64,000 bases of DNA from Lasiodiplodia sp. COLG20 (Eukaryota > Ascomycota > Dothideomycetes > Botryosphaeriales > Botryosphaeriaceae). The DNA lies in the NCBI GenBank assembly GCA_009801085.1, contig VNWV01000003.1:1612001-1676000 (forward strand), given 5' to 3'. The position numbers were made by a program, and so were the translations under genes. How positions within the stretch are numbered: the first letter of the stretch is position 1; every line of letters begins with the position of its first letter. Below the pieces are notes generated by a model. The model searched no databases. It was given only the letters and a program-made list of their open reading frames with translations, and had not been told where the DNA came from. Below are positions 1 through 64,000 of this stretch, in pieces.

Positions 1-1822
1 GAAGGCGTCGGCGAGCACCTGCCGCGTCAGGTCGACGGCGTCGAAGGCGAGGCCGGGGTTGTCTGCGTGCCATATCTCTGGCGCGGTGGCAGTGGTGTTG
101 GCGACGAGGGCGGTCCACGCAGCGAGTACGGCGGCGGGGGCGAGGGGCGGGGCGGTCAGGGCGTGCGCGTTGATGGAGGGGCGGAGGGAGAGGAGGGATT
201 TGGGGACGGAGACGAGGGCGGGGGCGAGGACGGCGGTGTTGTTGTAGACGGTTGTGCGGAGGGTGGTCCAGGCGGTGTGGAGGGCTGGTGGGAGAGGGGA
301 CGGGGAGGAGGAGGGGGAGTGGTAGCGGCGCGTGGCCCAGTCGTGGAAGTATTGCGCCGTGTCGATGGGGGTGCACGACCAGGCTTGCGCGAGGAGGAGG
401 GCGTAGACGACCTCGTTGCCCTCCTGCGCTTCCATGGTCAGGCCGTAGCCGACGAGGGAGGGGGAGGCGGCGAGGGCTTCGACGGGGTTGATGGTGATGT
501 TTTCGACCTGGCCGTACAGCGCCATGGTGCCGCCGAAGTTGTGCAGCTGGCACCATATCCATGGCTTGCCGTAGTACGAGCGCGTGCGCTGCCACTGCGG
601 GAAGCTCTCGGAGAAGAGGTCGAGAATCAGCATGTCGTTGTCATCTTCGACGCCCGAGAGGTACGCCTCGACGCGCGCGTCGGTCCAGAAGTCGTACTGC
701 TTGACGTAGAACAGCCAGCCCTGCATCATCCAGACGGCCTGCGGGTCTGCGGCCTTGAGCGACTGCCACGTGCCGTACGAGACGTTCCGGAGGTAGTCCA
801 GATCGCCGGAAAGCGGGTCATTTTCGTTGTACTGGTCTAGAGTGTATATGTGGGAGACGTTGCCGTATGCCGCCGTCTGCTTGTCGATGAAGCTTTTCTG
901 CAGCGTCGAGAAGGCCGGGTCGAAGGGTTCGAGGAACGTCACGTTCGTGTACTCGGACGGAAACTTGGCCCATCGCGACCCGTTCACGATCGATGCGTCG
1001 GGGAGCACCCGGGCGATTGCGCGTGGCACGAAGCCGGTGAAGGATGGCAGCACGGGCGTCATGCCCAACTCAACCATGCGCCGCACGATTTGCTTCTGCA
1101 ACGCAAACTGCCCGTCGATCCATGACATGGGCAGCTCGCTGCCTTGCGGCCAGGAGCCCTGGATGTTGCCGAAACGGTTCCATGCTTGGAAGGCGGGCCC
1201 GCTGAAGAAGGAGCTGATTTCGGAGTGCGTGAGACCGATTTCGCTGAATACGTCGTAGATGATCCGCTCGACGCCAACCCATGCCAGCGGCAGATTGACG
1301 CCGTGTAGTGCGAGCCAGTCGAGCTCGAGCTCCCAATCAGTCCAGTTCCAGAAGGCAGTGGTGTAAGAGAAGGTGACTGTGTTGAAGTGGTACCGCCACG
1401 GCACAGTGCTGGCGCCGGACAGTGTTCCATTGATACCAGGAAGTTCAGCGGGCGCTAAATGCAATCGGGAGCCAATGAACCAATAAATGTCTACCTCCAC
1501 CACATCGGCAAGATAGCGATACAGTCTGAGAAAAATTCACATTTAAGTCAGATCCAAATTGCATCAGAAGACCTACTTACCCACTCGCAAGTCCGCTGAG
1601 AGAACCAGACTCAATGCACACATGTCCTTTGGTAGGCGTTGATACAACGTATGCGTCGTAGTCGGCGATGCTATTCTCCGTCAAGATGAACTCGAAGTCG
1701 TCAACGTGTGCTGGAATGCGTCGTTCCACGAGGTCAACTAGGCCTTGCACTCCTGGAGAAGAGGCTGCAGCAATACTTAGCGCAGTGGTGACAAACACCG
1801 TTGCGACAGAAAAGAAACGCAT
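1..1822 (-). CDS. alpha-N-acetylglucosaminidase (GH89, NAGLU-like), 3' part outside window
   Basis: Secreted or vacuolar glycoside hydrolase that removes terminal alpha-linked GlcNAc. Two exons are visible: 1822-1581 and 1525-1 (running off the window), with a 55-nt intron (GTAAGT...TCAG). The protein starts MRFFSVATVFVTTALSIAAA, a clear signal peptide. The splice restores ASGLYRYLADV, typical of the small N-terminal NAGLU domain. The catalytic barrel carries YNENDP and, further on, DLFSES followed by GKPWIWCQLHNFGG; in the human enzyme the two catalytic glutamates lie in the equivalent motifs. About 589 residues are present, so roughly the last 150 of a typical 740-residue protein lie beyond position 1. 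The frame is open to the edge without a stop. MITE copy A lies 156 bp upstream of the ATG. Family identification is firm; the natural substrate in fungi is unclear. Confidence 0.9.
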
Positions 1823-1977
1823 GGTTACTGCACCACGGCATAAGTTGGGAGACAGTGTCTGGAAGAGCTGAGGGCGGGATTATGAGGCACGCCGTAAAGG
1901 TCGTATTGACTGAATCCTGAATCCTGTGCAACCCCAGCATCTGCAAGGCCTCCCGAGCGGGGAAGGTGTCATTCGTA

Positions 1978-2230
1978 CAGAAGGGTATTGCAGCCGAAGG
2001 CTAGCGCGAAGAATAGAAGGGTCCTCGGATCTAAGGTAACTCTAGCCCAGCTTTTTTTTTTTTTTTTTCAAAAAGAAATAAATTACGACAACATATGGGT
2101 AGTTGAAGCTATCGTCCGGACGTGTATGTAGAGTTTTTATTTCGACATTCTCATCCGGACGGTAACTTCAGCTGCCCATGACGTGAGCTGAAATAAATTA
2201 ACGCTGGCCTTCGGATGAAATACCCCTCTG
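1978..2230. mobile_element. MITE copy A
   Basis: Non-autonomous inverted-repeat element of about 253 bp. The left end reads CAGAAGGGTATTGCAGCCGA; the right end is its imperfect reverse complement and finishes ...TACCCCTCTG. An inner pair of inverted repeats surrounds the centre (GTTGAAGCTATCGTCCGGAC and its partner near 2150-2190). A run of T at about 2050-2068 lies between them. TA precedes the left end; the right flank is GA. No coding capacity. It lies in the space between the GH89 promoter and the 3' end of the chitinase gene. Confidence 0.85.
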
Positions 2231-2494
2231 GACGTCTGGTGGCGCGTCAGCGAACGTCTGACAGGCCACCGTAATCGTTCACACCACCTGGACGGTGAAT
2301 CACACGGGAAAAGGTCCGAATAGGAAATCCCAAAATCCCTTCAGAAAAGGCTCCTTTCCAATTAGGAAAGACATGAGTTTTGCTACGGTATAAAAGGCTA
2401 CCCAGCCGTTTCGAATGTCAGCTGGGGATGGTGGTATAGTAATTTTCTGCAAAGGTTACACAAAAAAGGGAAAGTCGGTAGGTATTCTATCTAC

Positions 2495-5400
2495 CTAAAA
2501 GAACGGATTAGGCCATGCACCAATTGATCTCCAAGCCTCTGCCGTTGCGTCGATGTCGTCAATGAAGTCTCTTTCCTTCTGCTTCCGTGCTAGCGTATTA
2601 GCGTCATCGCCAGGCTGGTCGACCGCATTGTCCCTTGCTTGCTGATCTGCATACTGCTCTGAGATGACAGGCAGGAGCTCGTTGACAGCCTTGTTAGTTT
2701 TGCTCTGGGCAATCCAGTACTTTTCAAGCATGAACTGATGCCACTTGTCGGCTAGACCCATCGGCGTCCAAGCCGTTCCGGGATTCCCGTTGTAGGTAGG
2801 TGGGCTCGCAGGAAGGACTTGGTTGTCGAGCGTGCTCAACATGGTCTGTATGCGGCCTTTTTGCCTTTTGAGGATGTCGATAATGCCGGGACTCATGTGG
2901 TAATGTGCGGATCCGATGAGCATTCTCAGCGATTTGAGAACCCGTCTCGCGCTGTCGATGCCATTTGCGATGCGCGTCTGAGCTCTGTCTGGGTTTACGA
3001 TAAAGACGTTCTCTGGATACAGAAGCCATGCCTGTTGATCTGTTAGCATATGCATCTTTTAGTTGGTGCAATAGTATCCGAACATACCTTCGCTTTAGCT
3101 GGTGTGTTTATCTCACTTTGCAAGAGTACCCAGTCCCCGGTGAATGTCTGATCAGTGGGGTATTGATCCGCAAGATGCTGTGGAATGAACCGAGTGACGC
3201 CGTTGATCGCGACATTGTGGTTCCAGTACTCCCTGACGTATTCACAAAAACTAAGCTGGCGGTTGAGCGTCGGGTTTGGATGTGGCCAGGTGGGGTAATT
3301 GCCGTTCCTGTCCTCCTCTTCGAAGAAAAGGCCCAGTAGCTGCCACTCCAGGACATGCTCCGCATGGTACATCTGATTCGCAGTCGGTGTTGTAAGAGGC
3401 CCACCCCAGTCAAAGTTGCTGCAAACTTTGGCTTCTTCCCATCCGTACACAGGCGCGTTCTACATTAACGTCCACTGTCAGCGGTGGTACCTTCATATGC
3501 CTGCTGGACTGCCAGTTAAAAGTCAACCGGCCAGCGGCTGCTCCCTGTAATTGCAGCCATGGGGGCTGGCTGGCCGAATGGGGAGGTGAAGATGGGAGAA
3601 ATCTGAACATAACTTACAGGCAATTCTCCTAAACCGGGAGCTGCTCCGCCATTAGGGTGGGTTGTTTCGATTCGAAGACCGCAAATACGGGAGTCTCTGT
3701 CCGATGTTCTCTTCTCAAATTTGTGTACCAACAAACCACCCCCTTCAGTATCGTTTGTGTAGATATTAGCCTCGTCCAGTTCATCTTGAATGCTATCACG
3801 CCGCTTGTAGCGCTCGCCATCGCTTGTGTTGAATTCATCGTCGTCCCAATAAGGCATGATATCTGAACAATCGCCCGACTCGTCCTCGTTATCATCTGTA
3901 GAACTTGGACAGAAGAATTTACCGACGGGAATCCTGAAAGCAGGCCCATATACGCCACTTCGTTTCTGGAACGTGTGAAGGCCCACTTCAGAAGTGATGT
4001 TGTCCGTCACTGTTCCTGGCAGGCCGGGAATGACGCTCCGCTTCTGAGGAATGGGGCCAAGATCTGGACACTCGGACTTGGCCAGGTTCTTGTTCCAGGC
4101 TGGCGTGATGTCGAAGTCTTGCATACCCCACCCGAAGAGATCGCCATCGGTAATATGGGCATACAGACGTGCTCCGACGTCGAGGGAGTAGGTGAATGGA
4201 CAATTGGCCTGGGTCGAGATGCCCGAGCCGGCTTTCACGAAGACCTTTGCCTCGCCCACAACAGCGGCGCCGACGTACGGAACGTCCCATTTGTCGTCAA
4301 ACCGGATGCCGAACTCTATGAGCGTATTAGCTTAGCTACCCCTGAAGGAGAGGGGAAAGAAGACTTACCGGCAGCTGCTGAAAGCTTTGCAGTCACATCG
4401 CCAGAGACCTTCACGCCCGCGTAGAATTCCGGCTCCCGGCCACCCTGGTAACTGCCAGTCTTGTCCAAGTTGACACCGTCTCCGATCTCATCTGGCTTGT
4501 ACTCGCTTGTATCTGGGAGGACCTGCCTGGTCTCCCACGAGGCGATTTGGAGCTTCGTCTCAATCGTGCCAGCCAGGCCGAGCTGGGCGTTGATCTCGCC
4601 CTGCACCGTGATTTGAGGTCCGATGGTGGCGATTCCGGGAATCCTGAACGATGCGCCAGGGAAGGGCAGATTGAGAATGGTGTTTTTCTTGTTATAGTAG
4701 ACCTTGGCTACCGCTTCCAGGGTAACTGTTCCAGAGATCTCGCCCTTGTTGTAGAACGTCAGGTAGCTCTTTTTCAGGTCGAGATCCCTGAGGCTGGTGA
4801 CAATAAGAGTAAAACCGAAGCTAGTTTCAACAGACATGTCGAGGATTGCCTGCGCCAGGATGTGGCCATCGTAGCTAACGTCTCCCTTCGTGCACGACCA
4901 CTTCTCGTCGACTATCTTGGCAGTGAACGTCTCGTGGATGTTGTTTGTGAACACTCTCTTAATCTCGGGCTTGACCATCCTGGTCAACCATTCGAGAATA
5001 CCCTCTCCAAACCAGCGCTCGTGCAGCTCCCGCGTACTCAGGCCACCAAAGTGGTGGTCGTCTCGGTATTCCTCTTCCAGCCACTGGACGTGGTTGCCCC
5101 CAAAGTCTTCTAGAGACCTCTTGCTCTTCTTCTTTTTGCTTGCGGTCGCCTTGACGACTTCGTCCCAGTAATTGTCTTGATTCGAGAAGTCGATACGCAT
5201 TTGAGTGTTGCCCAAGTCACGGGGCACCCTTTGGAAGTTGTAGTCAAATGTCAGGTCATACACGATCGCCCGCTCGCCCAGATGGGATAGATGGCGTGGT
5301 AACAGCGTGTTCTTGGACGGCTCCATGCTCTTTGCCACGGCATACTTTCCAGGACCGCACCCCTTAGGCATTTGAAGGATGGTGCCGGGAACACCGTGGC

Positions 5401-8400
5401 CGAGGCCGATCTTGTAGCAATTGCTGTTCTCTGAGGTGTCTGTGCAGACCATCTGAACGGTGTGTTCGCCCTCAGTCACGGCATCCTTGCAGTTGAACAT
5501 GTCCCAGTGTGAGCCATCTCGCTTGTCAAGCGAGACCTGAAGGTCTTCTGGGGACGTCAAGACGACAAATTGGAACGCGGCGTCGCTAGGGTTATCATTG
5601 GTATCCGACTGGCCGTCACCAAAGGTATCATCGGTTTCCAGGCTGAAATCAGTGTCGATACCGTCACCAGTAGGGGGGTTTTCGAAGAGGTTCTCCAGAG
5701 GGACTGGCAGGAAGAGCGGCTCCCCGCCAGTAGGCTCGCAGCAGAAGACTGAAAAGGAAGGTCAGGATTCGCTTGGCTCAGGAGATCGTCTCGCAGTGCA
5801 CTTACCTCGAACTCTTTCCCATCTCCAGCCGCAGGTGTCTCCTCCACCAAAGTAGCTGTCAGTGAGCTGCACCGACTTGACTTCAGGGCAGTGGTTGTCA
5901 AAGCACGACCCCGGCTCGCCGTGCCAGTCGCAGTTCTGCCACTTCTTGGTATCCTCCTCTGGACAGCAGTATAGTTTCATGGTGTCAATCTCGATGACCT
6001 CGAGCAGGTCTATGAGAGCCTCTCCTGCCATCTGGTGGAGCGGCGTGGGCTTCCCGACGATGTTGATGATTTCCTGCGCGATGTCGGCGGCTTCTGACAG
6101 GACGGTTCCGGAGAAGGTCATTGCGCGATCTCCGCTGTTGCACTTCTTGCCCATCCCTGCCCAGTAGCACTGATTCTCCTGGGCTAGAGGGCTCTTGCAA
6201 CAGTACGCCTGGTTTCCGTCGGTGCAGTATCCTCCACCACCCCAGCTAAGCCACGGTTAGCCAGTCCACGTGTGGCGTTCAGTCCTGGACACTTACCGGT
6301 TCATCTCAAGCATCACTTCATCGTCCTGGCAATGGCCATTGCAGAAGGGAGGATTGCCCCGCCATTGGCAATCATCAGGGTTCGGGGCTGAAGACAAAGG
6401 ACAGCACAGCTGGCTCTTCTTGTCATCTTTTCCGCAGTTTTGCTCTGTGATCTTGAAGAACCCAGGCTTGCATTTGCCGCTACACTCAGTGATGTAGCAC
6501 TGAGCGTTGGAGTCCTCAAAGTAGTCCTTATCCTTAGCTTCGTTCTTGAAGGCGCCAAGGCTCTTGGGCGAGATGACGGACTGAAGGGCGCTCAGCTCGG
6601 CGTCATCCTGGTCAACTGCCCAGATCAGGAAGCCGCCCAGTCCAAGGTCCGCCGCGAGCTCCTTCTTCTGCTTGAACGTGTCATCGTCGTCGAAGGATAC
6701 CCACTGATCGCCTCTGTACGTGATGTACTTGACACCGGCTGTCTTGTCGTGGTAAGGCTTGAGCTTGTCGGTTTTGATGATCTCCTTGATCTCGCGATAG
6801 CTCAGGATGCCGGACTCGCCGCTGCAGGCTCCCTTGGTCGCTCCGCCCTTGAAGCGGCAACCGGGCTTGCTGCAAGACGGATCCTCGAGCTGGAAGGCGC
6901 GGCCGTAGAAGCCGAGACCCATGTTGAGCTTCTTGGCCGGCACATCATTGCGCCAGAACAGATCGAAGGCAAGCTTCATCTCTGTCAGGTTGGTATGACC
7001 GTAGATGTGCGAGCCGATGGGGTTCTCGCGGTCCCATACTCCGTGTAGACTACGAAATGATAAGCAATCGAGTTTAATCTCTGGTGGTACGAGAGTTGCT
7101 TACTCGTATGACATGACGTTAATGAAGTCCACGTAGTCAACAGCCTGTAGTGGTTAGTGGAGATCTTGTGAAGATGAAGCTGCTGAACGTACCTTCAAAT
7201 CAAAATGCCTCAGGTACCAGTAGCTCGTAGGCGCCGTGAAAGAGACAATGTAATGCATGGGCTGCTTCTTGTTCTCTTCATCGAGTTCTTTCAAGAACGT
7301 GACAAAGTTTTTCCCATCATCGGGGACTCCTCCGCGGTCATCGGCACCCGGATATTCCTGTATGCTGCAATGAGGATTTGTTTAATAGGGCACATGAAGC
7401 TTAATGAACTTACCCAGTCAAAGTCGACGCCATCGAAGGCGTACTGGCGCATGAAGGAGAAGAGGTTTTCAATGAACCTGGCTCTGTTCTCCTTCGTGCT
7501 TACCATGTCACTGTAGACCTTTTGGGTCGGGCCAGGATCGTTGAAAGTCCAACCACCCAAGGCAACAACGGTCTTGAGCCCTGGGTTCTTCTTCTTCAGG
7601 TTCGTAAAGTCTGAGAACAGCTCGTACGGGAGGCCATCCATGCCGGCGATGCTGAAGTCACCAGGCGTGATGTATCCGAAAGAGAAGTACAGATGAGTGA
7701 GAGAGTTGACTGGAATATCATTGAAGCCCTGAGGTTCTTAGCGGAAATCAAGATCAGATGAGCTCGTTCACATACCATGCCTTGGCACACGCTGTTGTAG
7801 CGCCATCCCTCGTAGTAGCCAATGATTCTGTCCGACTGAGTGCTGGCCTTGTTCTTGGGGCCGGGCTGGTCACAGTTCGACTGGCAGCCTCCGGTCGTGC
7901 CCTTGTCTTCGACCTCGCAGTAGTCTTCGGTCATGCCGCAGAACCCCCACTTTCCACAGCAGACATTCAGAGGGCATTCTTGACCAGGCACTGCAGCGTT
8001 CTTCCCACACTCGGCCTTGGCATCACAATTGGACCAACAGACCTCGTTCGGGGAGATGCCTGATATGCCGCAGTACTCCTCGCCATAGTTGCACTGGAGA
8101 GTTTCCTTGGGACAACATGCTTTGTTGCTGCATGGACGGTCGGGGGCACACGAATAGTCGTCGCCACCCACGACTTGACGTGCGAAGAGAGAGTTGACTT
8201 CGACTGCAGCTGAAGTCTCCTCCTCAATGGGGCAAATGGGGAGTGCTTGGTCCCGGCGGGACTTTGCAGAGTAATCGTAATAGCTTGGGAGCCGTCAGTC
8301 AATGCAGCATTGAGGTAAGGGAGCAAGGAGCTCACGAAACAGGATTGCGGCAGGTAGTGCTAGTGTCTTCAATTGCTGATGAGGGAAAAAGAGCGTGGTT

Positions 8401-8457
8401 GGAATGAGGGAATGCAGTTGCCAAAGAGGCTACGAGAAAGAGCGTCAAGGTCCGCAT
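2495..8457 (-). CDS. secreted chitinase, GH18 with CBM18, killer-toxin-like subgroup C
   Basis: Large secreted chitinase of 1794 residues by my exon model. Exons: 8457-8336, 8283-7776, 7728-7414, 7357-7193, 7144-7104, 7049-6297, 6245-5806, 5748-4369, 4315-3618, 3544-3491, 3459-3088, 3031-2495; all frames join. The signal peptide starts MRTLTLFLVASLATA. A cysteine-rich hevein-type chitin-binding domain covers about residues 85-180. GH18 covers about 195-535, with the catalytic motif DGVDFDWE (the E is the first codon of exon 4). The long C-terminal half resembles the alpha subunit family of yeast killer toxins. Cysteine-rich segments follow GH18 (about 560-780). I saw no LysM domain in it, although subgroup C chitinases often carry LysM; the neighbouring divergent gene encodes a multi-LysM protein. 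A TATATA lies at 8543-8548. The gene appears intact. Probable role: attack on chitin in other organisms' walls or remodelling of its own wall (inference). Confidence 0.9.
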
Positions 8458-8542
8458 TCTGGTCCAGCAGCGAACGCGCTGCGGTCAGAACAAAGGATGG
8501 AGAGATCGTGGATGCAGCAATCAGACCTCGCTGAGCATGTTG

Positions 8543-8548
8543 TATATA
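8543..8548 (-). promoter_or_regulatory. candidate TATA box of the chitinase gene
   Basis: TATATA about 86 nt upstream of the chosen ATG at 8457, in an otherwise GC-balanced promoter. Position suits a fungal core promoter. Sequence match only. Confidence 0.4.
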
Positions 8549-8844
8549 ACATTCTGGTCTGGTGGCGCCGGTCGTCTGCCCGTCTCTCGATACATGAATC
8601 CCCAGTCGCCGAGCTGAATGCATCGCTTCGGCGTGTGTCAGACGAGCTGCTTGGCGACGGATTCCTAGGGCCTGAATGTACATGAAATTGTGTATCCTGG
8701 ATACAAACCAAGAATGGGCCGTAGGATTCCGTGGTGTTGCTTGGCGGGGGCGGAAATCGAGCTACCTTCCTTGATCGGTAAGCGCCCGCTGGTGTGCCTG
8801 GGACCCTGCATACCCGAATTCAGGCAGTTACCGGCGGACAAGTA

Positions 8845-9105
8845 CAGGGGAGTATTACAGCCGACGGCTAGCGTGAATCTATTTTTGCGCATACCATGGG
8901 CAGTTGAAGCTATCGTCGGGACGATAATGTCGAATTAAAAACTGTACATACACGTCCGGACGATAGCTTCAACTACCCATGCGTGTTTTTCTTCATTATT
9001 AAGAAAAGGAAATAAAAAGAAGAAAAACAAAGAACTGAGGCATACTTGCGCCATGTTCTACGGCCCTGCTATTCTTCGCACTAGCTATCGGCTTGTGCCC
9101 CTCTG
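8845..9105. mobile_element. MITE copy B (opposite orientation to copy D)
   Basis: About 261 bp, flanked by TA on both sides (8843-8844 and 9106-9107), which fits a TA target duplication. Left end CAGGGGAGTATTACAGCCGA, right end ...TGCCCCTCTG. The outer arm next to the right end matches the left outer arm of copy D (GAAGAATAGCAGGGCC), so the two are inverted relative to each other. The inner inverted repeat (GTTGAAGCTATCGTC ... GACGATAGCTTCAAC) is well kept at 8902-8976. It sits in the shared 1.3-kb promoter region between the chitinase and LysM genes. Confidence 0.87.
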
Positions 9106-9107
9106 TA

Positions 9108-9781
9108 CCGATGCCACTAGTGTGCACGGTGAAACTTCCATATCGGGCTCGGTAGTGCAGCCGACCACTAATTTAGCAGGGGATTCAGATAATTACCAAC
9201 ACGCCTCTGTATCCCCGGAAGAGTGGCCAGTCAGCAGTCAGCAGACCCACACGACTAACGTCCCGCATGCCAAGTCGCAACGCCAAGGCGCAAAACAACT
9301 GCTTGTATATTATATCGCCTCCGTTTATTGCTTTTAAGACATGGTGTGTGACTCTGCATACACGCATAACCGGCTACATCCGCTTGCGAGGTCTGAATTA
9401 AGGCGGAAGTGCCGGTACGGTATCAATAAGCAGCTGAGAACCACCCCACCTCACACCCTGCATCTCTATATTGCTATGCACGAAAACGACTCGTGATAGC
9501 GGATGACTGAAAAAACAATGGTCTCATATTTGGACCCCAACTTCCTTTCGCGCAGAATCGACAGCCCTAGGTGGTGTTTCACATCTCGTTTCAATGCACC
9601 ACCGGTGATTGCGTCCGCAAACGGCATTCAACCAACAGGTGATGGCGGCAGCCAGCTCTTGGCTGTAGCCTGATCGGAGGCCGAGGTAGGACTATGGTTG
9701 TGAAAAAGACCATGCAGACGGTAGATATTCGCGCTTCAGTCTCTGTCCTTCACTGCCGCTCTTTGCAAATTCTTCCACAAC
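9108..9781. other. intergenic region upstream of the LysM gene
   Basis: 674 bp between MITE copy B and the LysM start codon. Short ORFs only, none convincing. It presumably holds the LysM promoter and 5' leader; I see no clear TATA or other recognised site. Confidence 0.4.
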
Positions 9782-12380
9782 ATGGAGAAGACTTCATTCA
9801 ATTTCCTGTCATTCTTTCAGAGAGGCTTCGCTCTCCTTCTGATCCTCCTATTCTGCCCAACGGTTTCCGCTCTTCAGCTCATCTACAATTCTTCCGTCCC
9901 CACCACTCTTTCCAATACTTGTTCCGAAGCGTTGTTGTCAGATGTGGCCTGTGATCCGGTTGTCAAGAACTTGATTCCGGGTTTCTTTTATGGTCCTGAG
10001 ACGTTGGAAAGAGTCTGCACCAGCGGCTGCGAAGATTCTCTTTCAGCTTACCAGAGCGCTGTGCAGGATGCATGTGGAGAGGAGATCCTGCCTGGATCTT
10101 TCGACCTCAATGTCTCAGCGCTGTGGATCCCAGGTACTTACCAGTATCTGTACGAGTCGACCTGTTTGAAGGATGGTGATCGGTACTGCAACAATATTGC
10201 TGCGCTAGCCGCTGCTTTTGCGGATCCTGGCAGTGAGTGCCCCCCTCCCAGCCTGTAACCCCTACTGACAGGTCAAACAAGATAGCATGTTCAACTACTT
10301 GGATGCCATCCCATCAGGCGCAGAAGAGCCAGAGCCATGTGATGCGTGCTTCCTGAAAAGTCTTCGGCTCCAAGCCGGGTCTCCATACTTTGAAGGACCG
10401 GCAATCGCGAGCATGTCCCTGTACGAGTCTATGACGTCGAGTTGTGGCGTTACTGGGCAGCCACTGACCACGACTACTCTTGACTTCTACACGTACGTGT
10501 ACCTCAACCGCACGACTATGGCACATGGAACTGATCGTCTGCAGTCAGGAGCCGACCACGACACCTACACCTTGCGCGGGTACAACGTATTCAATCCAGC
10601 CCTCAGATGACTGCTTCAGCATATCGACGACACAAGGGATCGGAACGGCGTGGCTTCTATCGGACAACGATCTACCGGCGTGGTGTGCTGACTTTCCCAC
10701 GTCTGGGGATCTGTGTCTTGCCAACAGCTGCAAAGTGTTCACTGTGACAGCGAACGATACGTGCACGTCTATTGCCCGGGCTTCCAACATCACAGAAGCA
10801 CAGCTCCATGCTTGGAATCCGGTAAGTATCGTCACCATCAACTGAGACATTCTCAATGCTAATGGTTTCGGTAGATCATTGACTTTGGCTGCTACAACCT
10901 AGACAGCATGACGGGCGCACAGCTTTGCGTTTCCGCCCCAGGCACGAATTTTGTGCCGCCAACAACGACGGACCTGGCTCCCATCACGCCAACCACCCCT
11001 GCGACAGTCCCGACTGACGCAGCGCCCGATTCGAATCAGAACTGTGGCAGATGGTACGACGTGCAGCCGGGGGATTACTGCAACCTCCTGACGCTCAAAT
11101 TCGGCATCTCCCTAGACGACTTCATCTTCCTCAACCCCTCGATCAACGTCAACTGCACCAACCTGATCGCCGACGAAAGCTACTGCGTGCAGGCCGTCGG
11201 CGACATCAACACCTACCCCGGCCGACCAGGCTACACCACCGCCTTCCCAACCGAACCCTTCACAGGCACCCCCTTCACCGCGCTCCCGGACGCCACCGAA
11301 ACGCCCTACGTCCGCCTGTACCCGCCGCTGCCCATCGCCGCCGGCACGCGCGACGACTGCTCGGCCTACTTCGCCGGCGACGACTACCAGTTCGACCTGA
11401 CGGGCACGCGCTGGGCCGGCAACAACTGCGCCTTCGCCGCCGTCAACTACAACGTCACGCTCGACGACTTTGGTGTCTGGAACGCCGGCCTCGCCAACGT
11501 CAGCGCGCCCGGCTGCGCGTTTGAGACGGGCGTCCGCTACTGCGGCTCGTGGTACCGCCAGCCCGACAACAAGCCATCGGCATCCACCACCACGACGCCG
11601 CCGGACGCCACCACGACCGCTGCGCCCGGCCCGCCCGGCCCAACTCACACGGGCCAGCCGGCCGACTGCGACGAGTGGCACGTCGTCGTCGCGGGCGACT
11701 CGTGCCAGAGCGTCGCCGACGACGCCGGCATATCGCTCGCGCAGTTCCTGGCGTGGAACCCGGCCGTCAGCGCCGACTGCGTCGACAACTTCTGGCTCGA
11801 CTCTGCGTACTGCGTCGGCGTGGCCAGCGACGGTGCTGATCCGACGACGACAGTCCCTACCACTACCGTACCACCGACCAGTACGGCCCCGACGCCGGGC
11901 GCGCCGACGCACACCGGACAGCCGGCGAACTGCGACGAGTGGCACATCGTCGTCGAGGGCGATACGTGTTCCAGCGTTGCCGAAGAAGCGGGGATCTCGC
12001 TGACGCAGTTTCTGGCGTGGAATCCGGCGGTTAGTCCTGACTGTGTGGATAACTTTTGGCTGGACTCGGCATACTGCGTTGGCGTGTCTGGAGACGATGT
12101 GCCCTCAACGACCGTGGCGACGACGCCGACGACGACGAGCGCGGCGGCAGAGCCGACGGCTACGCGGCCGCCGGCGGAGTGGGTGCAGGACGGCGCGGCG
12201 GCGAACTGCAATAAGTGGGACCGCGCGGTGAGCGGCGATTACTGCTTTGCGTTTGCGGAGAGGAATGGAATCACGATGGGACAGTTGGCGGAGTGGAATG
12301 CGGCGCTGGGGACGAATGGGGATAACTGTGGGACTGCGTTCTGGCTGGATTATTATTACTGCGTTGGAGTGTCTGGGTAG
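9782..12380 (+). CDS. secreted multi-LysM chitin-binding protein
   Basis: Extracellular protein of 814 residues. Exons: 9782-10232, 10282-10492, 10545-10821, 10875-12380; frames join. The N-terminus is hydrophobic (ALLLILLFCPTVSA), giving a signal peptide. LysM or LysM-like modules, recognised by Cys, GDxC, the NPxx turn and a closing YCV: a degenerate pair in exon 3 (about 230-313), one near residue 370, a weak one around 470-550, then three clear ones starting near residues 578, 666 and 758. The modules at 578 and 666 are nearly identical (about 44 of 52 residues). Thr/Pro/Ala-rich linkers separate the modules. There is no catalytic domain, so it is a chitin binder: either an effector that hides chitin fragments or a partner of the divergent chitinase at 2495-8457 (inference). 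The exon 1/2 junction is the least certain, because several AG sites lie close together. Confidence 0.9.
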
Positions 12381-12701
12381 GATTGGATCCTGTCCACCTT
12401 CCTTTCTACAGATTGAATTGGTTCATTGGAGAATTTTTTTTCAGGAGCGACCAGTGGGCTCACGTGAAAAGCTTGTCACGGGCAACATCTTTTGCGAACG
12501 GCATTTCGTAGAGTACGGCAGAACTGACCAAGATTTACTTCGCCAAGGAAATTCTGCGGTACCTGCATTTACTCTGCATTGCTGGGGTGTAGCAATAACT
12601 CAGACCACCTGCCTATTCCAGGGTCTATAGCGGTTGCCTAGACGACAAAAATCGGCCCCCAAACTTGGCATTTCTTTATAAGCGCGCCAGGGCTGGCCGA
12701 G

Positions 12702-14537
12702 ATGGTTTCGACACCCTCCACAATGGCGAGTCTACCTCAGGAGCTCCTGGAGCGGATCACGTCTTTCGCCGACGGTCAAACCAACGCAAATCTTCTCACC
12801 GTATCGCGCAACTTCAATGTTGCCGTCGAGCGCGTCGAATTTCCGAGGAGCATTGATGTCAATTTCCGCAACTTGGACAAGCTACTGGAACTGTATCATG
12901 GCCATCGGCTAGCCCTGTTGCGGAAAGTGACGTTTGAAGTTTCCTTCCCCGAGCTCAAACACTCTCCAGAAGCGCCTCTTGCGTGCCGAGAGACACCGGA
13001 AGACCTGCAAGCCATGGACAAAGACTTCACGAGGCAGATCAAAGCGCTCTTCACAGCCCTCGACACCCTCCAGCAAAGAGCCTCCTCCTCTTCCGAATCC
13101 CAGCTCCGCAGACTCTCGCTCGAAATCCAAATGGGGCGCCAAACCGACGACGGCAACAAGCCGTGCCACCACCGCCGCTTCATCAGCTGGCGCCTGCACC
13201 TGCTCGACCCTGACACGCTCCCAGCGCTGCCTTCAGTACACTCGTTCCGCTTCCAAGCCAAGTCCCACGCCCACTACAGCCCCTTCGACCACCAGATCCG
13301 CCCCGTCGACCTCTGCGCCATCCTCGCCATCATGGCCAAGCTCCCCGCCCTCGAAGACCTCGACCTGCCCTACCTCTACGAGCGGCCCCTGGCGCCGTGC
13401 CACTACCACGCCATCTGCGACCACTACGACAAGCCCTGGCCGGGGCCCCTCCGCGACGCCCGCCACGACTTCGCCCGCCGCATTTTATCCTCGTCCTCGT
13501 CTTCCTCCTCGTCTTCCTCCTCGTCTTCCTCCTCCCATCCCTCCGACCTGCCGCCCTCCTCCCTCCGCACCGCCCGCCTCCACTTCTCCGAAGTCCAGCA
13601 ACACGGCCCGCGCTTCGACCAGCGCTGTCGTCGCGGCGGGAAGCCGCTGCTGCCCGACCTCGTCCACCCGCACCCCGCCGACCCCCTCAGCGCCGCGCTG
13701 CGCCGCTTTTCCCAGGGCCTGGTCGAGCTCGACTTGCGCGCTACGGTTGATGAGACGCTGTTTTGGCCGTCGACGACATCGGCTGAAGCAGAAGCAGAAG
13801 GGGAAGGAGGGGAAGGAGGAGGAGGAGGAGGAGGAGAAGAAGGAGGAGCAGGGGCAGAAACGCCGTACTGGCCCCGCCTCAAACGCATGCGCGTCGAGCT
13901 CAACATCGCGCGGCCAGACGGCTCGTACTGGTTCCGCGGCCGAAACACTCCCCACCCGGACGACGACGACGACGACGACAGCAACGAACGCGGCTACCCC
14001 GTCGCCGCCGCGAAGGACGACGCGGCGCAACACTACCCGCCACTCGGCCCCTCCGCCGCAGACGCAGAGTGGGACCGACAATGGGACCGGGAGTGGGCGC
14101 CACGGACCGGATGCGGCATGAGCGGCATGGAAAGCGTGCGCGAGTACGTGTTTCGCGTCGCGCCGGATACAGTAGTGGTCGAGCGCTTGCTCGTGGCGTT
14201 CGCGCGGGCGGTGCGGCGGATGCCGGTGGTGCGGGAGGCGGAGGTTTTTGCGGTGTTGACGAAGGAGGGGTGTCGGGGGGGTGAGTACGAGGAGAGTGAT
14301 GAGTGGGATAGCGATGACGACTTTGATGAGGATGATTATGGGAGGGATGTGTTTGCGTGGGGTGTGAGGTATGTGGTCGACGACGGGGGCGAGAGGAGGG
14401 TGGAGTGGAGGGTTGGCGACGGGTGGAGGCCGGGGAGGGAGGTGTTGGATGTGTTTGGGGAAGGGGTGAGGCATGTGTGGCTGCCGACGAAGTATAGTAC
14501 GATTAGGATGATGGATGGGAGGCTGTATGAGTACTGA
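12702..14537 (+). CDS. F-box-like protein with low-complexity tracts
   Basis: Single-exon protein of 611 residues, or 604 if the second ATG at 12723 is used. The N-terminus MASLPQELLERITSFAD, followed by LLTVSRNFNVAVE, looks like an F-box, suggesting a substrate adaptor of an SCF ubiquitin ligase. The body resembles the many poorly characterised fungal F-box proteins with degenerate leucine-rich regions. Low-complexity tracts: poly-Ser from a TCC/TCG repeat at about 13490-13540, a Glu/Gly tract from GGA repeats at about 13795-13855, poly-Asp at about 13960-13980, and an acidic stretch near 14310-14340. The long antisense frames over this gene are by-products of these repeats. Substrate unknown. 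Confidence 0.7.
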   Translation: MVSTPSTMASLPQELLERITSFADGQTNANLLTVSRNFNVAVERVEFPRSIDVNFRNLDKLLELYHGHRLALLRKVTFEVSFPELKHSPEAPLACRETPEDLQAMDKDFTRQIKALFTALDTLQQRASSSSESQLRRLSLEIQMGRQTDDGNKPCHHRRFISWRLHLLDPDTLPALPSVHSFRFQAKSHAHYSPFDHQIRPVDLCAILAIMAKLPALEDLDLPYLYERPLAPCHYHAICDHYDKPWPGPLRDARHDFARRILSSSSSSSSSSSSSSSSHPSDLPPSSLRTARLHFSEVQQHGPRFDQRCRRGGKPLLPDLVHPHPADPLSAALRRFSQGLVELDLRATVDETLFWPSTTSAEAEAEGEGGEGGGGGGGEEGGAGAETPYWPRLKRMRVELNIARPDGSYWFRGRNTPHPDDDDDDDSNERGYPVAAAKDDAAQHYPPLGPSAADAEWDRQWDREWAPRTGCGMSGMESVREYVFRVAPDTVVVERLLVAFARAVRRMPVVREAEVFAVLTKEGCRGGEYEESDEWDSDDDFDEDDYGRDVFAWGVRYVVDDGGERRVEWRVGDGWRPGREVLDVFGEGVRHVWLPTKYSTIRMMDGRLYEY

Positions 14538-15069
14538 GGAAGGGAATGCGGTACGATAGTTAGCCTCGCTAAGCAAGGCATGATATAATTTAACATAATA
14601 TTTCTTTCTTGGTCTTCTTATTAATACCATTTAGTCGAATATATTCCTTACTCCAAGTGTGAAAACCTGTTGCTACTAGTGACACACGCTTTATACGTTT
14701 AGCAGCCAATTTAAATGCTAAATTATAATTCTATACATCTAATCTTAATCCACATTTTCTCACCTTAGATTGAAAGAATTCTCTATCGATAAGTATAGTA
14801 AGATGGCCATCTGAGCTGCACGATTTTAAGATCTAGAGGACTTCTTCTTATCCTAACAGTCTTGATCTAAATATTTAATTAGCCATCGTATTTAGTCTAG
14901 GTTACTAACGAAGCTCCGTCGTTGCATTAGAGTCGCCAGTGTCTCAGCAAAGCATTGGTCCTAATCACTGGTTAAAGGATGTCAATAGGTATCTAGAGTG
15001 AAAAGACTAAGATAATCTTATGAATGGGGATTTTCTTAAGCGATGTTTACCGGCTCGGACAAGCTCTAC
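14538..15069. other. AT-rich intergenic stretch, possible mutated repeat
   Basis: Clearly more AT-rich than the flanking genes, with no open frame of note. It reads like old, heavily mutated DNA (many TA and AT steps, few CA/TG), as expected for a relic altered by repeat-induced point mutation. I recognise no transposon ends or protein motifs. Naming it a relic is inference. Confidence 0.35.
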
Positions 15070-16837
15070 TTAAGATATGAGACTACAGCTCCCGTATTCG
15101 CGAATCATTTTACCAACAACAATAAACCCACCAATCCCTGGCACAAAAATGATACCGAAAGTCACTAGAAGAAGGAAAATATGGAAACTTTTGTATCGCC
15201 AAATCAATGTACTCATCAGCCAAAGTTGTTGAAAGCTAAACAGAACCATTCCGACTCCTGCTGTGAGCCATGCCATAGTCCAACCCCGTTGAGACGGAAG
15301 ACTATTCCCCGGCTTAAAGTGTGAGAATCCGCCAGCTACAGCAACTGGTATGCAATCAATTATGATTGCAATTAGCCCAATTATTCTGCTGCTGAAAATT
15401 TCGTTCCTACTTGGCTCCGCGCATGGACAGGAAGGAATCTCCAAAATCGGCAAAGATGGACTACTAAATTGTGAGCGTTCTGGTTTGACTACTGAAACTG
15501 AATATAGAGGGAAAGAAATGCGCGACATACGTATCCTCTCTCTTTGATTCATTTTTCTCATTTGGAAATTCCACGACCACAAAACCTTGTGGGAGAATGT
15601 CATTTTTTATGCCATGCCGAGATTCGGAATCGTTTATTGTACCACAATCAATCTCTTGAAGATGGGATGTGGGTCTGTAGAGACGTAGCTTGACTTCAGC
15701 TTCGTTATTTACCTCAAATATGCCAGTGAACCCTCCTGAGAAGCTTCCATCCTCGTCAGAGCTTGAAGTTTTGGGAACACTGGCAGTTCCAACCACGCCG
15801 TCGATGTCGTTTCCAGTCCGCTTTTGAGCTTCTTTCATAATCGTAGTCGAGACAAGGTACATGTGAGAGTATGATGGTGTTAAGAGAGCGCCACAAAGGT
15901 TGATGAACGACATGGTGACATAGGGTGCAACCGTGAGTCCAAATGCCGAGTATCCGTATTGCTTCACCTGGTCCCCTCTGGTGCGATAGAGAGTTAGGCA
16001 TCCATAGAAAAGCTGGATTATGGCGATCAATGGCTTGATGATACTGTAAGAGCAACTGATTTCCCAACGAACTTCCCTAGTTCTGCTCGTAGGTGACTTA
16101 TCTGGAGAGTTGATGACAGAAACATTATCTCCTAGAGCCGGGGACAGCTCTACTCCGGATTGAGGGGGGAGCTCAGTCAGGGCGTATCCTTTGGGCAATT
16201 CGCAGATGCCGTGAACTTGTCGGCTGTAAAAATTCGATTTGTCGTTAGGTTTAAACGTCGAACATTCCAGATGTAAAAACGCGATCTCGGCTCTCAGGAT
16301 TGGTGGTTGAAATTGCTGCCCCTCGACCTTACCCTTCCCAGTATGAAGGGTTTTCTCACACTGAGTTTGTGGATTGAATGACTTTGAAAGTAACTCTTCA
16401 ACCTCTTGTGAAACCTTTAGGTTTTGGATTATATCTCCATCTTGCGGTCTCCAGTCGTAGTTTCTTATGACTTCGCAGAGTGCAGAAGACTTCAAGGCAA
16501 TTTGTAAAGGTGACTTCTGGAAACATGCAGCGAGGTAGATGCACCGAACCCCATTTAAAATGCCATGAAACGGTAGAAAAAGGGTATAAAGACGGGCAAA
16601 GAACGATTCAATGAGTAATTCAACCGGCTTGGTAATCATCGTGGCGACATGTGCAACATAGTTACCCAGAAAGAAAACAGCAATATCCCAGATTTTTGGT
16701 GGAAGACACAACAGACTGGGATTTCCATGGTTTGTTGTTCCTTCGGGAACAGTGATGGTAATGTTCTGGAGCTTTGGTACAGCGGAAGAGAGCGCAGAAA
16801 TTATCAAGACACATAAAAGAAACGTAATGAAGCTCAT
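15070..16837 (-). CDS. unknown multi-pass membrane protein
   Basis: 566 residues by a two-exon model: 16837-15531 and 15463-15070, with a 67-nt intron (GTATGT...TTTAG). It begins MSFITFLLCVLIISALSSA, a signal peptide or first membrane segment. Further hydrophobic segments include IIKPLIAIIQLFYGCLTLY, a stretch around YGYSAFGLTVAPYVTMSFIN, and three in exon 2 (IIGLIAIIIDCIPVAVAGGF; GWTMAWLTAGVGMVLFSF; IFLLLVTFGIIFVPGIGGF). This pattern occurs in uncharacterised fungal membrane proteins; I cannot assign a function. The gene is noticeably AT-richer than its neighbours and sits in an AT-rich island, suggesting an accessory gene. Confidence 0.75.
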
Positions 16838-18884
16838 GTCGAATAAAAGCGCAAAGTGTCGATAGTGAGGATGATAAAGGGGATTAAGGGTAAATAAATG
16901 ATGTGGTCTGAAGCCTGATAGGAGTAAATGCGATTTGCAAGAGAGTCTGGTAAACCAGTGAAGTGGAGGTACGCAATGGACCTATGGTGAAAAACCAGAG
17001 TGCGCTGGCAGCGCTGACGAAGACGCCAGGGGTGCAGGAAGCGTGGTTGTGAGGCGGGGCTGGAATTTCCTGAAGGACATAGAATTCGGCTTCAAGAACT
17101 TGTGGGATGGGGCGATGGACGAGATTTGGTCGGTGAGATTTCGAATGTGGCAGGGCAGATGCCAGCGACCTTTTCGATGGCTTTGCTGAGCAGCGGGCAG
17201 GAGAACAGCGGGCGGAAAACGATGAAGCTCGGACTGCCAATACGCTAATTATTATCCCGGGTCGTGAAGAAAGTCCTTTGTTAGGCGCGGTGTAAGGGAG
17301 ATTGGGGTAAAGGGAAGATGATGGAGAAAAGAGCGAATGGTGGCAGTACTAATCAAGAAGTCGAACAGTCGGACCCCACCATCCTACGCCGCTGTTTCCT
17401 GACTCATTTCATTTATCCTGTAATATTCTGCACCACTGCATGGCACCATCTGGAAGTATAGGGGCTCGACGCGTCTGCTTTCGCATGCATTTGAGAATCG
17501 GGTTGTGGCTGCATGAGGCTGGCAGAGCCCAGCCCAGCCGGCCAGCATGGCTGCCTAAGACTAGCATAAATGCTTACATCCTTGTCTAACTAGACTTACG
17601 CAAGACTAAGTCCGCCTCAACCAGTGGGTGCAACGTGTTCCGATAAATCGCTCGCTGACAAGTGCGACCGCTGTATATGCATACCGCTCGCCCACCGCAA
17701 CATCAGTGGAGGACCTGCCATCCTATCACACGAGCTGGATTTGCTCCCAGGTCAAGTTGAACGCGGTCGCCTGACAGTTGATTCCCCGCACCGATAGTTC
17801 ATTCGTATTCAAAAACCGCTGCAGTATGCACGCATTCTCTAAGAAGCCTCGGTGTGGACGCGTCTTACCCATAACTGGATCGAGTCTATCCGCTATCCGC
17901 AAACTATGGCTCAGACGTGACTCTGAATGGAGCCCATCTGACGATACAGAGGTGATTTTCTCGATTCGACGTGTCACAGAGTGTTGACGTTAGCGGCGCA
18001 CACTTGACACGCTGATGCGGCTGGCTGAGGCAAGAATCTGAGGAGGTGAATGGGTGGTGTATTCAGCCAACCGAAAGAAAGCACTAAATGCCCCCCTTGA
18101 CTCTCGCGCCCGCAAACAAGGCTTGCCAGTGGGATTAATTTTGAATTAGAATTATATCTATTCCCATTTTCTGAGCCGAGATAAAAGTATGTTCCGTCAG
18201 CATGCATAGTAGGTCTAAGCAAGAGCCGGCTCAAAGCCTGTGGGAGCTTGATAGCATTCACTGCTGCGTGTTGTAAGGCAACCACTACTACAAATTGCAC
18301 CATCCAAGGCAGCTCCACCTGCTCTTCAAATTCTTCTTCCTCGAAGACCGGAGCAAGTCCAGTCGTTCAACGAAGGGAGCTCGGAAAATGTCCTCATCGC
18401 TTGCTCGAGGTAGAAAACTCAGTGTAACTCTTTTGTTCCAATTGGTTTGATGAACCTTAGCATGAATCGTTCGCGTGGCCGTCGCTTTCTTTATNTTAGC
18501 GCAAGATCTAGAATAGTCTGTTTTTGCGGTTTGACGTAGAATGTGTGGCGTGGACACCGCTTTCTTTCTTTCTTTCTTTCTTTCTTTTTTTTTTTTTTTG
18601 GTGGTCTACTCGCGGCTGCGAATATGAGAAAGAACTACACAAATAGCGAACATTGAAAGCCGAGGGGGATATTATCAGTGCCACATGCCAAGCATAATGT
18701 GGCGAATTATCTTTATATAATTTTCTTTGTGAGAATGGAACAAACTATCCCTTCTTCTGATAGTATAAAGATTTCTTGCAGCTCTCGCTTTCTTTCATCC
18801 TCGATAACTACAATGGTATATCAATACACCCATATATACTCTTCGCGGAAGTTAAGCTAGCTGAACACGTATTCAATACTAACC
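16838..18884. other. intergenic region with microsatellite and one ambiguous base
   Basis: About 2 kb with only short unconvincing ORFs. One undetermined base (n) is at 18495. A CTTT microsatellite running into a T tract lies at 18561-18599. No repeat family, tRNA or conserved protein was recognised. The right end holds the promoter of the small secreted protein at 18885. Confidence 0.5.
18561..18599. repeat. (TTTC)n microsatellite with poly-T tail
   Basis: Six or more CTTT units directly followed by about 14 T. Simple-sequence repeat, seen directly. The ambiguous base at 18495 lies nearby, so local assembly quality may be reduced. Confidence 0.95.
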
Positions 18885-19361
18885 ATGCAACTCAATAATA
18901 CTATTTTCCTCATCCTTAGCGCCGCAATAATCGCGCTCGCCGCTCCTCAGTTCGTCGGCAATATGCCGACAACCTCCCCTCTTACCACCACATCCGGCCT
19001 CGGCCCTGCCTATCCAGTCGAAGGCGTCTCCAATATCTTGCCCTCGCCTGCCAGCAACGGTACGAATAATATCAACCTTGAAGCGCGCGGCTATCCTGCA
19101 CGGCGCGTCCGCTACTGCCAGCACCTCAACGGCAGAGGCGCGTGCCTAAATCAAGACTTGGATAACAAGAGGTGCTACAACTTTCTGGGGTGGTGGGATA
19201 ACCAAGTCAGTTCCATCTACATCAACCCGGGTCTCAAGTGCTCAATATATGCCGAAAAGACTTGCAAGGGCCGCAAGGTCGAGTTCAAGGCGCCTGGGAT
19301 CACAGATTTGCAGAGCGTCGGGATTAATGACCAAGCGAGCTCTATCTACTGTTCTCATTAA
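18885..19361 (+). CDS. small secreted cysteine-containing protein, crystallin-like; candidate effector
   Basis: 158 residues, single exon. The signal peptide is MQLNNTIFLILSAAIIALAA. A Thr/Ser/Pro-rich propeptide-like stretch ends around LEARGYPARR, a possible dibasic processing site. The rest carries six cysteines. Two similar halves are visible: one ends WWDNQVSSIYI, the other ends INDQASSIYC and is preceded by CSIYAEKTCKGRKVEF. The pattern 'IYxxxxCxGRxVEF...VGINDQASSIYC' resembles the Greek-key motif of beta/gamma crystallins, a fold found in small secreted fungal proteins. A TATATA is at 18833-18838, about 50 nt before the ATG. The gene sits alone in a long gene-poor stretch. An effector role is inference; crystallin likeness is from motif pattern only. 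Confidence 0.75.
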   Translation: MQLNNTIFLILSAAIIALAAPQFVGNMPTTSPLTTTSGLGPAYPVEGVSNILPSPASNGTNNINLEARGYPARRVRYCQHLNGRGACLNQDLDNKRCYNFLGWWDNQVSSIYINPGLKCSIYAEKTCKGRKVEFKAPGITDLQSVGINDQASSIYCSH

Positions 19362-19972
19362 AGCAACGCACTTTTATGGACCTCCTATACCATGGGCTTG
19401 TGTGAGAAGTAGCGGGGCGACCAGAGTGAGAAGGACTGATTGAAGTTTTCTTTTCTTTTTTTAATATTGAAAATTTGTTTTAATGGCATATGAGCGCGCA
19501 GGACAGGATTAGAAGCATCAAGAACGTAATTGAATAGGCAGCACCGAAGTCTACCGCTTTATGCCGATGCTATTGGGGTAAAGCTTAAGTGAATGACTGA
19601 ATAGTCAAACCGCGCAGAAGTAGGCAAGCTTCCAGAAGGTACCAAGCAGAAGACATAAAAGTCTACACGATACCAATATAATCTCTAGGTAACAATATGC
19701 AGCCACTTACCAGAGTGTAACATGCATCATCTTTTGACTCTGTGCTGCTTCGACTTTCCTCAGATGCGGCAGAACTGCGGAGTTTTGACTTGTCGGCTAG
19801 AAAAGACTCGGTAGCGAGAGCACACGATGCGTCCGAGGCCCGATCCTGCCGTACCCACACAGCATAGAAGAAGTAGGTTCGTTGGCCTGAGGACATTGTC
19901 TCTTCCCTACACTCGAGGGGGTAATTGCTCTACGCATAATTTCAAAACAAGCGAAGATGTTGATCATAGCTT
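19362..19972. other. intergenic region before the tRNA gene
   Basis: No gene recognised; short ORFs on both strands lack support. It probably contains the 3' UTR of the small secreted protein and the upstream region of the tRNA gene. Confidence 0.4.
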
Positions 19973-20117
19973 GGGGGTGTGGCGCAACGGTAGCGGTAAG
20001 TCTTCAATTATTCGACAACACAAAACATCAAGCATACTAATTCCCTTCATAGCGTCAGATTCCAGATCCAATCTTGGAGTATCCTGAAGGCTGTGCGTTC
20101 AAATCGCACCATCCTCA
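19973..20117 (+). tRNA. tRNA-Trp (CCA) with two introns, one of spliceosomal type in the D-arm
   Basis: Hand folding: acceptor arm 19973-19979 (GGGGGTG) pairs fully with 20110-20116 (CATCCTC, two G-U pairs), discriminator A at 20117. The D stem GCGC (19982-19985) pairs with GCG (19993-19995) plus C at 20053, so 19996-20052 must be removed. Anticodon CCA is at 20062-20064. A short intron of about 16 nt follows base 20065; its TTGGA can pair with the anticodon as usual in tRNA precursors. The T arm GTGCG/CGCAC (20093-20097, 20105-20109) with loop TTCAAAT is perfect. The A box TGGCGCAACGG and B box are intact and uninterrupted, and a run of T follows at 20120-20125. One flaw: pair 31-39 is A-C. 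The 57-nt D-arm insert begins GTAAGT, contains TACTAAT and ends CATAG, i.e. the spliceosomal pattern. The gene may be functional or may be a pseudogene. Confidence 0.8.
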
Positions 20118-23100
20118 TCTTTTTTGCACTTTTTTTCCCCCTGGTCTGTCTTTTGAGTGCCTTGTGGGGTGCAAATGACTCTTCCTCCGCAGTGCCCGGG
20201 TGGAGACGATTGGGTCTGGACTCGGGCGGGCCGTTAGCTAGTTCTTCAGCCGGCCGGTGTGAAGCCGGAGTCTGCTCAACGTTTTGCCGATGAGTACTCG
20301 TGAGAGGAGTCACTACTGGTATTTACTCAAACCTTTTCCCCACCTGGTGGAAACACGACAAAAATCCAGGGCGGATGGATGCTCAGGGGAAGACAGAACG
20401 TTGAAGCATGACGGCTTGCTGCGAAGAGGGTTCAGCACTCGAAGGGTGGTTGAGAGATGAAGAAGACTGCTCAAACCTGATCATCCATGTACTGGATTGC
20501 TGGATGCATGATGGCCCTCCAAAGATCTTTCCCGGATGACTAAGCGATATACTGACCTGCCGTGCCGACATTGGGAACAACAGCTTGCGGTTCGAAACCC
20601 ACATTGAAAATACATTATAATATTCATTTTTGATAGTAGAAGCTGCAAGCAAATCGACACTCGGTACCTATGTCCTGCTGACTCGCACAATCCTTTTGCC
20701 TTATTTATCAGCCACCCCCGCTGTACCTCCGCAATAAACCATCACCTCTCCCATCCTCCTTCTGCTCAGTGCTTGGACAGACGCTGCGCCCTCCCTGTCG
20801 ACGTCAGATGCAGATCACACCTCTAGCACGAAGCCTTGGGTATCCGTCCGTAGCCGCACGACTTTCGAGGACCCTGGTTTCGGAAGACAAGAAGACTTGA
20901 CGAAGGCCGGGTGGCCTGATGTCCGGTTTCGCGCACGAGTCAATCTCAAGTATTGGTTTCAGCACAATACCGTCGAAAGTGACGCAGCAGAAAAGAAAGA
21001 CCGGTCAAGAGCCAAAAAAGATGTGCGGCACGGCGGGGGCAGGGGAACAAAGAACGGGGCTGTGTGCCGGGGGGCGGAAAGGTAGAGTGTGTTGTGCTAA
21101 AGGCAATATTGATTGCCAAGGATGGCGTTACGACGACGCAGAGTCAGGGTCTATTGTGACATATGTTAATCGCTATTCAGTTAGCGGTACAGGTACACAC
21201 TATAGTGGCTGGTCTGCTATAATCGCTACCCGAGGTGAAACGAGAAACGGCGTGGATAGCGAGAAAGCAGGGCAACAAGTGCCGCGCAGCGAATGAGGAT
21301 AAGTAATCCACCGCCAGGGACCAGCGCCTCAATTTCCGGGTACCACACCACTGGAACGTCAGTGATAGGCTCCAAAGTCGGGGCGTTGGGTAAGGGACCA
21401 GAGACGGCTGCTGCTGTGCCGTGTCGGGCCAGAAGGCACGGATCGTCGATTCGTCGTCCTATACATGCTTTTTGGCTGCTCGGATTCTGTGCGAAGGGTC
21501 CAGCGGTAATGACGGTGCGGAGCGAGCCATAGCGTCGCCGTGCACGGGGAGAGAGGGCGCGTGATTGACGTGTGCGGTTCGGATAACGTAAACAGGCAAG
21601 GCGATAGCTCGTGGCGAGCGGGAGCACGCGCAGGGGGCACCGCCGAGAGAGGAATCCAACAAGACAGAGCCCCCAGATCTCTCATCAGCTGAACAGGCTC
21701 CACCAGCAGCGCGCGCGCGAATCATTCCAGCCGTGGTGCCTGATGATTGCCGCGACTCACGGGCGGGAAAAAACGCGCAATCCGCCGCACGTCGCATCAG
21801 CGTCGGACCGGTCAAGAAAAGAAACAGATTAAGGTTGGCTCTCTTTTCGCACCAAGCTTTTCGCGCTTGTCGTCGACTTCGCCTGCTTCAGGCATCCAGC
21901 TCCGCGGCGGATGGCAGCGAGTCGGGGCGACAGGGAACGTCGTTTCATCGGCAGCGGGCATTGAAATGTGCTGTCGCTCCGAATGGAGATCGGCGCGGTC
22001 GGGACTGAAGGCTGCAAAGCCACAGCGGTCGACGTTGGTGTGAAGTGGAGGCAGGCGGTGAGGCCACGGAGGAACTGTACCTTTTTAGCCTGCATCCATG
22101 CTCCGAAACGCATAGCAGCCCATCGCTAGTCGCCCGCGGAACGCTTCCTGTTCTGCCGCCAAAAAGTGGGCCACCGTTCCGACACTGCAGAATATGCGTC
22201 GTCAATCATCCTGACGCCCGATTTGGAACCTGCCAGAGTCATGGGCCAATCTTATCTCCTCGTGCATACCCAGCTTCCCGTATCGATACGCTTCCCGCGC
22301 TCCTTTCTGGCTATTCTGCCTCTTTTTTTAAGCGGGCGGGGTTACGGGCACCTCACTCGCCCGTCCCTTCAGCAGCTTCCTCTCACACACAACCGCAGTC
22401 TCATCAGCCGATGTCCTGTGTCTCATGTTCCTGTCTCAGCCTGCCGCGCCCCGCAGCTTTCTAGAAGAATGCGAAACGGTGCATTTCCTTGCTTTTGGCC
22501 CTGTACCGTGCTCCGCTGCGGGGGACGCTCGCTCCTTTCATTGGTGCCGTCTGATGTCACATCAGACAAGGCTGTGTACACGTGCATCTTTGCTGTGTGC
22601 GACGTTGCTACGCGTGACGCGCAAAATAATCGACTCGTGCATTGTGTGTAACCGTCGAGCAAGCGAAAGGCTTGTGTCGACATTTCCGTACGGAGACAGA
22701 TGGGGAATCCAAAGACAAAGGAAAAGAAAGACATAGGAGATGAGTGACAGGAAGAAGGTGCAGCAGAGGACGTGCGTGACGACCTGTCCGCAAAACGCGT
22801 GGTATCTACCCAACAAAATCGCAACAAAAGCGCCGTCCATTCCCGGTTCCACAACCCGTCCGCTCCCAAGATCGCCAAATGAGCATAACAAATCCACCGG
22901 GGAGAAGCGAAAGGAATAATGAGGTATGTGCTGAGCTCGATAGGAAAAAATACGAAGAAGAAACATCTCGCCAAGACCACGCTCAGCATACAGGAGAACA
23001 TTGATCACCACCTCTCCTGCCCCTATTCCTCCCAGAACATAGCCCTTCGTGACATGTCAAATGAACACCGGGTATACTAAACTTCCCAATCCAAGGAGTT

Positions 23101-23244
23101 GCGCCAAGAAAAGCAAATGTCAGAAAAAAAAAAAAGACCTCCGTACTTTTAATATCGTATGGTGGTACATGCAACGAATCAAATAACTCGTGTCAAGTCG
23201 TCAGAGGTAGCGAAAAACAGGGTATTAGTACGGTGACCACGCTC
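20118..23244. other. 3.1-kb region without supported genes
   Basis: Several ORFs of 60-190 codons exist on both strands (for example 22423-23001 minus and 21226-21627 minus), but none shows a domain, signal or splice model that I trust. The right end probably holds the 3' UTR of the RING-vWA gene. A B-box-like sequence at 20589-20599 has no matching cloverleaf. Otherwise nothing seen. Confidence 0.4.
20120..20125 (+). terminator. RNA polymerase III terminator of the tRNA gene
   Basis: T run just after the discriminator base of the tRNA at 20117. This is the usual signal for polymerase III release and supports independent transcription of the tRNA gene. Confidence 0.6.
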
Positions 23245-26200
23245 TTAATTCTCCTCCATAAGAGCCTCGTCACCCGCCTCGCGCCATTCGCGAGAACGCT
23301 CGGAAAGTCGCTTGACTCCTGAAATGCGGTCCGCCCAGAGCGACTCGGCCGGCGTCCGGAACGTGTACCCTCGCTGCGAACTAATCGTCCCGATCGATTG
23401 CAGCACCGCCTTGCGAGAGTCCCGCCCAAACACGGCCGGGTGGTTGATCCACTCGAGCGACGATTCGAGCTCAGCGTCCAGCGCGAACATAGCGTTGGGA
23501 TCAATGCCAGCAGCCGGCGTGAGAAGCGTTTCGGGATTAGGAGAAGGAGTACGGGGCCGAGGCGGAGTCTCGCTGATAGGGGACGGTAGTGCTGGTGCTT
23601 CAGACCCAGGGTTGCTGGGAAGGGCAGTCGATGGTGGCGGTCCAGGCGGCGGCGGAAGTGGTGGCAACCCGCCCTTGGCAAGTCCCTTGAGGATACTTCT
23701 GGTTTCACTAAGGAGGTGGTGGGCACGCTCGTGCTGGCCGCGAGAGACAAGTGTGAGTGCCCTAGTCAACATGTCCGAAGTAAGCAGCTCCATTCTCCGC
23801 TGCACGACCGACGGATGCGGCGGAATAGGCGGCGTCATGGGTCGATTCTTGGAGCTCCGGTTCCTAGAGGGAAGCATCGTAATGGCCAGAAGAGACGGTC
23901 GTGGCAGATGGGAAAGCGTGCCCTCACGAATGATGTCGCCATAGGTGAGATCGGCTTGGAGCAATGGGACTTCTTCAACGCTCATGCTGCGTGAATCATC
24001 CTGGTCCAGTGGCCCCCCAAGCGCTTCCAGCCCGGAAACGATGGTTTCCCACGGGTCTTGAGGTAGCTGCTCAGGTGAGCCAGCGTCTGGAGTAATCGCC
24101 AATTGAACGAGGATATCTGGGTTGACCGATCAGCTTTTTTTCTTCTTCTTCTTCTCGAATTGACACTGAATGTGTACTCACCTCTCTTGTCACCAAAGCG
24201 AAGGTCCCCGAGAGACGCTTCGGCGTCTCTACCGGTTGCCCGCTTGGTGATCTGCAGGGCCCCGCTGATCTTTACAAATTTTGCCGGCGAACCCTCGGGC
24301 AGCCTCAGCTTGAGCTTTACGTTTTGGTGTGAAGTCGTCTGCAAAGAGCCAAGCGAGCCGGCCACGCATTCACGGAGCATCATCCAGTCCTTGACATAGG
24401 TATACGACGCCTTGGTGCGCGTCGATAGTTCGATCATCGTATCCGGCTTGTGGGTCAAGCCTAAGCCGAACGAGTGGATGGTAACCCTGAAAAGTTGCAG
24501 TCAGCACCAGTCCATATATGGAGCAGCCGGAATGAAGATCAACGTACTTAGCGGCTTCGGCCCGCGACACCACGAAATCAACGCTCTCCGCGTCAGAAGT
24601 CGACGAGTCGGAAATGAGTAAAATACTCGACAGCGGATTCGTCGACCTGCGCTGCATGAGCAGATCCATGGCAACATTGGCTCCCTCAACCACGTCTGCG
24701 CGCAAGCTCTTCTGGCCGACCGGTCGGATCGAGTCGAGAACCTTTGGCCAGCCAGGCCAAGCCTTCGTCGTCATACCGACAAGCGGAACACCTCCTCCAC
24801 TAGACCCGAAAGTGACCAAACCCATCCTGTCTCTTTCTCCGAGGCTGGAAACCAGAAACCGCAGAGTGTCTCTCAGGAGGGAAATCTTTAGACCCTGCAT
24901 CGACGAGGAGACCGGAATGACGACGACAAGGTCAATGGGAACGTGAAATGATGAAACCGGTCGTCCGTCGCTGGCGCCTGCGCGAGAGCTGGAGTATTCC
25001 GTGGGGGCCGTCATGGTTGATCTTGCTCCAGCGTAGGAATGAACAGATGACACCCTCTTTGTGGACCTGTAGTCCTCCTCGTCGGTGCCAGAATTGTCCT
25101 GGTCCACATCTTGCATGCGCATCGGCGGCTCCGAATGAATGTCCATGAGAGCTCGTTTCCACAGGTCGAGTTGCCTGAGGTCGCGGAAGAGAAGGTGGAA
25201 GGAGGGGAGCTCAGCGACCGAAAGACTCAGGGTCAGGACTCCCTCGTCGGCGGAAGTGTCAACGTGCTTCAAGTGCTTCTTGATCAGGATAGAGCCCTTG
25301 AGAGTGCACTTGGGCCTCTTGCTCATGGTTGTTTCGGCACCATCCCACTGGGACATTTGCTGGTGCTGGTGGCTGGACTTCTTTTCCTTGACGCAGATCA
25401 GCATGTCGGAAAACAGGTAGCACTCCAAATCCTGCCATGATTGCCGGTCCTTGCCGACGCGGATGTGGCCAAACAAGCGAAGTTTGCCAAACCTGGACGT
25501 GTTAGTGTGTTGATGCGATTGCGCAAGGAGGGGAGTCTAAAAATACCTGGAGAAATCCAGTCCGTGCCAATTGTCCACCCGTGCGTGCAACTCGTCGGTT
25601 GCCTCGTCGAGCACGTCTGGGTTCATGTAAATGTTTTCGAAAATGCGCGACGGGGCGGGCGACTTGGAGCGGCCAGTGCGGCCAGTGCGCTCCTCGCCTT
25701 GCATAGATGGCGCAGGCGGGACGCCGCGAATGTCGTCGGGATCGGCCCTCCATTTTCCCTCGGGGACCTCGACCGTGACGAGGCAGGTCAGGCTCTGCTG
25801 CTGGCGCGATCTGCTGACGGTGGGGAACTCGCTGCGGACGGTGACGGTGGGTGGAGGAATGGGATTCTTCACGGGAGCGCGGGGGCTCAGCGTGGATTCC
25901 ATGGAATGCAGGTCGTAGTCGTGCCGCCGGCCGGTCGGGTCGTATGCGTGGTCTCCAGATGATGCAACCCCGGTAGCGCCACTGTCGCTCCTTGCATGCG
26001 CACGCGACTGCGACCTCATGTCCGACCTCGCATCCCGGCTGTGTGTGCTGTGGTGGCTGCTGTCGCGAGCACGCACGTCGCGGGTGTCGTGGGTCGAAAC
26101 GGACGGGCGACGGTCCTGCTGGAAGGACGGCGGCTCGTGGTGGGCGGGCTGCGGGTCCCATGGGGTGGGCGTGTTGGAGACGCTTCGTGTGGCGCTCTGT

Positions 26201-26749
26201 GGCTCGCTGGGTTGCACCGAACGCACGATGGTGCTCAACTTCTCTGGTCGCAGTCAGCATACAATATCCGGGGCGCGCAGGCGAGGGGCACGCACCAAGG
26301 TCCAGGACGTTGCCGCCTCGGCTGGTGTCGAGAGCCAATGGGGCGTTGCATGTCGGGCAGTACTGCGACTCAAACTCGCGGATGTACTCCCAGAAGCAGG
26401 CCTCGTGGGAAACATGGCCGCACGAGAGCTGCAGGATGCGCTCGCCGCGCAGAGTGTGCTCGAGGGGCTCCTCGCACACAGCGCACTCGCTGCCGATGAA
26501 GGTGCGGTCCCGGCGCGTGCGGTTGCGCTCGATGTCCAAAATGCCGGCCATGCCTCGAGAGGAATGCGGGAGGTCCTGCGAGCGCGCTGAAGCAGAGGCC
26601 GCGGCCGATTTAACGGGACCAGATGACACGGAGTCCGCGCGCGAGCGTGCGGTTGGCGTGACGCTCGAGCGGGCACCAGTGTCGACGGATTGGCGGGATG
26701 AGCGCGAGCGCGAGCGCAGACCTATGCGAGACAAGTACTGGTGAGCCAT
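23245..26749 (-). CDS. RING-PH-vWA protein, Far1/Ste5-like signalling scaffold
   Basis: 1090 residues, five exons: 26749-26296, 26243-25547, 25492-24548, 24486-24182, 24116-23245; all frames join. The Ser/Arg-rich N-terminus precedes a RING-H2 finger at about 89-137 (CAVC...CGHVSHEACF...CPTC). A long disordered Ser/His/Arg stretch follows. A PH-like domain begins at exon 3 (FGHIRVGKDRQSWQDLECYLFSDMLIC, about 384-495). A von Willebrand A domain covers about 545-730. The C-terminal part is Pro-rich. This domain order is that described for the ancestral fungal Far1/Ste5 scaffold family of the pheromone MAP-kinase pathway. The first metal-site motif of the vWA reads PVSSS instead of DxSxS, so metal binding may be lost. 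Alternative: a RING ubiquitin ligase with an unrelated role. Domains are clear; the pathway assignment is from architecture only. Confidence 0.82.
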
Positions 26750-29700
26750 GGGGGTTGTTGGGTTGAGACAGGCCGTGGGGCGGGCGGCGAGGGGGAATTA
26801 CTGCTGTCGTCGGCCGCCGGCGGAAAGTCGACGGCGTTGGGCTGGGCTTTGCTGGATTGGCTTTGGTCCTAGGTCTGGCTTACAGATTCTTCTTCTCTCT
26901 CTTGCGACGAAAGATGGCGGGTCGGGAGGTGGCCAGACGATCACCGTCCTTCGACATGGAACTAATGAATGTGCACTTGGCTGTCGCTTCCTCAGTGCCG
27001 TTTCAGCATCTGGGCTCCGGGCGCGGTGATCGATGTGGGCACGGCGTGCTGGGGAGCAGGGACTCTGTTGCAGCAGCTCCACCCGCGGCAGCGGTGGTGC
27101 GTCGGACAATGCGCAATAAAAGAGGCCTTGGGCGAAGCCGGCCGTCCGCGCGCACTAAATGGCTGCATCTCCAGGCCGTGGGGAGTGCTGCAGTAGCCGC
27201 TGCCGAACGCCAGAGCTAGGCGGGCGGGCAGCGAACCAGCCGCGGAGAGATTGCCTGTCTGTGCCTGGCTCAGCGCGTGGTGTGGCGCGCAATGCGGATT
27301 TGGCCGAGCATCCATGCCGCCGCGCCCCTGGCAGCCCGGGGGGCATCGAGCGCGCTGCCTAGGGGCGCTGCTCTCCTCCTCTCTCCAGACATCAAGATCA
27401 TCATCTCGCTCGCGCAGATCAAACCGCCTCGACCGCGGCCTGGAGCAGCTGTGCAGCCGCCGCCGCCCGCGCATCGTCATCGCCCGCCTCGCACAGCGCC
27501 GCGCAGAGCCATCTCGCATGCTGCTGCAGCCCGCCTGCATCATGCCGCGCCACCCCGTCTTCACGCCTGCGCGTGCCGCTAGCCCGCGGTGATCACTGCG
27601 AGCGGATCCGGCCCTCTGCTCGAGCCCGTGAGCAGGGTCCGCCCTGCCATCTGGCCCGCATTAGCCCCCAGCTGCCCGCCTTATCAACGGCTGAGGTCCT
27701 GCTGCTCGACGACGACGCTGCCTGTGCCGCCCCGTCAGAGCTAGCCAGCCGCCGGCCTCACCCTCTCGTCCACGGCTCTGGTGCCACAGCCACGCTGCTA
27801 AATGCTTCTAGAATTCCCGTCGAAGCCCCCCTACGGCTCGCGGCGAGCAGAACCCGGACACCACGTTTTTTTCCTGCGCGAGCCGTCGCCTAACCCAGGA
27901 TCCTCTCCCAATGGGCCTCCTTGCGGGTGCCGCGTGCGTCCCGCGCTTTGAGAACGGTGCTACCCGGGAGCAGGAACCTCCAACGGCGTCGTGTTACGCA
28001 GCAAGCCCAGGCTCCGACGCTCACTGCGCCAGCGATGCTCGGGTCCATGGTGGGGCGCGGCCATAGCCTCCTATCCCGACAAGCTTTTTGGCCTGCGGCT
28101 CGGTCGAGAAAAGGCTACTTGCAAAAAAGATTCACGTCCGCATGAAAGTGTGACGAGATGCATTCGTACCCAATACGGCAGCCACGCTGTGGTGATTTGC
28201 CCCGCTAAAGACCCTTCTGACCGCAGCTGGGCCGCAACTGCTAACAAAAGATCACCAGCCCCTTGATAAATGTTGGGCCGGCTTTGCTGCGTCCATCATT
28301 CCTATTCTGCCATGGCAGGGGGGGCTATCTCTCGCAGGACGCGGGACCGGGTAGGCCAACTTTCAGCCTCGGACACGCCACTCTTGCTCTCGCGAACACC
28401 TCCTAGCGCTACAAGCGGCGGTCCGGGCAGATGACAGCGCCAGTACGGAATAGGACGGCGGCGGTCCTGCTTTGCCCCATCCCGGTATGGACTCTAACGC
28501 CGCGGCTCGGATTATGGCACCACTGACCTGGATTTTCTGCACTGCTGTCTTCGGCTCGCTACCCGCTTCCCACGTGTGAAAATGGCCCGAAGCTCTGTAG
28601 CAACTTGTCTCCAGAGCCGTGACTTGGCATTGCAGCTGCAGGCTTCAGAGCAACCTCGTGCGCCAGGCTACTAGGAACTTTGCCGATCAGCAACATCTGG
28701 GTACACACCAAGCGTCGCTTACTGTGATTTGCGCCACGGATTCGCGAATCTACCCGGAGCGATCTCCTCTGCATTGCCTCCAGCCTTCGGCGATGCCATC
28801 GAGATGCCGCTCCAAGCGGGCAAATAAGATGTATGACTCGGACTTGTGCCACATCTGTAGCGTCCCTGCAAGCCACGGCTGGTTCTTCGCGTGGCCAGTC
28901 CTCGGTAGTCCTAGACATGTCTAACCGCATGAGACAAAAGTGTCCCTTCTACTAGACTGCTTTCCGTACTAAGTAGTGCATTCAATACGAGCGATTCGAC
29001 AGCTAGCAGCAGCGCCGCTTCAGCCTCCACACGGCACAACAATCACAAGGGGAAACGCCTGCACCCGCCGACGAACTACTAGAGCACAGACAGACCCGCA
29101 TCTACTCCACGTGGCCACCAAGACCCTTTACTGCCTTCTGGCTAGCTTATTACTCACTACAGTCCGTCCTACGTTTAAATCCTTCGCAGTGGCGATCACC
29201 TTGCTAGAAGAGTTACGACCATTGCAAGCCTTCCGCGGCCTATTTCAGACCGTTAATTATGGGTGATTGGGATTTTCCCATGTCATAATCCGTGGACACA
29301 ATTTGTGCGCCTGGTGGGGTCCGTCATTTCGCGGCCAGTGAGCTACGAGGACTTCGTGTTTCCTAAGCGTGCTGCCTGCTGCGCTCGACCCGACTACGGG
29401 GAGATTGGGAGCCTCCTGGCAATTGGCATGTTTCAAAGTTCGAATATAAACTTACGTTTCCCTTTTTTTTTTTTTCTGGCGCGTATTCAGGTATTCGGGT
29501 TGGATTTAGCAAAGCAAAAGTTTTTGCCGTCTTATGCAAGATGTGCGACAGGCTGACATCATCTAGTCCTGTTAGGGCCTGTAGTACTGAGGGAAGTACT
29601 GTTGGGATTTTTTTTCGGGAGGGATGAGACGTAGTGTCCCAGGGCTCTGGCGTGCTCAAGACGTCACAGGGGATTAAGAATGCTGACTGCACTAAACTCG

Positions 29701-31442
29701 GCTATCAAGTGGCGCGCGATCGCCAGGCACTTAGATGCTTCTTCCATGGCAACACTTGCAGGATGGCGCTTTTAACCGCACAGCATCTGCGCTTGGATGC
29801 GGGTTCTTCTTTCGCGGCGTATGAATCGACAGTACTCTTAAAATATCAAATGGTTCGCGCTGATGATCGTCGACGTCCGGCACATCAGTGATCATCAGAG
29901 GGCGAGCCACCCCGCTTTCGCATTCCGTGTCCTATGAAAGTAGCAGCTCACTTTACCGTAGTCGAAGATAGTGGAGGGGTGGACAACGGCACCAAGGATC
30001 AACCCCGCTCCCACTCTACGGTTCTTCACCAGCACGGGCCCAGGGCACACAGGCCCTGGGTTTGTTAGCATGGTGATGCTGGATGTTGCGCAGGCTGTTT
30101 CGAGCACAGGTGTACCCACGGCCGCTTCCTCCAGGAACGGGTGCCGGGTGTACGTACGATCTTTGCGACATTGCATGTTACCCTGCGTCGAACTTCGAAC
30201 CCCCTCCCTCAGATAGACGTGTCGGGTCCCCACACCCGGTTTCGATAGAGCCATGGCTGCTCCGGAATGCACCCCTTTGACGTTGTTCTCGAAAGGTCGA
30301 CGAAACAATGTGGAGAATATCGGAAGTGATTCACAAGGCTGAGGGGTTGTTTGAGGTATATTGCAGTGAACAGTAAGCTTCTGGCCTGGGACAACAGAAG
30401 CGGCGAGATAAACGGGTGGCAGAAGCTTCTTCGATCCATGATCCCGTTCCATTGTACCTCAATGGAGTGTAGGTCCACGCCTTCGTTACTGGGTCCCGTA
30501 GCTGCCAGATCTCTCAGCCTGCCCGTTAAAAAATTTCCAACCGGCATGATGGATACAGCAGAAAGGAGTGGACAGCTCTGTGGTGTTTTTGGAGGGCCAT
30601 GATGGGAGCTATGTGTGGGGGCAAATTGCGAGGGGAGGCCCTAAGGCAGCTAGCTGATGCCACACAGCGTCCTTGAACACTCATCGCAGGTGCAACATGC
30701 CAGGATAACGTTGCGGGCATTGAAAGGTGCAGCACACGAGTAGGTCAGGGTCAGGAACAGCCGCAGCGTTCCTTTGGACATGGATGAAGAGGCGCTTTGG
30801 GCACGACCAGGCTGCCAACACTCCCAAATCGAGCATACTCCTAGCGGCTTTGGAGCGCCGGGGCGAAGGGGCTTAGGGGAAAAAAAAAAAAAAAAAGCTT
30901 GCTTAGGACCGAATGCCTCCGTGCTCAAAGCTGATGAGATTGACAGCGAGCTATGGTTAAGTGGTCGTGGCAGGTGAAATTGACGGGCCGGTGGTTGGCT
31001 CGCGGCGAACGCGCGTTCCTAGGCATAGCCATCTCCTATTTCCTCGTGCAGGGTGATTGGCCTGGTCGCTGAAACGGCCAGGGAAGATGCCGGCACACGT
31101 CATACTGTAGAGGGCTCGTAAGTAAGCTCAGCCTTTGCGGAGATCTCTGGACAGTGCATACGCGAGCGAGAGGCAAGCGGACACACCGATATTGCAACGC
31201 GCCGGGCGCATGACGACAAAAAGGAGAGCAATCAGGGGCGGGCCAAAGAAGGAGGACCGAACTTTCCCCAAGTGTGGCGTGTTGCTCCTCGTGGCCGGCG
31301 GCCGTGGTGGCGAGGGGCGGCCAGTGCGGCCACAACTTATGCGGCTGGCGGAAGCTCCGGCTCGCCCGCTTCCGTGGCCCTGGGAGAAGGCATTGTCCTA
31401 CGCTGACTCTCTCTGCCACCCTAAAATGACCTCGCCGCAAGC
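26750..31442. other. 4.7-kb region without supported genes
   Basis: The left part (to about 28000) is GC-rich and may be the 5' leader and promoter of the RING-vWA gene. Poly-A and poly-T tracts occur at 30880-30896 and about 29463-29476. The longest minus-strand frame with an ATG (29895-30452, 185 codons) is unrecognised. An 8-bp perfect hairpin (CCCAGGGC/GCCCTGGG) lies at about 30045-30066. Promoter elements of the Zn2Cys6 gene presumably lie at the right end. No transposon or RNA gene recognised. Confidence 0.4.
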
Positions 31443-33983
31443 ATGGCCGACTCAAGCAGCACAGCAGCACCCGCGTCCCAGTTCGTGCGCGCGTGTCGGA
31501 GCTGCGCGGTAGCCAAGACGAAATGCGTCCCCGTTGCCGGCGCCGCAAGCAGCGACTGCGAACGGTGATTACTTCGCCGCCGTGTCCGGTCTCCATTGGC
31601 TGACCCTGACCAGCTGCCACCGCCTCAAGCGCGTCTGTGTGCGAGACGCCCCGAGCCAGCGGAAGAGAAAGCCGCCCACTGCCAAGTACGTGGCGATCCT
31701 TTTTCCTTTTCTCAGCCACGGCCCTCATGTTGGCCCATGGGGCCATGCGGCTCCGACTTAGCATTCCGCCTGTCTCTGCACCCGTACCGGCCCTCCTTTT
31801 TCTAATCCCCCGAGTCTGATCAATCGCCCGCGGCTGCGGTCGTCCTCCCGGCGTGGCGGTCACGCGAGTCGCTTTGCTCGATCCGCGCCGGGATGAGGGC
31901 CCACCTTCCACCACCAAGTCTATGGAAGGGGAAAGAGAGTTGACCGTGGGCTAGGAATGCGCGACTGGAGCAGAAGCTGGACCAGCTCGTGACGCTGCTG
32001 GCCAGCAACCCGCCGGGCCAGGGCCGCGCCCATCAGTCGTCCTCGTCGACGACGCCTGAACGCCCGCAACACACTCCCAGCACTACCAACACCGCTCCCT
32101 CTGAACCCAGTGAAAATGCCCAGCCGCGCCCGAGACCAAGTTCTCCGCCAATATCGGGCGAGAGAGGAGCCTTCAGTGCCCGTCCGGTCCTGGTACCATG
32201 CGACCCTTCGGAACTCGAACCCGATGATGCCAGGACTGCAGAATGCCTGTTTAATTATCGGACCTACATGTCCAAGTACTTTCCCTTCGTCATCATTCCC
32301 TCGGATGCCACAGACCAGACTCTGCGTGACACCAAGCCGTTCCTGCTCAAGGCAATCATCGTCGTGGCCTCCATCCAGGACCTGGCTAAGCAGAGAGCGC
32401 TTGGGCATGCCTTGATGGGCGAACTCACGACGCAACTGTTGGTTCAGGGTAGAAGAAGCGTCGATTTGCTGCAGGGAATCCTGGTCTGGCTGGCCTGGTA
32501 CGTCCTCCCGCTCTCTGTGCTACCGCTCCCCTGTCGTGCGTCCCGGTTCTCGTGAAACGGCCCTTGCAGCATCTGCAGTGCTGATACCCGGATGCACAGG
32601 TATCACGTCCACTTTTTCACTAACCCGCAAACAACCAATCTATTGCAGCTTGCCGTAGGCTTGGTCATCGATCTCGGCTTGAAGCGGGGCGCGCGCGCTT
32701 ATGGATCAGAGAGGCTTGAAAGAGGTATCACACGGAGCGCTCATGGAGAGCTCGCCAATTCCGAGCTGCACACATCAGATGAGCGGCGCGCTCTGCTCGG
32801 TTGCTTCTACTTGTCCACCATGTACGCCCCTACACCTAATGGTGCTCGCCCGCCCTTACACTGACTTGTTATCCAGTGTGGCCCAGTGGGCCAAGCGGTA
32901 CGACTCGCTGCGGTACAGCGCCCAATTCGCTGATGTGTGCCGCTACCTGGAAGAAGCCGAAGAGTACCCATCGGATCGGTACCTCGTATATCTTGTGCGC
33001 CTGCAGTGTATTGTCCAGCGCATTGAGCGGAAGGTGCCCCTTGATGACTTCACGGCTGACACCATGATTCCGATCGCCATGTTTGTAAAGGCACTGCATG
33101 GTGAGCTCAACGATTTCAAAAAATCTCTTCCTGCGGATCTTGCAGATCACCGTAAGTACGAGGCCCAGTCATAGACTGCCCGGCCAACAAGTCTGACACG
33201 TCGGCTGCTTCAGCTACAATGTGGCTGCATTACTACAGCGCGGAAATATACCTGTACGAGATCAGCCTGAGTTCTCTCCCAAGTACGACGCAATACGGCG
33301 ACTATACTTACCGTCGGCTGGAAATGCTCAACGCCTGCATGCAGGCCGCCCGGGCCTTCATCGATACGTACCACCAGATCCCGCCGTCGCACTACATCAA
33401 CATGCCCTTCATGCACTTCGCGCAGCTCACAAGCACCATCATCGCCCTATCAAAGCTAACCCGCCTCGAGTGCCCGGGTTGGGACCAGGCGTACGCCCAG
33501 GAGTTCATCGACTTTGGTGGCATCATGATGAAGACGTCAGCGCGCTACGAGGAAGCGCGCGCTGTGGCAGAGGTGCCTGTTGCCGACAATCCGCTCTTCA
33601 CGTTCTTCGCACGTAAACTGCGCTTCATCAAGGCGTGGAATGAAGCAAAGCAGAAAGGGACGGAGCAGGCGCTCGAGGCCAGGGAGGATAGCCGCCGCGC
33701 AAAGGCCGCAAAGGCAGCAGAAGCGGCGGCGGCGAGTGGTTCAGGCACCCCGGCGGCCCCTGTGTCGGGAGCTGCAGGTAAGAGTGATAGTGCGAGTCTG
33801 AACGTCAATATAGGTGGCGAGCCCATGCAACTAGAGCATATCGGCCAGGATGACATTTTCGAGCAACTTGACCCAACCTTCTGGCAGGAGTGGGCAACGG
33901 GGGATCTGACAATGTGGGATGCTGATGCTATGCAGCAATCCTGCAATTGGAGCTTCGAGGGGATGGGTGGAGGATACCAGTGA
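31443..33983 (+). CDS. Zn(II)2Cys6 transcription factor
   Basis: 667 residues, six exons: 31443-31564, 31614-31685, 31955-32497, 32600-32821, 32877-33151, 33214-33983. The zinc cluster is split by the first intron: CRSCAVAKTKC in exon 1 and CERCHRLKRVC across exons 1 and 2, i.e. C-x2-C-x6-C-x11-C-x2-C-x6-C. Basic residues (QRKRKPP) follow as a linker, then a short coiled coil (RLEQKLDQLVTLLAS) for dimer formation. The middle homology region has YMSKYFPFVIIP and LLQGILVWLAWYHVHFFTNP, typical of the fungal-specific regulator family. The C-terminus is acidic and aromatic (FWQEWATGDLTMWDADAM), a possible activation segment. Target genes are unknown; there is no adjacent biosynthetic cluster. MITE copy C lies about 110 bp downstream. 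Confidence 0.88.
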
Positions 33984-34091
33984 TCAGTATGGCGTCTCGC
34001 CTGTAAGGTTTGTTCAGAGCATGAGCCCAATGGAGTGTGATGCATAAAAGCATTTGTGGAATAAAGTTGGCCTTTGCCAAAGAGTAGTGTA

Positions 34092-34281
34092 CAGAGGGGT
34101 ATTGCAGCCGAATATAATGTGGCCCTGGAATAAGGAACTATGCCTTGACTTTCTTCTGAAAAAAAAAAGACAATATTTGGGTAGATCAAATACTCCATTC
34201 ACGTCCCGATGATAGCTTCAACCACCCACAACATGAGCGAAAATCAACTTCACGCTAGCTTTCGGCTGCGATACTCCTTCC
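34092..34281. mobile_element. MITE copy C
   Basis: About 190 bp. The left end CAGAGGGGTATTGCAGCCGA is the best-kept terminus of the family in this window and is preceded by TA (34090-34091). The right end is more worn (CTTTCGGCTGCGATACTCCTT). Only one half of the inner inverted repeat is well kept (GATGATAGCTTCAACCACCC at about 34209-34228), so the centre has lost sequence. It lies just 3' of the Zn2Cys6 gene and could fall in its 3' UTR. Confidence 0.8.
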
Positions 34282-34636
34282 ACCCTCTTTCCATAATCTA
34301 ATTTTAGAAAACCAATGGTAAAGACATTTCCCATCATCCTCCCTTACTTTCTCCTCGCTTCACCCTCGTCAGGCATCTCCCCTACTGCAATCCAAATTCG
34401 TAAGGTTTAAGAAGGAGGGGCTTCAGTTTGAGGATAATTGGATGGTTGGCGGTTTAGGCCCGTGGACGGACAAGGTTTTTCAATAAACTGACTAGAAGCT
34501 TCAAGTGGGCCCAACCAGCCATGATGAAACGCTCAATTTTTATACACCTGCTTTTGTGCGAGGAATCCGAGGTATCTACTCGCCCCAAAACGCCACCCAT
34601 GACCATTACCATTCATTGGAATACCGACAATCGCGT

Positions 34637-36172
34637 TCACTTCCTCAAGAACCCCCCACCAATCTTCTTCCTCTCTAGTCCACCAAAAGAGCCTTTCTTG
34701 CCCTCTTTCATTTTCCTGCCCTGCAGCCACGTATCCCTGACACTCCGGCTTCCAGAATTCGAAACCTTGGGCGGCAAGAACTTGTTGCCCTTCTCCAAAA
34801 CCCGCACCTTGACCGGGCCCTTCTTGACATCCTTTGCCGGCTTCTCGTCCAAAAACTTCAGGTGGCTGTTCACCTTGTCCTTCCTGGCCGTAGCATTGGC
34901 TTCCGCGGATTCATCTCCGGGCTCTGGGGTAGCCGGACGAACCTCTGGTGCAGCGGCAAGGAGGTCGTCGGGAAGAAGAGCGGGGAGGTTGTGGAGGTCG
35001 TAAGTGGGCTTGGAGGGCTTGAGGAAAGCAGATGGGTCTGAGGCCTGAATGGTGGCGCTGGAAGCAACATCGGCAGGGATCTCCTTGGGTGTTTGCTCTT
35101 GTTTGCGTTTCTTTGCGGCAATGGCCTGTTCGCGGAGGCGGGCCTCGCGCTCCTGGCGCTTGCGCTTGGTTTCGGCTTCTTGCCTGTGAATTGTCAGCAC
35201 TGTGCTTTCCGACCCGACAAAGAGATATCTCTGGTATATTTACCTCTCGACAACCTTTACAGCTTCCTCTTCAGCTGCGCGAGCCTGGTCGCGGGCACTG
35301 CTGGCCGTAAGCGCCTCGGGAGCCTCATCATCGCTATCTTCTTCCTCTTGTTCAGCAGTGGAGGATGGCACTTCCTCTTCCGCAGGCTCAGCGACAGGTT
35401 CGGGAATAACGGGGGGGTCCTCGCTGCCGAAGCGGATATGTGTGCTCGTAGAGGCAGAAGGTTTGGATTCATCGTTCTCCATGGCGGTGGGGTTGGGCGC
35501 ATTCGCCTTCGGGGTTGCTTCTTCGCTTTCGTCTTCGACCGTCTGCGAAGAGGCTAGCTTCGAAGGCTTCGAAGGAGTTGATCTCGGAGCACGTGCGCGG
35601 GGCTTTGGTGTCACCGATGGCGGAGGACAAGGGCAGGCAGCACCGCGGAGCCCGGGACGCAGATTGGTAGCCGGCGTGGCGTAGACAGACGGGGTGTCCT
35701 CTCCTGCTGGCGTGCCGTACACCGACTCGTCATCTTTGGGCGTGTCTGCTGGTGTTTCCAGTCCACTCTCTTGGCTTGAATCGGCGCTCTTCGGCGGGCG
35801 GGAGCGAGTGCTGCGTCGCACAGGCGTAGACACAGATGCTGCCAAGTCCGGCGTGCTTCGAGAGGAATCCGACTCCTTCGCCAGATCGAGCTTGGGCGTG
35901 TCTTCCTGGCTGCTCTGCTCGTCGGCAGAAGCGGACCTCCTCTTCTTGGTGTTCCGAGTGGGAGTCGAGGCAGCAGAGTCGTCAATGAACCTTTTGCGGG
36001 CGGACCGGGTCACGGAGCCAACCTGCGGGCTCTGGGTATCGGCACCGCGTCGGGTGGTGACCATTGTGGGCGACTGGTCGCAATCGGGGTCTGTGGAGAG
36101 ACTGCGGACGGAGGTGGCGGAGGGAGAGCGAGACAGCAGGGCGCGAGCGTTGTCGAGGACGCGCGAGAACAT
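34637..36172 (-). CDS. U3 snoRNA-associated protein-like (Utp16/Bud21-type), nucleolar
   Basis: 491 residues, two exons: 36172-35244 and 35183-34637, joined by a 60-nt intron (GTAAAT...CACAG). I chose MFSRVLDNARALLSR as the start because the 50 in-frame residues upstream look non-coding and overlap the divergent promoter. The first 300 residues are disordered, rich in Ser, Thr, Pro and acid, with nuclear signals such as RKR and KKRR. Exon 2 has a basic helix (QEAETKRKRQEREARLREQA) and a conserved-looking C-terminus (HLKFLDEKPAKDVKKGPVKV ... DTWLQGR). This tail is what I recall for the fungal family annotated as U3 snoRNA-associated, linked to small-subunit rRNA processing. Assignment is from memory of the motif, so moderate. 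It is divergent from the 36341 gene with a 168-bp gap. Confidence 0.6.
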
Positions 36173-36340
36173 AGACGGCCTTGGTCTTATACAACCTATG
36201 CAGGCGCGAAAAAGTTCCAATACGCGCGAATCAGCGGGCGGTGAAGGGCCGGCCCGGAAGAACCGCGGGCCCGGCGTGCAGCTGCCCGTAGGTCCCGTCG
36301 CCGCGTTTCGAGAGCTCTCCACCGCGCCATAATCTTTGCA
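36173..36340. promoter_or_regulatory. short divergent promoter region
   Basis: 168 bp between the start codons of the U3-associated-like gene (minus) and the mitochondrial-like gene (plus). Both 5' leaders and promoters must fit here, suggesting a shared bidirectional promoter. No specific site is identified. Confidence 0.55.
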
Positions 36341-37905
36341 ATGCTTTCACAGCAGCTTCCACGCCGCATTGCCCGACAGGCAATTGCGTGGCCTCTCCAC
36401 GGAAATAATGTGTGCATCTTGTGCCGTTCCGCGAATGTCTTTCAGCGACACTATGCCAAGCCTGCGCCGGTGAGAGCACCTTCTACCAGGCGCGACCAAT
36501 GGCGCAACAGATCCAGGGTCGTAAACGACGCAGAAAGGCAGGCCATGCGGGCCGCGCTGCTGCCCGAACCTGGTCTCATTCAGTATTTGAAAGAAGCGGG
36601 TCTGATACAGGCTGAGCCATCGGAAGTGATGGAGGTTTTGGGCAAGATGAGAGACATGGGCAGCGAGCTCAATGGCGTTACTGCAAAGAAACTGTGCTTA
36701 GGTTGACTTTTACTTGACACGCCTACGCTTGCCTCTGCTAATAAAAGAATATAGACCACGAAGTCGCTCTCGATGACCTTCCCTTCATTGCGCGCGCCTG
36801 CCTCTACTCCAGAAACCCCGAACCAGTCCGGAAGCTTGGCAAGTCACTACTACTTTGCGCGTCCGCAAATGAAATCCCCGACGCAACTCTGCGTCTCTTG
36901 AGGAGTGCTATGATACAGGACAAGGGCGTCACCTCCCGTCTACGTCAAGCCTACAACTCGCCTGAACTGGCAGTTGCACGCAACCACTTACGAAAGCTCG
37001 TCGAGCAGAACCACCCAGAGGCTATGGTCTTGCAAGCCAGGCGTCTTTCAGAAACCGGTCAAAGGCAAGAGGCGATTTCCATGCTCCGAGCCGCAATTGA
37101 GGGCGGCGCCACCGCGCTGCAGCCGTACGATGATGATGCCGCGAGTATGCACAAGAAATACTCGGGTCTCTTCTTGCATGACCTGGACGAGAGCAGGACC
37201 GAAAGCCCTTGGACCACTTTGGCCAAGCTAGAGCGAGACGAAGGCAATGAGACGAAAGCTACTGAAGCTTTCCACCTGGGCGCGGACAAAGATGATGATC
37301 CGAGGGCGTTTCAGGCACTCACTAGCACTGTCCCCCGGTATTCGAGCACTTGGTTCGAATTCATGACCAAGGCCGCCTCGTCTGGATCCTGGACGGCAGC
37401 AAGACATCTCGGCCAGTTCTACACCGCCCCCATCGAAAGCATTCCCGTCGAAGACGAAGAACTTCGAACACAGATGCAGCACTTGGAAGAGAATGACCAC
37501 AAGATTGAATGGTGGTATTACTACCTGAACAATAGAGAGCTCGAAATTATCGGGGAGCCTCCAGGAACCAAGGTCGTCGGAGCAGACTTCTGGCGCGGCT
37601 ATCATGACCCTGATCTTGACTCAGATACCTACATGGTGGAGCTCAACCAGCGTCAAGCTCTGGCGTTAGAGTGGTACGAGATAGCTTGGAGAGGTCAGTC
37701 CACTTTTAGCGACAGCAAGGACCTCTCGATCAATCTGGCCATTCAGGAGATCATTGAGAAGGCGCAGAATCACTCCGGTGAGTTGAAGCATACATGGATG
37801 GCCAAGAGACGCCACCACGATCTGCATCACTGGTCCAACGAATCGCAATTGTTTGAGCATTTCATAGCCGGATTTGACGACCTCAAGAAGCGGATTTTCC
37901 GTTGA
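36341..37905 (+). CDS. probable mitochondrial TPR/Sel1-like repeat protein, function unknown
   Basis: 503 residues, two exons: 36341-36701 and 36755-37905, with a 53-nt intron (GTTGAC...CTAAT...ATAG). The N-terminus MLSQQLPRRIARQAIAWPLHG is Arg-rich without acidic residues and looks like a mitochondrial presequence. The middle part has helical repeats (AMVLQARRLSETGQRQEAI, ESPWTTLAKLERDEGN, GSWTAARHLGQFYTAP) resembling degenerate TPR/Sel1 units. A Trp/Tyr-rich section follows (KIEWWYYYLNNRELEI). I do not recognise a named orthologue. The presequence and repeats suggest a role in mitochondrial assembly or gene expression (inference). Confidence 0.75.
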
Positions 37906-38275
37906 GAAGCGTACCACGCAAGTTGCTCCGGAAGTCGGGTATTGGACATAAGGAGCAAGTAGCTGAGAGGATGATGCGCAATCCTCCGAAGCACGAGTTC
38001 GCCTCACGAAATGTTAGCGCGGAATGCAGAAGGGTACTTGCCTCCAAGGCCGCACATCAATCATATGCGAAGGCATGTACACTATGTCTCTCAATGGCCA
38101 CTCTGGGAAGTATCAAGGTGTTTCTGATTAGTGAAGCAGTGCTGGTCACCACAAATGGTCGTGAACCAGGGGTCGCTCACTCGACCAGGTTCAATTGTTT
38201 ATGAATGTGTCCTAGCTTCCCGTGTATTCATCGCAAAAGTAACCGCTTGATATCTTCTGCGTTTCCCTTGTTCCT

Positions 38276-40870
38276 TCAGATCGTCAATGAACCTTCAAGT
38301 CTCAAATCTCTTGAGCTTGCTCCAACGGTTACGGTGTATTCTCCAGTGGGCAACACCCATTGCTGCGACGCCACATCCCAGTAACTCGCATCCTTACGGC
38401 GGATGATGAAATCAACTGAACCACTCTCACCCGCGGCTAGGTTGATTTTCTCGAAGCCACGCAACTGCCGCACTGGTACATCGACGCCGGCTGAGATGGG
38501 CAGAGAAAGATACAGCTGCGCCACCTCGGCGCCGTCGACATCGCCGCTGTTCGTAATGGTAGCGGTGACGGTGGCGATGGGGGCATAGAGGCCGTCGGAA
38601 GAGCCGCTACCACCGATGAGGAGATCTGAATAGGTAAAATTGGTGTATGCTGCCAATTGTCAGCAACCGCTCAACCGACTACGTTTCAGACTGAAGAAGA
38701 GGAAGCAGACTTACACAACCCGAAGCCAAACTCATACCGGGGCTCGATGTCAGCCTTATCGAAATGCCGATAGTCGATGTACAACCCCTCCTCGAACCCG
38801 TCCTCCAGCGCCGTCACGATCTGCGTCTCGTAGTCACCAGCTGCTTTGGCGATGGTGTAGGGGAGTTTTCCGCTCGGACTGGCGTCGCCGTACAGCACGT
38901 CGGCCAGGCCGTTGCCGCTCTCCTGGCCGGCGATCCCTGCCCAGACAAGGGCGACGACATTCTCATGACTGAGGATGTTCTCAAGGATGAGGGGTCCAAC
39001 GGAGTTGGCGACGACTATGACGGGTTTTCCTGCAGAGGCGGCGGCGGCCACTAGACCGTTACCGTCGTGCCATGGGTCGAGGTTGATGCGGTCTCCCGCA
39101 TTTCCCTCGACGGTCAGGTACTCCTCGCCCGAGTCGGCGGTGATGAAGACGATGGCCGTCTCGGCGGCGGCGGCAGCGGATGCGGCCGAGGCTTGATCGT
39201 CCGTCGTCGACAGTGTGAGTGTCGTGCCGGCGGCCTCTGCGCGCGGTTGAATGGCATCCAGCGGCGCGACGAGATAGGGGAACTGTGCTGTGCCCGATCC
39301 CCAGCCCATTGCGAGATGACCGTTATTGCAAGAACGATCCTCGCACGCGTTGGGGCCGGCCGGATTGACGATGGCCGACTGGCCGATGATAGCGAGAGAG
39401 GCGGGCGCGTTGTCATTGTTTAGGGGCAGCGTGCTGGCCTCATTTTTCAACAGGACAATGCCATCGCGAGCAATGGTGCGAGCGACGTCCTTGTGGTCGG
39501 CCTGCACGTCCGGCCCGCCTGCGCCGCCGTTCCAAGAGCTGAAGAGTACGGGCGGATAGCCGGTGTCCTGGCCAGTCAGATACCACGCCGCCAGGATGCG
39601 CTTGACCATGTCGTCCAGCCGCTCCTGCGGCACCTCGCCCGCAGCAACAGCGGCCGCTAGGTTTGGGCCCCAGTAGATGCTGCCGCCAGAGAAGTCATCG
39701 CCCGGCATCGTCATGTCAAGCCCGGAGTTGGCGCTCAGCGCGGTTGAATGCTGCGCGTTCCAATCGCTCATGACATAGCCGCGGAAGGCGAGCTCGTCCT
39801 TGAGCAGGCCATTGAGGATGTGGTCATTCTCGCACGCCCACGCTCCGTCAAGCTTGTTGTAGGAGCACATGACGCTGGCAACGTCGGCGTTGACGGCGTC
39901 GGCGAAGGGCCACAGGTACAGTTCGTGCATAGTCCGGTCGTCGACGTTGGAGGAGATCGTGTTGCGGTTGAGTTCCTGCTCATTGGCGATGTAGTGCTTG
40001 GCACAAGCCTGCACACCTGAGGACTGCATGCCGATGATGGTCTCTTGCATGCCAATTCCGGCCAAGTAGGGGTCTGGAGAGAAGCCTTCCCAATTACGGC
40101 CAGCTTCGGGGATCTGTGGAGCAGTTAGCAGTCGGACTTCTTGTTATGTACAGAGGGGTACTGCAGCCGATGGCAAGCGCGAAGAATAGCAGGGCCCCAG
40201 AACATAGCGTGAGTATTCCTCGGCTCCTCTTTCTTTCTTTTCTAATGAAAAAGAACATACATGGACCGTTGAAGCCGTCGTCCGGATGTGAATGTACAAC
40301 TATCAATTAACATTCACGTCCGGACAATAGCTTCAACTACCCATGGCGTGAGCGAAAACACATTCATGCTGGCCGTCGGCTGCAATACTCTTCTGTGTAG
40401 TCGGTTTCACCTTGCCCAGAGCACCAGCAGCAGGGCCCAGCTGGACGTTGACACCCAGACCTTTGGCCTCCGCCCCCATAGCGACGCCTCTTTCATGCAA
40501 AAGCTCCTTGTCCCATGTCGATGCTACATGGACCCCGGCAGGAAAGGCGGTGACTCCCTGCGCGAACCTGATGCCGAGAGGACCATCTTGCAGACAGAGA
40601 GACGGATAGCCAATTTTGGGAACTGGAGAAGTATTGCCCACGCAGGGTCCGTTCTGCCAGCCGACGCCAGTAACTATTCCCACTTTCTCGTCCTGCGTCA
40701 ATTGGGCGAGAGCCGCCTCTGATTTGGTGTAAGCGGCATCCCAGCCTCCGGTGCCTGGCAGAGTGTTAGAAAACGACGTCATATGGGGATTGATGCTGAC
40801 TTTGCCTGCGGACGGGCGAAGCTCTGCCAAGAGAGGCAATTGCTAGAATCAGGGCGTACGAGTTCACCAT
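38276..40870 (-). CDS. secreted beta-glucosidase, GH3, with a MITE inside intron 2
   Basis: 728 residues. Exons: 40870-40801, 40754-40411, 40113-38715, 38649-38276; total length is a multiple of three. The signal peptide is MVNSYALILAIASLGRASP. Exon 2 carries QDGPLGIRF and the exon 2/3 junction restores GALGK-IPEAGRNWEGF, typical of GH3. The catalytic nucleophile is the D of GYVMSDWNAQHS. The GH3 C-terminal domain has GQESGNGLADVLYGDASPSG. The last junction restores FGLSYT, followed by the fibronectin-III-like domain. Cleaves terminal beta-glucosyl residues from cello-oligosaccharides or similar glycosides. Intron 2 (40410-40114, 297 nt) is unusually long because it contains MITE copy D; its splice sites (GTGAAA, CTAACTGCTCCACAG) look intact. 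The first intron (46 nt, GTCAGC...CCAG) is the least certain border. Confidence 0.88.
40151..40395. mobile_element. MITE copy D, inside a beta-glucosidase intron
   Basis: About 245 bp. Left end CAGAGGGGTACTGCAGCCGA, right end ...GCAATACTCTTCTG. TA precedes the left end, and TGTA occurs on both sides (40147-40150 and 40396-40399). The inner inverted repeats are long and nearly perfect (GTTGAAGCCGTCGTCCGGAT near 40268 and ACGTCCGGACAATAGCTTCA near 40317), so the element could form a long hairpin in RNA or single-stranded DNA. It lies wholly within intron 2 of the GH3 gene, between the 5' splice site and the branch region. Confidence 0.88.
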
Positions 40871-42155
40871 TGTGCTTGTAGACGATTCGGAGCTCTCACT
40901 GCCTACCTATAAACTGGCCATGAGGATCATTTATAAGGACGGGATGCCGTGGCCTGGCGACCAGAACCGGGCATCGGTGCATGTATTGGCCAAGCACCAC
41001 AGGAGAATGCTCGGATCTTGGGATCTGGGCAAAGACAGAATTGGGATTGCCTATTGGGCGGGTGAATCGCAACGGGCCGCCATCTCCGCACTCTGTTGGG
41101 TTTTCGGAATAGTTACCCTGTACCCCGCATACGATTAGCGCATCCACCGTCATATGATCTCAGAGATGCGCTGAAGGACAGGAACACTGCATGAAACATG
41201 ACATGTAGCTACCCTTTTGAGCAGCGCATGGCGTCTGCGGCTGTACGGCGGGCGGAAGGGGCAAAGTGGCGCGGAGGACGTTGCACTTCCGCTCCAAACT
41301 TAAATCCCTGGCCTGGGCCTGAGACAGGAACGAGGCCCGATCTTTTTTTTTTTTTTTCGGCTGCCTTGCTTTGTTCTGGAGAGCATTGCGCATGCGGACA
41401 GCGGCTTACCCCGCGGGCATCCTTCCCAGATTACTACCAGCCTGGGATAAGGGAACAGGCCCCTCCGTCCGAACCAAGATATTTTCATTTTGAATAGTTT
41501 CCTCTCCTTCAGCTGCCTCACGTGAGGAGGTAGCGTTGAATGGTAAGTGCCCCCTCTTGGCTAGCACGAAAAAAACAATCTGTGCACTTTCTGTTTGTTT
41601 CCGAATTCGGATCGTACGGAACAAAAGCTAAGCAAGAACGCTCGGGAATTCCGCGGCCTATTGCTCGGTCGGCGGCACATTGCGCGGCGCTCCTGGATTG
41701 CATGCTGTTGTGGTGCAGTTTGGAATAAATAAAGAGGATGAGGAAATTGGCTGGGTGTGGCTTTAACTGGCTGCAGCTGCACAAAGACGTAATAGAAAGA
41801 GGTGGCACACCAGAAGCGCAGAGCTGCGGGCGGGCAAGCTGAGCGCGCACTGCTCGACCAAAAAATGGAGCGGACCGGGTGGCACGGGCAATCGGTTTGC
41901 AGAAGATGTTAGCAACACGATGGAGATAGCGCAGAGGTGGTTGTGAATGGCTGCGATGTCGGGCTGCGGGCGGCAGCAAATAAAAATTGCGTCAAAGCGG
42001 GCTTGGGCCCCACTCCACCCGCTAGTTGCGCCTTCTCTTCCCTTCACTCCAGTCACACATCCCTCTCTTCCTCAACCTTACCAGCAAACCCATTGACTGC
42101 AACCACCAGCGTTGCGCCCCTCTTCCCCCGGCCGACTCGACACACATCGCCGCGA
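40871..42155. other. intergenic and promoter region upstream of CPA1
   Basis: About 1.3 kb between the divergent GH3 and CPA1 genes. Poly-T tract at 41343-41357. No ORF with support. It must contain the CPA1 promoter and the first part of its leader; a pyrimidine-rich stretch (CTTCTCTTCCCTTCACTCC) near 42030 is typical of highly expressed fungal genes. Confidence 0.45.
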
Positions 42156-42443
42156 ATGCGTGCTGCTGTGACCATCTTCACTTCTCAGGTGCGTCCCCGC
42201 TCTTGCAGCCCAGCCCGTAGCGCAGGAATATCGCCGAATTCTTATCTACGCACTACGTCGCGCCCTGTGACTCGCGCAAAATTCCTTCTCTGTCTCTTGA
42301 ACTCAAGTTGGCATTGTGACTGACTTTCTTCCGCTCGCAGGACTACATCTCTGGTACGAGAGCACTGCTGTCGCCCGCTCCCGCGTTCCCCCATTGATTA
42401 ATGACAAAATGTAGACCACCTGTGGAAGGCCTCGATCAACTAA
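42156..42443 (+). CDS. arginine attenuator peptide uORF (24 codons, split by two introns)
   Basis: Upstream ORF in the CPA1 leader. Three pieces: 42156-42188, 42341-42353, 42415-42443 with a TAA stop. Introns of 152 nt (GTGCGT...CGCAG) and 61 nt (GTACGA...TGTAG). The spliced peptide has 24 residues with core IFTSQDYISDHLWKA; the aspartate falls at position 12 and tryptophan at 19, as in the known fungal arginine attenuator peptide. In that family the nascent peptide stalls the ribosome at the uORF stop when arginine is high, lowering CPA1 translation and promoting nonsense-mediated decay. The stop is 57 nt before the main ATG. The match of both length and key residues makes this assignment strong even though the ORF is split. 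Confidence 0.92.
42268..42273 (+). promoter_or_regulatory. GCN4/CPC1-type site (TGACTC) in the leader intron
   Basis: TGACTC within the first uORF intron; a second, full TGAGTCA lies at 42692-42698 in the coding-region intron. Cross-pathway control regulators bind TGA(C/G)TCA-like sites at amino-acid genes. Intronic location makes function uncertain. Confidence 0.3.
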
Positions 42444-42500
42444 AGAGCCCTACTCCTGCCCAATCCCGTCGCCTGCAAAACCAACAATCAACAAGACACC

Positions 42501-43964
42501 ATGTTCTCTAAGTTCGTCAAGCCCTCAATGCTGAGGCCCGTCGGCGCCTTCGGCCAGCTCTCCAAGGCCGGCTCCAACGCCCGCTTCATGGCCACCGTCC
42601 ACAACACCACTCCCAATGTCGCCAACAAGGGCCGCATTACCAGGGATCGTGCCACTTTTACCATCAAGGTACGTCACAGAATCCATTTTAATGAGTCAAA
42701 GCTCACCGCCTGCGCACAGAACGGCCCCATCTACTCCGGAAAATCATTCGGTGCTAAGAAGAACATCTCCGGCGAGGCTGTTTTCACTACCTCCCTCGTC
42801 GGCTACCCTGAGTCCATGACCGATCCTTCCTACCGTGGCCAGATTCTTGTCTTTACCCAGCCCCTGATCGGCAACTATGGCGTTCCCTCATCTGTCCGGG
42901 ACGAGTTCGGTCTGCTGAGGTACTTCGAGTCGCCTAACATCCAGGCAGCCGGCATTGTTGTCGCCGATGTCGCTGAGCAGCACAGCCACTGGACTGCGGT
43001 TGAGAGCCTGGCTGAGTGGTGCCAGAGGGAGGGCGTTCCCGCCATCTCCGGTGTCGACACCCGCGCCATCGTCACCTACCTCCGTGAGCAGGGTTCCTCT
43101 CTTGCCAGGATCTCCATTGGTGAGGAGTACGATGCCGACGAGGATGAGGCCTACATTGACCCTGAGGGTATCAACCTTGTCCGCCGTGTGAGCACCAAGC
43201 AGCCTTTCCACGTCAGCTCGGACCTTGGCGACATGCACGTTGCTCTGATCGACTGCGGCGTCAAGGAGAACATTCTCCGCAGCCTCGTGAGCCGCGGCGC
43301 TAGCGTCACTGCTTTCCCTTACAACTACCCCATCCATAAGATTGCCCACCACTTCGATGGTGTCTTCATCTCCAATGGTCCCGGTGACCCAACTCACTGC
43401 CAGGACACCGTCTACCATCTGCGCAAGCTCATCGAGACCAGCCAGGTCCCTATTATGGGTATTTGCATGGGTCACCAGCTCCTCGCCCTTGCCGCTGGTG
43501 CCCGCACCATCAAGATGAAGTACGGCAACCGTGCCCACAACATCCCGGCACTTGACCTCACGACTGGCAAGTGCCACATCACGTCCCAGAACCACGGTTA
43601 CGCCGTGGACACCGGCTCGTTGAGCAGCGAATGGAAGGAGTACTTTGTCAACCTCAATGACAGCTCCAACGAGGGCATGATCCACAAGTCTCGCCCCATC
43701 TTCAGCGCTCAATTCCACCCGGAAGCCAAGGGCGGCCCGCTTGACTCTGCCTACCTCTTCGATAAGTACATTGAGTGCGTGAAGGCCTACAAGGACTCTC
43801 AGTCTGTCTTCTCTGCTGGCAAGAGCAACAAGCCCAACCCTCTGCTCGTCGATCTGCTTCCCAAGGAGCGTGTTGGCGTGCACCCGGGTCTTCCGGAGTA
43901 CAACGAGCACCTGGGTCAGGTTGCGGCACAGCAGCCCGCTCCTCTGCAGGCCGCTGCTGCGTAA
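42501..43964 (+). CDS. cpa1: carbamoyl-phosphate synthase, arginine-specific, small (glutaminase) subunit, mitochondrial
   Basis: Supplies ammonia from glutamine to the large subunit for carbamoyl phosphate in arginine synthesis. Exons 42501-42668 and 42720-43964 give 470 residues, a usual length. The N-terminus [17 protein letters not shown] is a mitochondrial presequence. The CPSase small-chain domain ([12 protein letters not shown] onward) precedes the class I glutamine amidotransferase domain. The nucleophile cysteine is in [15 protein letters not shown], and the His and Glu of the triad are in FHPEAKGGP. The 51-nt intron (GTACGT...GCACAG) has no in-frame stop, so unspliced RNA would add 17 residues; the spliced form [13 protein letters not shown] matches the family. 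The C-terminal tail is Gln/Ala-rich. Regulated by the uORF at 42156-42443. Confidence 0.96.
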
Positions 43965-45286
43965 AAGTGGAGAGTTGACGTAAGTAGTGGGCTTCTCAAA
44001 GGGAAATTGCGGGTCTGTTCTGTGTCTGGGAAAGCGGGGTTGGAGTTTGTTTGTGGATTTATTCGGTTCTCTGGAGCAAGTCTTTGAGCTTTCTCCGTAA
44101 CAATCACAAATTGTTGAAAGTTTCGTCGAACGTAGTTTGACTATACATCTGCTATTATTGCAAAATTATTGGTCTTTGCCTCTTGAATGGATAAGGAAGA
44201 ATCAAACTGACGCTTGCACATGCAAATCCATGCGGTGCTTGTGACCAAAGTCCCCGCACTTTATGCGTATCGTGCTAACCATCCCGTGCTCCGACTTCGG
44301 GATCATGGGCCCTTCTACGAGATTCACGCTCATATTATCTGCAAGTTTACGTTTGCCAGACGTTCTGGGCAGGTGCTTTTGGGTCTCCTCACCTCTGGCA
44401 TGTAAGCACCTAACGTGGGGCCTGACATGGTATGAAAAGCGAAATGAACTCTCAAGTGCCTAGCTCTGCGCGAAGCGGGAATGGATAGCGAGGTAATCGA
44501 AGTATTGCTCTCTACACAATCCAAGTGGCGTGGAACTGTTATTATGTGGGAGATGTATGGAATGTAACGTGTCCCAACCGTGCCTTCCTACGTCGCTTGT
44601 CATCTGTAATTTTTTTCTCTCTCTTTTGAATCCCAAATTGATCCAATCAATAGGAGAACCAAAGCTTGTATCACCTTCACAACACAATGTCTTCGCTTGT
44701 CGTTTCAGTCAAAATTGAAAAAAGAGCAAGATGGTGGTATCAATTCTGACTACATGAGCTCGGATATATAATGCATTGCGTAAGCCTGAGCCTCTCCTTC
44801 TCTCTTTTTCTTTCAACAGAGCAAGACAGACAAGTCGCTTCACTCAGCCCCACGCAGACACAAAAGGAAAGAACCCAACCCAACCCCACAGACAGACAAA
44901 AGAGCAAGAGGATACGAAAAGAGAAGGAGCATTTGACCATGCTTTCTTTCTGTTCTTTGGATGTTAAAAAAAAACACCTTCCGGGGTAACTTTTTCCAGA
45001 CGAGACGCAAGGAGAGAAATGGAAATACAATCAAAAGACAACGCAGTCGAAGATATACAAGCCAGTTGGACGAACGCAGGGGAAAAAATGCCAGTTAAAA
45101 CCCAGAACAGACAAGAGGAAAAAAGAACGAGACAAACGAAACTTGGAAAACTCCGAAAGGTGCACCTGCATGAATGTTTTCATATGCAGCAATGATGATA
45201 AGAATGGGCAACTGTGCCATAGGGTAAGCGCGATAAAACACTAAAATCTACTGGAGGTGGGTAAATGAATCATAGGACGTTAAAAT
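43965..45286. other. intergenic region between CPA1 and the LAM-type gene
   Basis: About 1.3 kb holding the 3' UTRs of two convergent genes. Only short ORFs, none with support. A purine-rich stretch around 44820-45130 (CAGACA and AAAGAGAA motifs) has no recognised role. Confidence 0.4.
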
Positions 45287-48200
45287 TTATGCCGCCAGAG
45301 GGGAAGAAGATGAGGATTCCTCAGCCGCTGCTGCCGCTGCCGGTCTCTTCTTCTCAACCGCCTCCTTCAGCACCTCGAGGCGCTCTTGCGTGACGCGTAG
45401 AGCCTCCTCGATCTGACGTTGGCTCATGCGGACATCGCTGTCAAGGCGCTCTCCCATCTGCTTGACCTGCTGCTTGCGGGTCGAAGCGCTGCTGCTCTGG
45501 CTTTGAAGTGGGGTACCGGCGGCCGCGCGGTCCATGCGTACGCGTTCTTCGAGCCAGTCCCACAACTCGCTCTCCTCGCGCCGCCACATTTCCTCGTAAG
45601 CGATGATACGCGCTGGTGTGGCCAGACCCGGGACGCCGAGGCTGCCGTGTACACCGTAACCGCCACGGGCGACTGCGGCAGATGAGGGCGTACGGACCCA
45701 TGAGATGAACATGAGGAATAGAAGAAAGACGATGACCACTTGGGCTGAGATGAAGTCCGGAAGCATGTCTGTGACAGGACGGAGGGGGCCGTGCAGGGGC
45801 TCCAGAAGTCCCCAGTCTGAGCCTTTATCTGCCGCGGCGGGTGACGCTGCGGCGGCAGCTTCCGCCCGTGTCGGGGACGATGCTTCCTTTCTCCGCTTGC
45901 CACCCTTCTTGCCACCTTTAGCGCCGCCCTTAGAGGGTCCTCTCGCGGAGACAGCTGCCTTCAGGCCAGCAACCAGATCTTTAGCGTACTGTGTCTGGCC
46001 ATCATTCGTGCCCTTCTCGATTGGACCTAGAAGCGTTTTAGCCAATGCAAATGAGGACACGGGACGAAAAACAGAATCATTCACCTTTAAGCCAACTCTT
46101 CCCTGACCATTCTATCACGAAGTTCATGATAAGACGGGTCGAGTTACCCGGACCCCACATCAGACAGTATTTCGTCTTGACAACGAAAATGTTGCCGTTC
46201 GGCACGTCCGGATTCTGAGTGTTACAGGTGACTGTAACAGCTTTGTCTAGGTCGAATTGGTCGAGCGTGGAATTGATGATACATTTCGTCTGTTTGGGAC
46301 CAATCGATGCGTTCAATGGTTTGATGTAGGAAAAGGAGAAGGACTTGCGGTCTTCACCCAAGCCCTTCTTATCATCTTCCATTTGAAGATCCATCGATTT
46401 CTGGTCCTCGACCAACCATTTGCGCATGAAAGTACCAGAAGCTGGCCCAAACATCAACGAGTATACTTTTCCGAGCGGAGCCGGGATAGTCGTATCGATG
46501 AGGAGGTTGCTGAAATGGTCGCCTTCATCTCCACACTCAGTTGGTGCATGCGTGGCAGGCCCAGGGAAATCTTGCGTTCCGGGGGCGGCACCGTTGGCAA
46601 CAGCTTCACCATTGGCCGCGTCGGCACCGTTGCCAGAGGATCCCACAGGGTTAGCAGACGGTTTCCGGCTGATGGACTTGATTGGTTCTGCGTCGCTGCC
46701 AGCAATGCTGCCCTCGCTTGGGCCCGTGAAGCTCACAGCACCATCGTCATCGTCATCATCTTCATCGTAAACCTCCTCCTCCGACCCCTCCTCTGAGCCA
46801 TCATCGATCGCGTCCGGGCTGTCGGCCTTTTCAGTCTTGTCTCCGGTACCTGCATCAAGCGCGACGCCGTTCAGGGAGCTCTTGAGGTTTGGATGGCTGA
46901 TCTTCCAGATTCCCACCAACAAATCGTAAGTGGAGTCTCTGCTGACCAAGCTGGCAAAGACATTGCGGGCATGTAGCGTCGTGATCACAATGGCGTTGGG
47001 GAAGATGACGGCGGTGCTCTTCTTCTCTACTGATACGACCTCATCGAAACTGATGACCAGGTTGGTCACCCAGCCCAGAATATTGCTCGAAAAGCAGATG
47101 TGGCCTTCTGAGACATAGAGTCTGCCGTGGAGAAGGATGTCGCGCTGCAATGCGGCGCTGTAGTCATCGATGAGGTAGTCATCCTCGGGGACACTCCTGA
47201 ACTGGTTGTGGAAGTCTCGGTTCCGCTTCCGGCTCGCAACAGCGAAGCCTGTCAAGCGTGAGCCGTTAGCAACGCCGGTATTGGTGCTTGGTAGAGTGGT
47301 AGTACTGTTGGTTTGTGCGGGCCCGAGCGGGGTGCCTGTGGCAGCGGAGCTTCCGCGGTGTCGCCGCCCCTTTTTGTTATTACGATCGCTAAAACGACTG
47401 CGAACACTGCCGGACCGGCTGAGGCGCGCTTCCCCCTCATTATCAGGTTGCCTTGATGATGGTCTTTGCGTGTCTGATAGGCCGGAAAGCGAGCGCTGCC
47501 GCTCGACATTTAGGGCGGCTGAGTCTGATGGTCCCTGCAGATAAGCATCGGATACTGCCTTGGCAGCTGCGCTGTCCTCGGCTCGTGCGGATGCTTCATC
47601 TGCATCAATCACAGTAGGTGTGAGTGGCCGGGCCTCGGCCAGCTCTGTTGTTGAGGCCATTTGACTCGGCTCGGGATCTGCCTCGGAAATTCCCAGATGA
47701 CTGAGACTCAAATCTCCAGATCCCAGGGTCTCAACAGCGAGCTGCTTCTTCTCAACGCCTGAGTTGTCCGCGTTGTTCTGATCAGAACCACCGCCAAGAA
47801 CTTCCTCTCCACCAGCAGGTCCGGTGTTTTCCGTGTCCGTGACAGAAGTCTTGATTTTCTGGCCCTGGTTGATCGATGTGATGTTGCTCAGCGAGCTCGC
47901 GGCGTTCTGAGCGGCTGAAAAGACGGACGAGAAGAACCCACTGGGAGGTTGCGTCAGAGTACCACCAGGCGTCTTTGTCTCCTCGAGCGTGGGAGTGAGA
48001 GGAGCGGTTGCAACGTGCGAGAGCTTGCTTGGAGGATTGGAATTGGTGGTGGCTGATCGCGCACGGCGGTGGACAAGGCTACCGGAAGGTGTGACGACGA
48101 CGTTGGGAATTGAATTGGTCGATTTGTGCTCTGCTTTGGAGGAAGACGAAGGCCTCTTGAAAAGACTCGGTGGCGCTTCTAGATCGGTAGGTGTGGGCGG

Positions 48201-49459
48201 TGTCAGGACAGTTGTAGGAGCATGAATGAGCTTCGATGGCGGGGTCTCCGGATTCGCAGTCGAGGTGTTGATGGGCGGGGTCTCAATGCGCTTCAACGCA
48301 GGCGGCTGCTGCTGTTCCTCGGACTGTTGGGCCTGCACCGAGTCCTGCAATGCCTCCTCAACGAGGCTGACCTTGGAACTGCTCCGCGACTTCTTCCCCC
48401 CCGCAAACAGAGAGCCCAGTCCACCACCTCCGCCTCGCTCGGTGGACTTGAGCGACTCTGTTGTTCCCTTCGGGGACGGTGACTTCTTCTGGCCGAATGC
48501 GCCTTTGAACTTCCTGCCGGGCGATGAGCCGCGTCGCTCCTTCGTTTCGGGCTGGAGAGTGTTGGCGTGCTTGGGAGCCAGGGTGTCGTCGTGCGATGAA
48601 GCGGTCCCAGAGGTCGACAGTTTGGTCACAGAGGGTGCTTTGACGGCCAGCGAGGCAATCAAGGGCGAGGAGAGCGTTAAGTAGCCAGCGTGGGATTGGT
48701 GTGGGGAAAGAGAGGGTCTGACGGGAGGTCTGAGAGGCGGTTTATTAGCGGTGACGACGGGAGCGCGCTCGAACGTAAAATGACAATTGCGCTTCTATCA
48801 ATAGCGGCGGCAGAGACGAATACGACGATGTACCGCCAGCGGTAGAAGGCGAGATGTGGAGCAGGGCTGGAGGCGACGGTGGAGGGTTCTAGGGTTCAGC
48901 AGGAGAGCGCCCAGGCCGTGGGTAAGGGTGCGCGAGCAGGGACGATCCCCAGCAGGGTTCACCGGGGAGGGGTGCGCACGAGCGTTTCGACTGGCCGTGA
49001 TGTGCAGGACCGGGGGCACAAATGAGAGACGACTTACGCTTCTGAGTCGCTGTCCTCAGTCAGGAGGCTGGACGCGACGCTCTTGTGGAGCTGCAGAGAT
49101 TCGTCGCTGGGGCTGGGCTGGTCGAAGCTGAGGGCGCCCCCGCCAAGAATGTCTCCATCTGCGCTTTCGTCGGAGCCTGCGCCCTCCGTCTTCCTGGCCC
49201 GTCGTCTGAACAGGCCCGAGAAGCGCTTTGGCGAGTCCACGCTGCCGCGCCCGCTGTCAACCGACGCGTGCGAGTTTGCGCGCTGGCGCTGCCTGAGCTT
49301 TCCGAGCGCCTCGTCGAGGGAGGAGCGCAAGCCGCCGGTGTCGTCGTCGCCAGGCACTGAGCTGGGGGCAGAATCGCGATGACGACGCCCGGGAAATACC
49401 CTCGAGCGCACGGAGCGGCTGCTCGAGCGACTGAGCGCGTTGTCTGTGGCGGTCTCCAT
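45287..49459 (-). CDS. LAM/GRAMD1-type membrane contact-site sterol transfer protein (GRAM + VASt + TM)
   Basis: 1264 residues, three exons: 49459-49038, 48717-46085, 46026-45287; total divides by three. Long disordered Ser/Pro-rich N-terminal half. GRAM (PH-like) domain at about 637-745 (FHNQFRSVPEDDYLIDDYSA ... CFSSNILGWVTNLVISFDEV). VASt/StART-like domain at about 873-1035 (LLIDTTIPAPLGKVYSLMFG ... MNFVIEWSGKSWLKG). A single membrane span near 1108-1128 (VVIVFLLFLMFISWV), then a coiled-coil tail. This is the architecture of yeast Lam/Ysp2 and animal Aster proteins, ER-anchored and moving sterol at contacts with the plasma membrane. The first intron is long (320 nt), so a shorter form starting in exon 2 (Met at 48662) cannot be excluded. 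An in-frame ATG 11 codons upstream of 49459 also exists. Confidence 0.85.
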
Positions 49460-49934
49460 TTTGCAGGTGAGGCTATGTATGTACAGGCGCAAGGGCGCGA
49501 TGTCACTTTAAGACCGGCAGTCGCCTGGGTGCTTGGAAGAAGCCTTGATGCCGTCACTATCGCGTTCCTGCGGGTGCCGTGCATCCGCGCACTTGGATCT
49601 CGCGCGCGCGCTTGTGCCGGAAGAAGCTGGGGTTGCGGCTGAGTGCCGTCACCGATGGGGTTTCCTTGGACTGCTGCTGACACTCGGTGCCACGGAGAGG
49701 GCAGAGCATCGTAGGCCCAGAGGCACGGCACTGCACTGCACCGCAGCCTCCGTCGCATGCAACTGCTACCTGCTTGTTTGAGGTCAACGTCATGCCGAGA
49801 AGGGTAAAGCCGGCCGGAGCGCAACCATCACGCCGGCTAAGCAGCAGATCACCAACGCGCCCGCCCTCCACTCCCGCAGCTACTCAGCACACTCACAGCC
49901 CCCGCAAGCTCCCTCTCTCAAATCTCCTACCGAG
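49460..49934. promoter_or_regulatory. divergent promoter region, 475 bp
   Basis: Space between the start codons of the LAM-type gene (minus) and the MIT/coiled-coil gene (plus). No other gene is seen; it probably contains both promoters. Confidence 0.45.
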
Positions 49935-51649
49935 ATGGAGACGGCACCCCTTACCCTTGTACGTGTTGCTATCTTTACGTTGGATCGCCGCCCGTTTGCT
50001 GACGCTCCCGCTAGGCGCACGCACATGCCCGCAACGCTTCCGCCGAGAACTGGAAGGCGAACTCCTCGCAGGCCAGCGGCGAACACCAGCAGGCCGCTGG
50101 CGAGTTCGCTAAGGCTGCCCAGGGCACCAGCGACCTTGAAGCCTTCCGTGTTCTGAAGCTACTGGAGAACCACCACGAGCGTCTTGCCAGCATCATCAAA
50201 TGCAACCACCAAAGCCCCGCAGCGAAGAACCAGCCCGAGCTCTCTCAAACTACACAGGCGGCCGACGCCCACGACCCCTCTGCCGCTTCCGCGCGCCCAA
50301 CCTCGCCGCGAAGAACACCACAATCCCCACCGAGGGCCACCCCGCGCCGCAAGCCCCCGCGAGACCTATCGTCCTCCATCGCCAGCAACCTAGCTTCTGC
50401 ACGTGGCATTCCTGGATCGCAGCGCCGGCCCGCGGCCCCCGCCATATCAGCACAGCATGTGGATGGCAGGATCCTCAACCGCGCCGAGAGAGCGACCCCA
50501 CAGGATTTCAGGAAGGAGGCACCGCAGCAAGCGAGGCCTGTTGCTGAGGCAGAGCCTGCGGAAGGCGGCGATGAGAAAGAAAATGCGGAGCATGTGGCAA
50601 AGCAAGGCCCCACGGATGAGGGTTTCAAGCGCTTTTTCTCTACATTCGAGACCTTCTACTCGGCGCTCTCAGCACCACTGGCCTTCGCCGGTCTTCCTCT
50701 CATGACAGAGGAGCTTCAGGAACCCGCCAGCGAGAAGCCTACGCCCAAGCCTGCAGCAGGCAAGGCCTCCTCACAGAATGCAGGTGCTCCCGCGAGCGCG
50801 AAAGCAGATACCATCCCGGACCCTTCCACGCTTTTCTCCAAGGCCACATTAAGAGCCTTGGACACCACACCTGGCGCAGCAGAAAGCTTCATTGTTGTAC
50901 CTACCACGGGCGGTACAGTCTCTTATGCTGGAATACTCAACCACGCTGGAAACCAGACGCACGGCGGAGTACCCTCTCCTATTATCGAGGAGGAAGAGCG
51001 TTCATTTGACGGAGAGGAATTCGTTGACGCTAATGAGGAACCCGCGCCGCCATCACCTACAACTACACGCTCAGGGCGTCGCGCACGTCCCGGCTCCGCG
51101 GGTAGTCTAGCAGCGGCAACAGAATTTGGTAAGGGGGGCACGGGCCCGGGAGGAAGGAAGACGATGGAAGAGCTTGAGTTGGAAAATGCCATGATGCGAC
51201 AGCTCCTCGATAAGCTGAGTAAACGCTTGCACATGTGGGAGGCATCATCCCAGTCTCAGTCTCTTGCTCTTGCGCAAAGCTTCCGAGCACACAGACCCCC
51301 GGCTGGATCGGGCCCGAGTAGCCATCCGCATGCAGTCGGTCACGCGGCAGATCCATCTCAGATGGAGCAACGTTTACGAGATCTCGAAAACCAAGTGGTT
51401 TGCTTGACGCGTGACAAAGAATTACTGGAGCGCGAGCAGGAAAAGGTGTCCAGGGAGAATGAGAAGCTTCTGAGCGTTCTGGGACGATACCGCGAGAAGT
51501 GGGAGGTGCTGAAGGCTGGTGCACGAGGACGAAGGGAGCGAGGTGCTGCAGGCAATGGCGAAGTTGGTGGTACTGGTGTGGAGACAGGAAGTGGGGCTGG
51601 GGAGGCACAAAGTGCTGGCGGCACCGAAGCTGACAGAGCGGCGGGCTGA
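49935..51649 (+). CDS. MIT-domain and coiled-coil protein, possible Atg38-like
   Basis: 552 residues, two exons: 49935-49958 (eight codons) and 50015-51649, with a 56-nt intron (GTACGT...GCTAG). The N-terminus, about residues 1-75, is a predicted three-helix bundle (LAHAHARNASAENWKANSS ... FRVLKLLENHHERLASIIK) like an MIT domain. A Pro/Arg/Ser-rich disordered middle follows. The C-terminal part has coiled coils: EELELENAMMRQLLDKLSKR near 392-420 and LRDLENQVVCLTRDKELLER onward near 455-510. MIT plus C-terminal coiled coil is the layout of Atg38/NRBF2, a subunit of the autophagy PI3-kinase complex, but this protein is longer than yeast Atg38 and the match is architectural only. The tiny first exon is supported by frame and splice signals. 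Confidence 0.65.
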
Positions 51650-52209
51650 AGGTTTCACGTCGTACGCCCGTACACGGAGCAGCTGCAGCCGTCGAGATGA
51701 TTGGGATAGCACTGCCGCCTGCGCGGTATTTTACCTGAGTTTAATTGTGCGGAGGCGAGCGGCAAGCGGGGAGCGGATGGTTCTCGGAGTTCAAGACTGA
51801 TCTGACCGCGAGGATGCTGGGTGTGGCCGGTTGGACAGGAATTTGCAAGGGCGGCGGATCGGAAACGAAGAATGCAGTGCAATAAATTTCAAAACTCGGC
51901 GGTTCCCTGCCCCGCCGCGTTGGTGGCAGTGCAATCCTGGTGTGGCACACGACGTTCCATTCTCAGCACAGCGTATCGATACAGCAATGACGTCTCACAT
52001 AAACCCCTATTTTGAGCCCAGCTAAGCGCCAAGGCCGCAGGGCTCACAGCCTTGCGCGTCGCGGTCTCCGCCGGCGCGGCTGTTTCGGTGGTAATTTACT
52101 CTGGACAAAGCCAGCCCGCTCCGCTACTTCTCTCATAGCTGCCGCGTCTGCTGCTGCTGCTGCTGCTGCCACACACCTCCGACCGACGTTCACTCCTTAG
52201 CCGCCGACC
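51650..52209. other. intergenic region
   Basis: 560 bp holding the end of the previous gene and the promoter of the next. A CTG-repeat-like stretch (about 52149-52170) lies just before the next start codon. Nothing else recognised. Confidence 0.4.
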
Positions 52210-54106
52210 ATGACCAAGTGCCCAACAGAAGAAGTCGCGGACATCGAGGAGGAGGAGATCTGGCGGATCGACGAGCTAGACTTCGGCGTCACCTTCCACA
52301 CCGTCGCCCAGTAAGCCTCCGCTGTGCCAAGCTGGCTCCCACCAGGCCGCGTCGCTAACCACCACCGTTTCGCAGAATCATTGCCTTCGTTTTCAGCGCC
52401 ATCGCCATCATCATCAGTCTCGTCCTCATTTTCCAACATGCGACCCACTACTCGCGCCCCCTCGAGCAAAAACAGTACGTCCCGCCGCCTAAGACAAGAC
52501 TGGTGCCAAGTGAAGGTTGGCGTGCTTGTCCTTGCGGCTGCCGGATACCCTGTCCCAGTTGCCGACGGCCTCGCTCGTACTCCTCAGCCTCTGCTCCGTC
52601 TTCCAAACCGCCGAGCAGACATTCGCTGCTCTGCCAGCGAGGCCACACGCTGCCCGACTCGACCCTTGAGGGATTCCAGACTAACCTTGGTTTCTCGACA
52701 GAATCATCCGCATTCTCCTAATGATACCCATATATGCCGCTGTTTCCATGCTTTCGATCCACTACTACCATCACCACACCTACTTCGAGGTCATTCGCGA
52801 CTGCTACGAAGCTTTCGCCATTTCCAGTTTCTTCGCCCTGATGTGCCATTACATCGCGCCTTCTCTGCATGAACAGAAGGAATACTTCAGAACCATTGAA
52901 ACCAAGAACTGGGTTTGGCCAGTCACCTGGGGCCAGAAATGCTCCGGCGGGGTAGACAACGGATGGCTGCGCAAGCCCCGGAGTGGTTTGACCTGGTTCA
53001 ATGTAGGTTGATCCATGCGTTTGCGGATATCACGCACTTGGCGTGTCGGGATCTCTCCAGCCGAACGGCGTCTAACAGCTGCACAGATCGTCTGGGTTTC
53101 CGTTTTCCAGTACTGCTTTATCCGCGTTCTCTTCACCGTCGTCGCCGTTCTTGCTGAGAAGTACGGAGTACTGTGCGAGGACTCGCTTTCCCCGGAATAC
53201 GCCCACTTCTGGTCCATGTTCTTCGAATCGATAGCAGTCACCATCGCCATGTACTGCTTGATCCAATTTTATATCCAATTGAAGCAGGACCTTGCGCCGC
53301 ACAGCCCTTTTCTAAAGGTGCTGTGCATCAAGCTGGTCATTTTCTTCTGCTTTTGGCAAAGTACCGCAATCAGCTTCGCCACGAGTGAAGGGTGGCTCAA
53401 GGAATCGGACTGGCTCGCATACGCCGACATTAAGGTTGGCCTTCCGAACCTGCTCATCTGCTTCGAAATGGCCTTCTTTGCCATCATGCACGTTTTCGCC
53501 TTTTCCTGGAAGCCATACGTTATTAAGAAGGGAGATCCGTTTGCGGATCCGCTCGAGGACAGCATGGGGAAGAAGGGGAAGAGGTACAAGGGCGGATTCA
53601 TGGGCATTTTAGCAATTGTGGATGCTTTCAATCCTTGGGATATTGTGAAGGCGTTCGCCCGCGGTCTTCGATGGCTCTTCGTCGGCGTCCGCACCCGGAC
53701 CAACGACATTTCCTACCAGGCACGGATGCAAGGCGCTGGCAGCCCGAATTCTGTGGAAATGGCCACACAAAGTACAACCTACGGCCGCGCTCGGGCGAAC
53801 AGCCGTTTCGATGGAATGGACGAATTCGACCGGAGGTCCAGTTCAGATGTGCAATCGGATCAAGAAAGCCCGTTCGAGCACCCGGACGAAAGGAGGGGAA
53901 GGGTGGCACAGGGGTACATGGCGGCGAGAGACCGGGCGGATAGCGAGACGGCATACTCTCGAACAACCGAGCAAGAAGCAGCAGCGGCAAGAATTGGAAG
54001 GGCAAGAAGCCCGACAGAGGCAGGGTACATCAAGCCAACAGACGACCCAGACGACGACGCGCACTTGCTGTCGAACCAACAGCCACGGCCAGCGCGTTTC
54101 GTTTGA
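52210..54106 (+). CDS. OSTalpha/TMEM184 family membrane protein (DUF300)
   Basis: 506 residues, four exons: 52210-52310, 52376-52474, 52702-53002, 53087-54106; frames join. About seven membrane segments, starting with IIAFVFSAIAIIISLVLIF and including RIIRILLMIPIYAAVSMLSI, FAISSFFALMCHYIAP and LCIKLVIFFCFWQSTAISF. Family signatures include IYAAVSML, a YEAFAISSFFALM block and NLLICFEMAFFAIMHVFAF. The tail from about residue 400 is hydrophilic and disordered (RRSSSDVQSDQESPFEHPDE), probably cytosolic and phosphorylated. The family includes organic solute transporter alpha; fungal members are vacuolar or plasma-membrane proteins of poorly known function. A small acidic N-terminus (DIEEEEIW) precedes the first segment. 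Confidence 0.9.
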
Positions 54107-55196
54107 AGGGGCTTCCAGCATCCTGTCTGCTTTTCCCATGGGAGTTCCGGCGTTCGGAGATCGTGGCAAGCCAGCAGATCTCCTTCCTTTTACTGGGCAC
54201 GTTTGCGGCATACGGCGAACTTTTCATTTTGACACGCAAGTCACGACAGCAATCTGGCATTTGATATCATTCGCATCCGCGGTTGGGATGGTTGCAGCTT
54301 CGGCTTCCTTCAAGATACCAATGCAAAAGGGCGAATTCGGGGGGCGCTTGGCATAGGTGGGGCCAGTCTGTTATCAAGCCATGTCGTTTTTTTATCGTCC
54401 GAGATACCTCGTCATCAGAAATTGCTGATGCTCTTTCATTTGCCCTCTATTTGCGCAAAGCTTGGCATTGCGTACTCGGAATCCGTGCGCCTAGATTAAG
54501 GGACTCCCGTAGGAGCCGCTGTATTTTTAGCGAGCTGGATCTGGCACATTGCGAACGACACGAATACGCGTGTTATGGGAACCCGCCTCTGGGGCACTGC
54601 CTCCAATCCTTCATCCCGAGCTCGTCCGGAAACAGAAGGACTTGCGAGTGCGCGACTTTCCTCGCATCAAATGCGGACATGGGAAAGGCCCCTTTGCCAA
54701 AGCATTGGCTGCGTAGTTCAGGGTTAAAGTGGCGGCTTGACTGCTGTTCCTCAGAAGCACCCTGAAACATGGCGAACGTATCATGCTACTACCGGCTCTG
54801 GGATGGAGCTCTTCTCTCTCTCTTTTTCTAATCGAAAACAGAAGGATACAGATATCTGTAGCATTATCCTCATCGGAGCCTCCTCCAAGAGGGATCTGTT
54901 GGGTAGCTATCTATAGGGGGAGGGGGATGTGAGATGTGCGCGGGTCTTGCGCGGGTCGCTTAAGGCGTTTCCGCAGCGACCACGGAAAATATAGAGTAAA
55001 CATACACGGCCACTCAGGCCGTGGCTATAGGCAACGCCGTTCCGTCTCTTGCGGACAGTTGATCCCAATATGCGCGTAACTCCTGTCTGGATATCACTGT
55101 GTAGCCCTCCAACCGATGCTTCATGGGGCGACGCAGCCTCTCGCCGCCCCAACGTGGCTTTTGTCTCCCTGGTCATGAACCAACAAGACACTCGGC
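54107..55196. other. intergenic region between convergent genes
   Basis: About 1.1 kb. A 160-codon frame at 54283-54765 (plus) shows no domain and unusual composition, so I do not call it. The rest presumably holds 3' UTRs. Nothing else seen. Confidence 0.4.
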
Positions 55197-55736
55197 TCAG
55201 ACGGCATCATCAAAGTCTTCGAAGAAGAATGATCGCTGCAGGGCGTCATCAAAGCTATGCTGGAATGCCTTTTCGAAGGGGTCCTGCGAGAGCCGCTGGC
55301 TGTCCTCGGGCGCCTCCATCGACCTTGGCGTCTGCGGTTCTGGCTCCTGCCTCGCGGGCGTTTTGGCCGGTACCGGGTTGCTGCCGCCGTTGCGGTTCCT
55401 CCTCGAGGGCGTTGACTTTTCAATGCGGCCGGACTGGACCGAGTGCTGCGACGACTCGGCGTTGTTCGCGGGCCGCTGCGCTTTAGGCTTGCGCGGCGTG
55501 CTGTTGGTGCTGCGTACCCGGCTGGTCGGCATCTGGCGGCCCTCCTCCTCGGCCTCGCGCTTGAGTTCGTTGGCCATGCGCTTCGCGATGCGGAAGCGGC
55601 CTTCGATCGAGTCGTACGTCGCGCCCTGGCCGAAGTAGTAGGCGACCTTCTTGTAGTCTATGCTGTTGTCGTTGGCCGCGACCAGCGCGGCGAGTAGTCG
55701 CTGGTAGCTGTCTTGCGACTTCCAATCGATGGGCAT
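55197..55736 (-). CDS. small conserved-looking protein with N-terminal Myb/SANT-like helix domain
   Basis: 179 residues, single exon, starting MPIDWKSQDSYQRLLAALVA. The first 65 residues (WKSQDSYQRLLAAL ... DYKKVAYYFGQGATYDSIEGR, then RIAKRMANELKREAEEEGR) form a compact helical domain of a type common in fungal proteins of unknown function, related in pattern to Myb/SANT DNA-binding folds. The remainder is disordered and basic (STPRKPKAQRP, STPSRRNRNGG) with an aromatic-acidic end (SFFFEDFDDAV). A 50-codon upstream in-frame extension to 55886 lacks support. MITE copy E lies about 170 bp upstream, in its promoter. A role in chromatin or transcription is inference. Confidence 0.7.
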   Translation of the reverse strand: MPIDWKSQDSYQRLLAALVAANDNSIDYKKVAYYFGQGATYDSIEGRFRIAKRMANELKREAEEEGRQMPTSRVRSTNSTPRKPKAQRPANNAESSQHSVQSGRIEKSTPSRRNRNGGSNPVPAKTPARQEPEPQTPRSMEAPEDSQRLSQDPFEKAFQHSFDDALQRSFFFEDFDDAV

Positions 55737-55910
55737 GGTGGGTGGTGAAATGGTAGAGTCTACTCGTGAATGTTTGTGATGGGTTGCCGTGGTTGCGCGC
55801 GTGGGACCGCGGAGTAGCCCGCGACGCGAGGACGCGTTGGGATAAGCCCATGGATCATCATCGTTGTCTGTGCGCTCGTGGCGCATCTCTGTGCCTCAGG
55901 CTTGTATGTA

Positions 55911-56098
55911 CTGGGGGGTATCGGAGCCGAAGGCTAGCGTAGAGAATAGTACGGCCTCAGGCGTAACTATGCCCGGCTCCTTAGAACAACATGTATGGAC
56001 AGTTGAAGCTATCGTTCGGACGTGTATGTGGAATTTTTCTATCTATGGCATGAGCGGAAAATACATTGACGCCAGCCGTCTGCTGCAATTACTCTCTG
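55911..56098. mobile_element. MITE copy E
   Basis: About 188 bp with TA on both sides (55909-55910, 56099-56100). Left end CTGGGGGGTATCGGAGCCGA, right end ...CAATTACTCTCTG. One inner repeat half is present (CAGTTGAAGCTATCGTTCGG near 55998), the other is lost. A 15-bp near-perfect direct repeat (TGCCTCA[G/A]GCTTGTA) flanks the element at 55892-55906 and 56101-56115. It lies in the promoter interval of the small gene at 55197-55736. Confidence 0.82.
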
Positions 56099-56847
56099 TA
56101 TGCCTCAAGCTTGTAGTTGCAGCAGAGGCGGCCCCTCAGATACGTCCAAAAATGTAAAGTCTCGACGCGCCTCGGTTATCTTTCTTCACCTCCAGTACAG
56201 GATTACGACTGGTTGGCCCAGTAGCTGCGCCTTGACACACAAATTCCTTCCAGAACTCCAGCAGAATGCGATCAGCTCTTCATCTCAGTCCGAGGCTTGA
56301 GTGCCCAAAGGACAACCTTTCATGCCGGCTTCTCCACATTACTTCAAGCAAATAAATGTATTGCTTCCCACATTTTGCTTCAGCAGGCTCTTGCGATTTC
56401 CACGCATGTTTTTCATGTATTTTAAACTGGCTGAATTCAAGCTTCTGCCACCACCACAACCCCAACAGTGTGCTCCGACGTTTGAGGGTGGAGTTCACTC
56501 CGTTGGTTTCCGCTTCCGGCTCGACAGCGCACGTGGCGTGTGTCGATTACCGTTGTGCTGGGCGCCTTGGCTACGGCAGGCGGCGGAGCGCGTGGCCGCC
56601 GCTCCCCTTCACTTGCAATCCGTACCTTCCCCAGAATTATAGCTGCATGCGGAACTCGCCCGCGCAAAGCTTCGCAGCCCCTCAGCTCTGATCCACGCCC
56701 GCTTTTCTCTACGACAACACCAGAGCCATCCGCCATCAATCACACTCTGTCGCATGCTTGGGCGCGTGCGCTGAGCGACTCTTCACCTCCAACCAACTTC
56801 ACCCTCTCCAATACTCCGCCGCTGCGCGGGCGGCATACAATTTCCTC

Positions 56848-58869
56848 ATGACCGACTACAGCAAACAGACCGTCGCGCAACTGCGCCAAGTGCTGAAGGA
56901 GCGCGGCATTCCATCAACCGGGCTTACGCGTAAGCAGCAAATCATTGAGAAGCTTCAAGAACACGACGCTGCCGCTGCCGAGGAAGACGCGTCCACCGCC
57001 GAAGCCGCGCCCGTCGCGGATGAGCCTCAGGCTACGCCTGAAGCTCAGGATGCGCCGATTGTATCGGACAATGTTGTCGAAGCTGCGCCAGCGACACCAG
57101 AGCAGAAGGATGACGCGCCGCCATCACAGCCCGTCGAGGACGCCACCATCGAGAAGGTGTCAGGAGATGTCGCCCCTCAAAACGAGCCTCCTGCGGCCCT
57201 TACACACCACGAGACCATTCAACCAGTCGAAGGAACACCATCTGCAGATGGCGTTGCAGGTCGAGATTTCCAGGAAGATATGCCAGCCCGAGCGCCGGTG
57301 GAACAGGATGACGCGACTCCACGTCCCACAACGGCCAACACTTCTGTCTCGCAAACGCCGATCCCGACCCATGAGCAACCTTCGCCGACGCCAGCAGTGG
57401 ATGCGCGCGCATCGACCGCTGAATCCTCCCGGCTTGGATCGCCGGAGCTGAAGGAAGACTCTAGGAAGAGGAAGAGGCGCAGCGTCACGCCGCCAATTGC
57501 ACCCGAGGAGGCCGCGAAGAAACGGCTAAAGCAAGATGAGGACAATGCCCCTGTGGTGCATCTTCAGGAGGACGGCGATGCTTCGGAGCCCAAAACGAAG
57601 GACGCTGTGATGGAGGAAGCTGACGCGCCGGTCGATGCGGCGCCTGTGGAGACCGTGTTGCCAGCAAGAACTAGTGACAACGTGGTAGAGGCAACAGGTT
57701 CAAAGACAGTGGACGACCTAAAAGAGTCCGAAGGCGAATATCGAAATGACCCGGGCGAAGGAGAGCGCGGGCAGCAGGTGCTAGAGGAGAGGGAAGAGTT
57801 AAGGACAAGGACTAGGTCGCCTGAGGAGTCAGCGGAAGCGCGCCGGCCGTCAACATCGCATAAGGTGGAAAAGGAAGGACGCTATAAATCTTTGCTGGAG
57901 GATGCCACTTCTGCATCTGCTGGCAATGGCCCAGCAGAGACCGGTTCACCACCTGAGGACGATGACCGCCCGATCTCACCTGCATTGCATCCCGCAACCC
58001 GCGGCCTTTATATTCGCGACTTCATGAGACCGCTTCAACCGCCCGCGCTTAAGAAGCATCTCATTTCTTTGGCTTCCCCACCCTCTACTTCCGAGCCGGA
58101 CCAAGACGTATTAGAGCTTTTCCACCTCGATCCTATCCGCACACACGTGCTTGCCTTGTTCAATTCAGTCTCGGCCGCCGCACGAGTAAGAAGTTCCCTG
58201 CATGGTGCAGTCTGGCCAGTGGAACGGACTAGGAAACCTCTATGGGCAGACTTCATTCCCGAGGAGAAGGTCAGCGAGTGGATTGACTACGAAGAAAAGG
58301 AGGGTGGCGGCCGCATGGGAAAGAGATGGGAGGTTGTATATGAGCCCGATGACGGCGACGCAGGCGTCAGGGCGGAGTTGCGGGAGGTGGGCGTGCCTGG
58401 GTCACGTCCACCAGTGAGAGCTCCTGCCACCGCGAGCTCGCCGAGTGCACCAAGCGCTCCAGCAAGGAAGCCGCCTACTGGCCCGGCCGCCGAGAAATCC
58501 TTCCTAGCGTTGGACAAGCTGTTCCGCTCTACAGCTGCAAAGCCGAAACTTTACTTCTTGCCCGTTGAGAAGGATCTCGCTGAGAAGCGCCTGGATGAGC
58601 TTGATCGCTGCACCAGTAGGGATTGGAAGCCTAATGACGCTGCTGGTGGCACGGAACGGCGGTACACATTTGAAGACCGGGATGTGCTTGTGGACGCTGG
58701 TCCGGACGCGGAAACTTTCGATGGAGTGAGGGGCCGTGGCCGCGTGCAATATAGAGACACGTATGGCCCGGGTGCCGGAGGCGGGCCCGGTGGAAGGTTC
58801 CGTGACAGGGGATGGGGCGTTCAGCACGGCATGGGACGGCCGCCAGATGGTGGCAGGTGGAGGAGGTAG
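56848..58869 (+). CDS. Acinus-like SAP-domain RNA-processing protein
   Basis: 673 residues, single exon; I start at MTDYSKQTVAQLRQVLKERG because the SAP domain begins there (an in-frame ATG 30 codons upstream adds unrelated sequence). The SAP DNA/RNA-binding motif covers residues 1-35 (TGLTRKQQIIEKLQEHD). A long acidic, Pro/Ala/Glu-rich disordered region with a KRKRR nuclear signal follows. A folded region around 390-510 (LYIRDFMRPLQPPALKKHL ... VRSSLHGAVWPVERTRKPLW) resembles the RRM-like domain of Acinus. Then an RSB motif, LDKLFRSTAAKPKLYFLPV, which in Acinus binds RNPS1 and SAP18 to form the ASAP complex at exon junctions. The tail is Gly/Arg-rich (RGRGRVQYRD, GGPGGRFRDRG), likely RNA-binding. 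Order of domains matches Acinus well. Confidence 0.85.
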   Translation: MTDYSKQTVAQLRQVLKERGIPSTGLTRKQQIIEKLQEHDAAAAEEDASTAEAAPVADEPQATPEAQDAPIVSDNVVEAAPATPEQKDDAPPSQPVEDATIEKVSGDVAPQNEPPAALTHHETIQPVEGTPSADGVAGRDFQEDMPARAPVEQDDATPRPTTANTSVSQTPIPTHEQPSPTPAVDARASTAESSRLGSPELKEDSRKRKRRSVTPPIAPEEAAKKRLKQDEDNAPVVHLQEDGDASEPKTKDAVMEEADAPVDAAPVETVLPARTSDNVVEATGSKTVDDLKESEGEYRNDPGEGERGQQVLEEREELRTRTRSPEESAEARRPSTSHKVEKEGRYKSLLEDATSASAGNGPAETGSPPEDDDRPISPALHPATRGLYIRDFMRPLQPPALKKHLISLASPPSTSEPDQDVLELFHLDPIRTHVLALFNSVSAAARVRSSLHGAVWPVERTRKPLWADFIPEEKVSEWIDYEEKEGGGRMGKRWEVVYEPDDGDAGVRAELREVGVPGSRPPVRAPATASSPSAPSAPARKPPTGPAAEKSFLALDKLFRSTAAKPKLYFLPVEKDLAEKRLDELDRCTSRDWKPNDAAGGTERRYTFEDRDVLVDAGPDAETFDGVRGRGRVQYRDTYGPGAGGGPGGRFRDRGWGVQHGMGRPPDGGRWRR

Positions 58870-59300
58870 GAGGCACTTATGGTTCCGCTGTGGAGCTTAT
58901 CTTGATCCGCTATTAGCGTCGGTACAGCTTGTATCGCAGTGTAAGATATTGATCTGGGTGTATTCGCACCAGAAAAAAAAAGTATTTGGTGGCTCCAGCG
59001 GATGCTGTTTATCATCTATGTAGAAATATGTTGCGAAGTCCGACGAAACCAGTTCCATTTTTGCGAGACTACACCTACTAGTTAATTCATTAGCTTCTTC
59101 ACAACGGACCGTGGTAAACCTGTTCGTGTGGGTAGTAATTTGGGCATCTTATCTAATCTGCACAGGGTGTGCATGACTCAAAACACGGTGACGTACGAGG
59201 GGAAGCCGCCCACCACCCGGACACCGCCAACGCGCCGCCTTAAAACTCGTAAAGCCCAAACATCCGCAAGCGCCGACGCGAACGCCTGGCAGAATCAATA
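58870..59300. other. intergenic region
   Basis: 431 bp between two genes on the same strand: 3' UTR of the Acinus-like gene and promoter of the Vms1 gene. Nothing specific recognised. Confidence 0.4.
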
Positions 59301-61426
59301 ATGGCGCACAGAGAGGAACACCCGCTGCTGCAAAAGCCGCTCTACGGTACCCGGCCCTAATACTGTCGCCCCGCCAAAACAAATGCGTACCAGGTTGCTA
59401 ACCTTCGCGACCACCAGTCTTCGACCTTCCAAAGGAACTCCTTGACACGATTAGCGTAAAAGAGCAAGGCGCCTCTGCTCTCGCCGCCGCCAACGCCGCG
59501 GACAACGCAAGTTCCGATCCCCGGTCGTCGCAACGCGGCGCCGAAAAGGATGGCGACGATGAGAAGCAGGACGGAAGCAGTACGCCGGCAACGGCGACAT
59601 CCTGCGGGCTCTGCAACCTGACGTTCACCAGCCTAGCGGACCAGCGCAGCCACGTGCGGTCGGATCTGCACGGCTACAATCTCAAGCAGAAGATGCGCGG
59701 CGCGGCACCCGTGTCCGAGGCCGAGTTCGAGCGGCTGGTGGGCGAACTGGACGAGAGTATATCCGGGTCGGAGAGCAGCAGCAGCAGCGAGGATGAGGAC
59801 GAGGAGGGTGGAGGACAGGGCGGCGGCGACTCGACATTGAGCGCGTTGTTGAAGAGACAAGCGAAGATCGCGGACGCAAGCGGAGCGGAGGAGGTGGCTG
59901 CAATGGTGAAGAAGAGGAAGCGTGGTGCAGGAAAGCCACCGATGCTGTGGTTCACGAGCGCGAGCCTACCCGGGGAAATAAATTTGGGCGTGTACCGGGC
60001 GATCCTGTCGGATGCAGAGCAGGAGGATGAGAAGGGCCTGGTTGAGACTCTACGGAAGAAGCAGCTCTCGCCGCAACAGAGCGTCACAAAGAAAGAACAA
60101 GACAACGCGGAGGACGAGGGAGGGGTGAAACTACCTTCAACGCCGGAGATTGGACCGCATTATTTCCTCTGCATGATCGGCGGTGGGCACTTTGCGGCTA
60201 TGATCGTGGCGCTTGCGCCGAAGATGGGGAAGAAGCACACGGGGGCAAATGAGCGGCAGGCCACGGTGGTGGCTCACAAGACTTTCCACCGGTATACCAC
60301 TAGGCGCAAACAGGGTGGTTCGCAGTCGGCGAGTGACGCTGCTAAAGGCGCTGCTCACTCGGCTGGTTCATCATTGAGAAGATATAACGAGGCGGCATTG
60401 ACGTCAGAGGTGCGAGCTCTGTTGTCAGAGTGGAAGGATATGATTGATACGGCAGATCTACTCTTCGTCCGCGCTACAGGCAGTACGAACCGTCGAACCC
60501 TGTACGGTCCGTACGAAGGCCAAGTACTACGACACAATGACGCTCGAATCCGCGGGTTCCCTTTCAGCACACGCCGTGCCACACAAGCTGAGCTTATGCG
60601 CTCTTTTGTCGAACTCACGCGCGTCAAAGTCAGCCGCGTGGACGAGGCAGCCCTCGCCGCGGCAGCTGAAGCAGCAGCGGTGGCGGCGCAAGCAACAACT
60701 TCCCGAACCTCGACTCCCTCGAAACCCACGAAGCCAAAGCCTACACCCGAAGAGGAGGAAGCACTACTCCACTCCTCCCAGCTTCAAGCTTTGATCCGCC
60801 GCTCCAAGGCTCCTGCACTAGTCTCCTACATTCAGAGCAACAACCTCTCCCCCAACTTCCGCTTCCATCCTCTCGACACGGACAAAAACTACCACGCTCC
60901 CACACCGCTCCACTTGGCGGCGCACATGAACGCGCCGGCAGTGGTTCTCGCGCTGCTCACGAAGGTGAAGGCCGATCCGGCTGTTACAAACCTAGAAGAT
61001 AAGACGCCTTTCGACATAGCGGGCGACCGCGCCACCCGGGATGCGTTTCGCATCGCACGCTACGAGTTGGGCAACGCAGCAGCCAACTGGAGCGCTGCGC
61101 GCGTGCCGGCAGGCGTGAGCCGGGCGGAAGTGGAGAAGGCGAGCAACGTCGAGAAGGCAGAGGAGGCAGCGAAGGAGGCTGAGCGGAGGAAGACGGAGAC
61201 GGAAAGGCTGCGGCGGGAGGAGGAGCAAAGGGAGCAGGATAGAAGGGAGAAGCGGGTCGGGAAGGGTAAGGCGTTGGGCTCGGCTGGGTTGACGGAGAAG
61301 ACGGCGGGAGAGAAGAGGGAGGAGGAGGCGAGGGGGTTGACACCTGAAATGCGGATGAGATTGGAGAGGGAGAGAAGGGCGAGGGCGGCGGAGGAGAGGA
61401 TAAAGAGGATGCAGGGAGGTCAGTGA
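59301..61426 (+). CDS. vms1: Vms1/ANKZF1-type peptidyl-tRNA hydrolase of ribosome quality control
   Basis: 684 residues, two exons: 59301-59346 and 59418-61426. The splice (G-GTACCC...CCACCAG) restores PLYVFDLPKELL, the usual N-terminus. A C2H2-like zinc finger follows (CGLCNLTF ... HVRSDLHGYN). The VLRF1 domain includes HYFLCMIGGGHFAAMIVAL and HKTFHRYTTRRKQGGSQS, where the conserved glutamine needed for cleaving peptidyl-tRNA lies. Ankyrin repeats are near 430-510 (TPLHLAAHMNAPAVVLALL). A long charged coiled coil leads to a C-terminal VCP/Cdc48-interacting motif (RERRARAAEERIKR). It releases nascent chains from stalled 60S ribosomes and links to Cdc48. All hallmark parts are present, so it should be functional. 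Confidence 0.93.
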
Positions 61427-61785
61427 GGGAGAGTACTCGGAGCTCATGGGTGTCACACACATCCATGGATAATTAGGGATAGATAAACGCTGGTGGCTAT
61501 CAGCAAGTGATGGTGCGAGGCTGCAATTTGCTTGCGGCAAATGAAAATCAATAAAGATAAGTTTCTTGTATACCTTCGAATCGGAGAATCTGCACGAAGT
61601 ACCCGGTTTACTTGTGATATCTGCTAGACATCCCCGACTCCTGCAGATGAATAATTCAATAGTGCCAATTTTGCGTTTCCTTTCTGACCTCGACCTGGTT
61701 CATTTTGTCTTTGGTTCTGCACACAATACACTAGTAAGCTCTAACGAGATAGCCTATACCTTTTCAGAATTTCCGGAAGATTACC
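61427..61785. other. intergenic region between convergent genes
   Basis: 359 bp, probably the two 3' UTRs of Vms1 and the dioxygenase. AT-richer than the genes. Nothing else seen. Confidence 0.4.
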
Positions 61786-62958
61786 TTAACTCAGATAGTA
61801 TTCTACAACCTCGTCTCCATACCACTTCCTTCCCACGTCTTCATGGCTTCGGATCCACTTTCTCAACTGCGACTCGCCAAGGGCATCCCACCGGGGGTCC
61901 AGGAAAGTCGATACCACGTTCGCGCCGTTCGAAGCATCACTATCGTGCTCTCGACGCAGGCGGCGCACCGAATCCGGGATATAGGAGCGGATTTGCGAGA
62001 CTGTCATGTCCAACGGCAGACCCTGAAAGAAGGGGACGGAGTAGCGAGGTGGCGAAGCCGGGCCAGGTGCCTTTACACGGTGCACCGTAGCCCTGACCGC
62101 ACCCTCAGTCGCTGCCTCGAATGCGTTACCGAAGTTGACGACGAATGTGCCGGCTACCGGCGTGGCGGGGATCCACGTCTGGCCGTCGGCGGCAAGCACT
62201 TCCAAACCTGCGTGGTTGCCGACCTGCAACAGGAAGGTCAACCAGCCGCTGGAGTCCTTGTGCGCCCCGACACCCTGGCCGCCGTCGGACTCTTCGGCGG
62301 GCGAGGGCGGATATTTGAGGAGCTTGATGCGGTGTTGTGGCGGGAGGTAGGATGATTCGGGGTCGACGAAAGTCCTGGCCGCTGGATGCTGGAAGAAATG
62401 ATCGAACGTTCCGGTAGGAATACCAAACGCTTCTTCTACAAGGTGCACGAAGCGGTAAGAAAGTTCTTGCACAGCATTGTGGTAAGCAGTAAATGCTCGC
62501 CTGAACCCTGGAAGTAGCTCCTCTGGTGGCCATTGGTTGGGACCACGTAGGCGCCAATAGAGCTGCGAGAAGTCACGACTATCGCCGGGCTGGTCCCGCG
62601 TAGTAGTATTGCACTCGCGGTACACAACTGGAAGCTCCGTTGCGTAATCAAATTGCTCGCGAAGGTCCTTTTTCCCGAGAGTTGTTTCTTTAGCGAAGCC
62701 GCTGTAACCAAGAAAGTGTGGAGAGTGGAGCTTGGAGAGACTGGATTTGACATTGCTGGGCAGGTCGAAGAGCGCTGGGAGTTTTCCCGTTAGCTCTGTG
62801 ATGATGTGTTCTTCCACGCCATGGTTTCTGATATACAGGAAGCCGATGTTGAAGAGAGCGTCGTGTAGCTTGGCTAGTAGCACTGGACGCTCTACAGGGT
62901 CCTCGGCAAGGCGCAGATCAAGAATCGGCAAAGACGAAGGCGGCGCAGATGGAGGCAT
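61786..62958 (-). CDS. 2-oxoglutarate-Fe(II) dioxygenase, isopenicillin-N-synthase-like
   Basis: 390 residues, single exon, starting MPPSAPPSSLPILDLRLAED. N-terminal DIOX_N region: LHDALFNIGFLYIRNHGVEE. Iron ligands: H and D in VGAHKDSSGWLT and a distal H in ATVHRVKAP; the 2-oxoglutarate-binding R-x-S is in PPRYSVPFF. Length fits the family. Substrate unknown; members act in secondary metabolism, hydroxylation of small molecules or detoxification, and no biosynthetic cluster surrounds it. The frame stays open upstream to an ATG at 63105 that lies in MITE copy F; those 49 extra residues (Cys/His/Arg-rich) do not look like family sequence, so I use 62958. Codon use matches the neighbouring genes. 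Confidence 0.88.
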   Translation of the reverse strand: MPPSAPPSSLPILDLRLAEDPVERPVLLAKLHDALFNIGFLYIRNHGVEEHIITELTGKLPALFDLPSNVKSSLSKLHSPHFLGYSGFAKETTLGKKDLREQFDYATELPVVYRECNTTTRDQPGDSRDFSQLYWRLRGPNQWPPEELLPGFRRAFTAYHNAVQELSYRFVHLVEEAFGIPTGTFDHFFQHPAARTFVDPESSYLPPQHRIKLLKYPPSPAEESDGGQGVGAHKDSSGWLTFLLQVGNHAGLEVLAADGQTWIPATPVAGTFVVNFGNAFEAATEGAVRATVHRVKAPGPASPPRYSVPFFQGLPLDMTVSQIRSYIPDSVRRLRREHDSDASNGANVVSTFLDPRWDALGESQLRKWIRSHEDVGRKWYGDEVVEYYLS

Positions 62959-63089
62959 CTTGTTGCGTCGGCTGTGAGTAAGTTTCTTGGAGTGGCCGAC
63001 ATGCGGAGCAAGCAACGGACATGCCGCGATGACGTGATTGGAGGGGAAACTGTCCAGACAAGCTTCACGTCTGACTCCATGCCTCTCGC

Positions 63090-63213
63090 AGCCGATGGCT
63101 AGCATAGATTAATTTTTTGCTCATGTCATAAGTAGCTGACTTTCCTAAAGCAGAGCTGGGGCATAATTACGCTATGTTCTAGAGCCCTGATATTCTTCGC
63201 GCTAGCCATCGGC
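63090..63213. mobile_element. MITE copy F, degenerate
   Basis: About 124 bp. Left arm GCAGCCGATGGCTAGCATAG and right arm GAAT/ATATTCTTCGCGCTAGCCATCGGC match the outer arms of the family, but the terminal CAGAGGGG bases and the whole inner hairpin are missing or unrecognisable. It lies between the dioxygenase (minus) and ATG3 (plus), overlapping the extreme 5' end of the dioxygenase frame. Confidence 0.7.
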
Positions 63214-63690
63214 CAGGTCGACAAGCTGATGGTCAACATCGAGGACGCCAAACCTGTTTAGGCGACGATCCAGCAGGCCATCAGGATGTCTTGCCGGCAC
63301 ACTACTGCTCGGCACGCTGGCGCGCCAAATGATGCGATGCCGGAGCCGGTGACTCGTGCGTGTACGAGTCCACGGGGAATGATGTCAGTGGTTGCATGTC
63401 AGGCGCCAAGGTCACTCCGACGCTCACGTGCGATAAGTGCCTGGCCTTATCGCCTCACCGCCCGCGCCGGGTCCAAGGCAGCTGCCTCCGCTCAACCACC
63501 ACCTCTTTCGCTCTCTTCTTCCCAAACACCCGAAACACGCAAAGCACCATCATAGTCCCCGTTTTCATACTTCAGAAAGCGACCCGACCCCGCTTTCTGC
63601 AGCAAACTCGACCGGTTTCAAACAAAGCGGCCAAGTCAAGTCCCCAGCCGTACCACCCCGCATTCGCGCCCCACAACAGTGCTGCCCACC
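63214..63690. promoter_or_regulatory. promoter and leader region of ATG3
   Basis: 477 bp upstream of the ATG3 start. Short ORFs on both strands only. Pyrimidine-rich stretch (CTTTCGCTCTCTTCTTCCC) near 63508 is typical for fungal promoters. No defined site identified. Confidence 0.35.
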
Positions 63691-64000
63691 ATGAACTACC
63701 TTCGCAGCACGTTGAACACCCTGCGCGATACTTATGCGCCCGTAACCCATACCTCGACCTTCCGCCAAACCGGCCAGATAACACCCGAAGAGTTCGTTGC
63801 CGCCGGCGACTTCCTTGTCTACAAGTTCCCCTCCTGGTCCTGGGCCGACGCCTCCCACCCGTCTAAGCGCGTGAGCTACCTCCCTGAAGGCAAGCAATAC
63901 CTGGTCACGCGTGGTGTCCCTTGCCACCGCCGCTTGGACGATAACTTCGCGGGCGATGCTGGCGATGAGGGCACCGTCGTTGGTGATGGCTTCGCAGGCG
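63691..64000 (+). CDS. atg3: ATG3, E2-like enzyme for Atg8 lipidation (5' part)
   Basis: First 103 residues are visible; the gene continues past the right edge. The start [20 protein letters not shown] is the amphipathic membrane-binding helix of Atg3. The following [44 protein letters not shown] and acidic [11 protein letters not shown] stretch are all family hallmarks. Atg3 transfers Atg8 from Atg7 to phosphatidylethanolamine in autophagosome formation. The catalytic cysteine lies in the part outside the window. No intron is seen in this portion. Confidence 0.95.

Follow-up and report, generated by a model that had tools for sequence, protein, structure and literature searches.

Putative spliceosomal introns in nuclear tRNA genes of a plant-associated fungus

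According to the textbook view, eukaryotic tRNA introns form a separate class, located after base 37 and removed by an endonuclease of their own. The tRNA-Trp gene identified in the window, i.e., the whole 64-kb stretch of DNA that was analysed (C23:1612001-1676000 of the genome assembly), carries such an ordinary intron and, in addition, an insert in its D arm, which raises the question of which splicing machinery would remove the insert and whether the gene is alive. The comparison of this locus with other tRNA genes of the same genome indicates that the insert is very probably a U2-type spliceosomal intron within a nuclear tRNA gene, and that the genome has at least 19 genes with inserts of this kind.

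The tRNA-Trp gene of the window and its relatives

The direct reading of the locus (Table 1) bore out the coordinates and the three motifs (GTAAGT, TACTAAT and TAG) given in the original prediction, as well as its claim that the tRNA folds once the segment 19996-20052 is removed. In the spliced tRNA-Trp the acceptor (GGGGGTG/CATCCTC with two G-U pairs), D (GCGC/GCGC) and T (GTGCG/CGCAC) stems all close, and the branch A of the insert is followed by 12 bases to the insert end. The second, ordinary intron, postulated past the anticodon, was recovered at 37/38 by the comparison with an insert-free tRNA-Trp gene of the same genome (L003).

Table 1. Parts of the interrupted tRNA-Trp gene, with positions counted from the first base of the window.
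Feature	Position	Strand	Basis or remark
tRNA-Trp exon 1 (tRNA positions 1-24; box A 19980-19990 inside)	19973..19995	+	direct reading
57-nt insert, spliceosomal-type intron, tRNA position 24/25	19996..20052	+	direct reading, motifs; missing from Trp gene L003
5' site GTAAGT of the insert	19996-20001	+	
Branch motif TACTAAT of the insert	20035-20041	+	
3' site TAG of the insert	20050-20052	+	insert end reads CATAG
tRNA-Trp exon 2 (tRNA positions 25-37; anticodon CCA 20062-20064)	20053..20065	+	direct reading
Ordinary 16-nt intron at 37/38, capable of pairing with the region of the anticodon	20066..20081	+	position, comparison with L003, hand parse
tRNA-Trp exon 3 (tRNA positions 38-73; box B core GTTCAAATC 20097-20105)	20082..20117	+	direct reading
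T6 run, likely RNA polymerase III terminator	20120-20125	+	

No tRNA was reported in the 64-kb window by the tRNA finder or by Rfam, and ARAGORN with long introns allowed misnamed the gene Gly(TCC). When both interrupted Trp genes of the genome were submitted to ARAGORN in the spliced form, the tRNA extent was correct and the anticodon was other than CCA, because the program set the 37/38 intron elsewhere. The Trp(CCA) identity is therefore based on the hand parse and on the insert-free relative.

A DNA search of the genome with the window gene revealed two further Trp genes. The one on contig C88 contained an insert at the same site with a diverged interior, and the one on C37 (L003) lacked exactly the insert corresponding to 19996-20052, which fixed the insert borders to within one base. 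The A-C mismatch at 31-39 had been regarded earlier as a hint of a pseudogene. It is common to all three Trp genes, the insert-free L003 among them, and thus represents the normal state of the family with no pseudogene signal. Of the two interrupted genes, one has T-A and the other C-G at acceptor pair 6-67, a double change with pairing kept, and all copies of the initiator Met (iMet) and Phe genes found in the genome were interrupted as well, so the hint was abandoned. Several normal Trp genes elsewhere, which together with a lack of spliced RNA would have spoken for a dead gene according to the original prediction, were not encountered, as the gene count gave just one. Since this one insert-free gene exists, Trp supply need not rely on a spliceosomal route.

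Interrupted tRNA genes in the genome

The search for similar cases covered the 43.5-Mb genome of this plant-associated fungus, assembled in 88 contigs. Two proteins encoded in the window, of which one is 98% identical to a protein of Lasiodiplodia theobromae and the other 88% identical to one of Diplodia seriata, point to a Lasiodiplodia-like member of the Botryosphaeriaceae (Dothideomycetes). The first further cases (iMet, Ala, Pro, Phe and Arg(TCT)) came from low-scoring or misnamed matches of a tRNA search, which scored 63 of 1,009 first-look candidates, from a pattern search and from ARAGORN runs on fetched loci. A T-arm pattern gave 95 places vs 76 for the reversed-pattern control. Among the 71 places examined further, 40 had a full T stem, 35 of these fitted a tRNA and two of the 35 contained a new insert, located at 13/14 in an Arg(TCT) gene and at 26/27 in an Arg(CCG) gene. 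The remaining 24 places comprised 20 already known from the tRNA search and four on contig C47, which was taken as mitochondrial. The last pattern yielded 61 matches (34 for its reversed control), and no further insert was detected in 20 of its 60 new places, which included one tRNA-Cys gene with an ordinary intron.

At least 19 interrupted tRNA genes with eight anticodons were identified in this way: Trp, iMet, Phe, Pro (TGG, CGG), Ala (TGC) and Arg (TCT, CCG). Their inserts were located at eight tRNA positions (9/10, 10/11, 11/12, 13/14, 24/25, 26/27, 30/31 and 55/56) in nine gene-and-site combinations, and none of the 19 occupied 37/38, the canonical endonuclease position. Most of the other nuclear tRNA genes seen had a 37/38 intron alone or no intron. 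In targeted DNA searches, all four iMet genes and all six Phe genes found were interrupted, and two of three Pro genes had an insert, the third one (L106) being free of it. Three Ala(TGC) copies were found. Two were counted, with inserts at 55/56 and 9/10 and with a T-T mismatch at acceptor pair 6-67 noticed by eye in both; the third (L108), with a 55/56 insert and a degenerate 5' half, was left out of all counts.

The completeness of this census has its bounds. When one Arg(TCT) gene was used as the query of a DNA search, the matches were the query itself and four Lys genes, and the second Arg(TCT) gene was not recovered. An iMet or Phe gene that is insert-free but divergent could likewise escape, and the census has to be regarded as incomplete; the assembly itself may be incomplete too. 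An insert-free iMet or Phe relative would be expected to appear in such searches, because a 68-base match at 81% was enough to reveal the Trp gene lacking the insert.

Introns at 37/38 were in general common and long in the nuclear tRNA genes, reaching 68 nt in tRNA-Gly, and were present in Asp, Glu, Gly, His, Leu and Arg genes among others; the Glu and Gly genes in an Aspergillus niger gene table are without an intron (PMC6108506). A dispersed nine-copy tRNA-like family (GAGCCG[AG]TGGTGTAATGG...) was characterized by 44-46-nt introns, as delimited by our own parser, and by 5' flanks resembling one another. Four of the nine copies were submitted to ARAGORN, which assigned Arg(TCT) to three and Ile(TAT) to one, and inspection by eye revealed TTCTACG in six copies and TTATACG in three; near-identical genes thus have different anticodons. 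A conserved hairpin-like stretch was located about 15 nt past all six Phe genes, ahead of the T run, and read CCAGTC...GACTGG with small changes and once CCGGTC...GACCGG (by eye). The trailers of Ala-AGC and His genes also looked hairpin-like. Two tRNA-Ala copies with replaced or degenerate 5' halves (L158 and L108) are likely dead fragments.

Upon removal of the inserts, ARAGORN called the expected anticodon in 17 of the 19 genes, compared with none of the 19 unspliced genes and 50 of 570 equal-length deletions made at shifted places. Both failures were Trp genes, the cloverleaf and anticodon of which were parsed by hand. An intron by the anticodon was still called by ARAGORN after the removal in 14 of 19 genes, the exceptions being the four iMet genes and one Arg(TCT) gene.

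For the six Phe genes, ARAGORN applied to the unspliced DNA gave Thr(agt) three times, Pro(cgg) twice and Ala(agc) once, and our own parser without the insert removal likewise gave Thr or Ala anticodons, in agreement with Thr(AGT), Ala(AGC) or Pro(CGG) genes containing one long intron. The Thr or Ala anticodon would, however, fall in the 5' splice motif and differ among near-identical genes, whereas the spliced reading gave Phe(GAA) in six of six, together with an ordinary intron whose sequence is complementary to the anticodon, and on this basis the Thr/Ala/Pro assignment was rejected. Without the spliced reading, no Phe(GAA) gene was seen outside C47. The spliced Phe anticodon arm matches that of yeast tRNA-Phe. 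A non-Phe identity of these genes can thus hardly be credited.

Chance insertions in dead tRNA genes would be another source of such structures. According to a 2014 review, short insertions in the D or T arm of eukaryotic tRNA genes, which mostly affect a single gene among many synonymous ones, are generally taken as signs of pseudogenes (PMC4090602), and the genome contains one Trp and one Pro gene without an insert as well as the Ala copy with the degenerate 5' half. The interruption of every iMet and Phe copy found argues against dead copies. Moreover, the exons were kept while the insert interiors diverged in three of four families: exon vs insert identity was 1.00 vs 0.59 for Phe (6 genes, 38 exon bases), 0.94 vs 0.67 for iMet (4 genes, whole tRNA) and 0.94 vs 0.72 for Trp (2 genes, 35 exon bases). 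The two Pro genes (0.93 vs 0.93, 30 exon bases) had inserts identical in 93% and are therefore uninformative on insert-specific divergence. Changes on both sides with pairing kept were noted among the insert-bearing iMet genes in two pairs of the acceptor stem and one of the T stem (with the D-stem rows left out of the count), and a T run of at least four followed each of the 19 interrupted genes. The pseudogene reading was rejected on the basis of the iMet/Phe census and the compensated pairs, and dead genes with chance inserts appear highly improbable.

Splicing signals, insert borders and promoter boxes

The inserts turned out to be uniform in length and signals. All 19 were 52-60 nt long, started with GT[AT][AT]G[CT] (GTAAGT, GTAAGC, GTTAGT, GTTAGC or GTATGT), had a YTRAY branch motif whose A lay 10-12 nt from the insert end, and ended with YAG (TAG or CAG). 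The corresponding motif test, written after the inserts were seen, was passed by 19 of 19 inserts and by none of 380,000 shuffled ones. As a control, 67 parsed rows of other tRNA genes were used, 53 of them with an intron (about 46 ordinary introns, six parser misreadings of Phe genes and one spurious case). None of the 53 introns ran from GT to AG, and no control intron longer than 20 nt passed the motif test, to which the shorter ones were not subjected.

The same signals were observed in three introns of one protein-coding gene, an Ostalpha-like gene in the same window (52210-54103). These introns, placed by protein alignment, start with GTAAGC, GTACGT and GTAGGT (GTRNGY), contain CTAAC and CAG, and are longer than the tRNA inserts (65, 227 and 84 nt). 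A 5' site, a branch motif and a 3' AG at a fixed spacing are what the spliceosome reads, and the inserts were therefore taken as spliceosomal introns whose removal would be carried out by this machinery. The reading put forward originally for the Trp gene, a spliceosomal-type intron accompanied by an endonuclease-type second one, is thus favoured and extends to a whole class of genes in this genome.

No common source of the inserts was visible in the cross-family comparison of their interiors, which gave a mean local score of 11.5 (148 pairs) vs 10.8 (513 shuffled) and a best score of 22 vs 20; one spreading element was rejected as the origin, as the likeness hardly exceeded that of shuffled sequences. 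Patterns of the D-arm and Phe junctions had no matches in viral contigs, and the D-arm pattern gave five matches in bacterial genome contigs, all in unrelated sequence.

The tRNA endonuclease requires a ruler to 37/38 or a bulge-helix-bulge. A full bulge-helix-bulge was present at the exact insert borders in none of the 19 genes and, when the borders were allowed to slide by up to two bases, in one of 19 vs 29 of 3,800 shuffled cases. Non-canonical tRNA introns cut by the endonuclease, as in archaea, Cyanidioschyzon merolae and nucleomorphs, would find some precedent in archaeal introns at like positions (30/31, 56/57 and others), in Guillardia theta nucleomorph tRNAs with two or three introns and in the non-canonical introns of C. 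merolae, all described in a review (PMC4090602), and in all six Phe genes intron bases 2 to 5 can pair with the exon past the 3' cut. The outer helix nevertheless fails in these Phe genes, with two of four pairs formed, and cleavage by the endonuclease leaves unexplained why all 19 inserts have a 5' site, a branch motif and a 3' site spaced in a fixed manner. The bulge-helix-bulge reading was rejected on the basis of the border-structure counts, and it is very unlikely that the inserts belong to this class.

Self-splicing introns are larger and possess a conserved core. The rDNA of Phialophora reportedly contains small putative group I introns measuring 56-81 nt. Self-splicing was rejected because the inserts are too short and the window contained no Rfam match; the U expected before a group I intron was represented by a T preceding the insert in only one of 19 genes.

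The proposed maturation of the Trp precursor, based on motifs and comparison, is as follows. RNA polymerase III would transcribe the gene, as suggested by box A, box B and the T runs, and the spliceosome would recognize GTAAGT, the branch motif and YAG and cut out the 57-nt intron, which would leave the D arm able to fold. The tRNA endonuclease and ligase would presumably then take out the 16-nt intron, the position of which at 37/38 was established directly. The removal of 37/38 introns by endonuclease and ligase is an established pathway in other fungi. In the favoured spliceosomal reading, Phe and interrupted Trp precursors would require two unrelated splicing systems, the spliceosome acting besides the usual tRNA enzyme.

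The promoter boxes were located by comparison with the known box A and box B consensus, with a few spurious best places left out (e.g., those of box B in Pro-CGG and of box A in the two Arg-TCT genes). Both boxes were intact, with the insert between them, in 13 of 19 genes. The insert split box A in five genes (two Pro, Ala 9/10 and two Arg(TCT)) and box B in one (Ala 55/56), so initiation in these six genes is harder to explain. In the Pro genes and Ala 9/10, the AG of the 3' splice site together with the exon restored 9 or 10 of 11 box A letters. In the Ala(TGC) gene with the 55/56 insert (L107 on C1), the 5' end of the insert, GTAAGTTCGATCC, holds the box B core GTTCGATCC, so that the intron itself may restore the promoter. 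No clear repair of the Pro/Ala 9/10 kind was noticed in the two Arg(TCT) genes. A promoter role of the intron-supplied letters would be consistent with these sequences.

The split boxes in six genes could also be explained if the tRNA genes were read by RNA polymerase II within longer transcripts, the intron being removed only there, e.g., during processing of a host-gene RNA; splicing by the spliceosome is as a rule coupled to polymerase II. This explanation has to face the 13 genes with both boxes intact and the terminator-like T runs of at least four behind all 19 genes, and it is considered unlikely. Transcription by polymerase III remains the preferred reading. Within it, a wider picture is reasonably probable, although held with less confidence than the class assignment itself: all cytosolic iMet and Phe tRNAs would be made via the spliceosome, Phe and interrupted Trp precursors would need two systems in sequence, the inserts would have arisen several times at eight positions with the tight size kept, and the intron would supply broken promoter letters in some genes (the box B core in Ala 55/56 and, for Pro and Ala 9/10, those box A letters that lie ahead of the exon).

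Implications and comparison with known systems

The interruption of every iMet and Phe copy found implies, within the limits of the incomplete census, that protein synthesis would depend on the spliceosome through tRNAs as well as mRNAs. If so, the spliceosome would be able to act as a tRNA maturation enzyme and translation would be tied directly to its activity. The genes would also provide a natural test of the spliceosome on polymerase III transcripts and of intron entry into compact structured genes. Annotation tools may miss or misname essential tRNA genes of this kind, given that ARAGORN called no expected anticodon before insert removal; the paper on tRNAscan-SE 2.0 states that a eukaryotic tRNA gene has no more than one intron (PMC8450103). 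The A. niger table lists two Phe genes of 73 bp and two Met(CAT) genes of 72 bp, all four without an intron (PMC6108506), so the interrupted state is not common to all filamentous ascomycetes.

No earlier report of spliceosomal introns in tRNA was found in the open-access literature, a body that most subscription journals and all bioRxiv preprints lie outside. Nor was any direct precedent found there for a tRNA transcript of polymerase III being spliced by the spliceosome, the known cases being U6, plus U3 and rRNA among other structured RNAs. The U6 snRNA is a polymerase III transcript. Fungal U6 introns, which are mentioned in a 2017 paper (PMC5832005), resemble the inserts described here in being mRNA-type introns in a small structured polymerase III RNA, whereas the host in the present case is a tRNA and not a part of the spliceosome, many genes and sites are affected and a second, 37/38-type intron was called in 14 of 19 genes. 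According to that 2017 paper, no small structured RNAs other than U3 and U6 were known to be frequently interrupted by introns (PMC5832005). The introns of fungal U3 snoRNA, as presented there, differ from those in the tRNA genes, in which the inserts are placed within the D, anticodon and T arms. The one strong U6 match of the genome covers the whole model in 100 bases and is therefore intronless. Spliceosomal introns were reportedly described in the rDNA of lichen-forming ascomycetes by Bhattacharya and colleagues in 2000. They are similar as spliceosomal-type introns in an ascomycete non-coding RNA, the host in that case being rRNA transcribed by polymerase I.

Non-canonical tRNA introns are considered rare in eukaryotic genomes, with nucleomorphs and C. 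merolae being named, according to the 2014 review (PMC4090602). The introns of archaea, nucleomorphs and C. merolae presented in it are alike in occupying D, T and anticodon arms, and some genes contain two or three of them. These introns depend on a bulge-helix-bulge or, in G. theta, measure 3-24 nt (PMC4090602). The inserts of the present genome, unlike these, are devoid of a bulge-helix-bulge at their borders and carry splice-site and branch motifs at fixed spacing.
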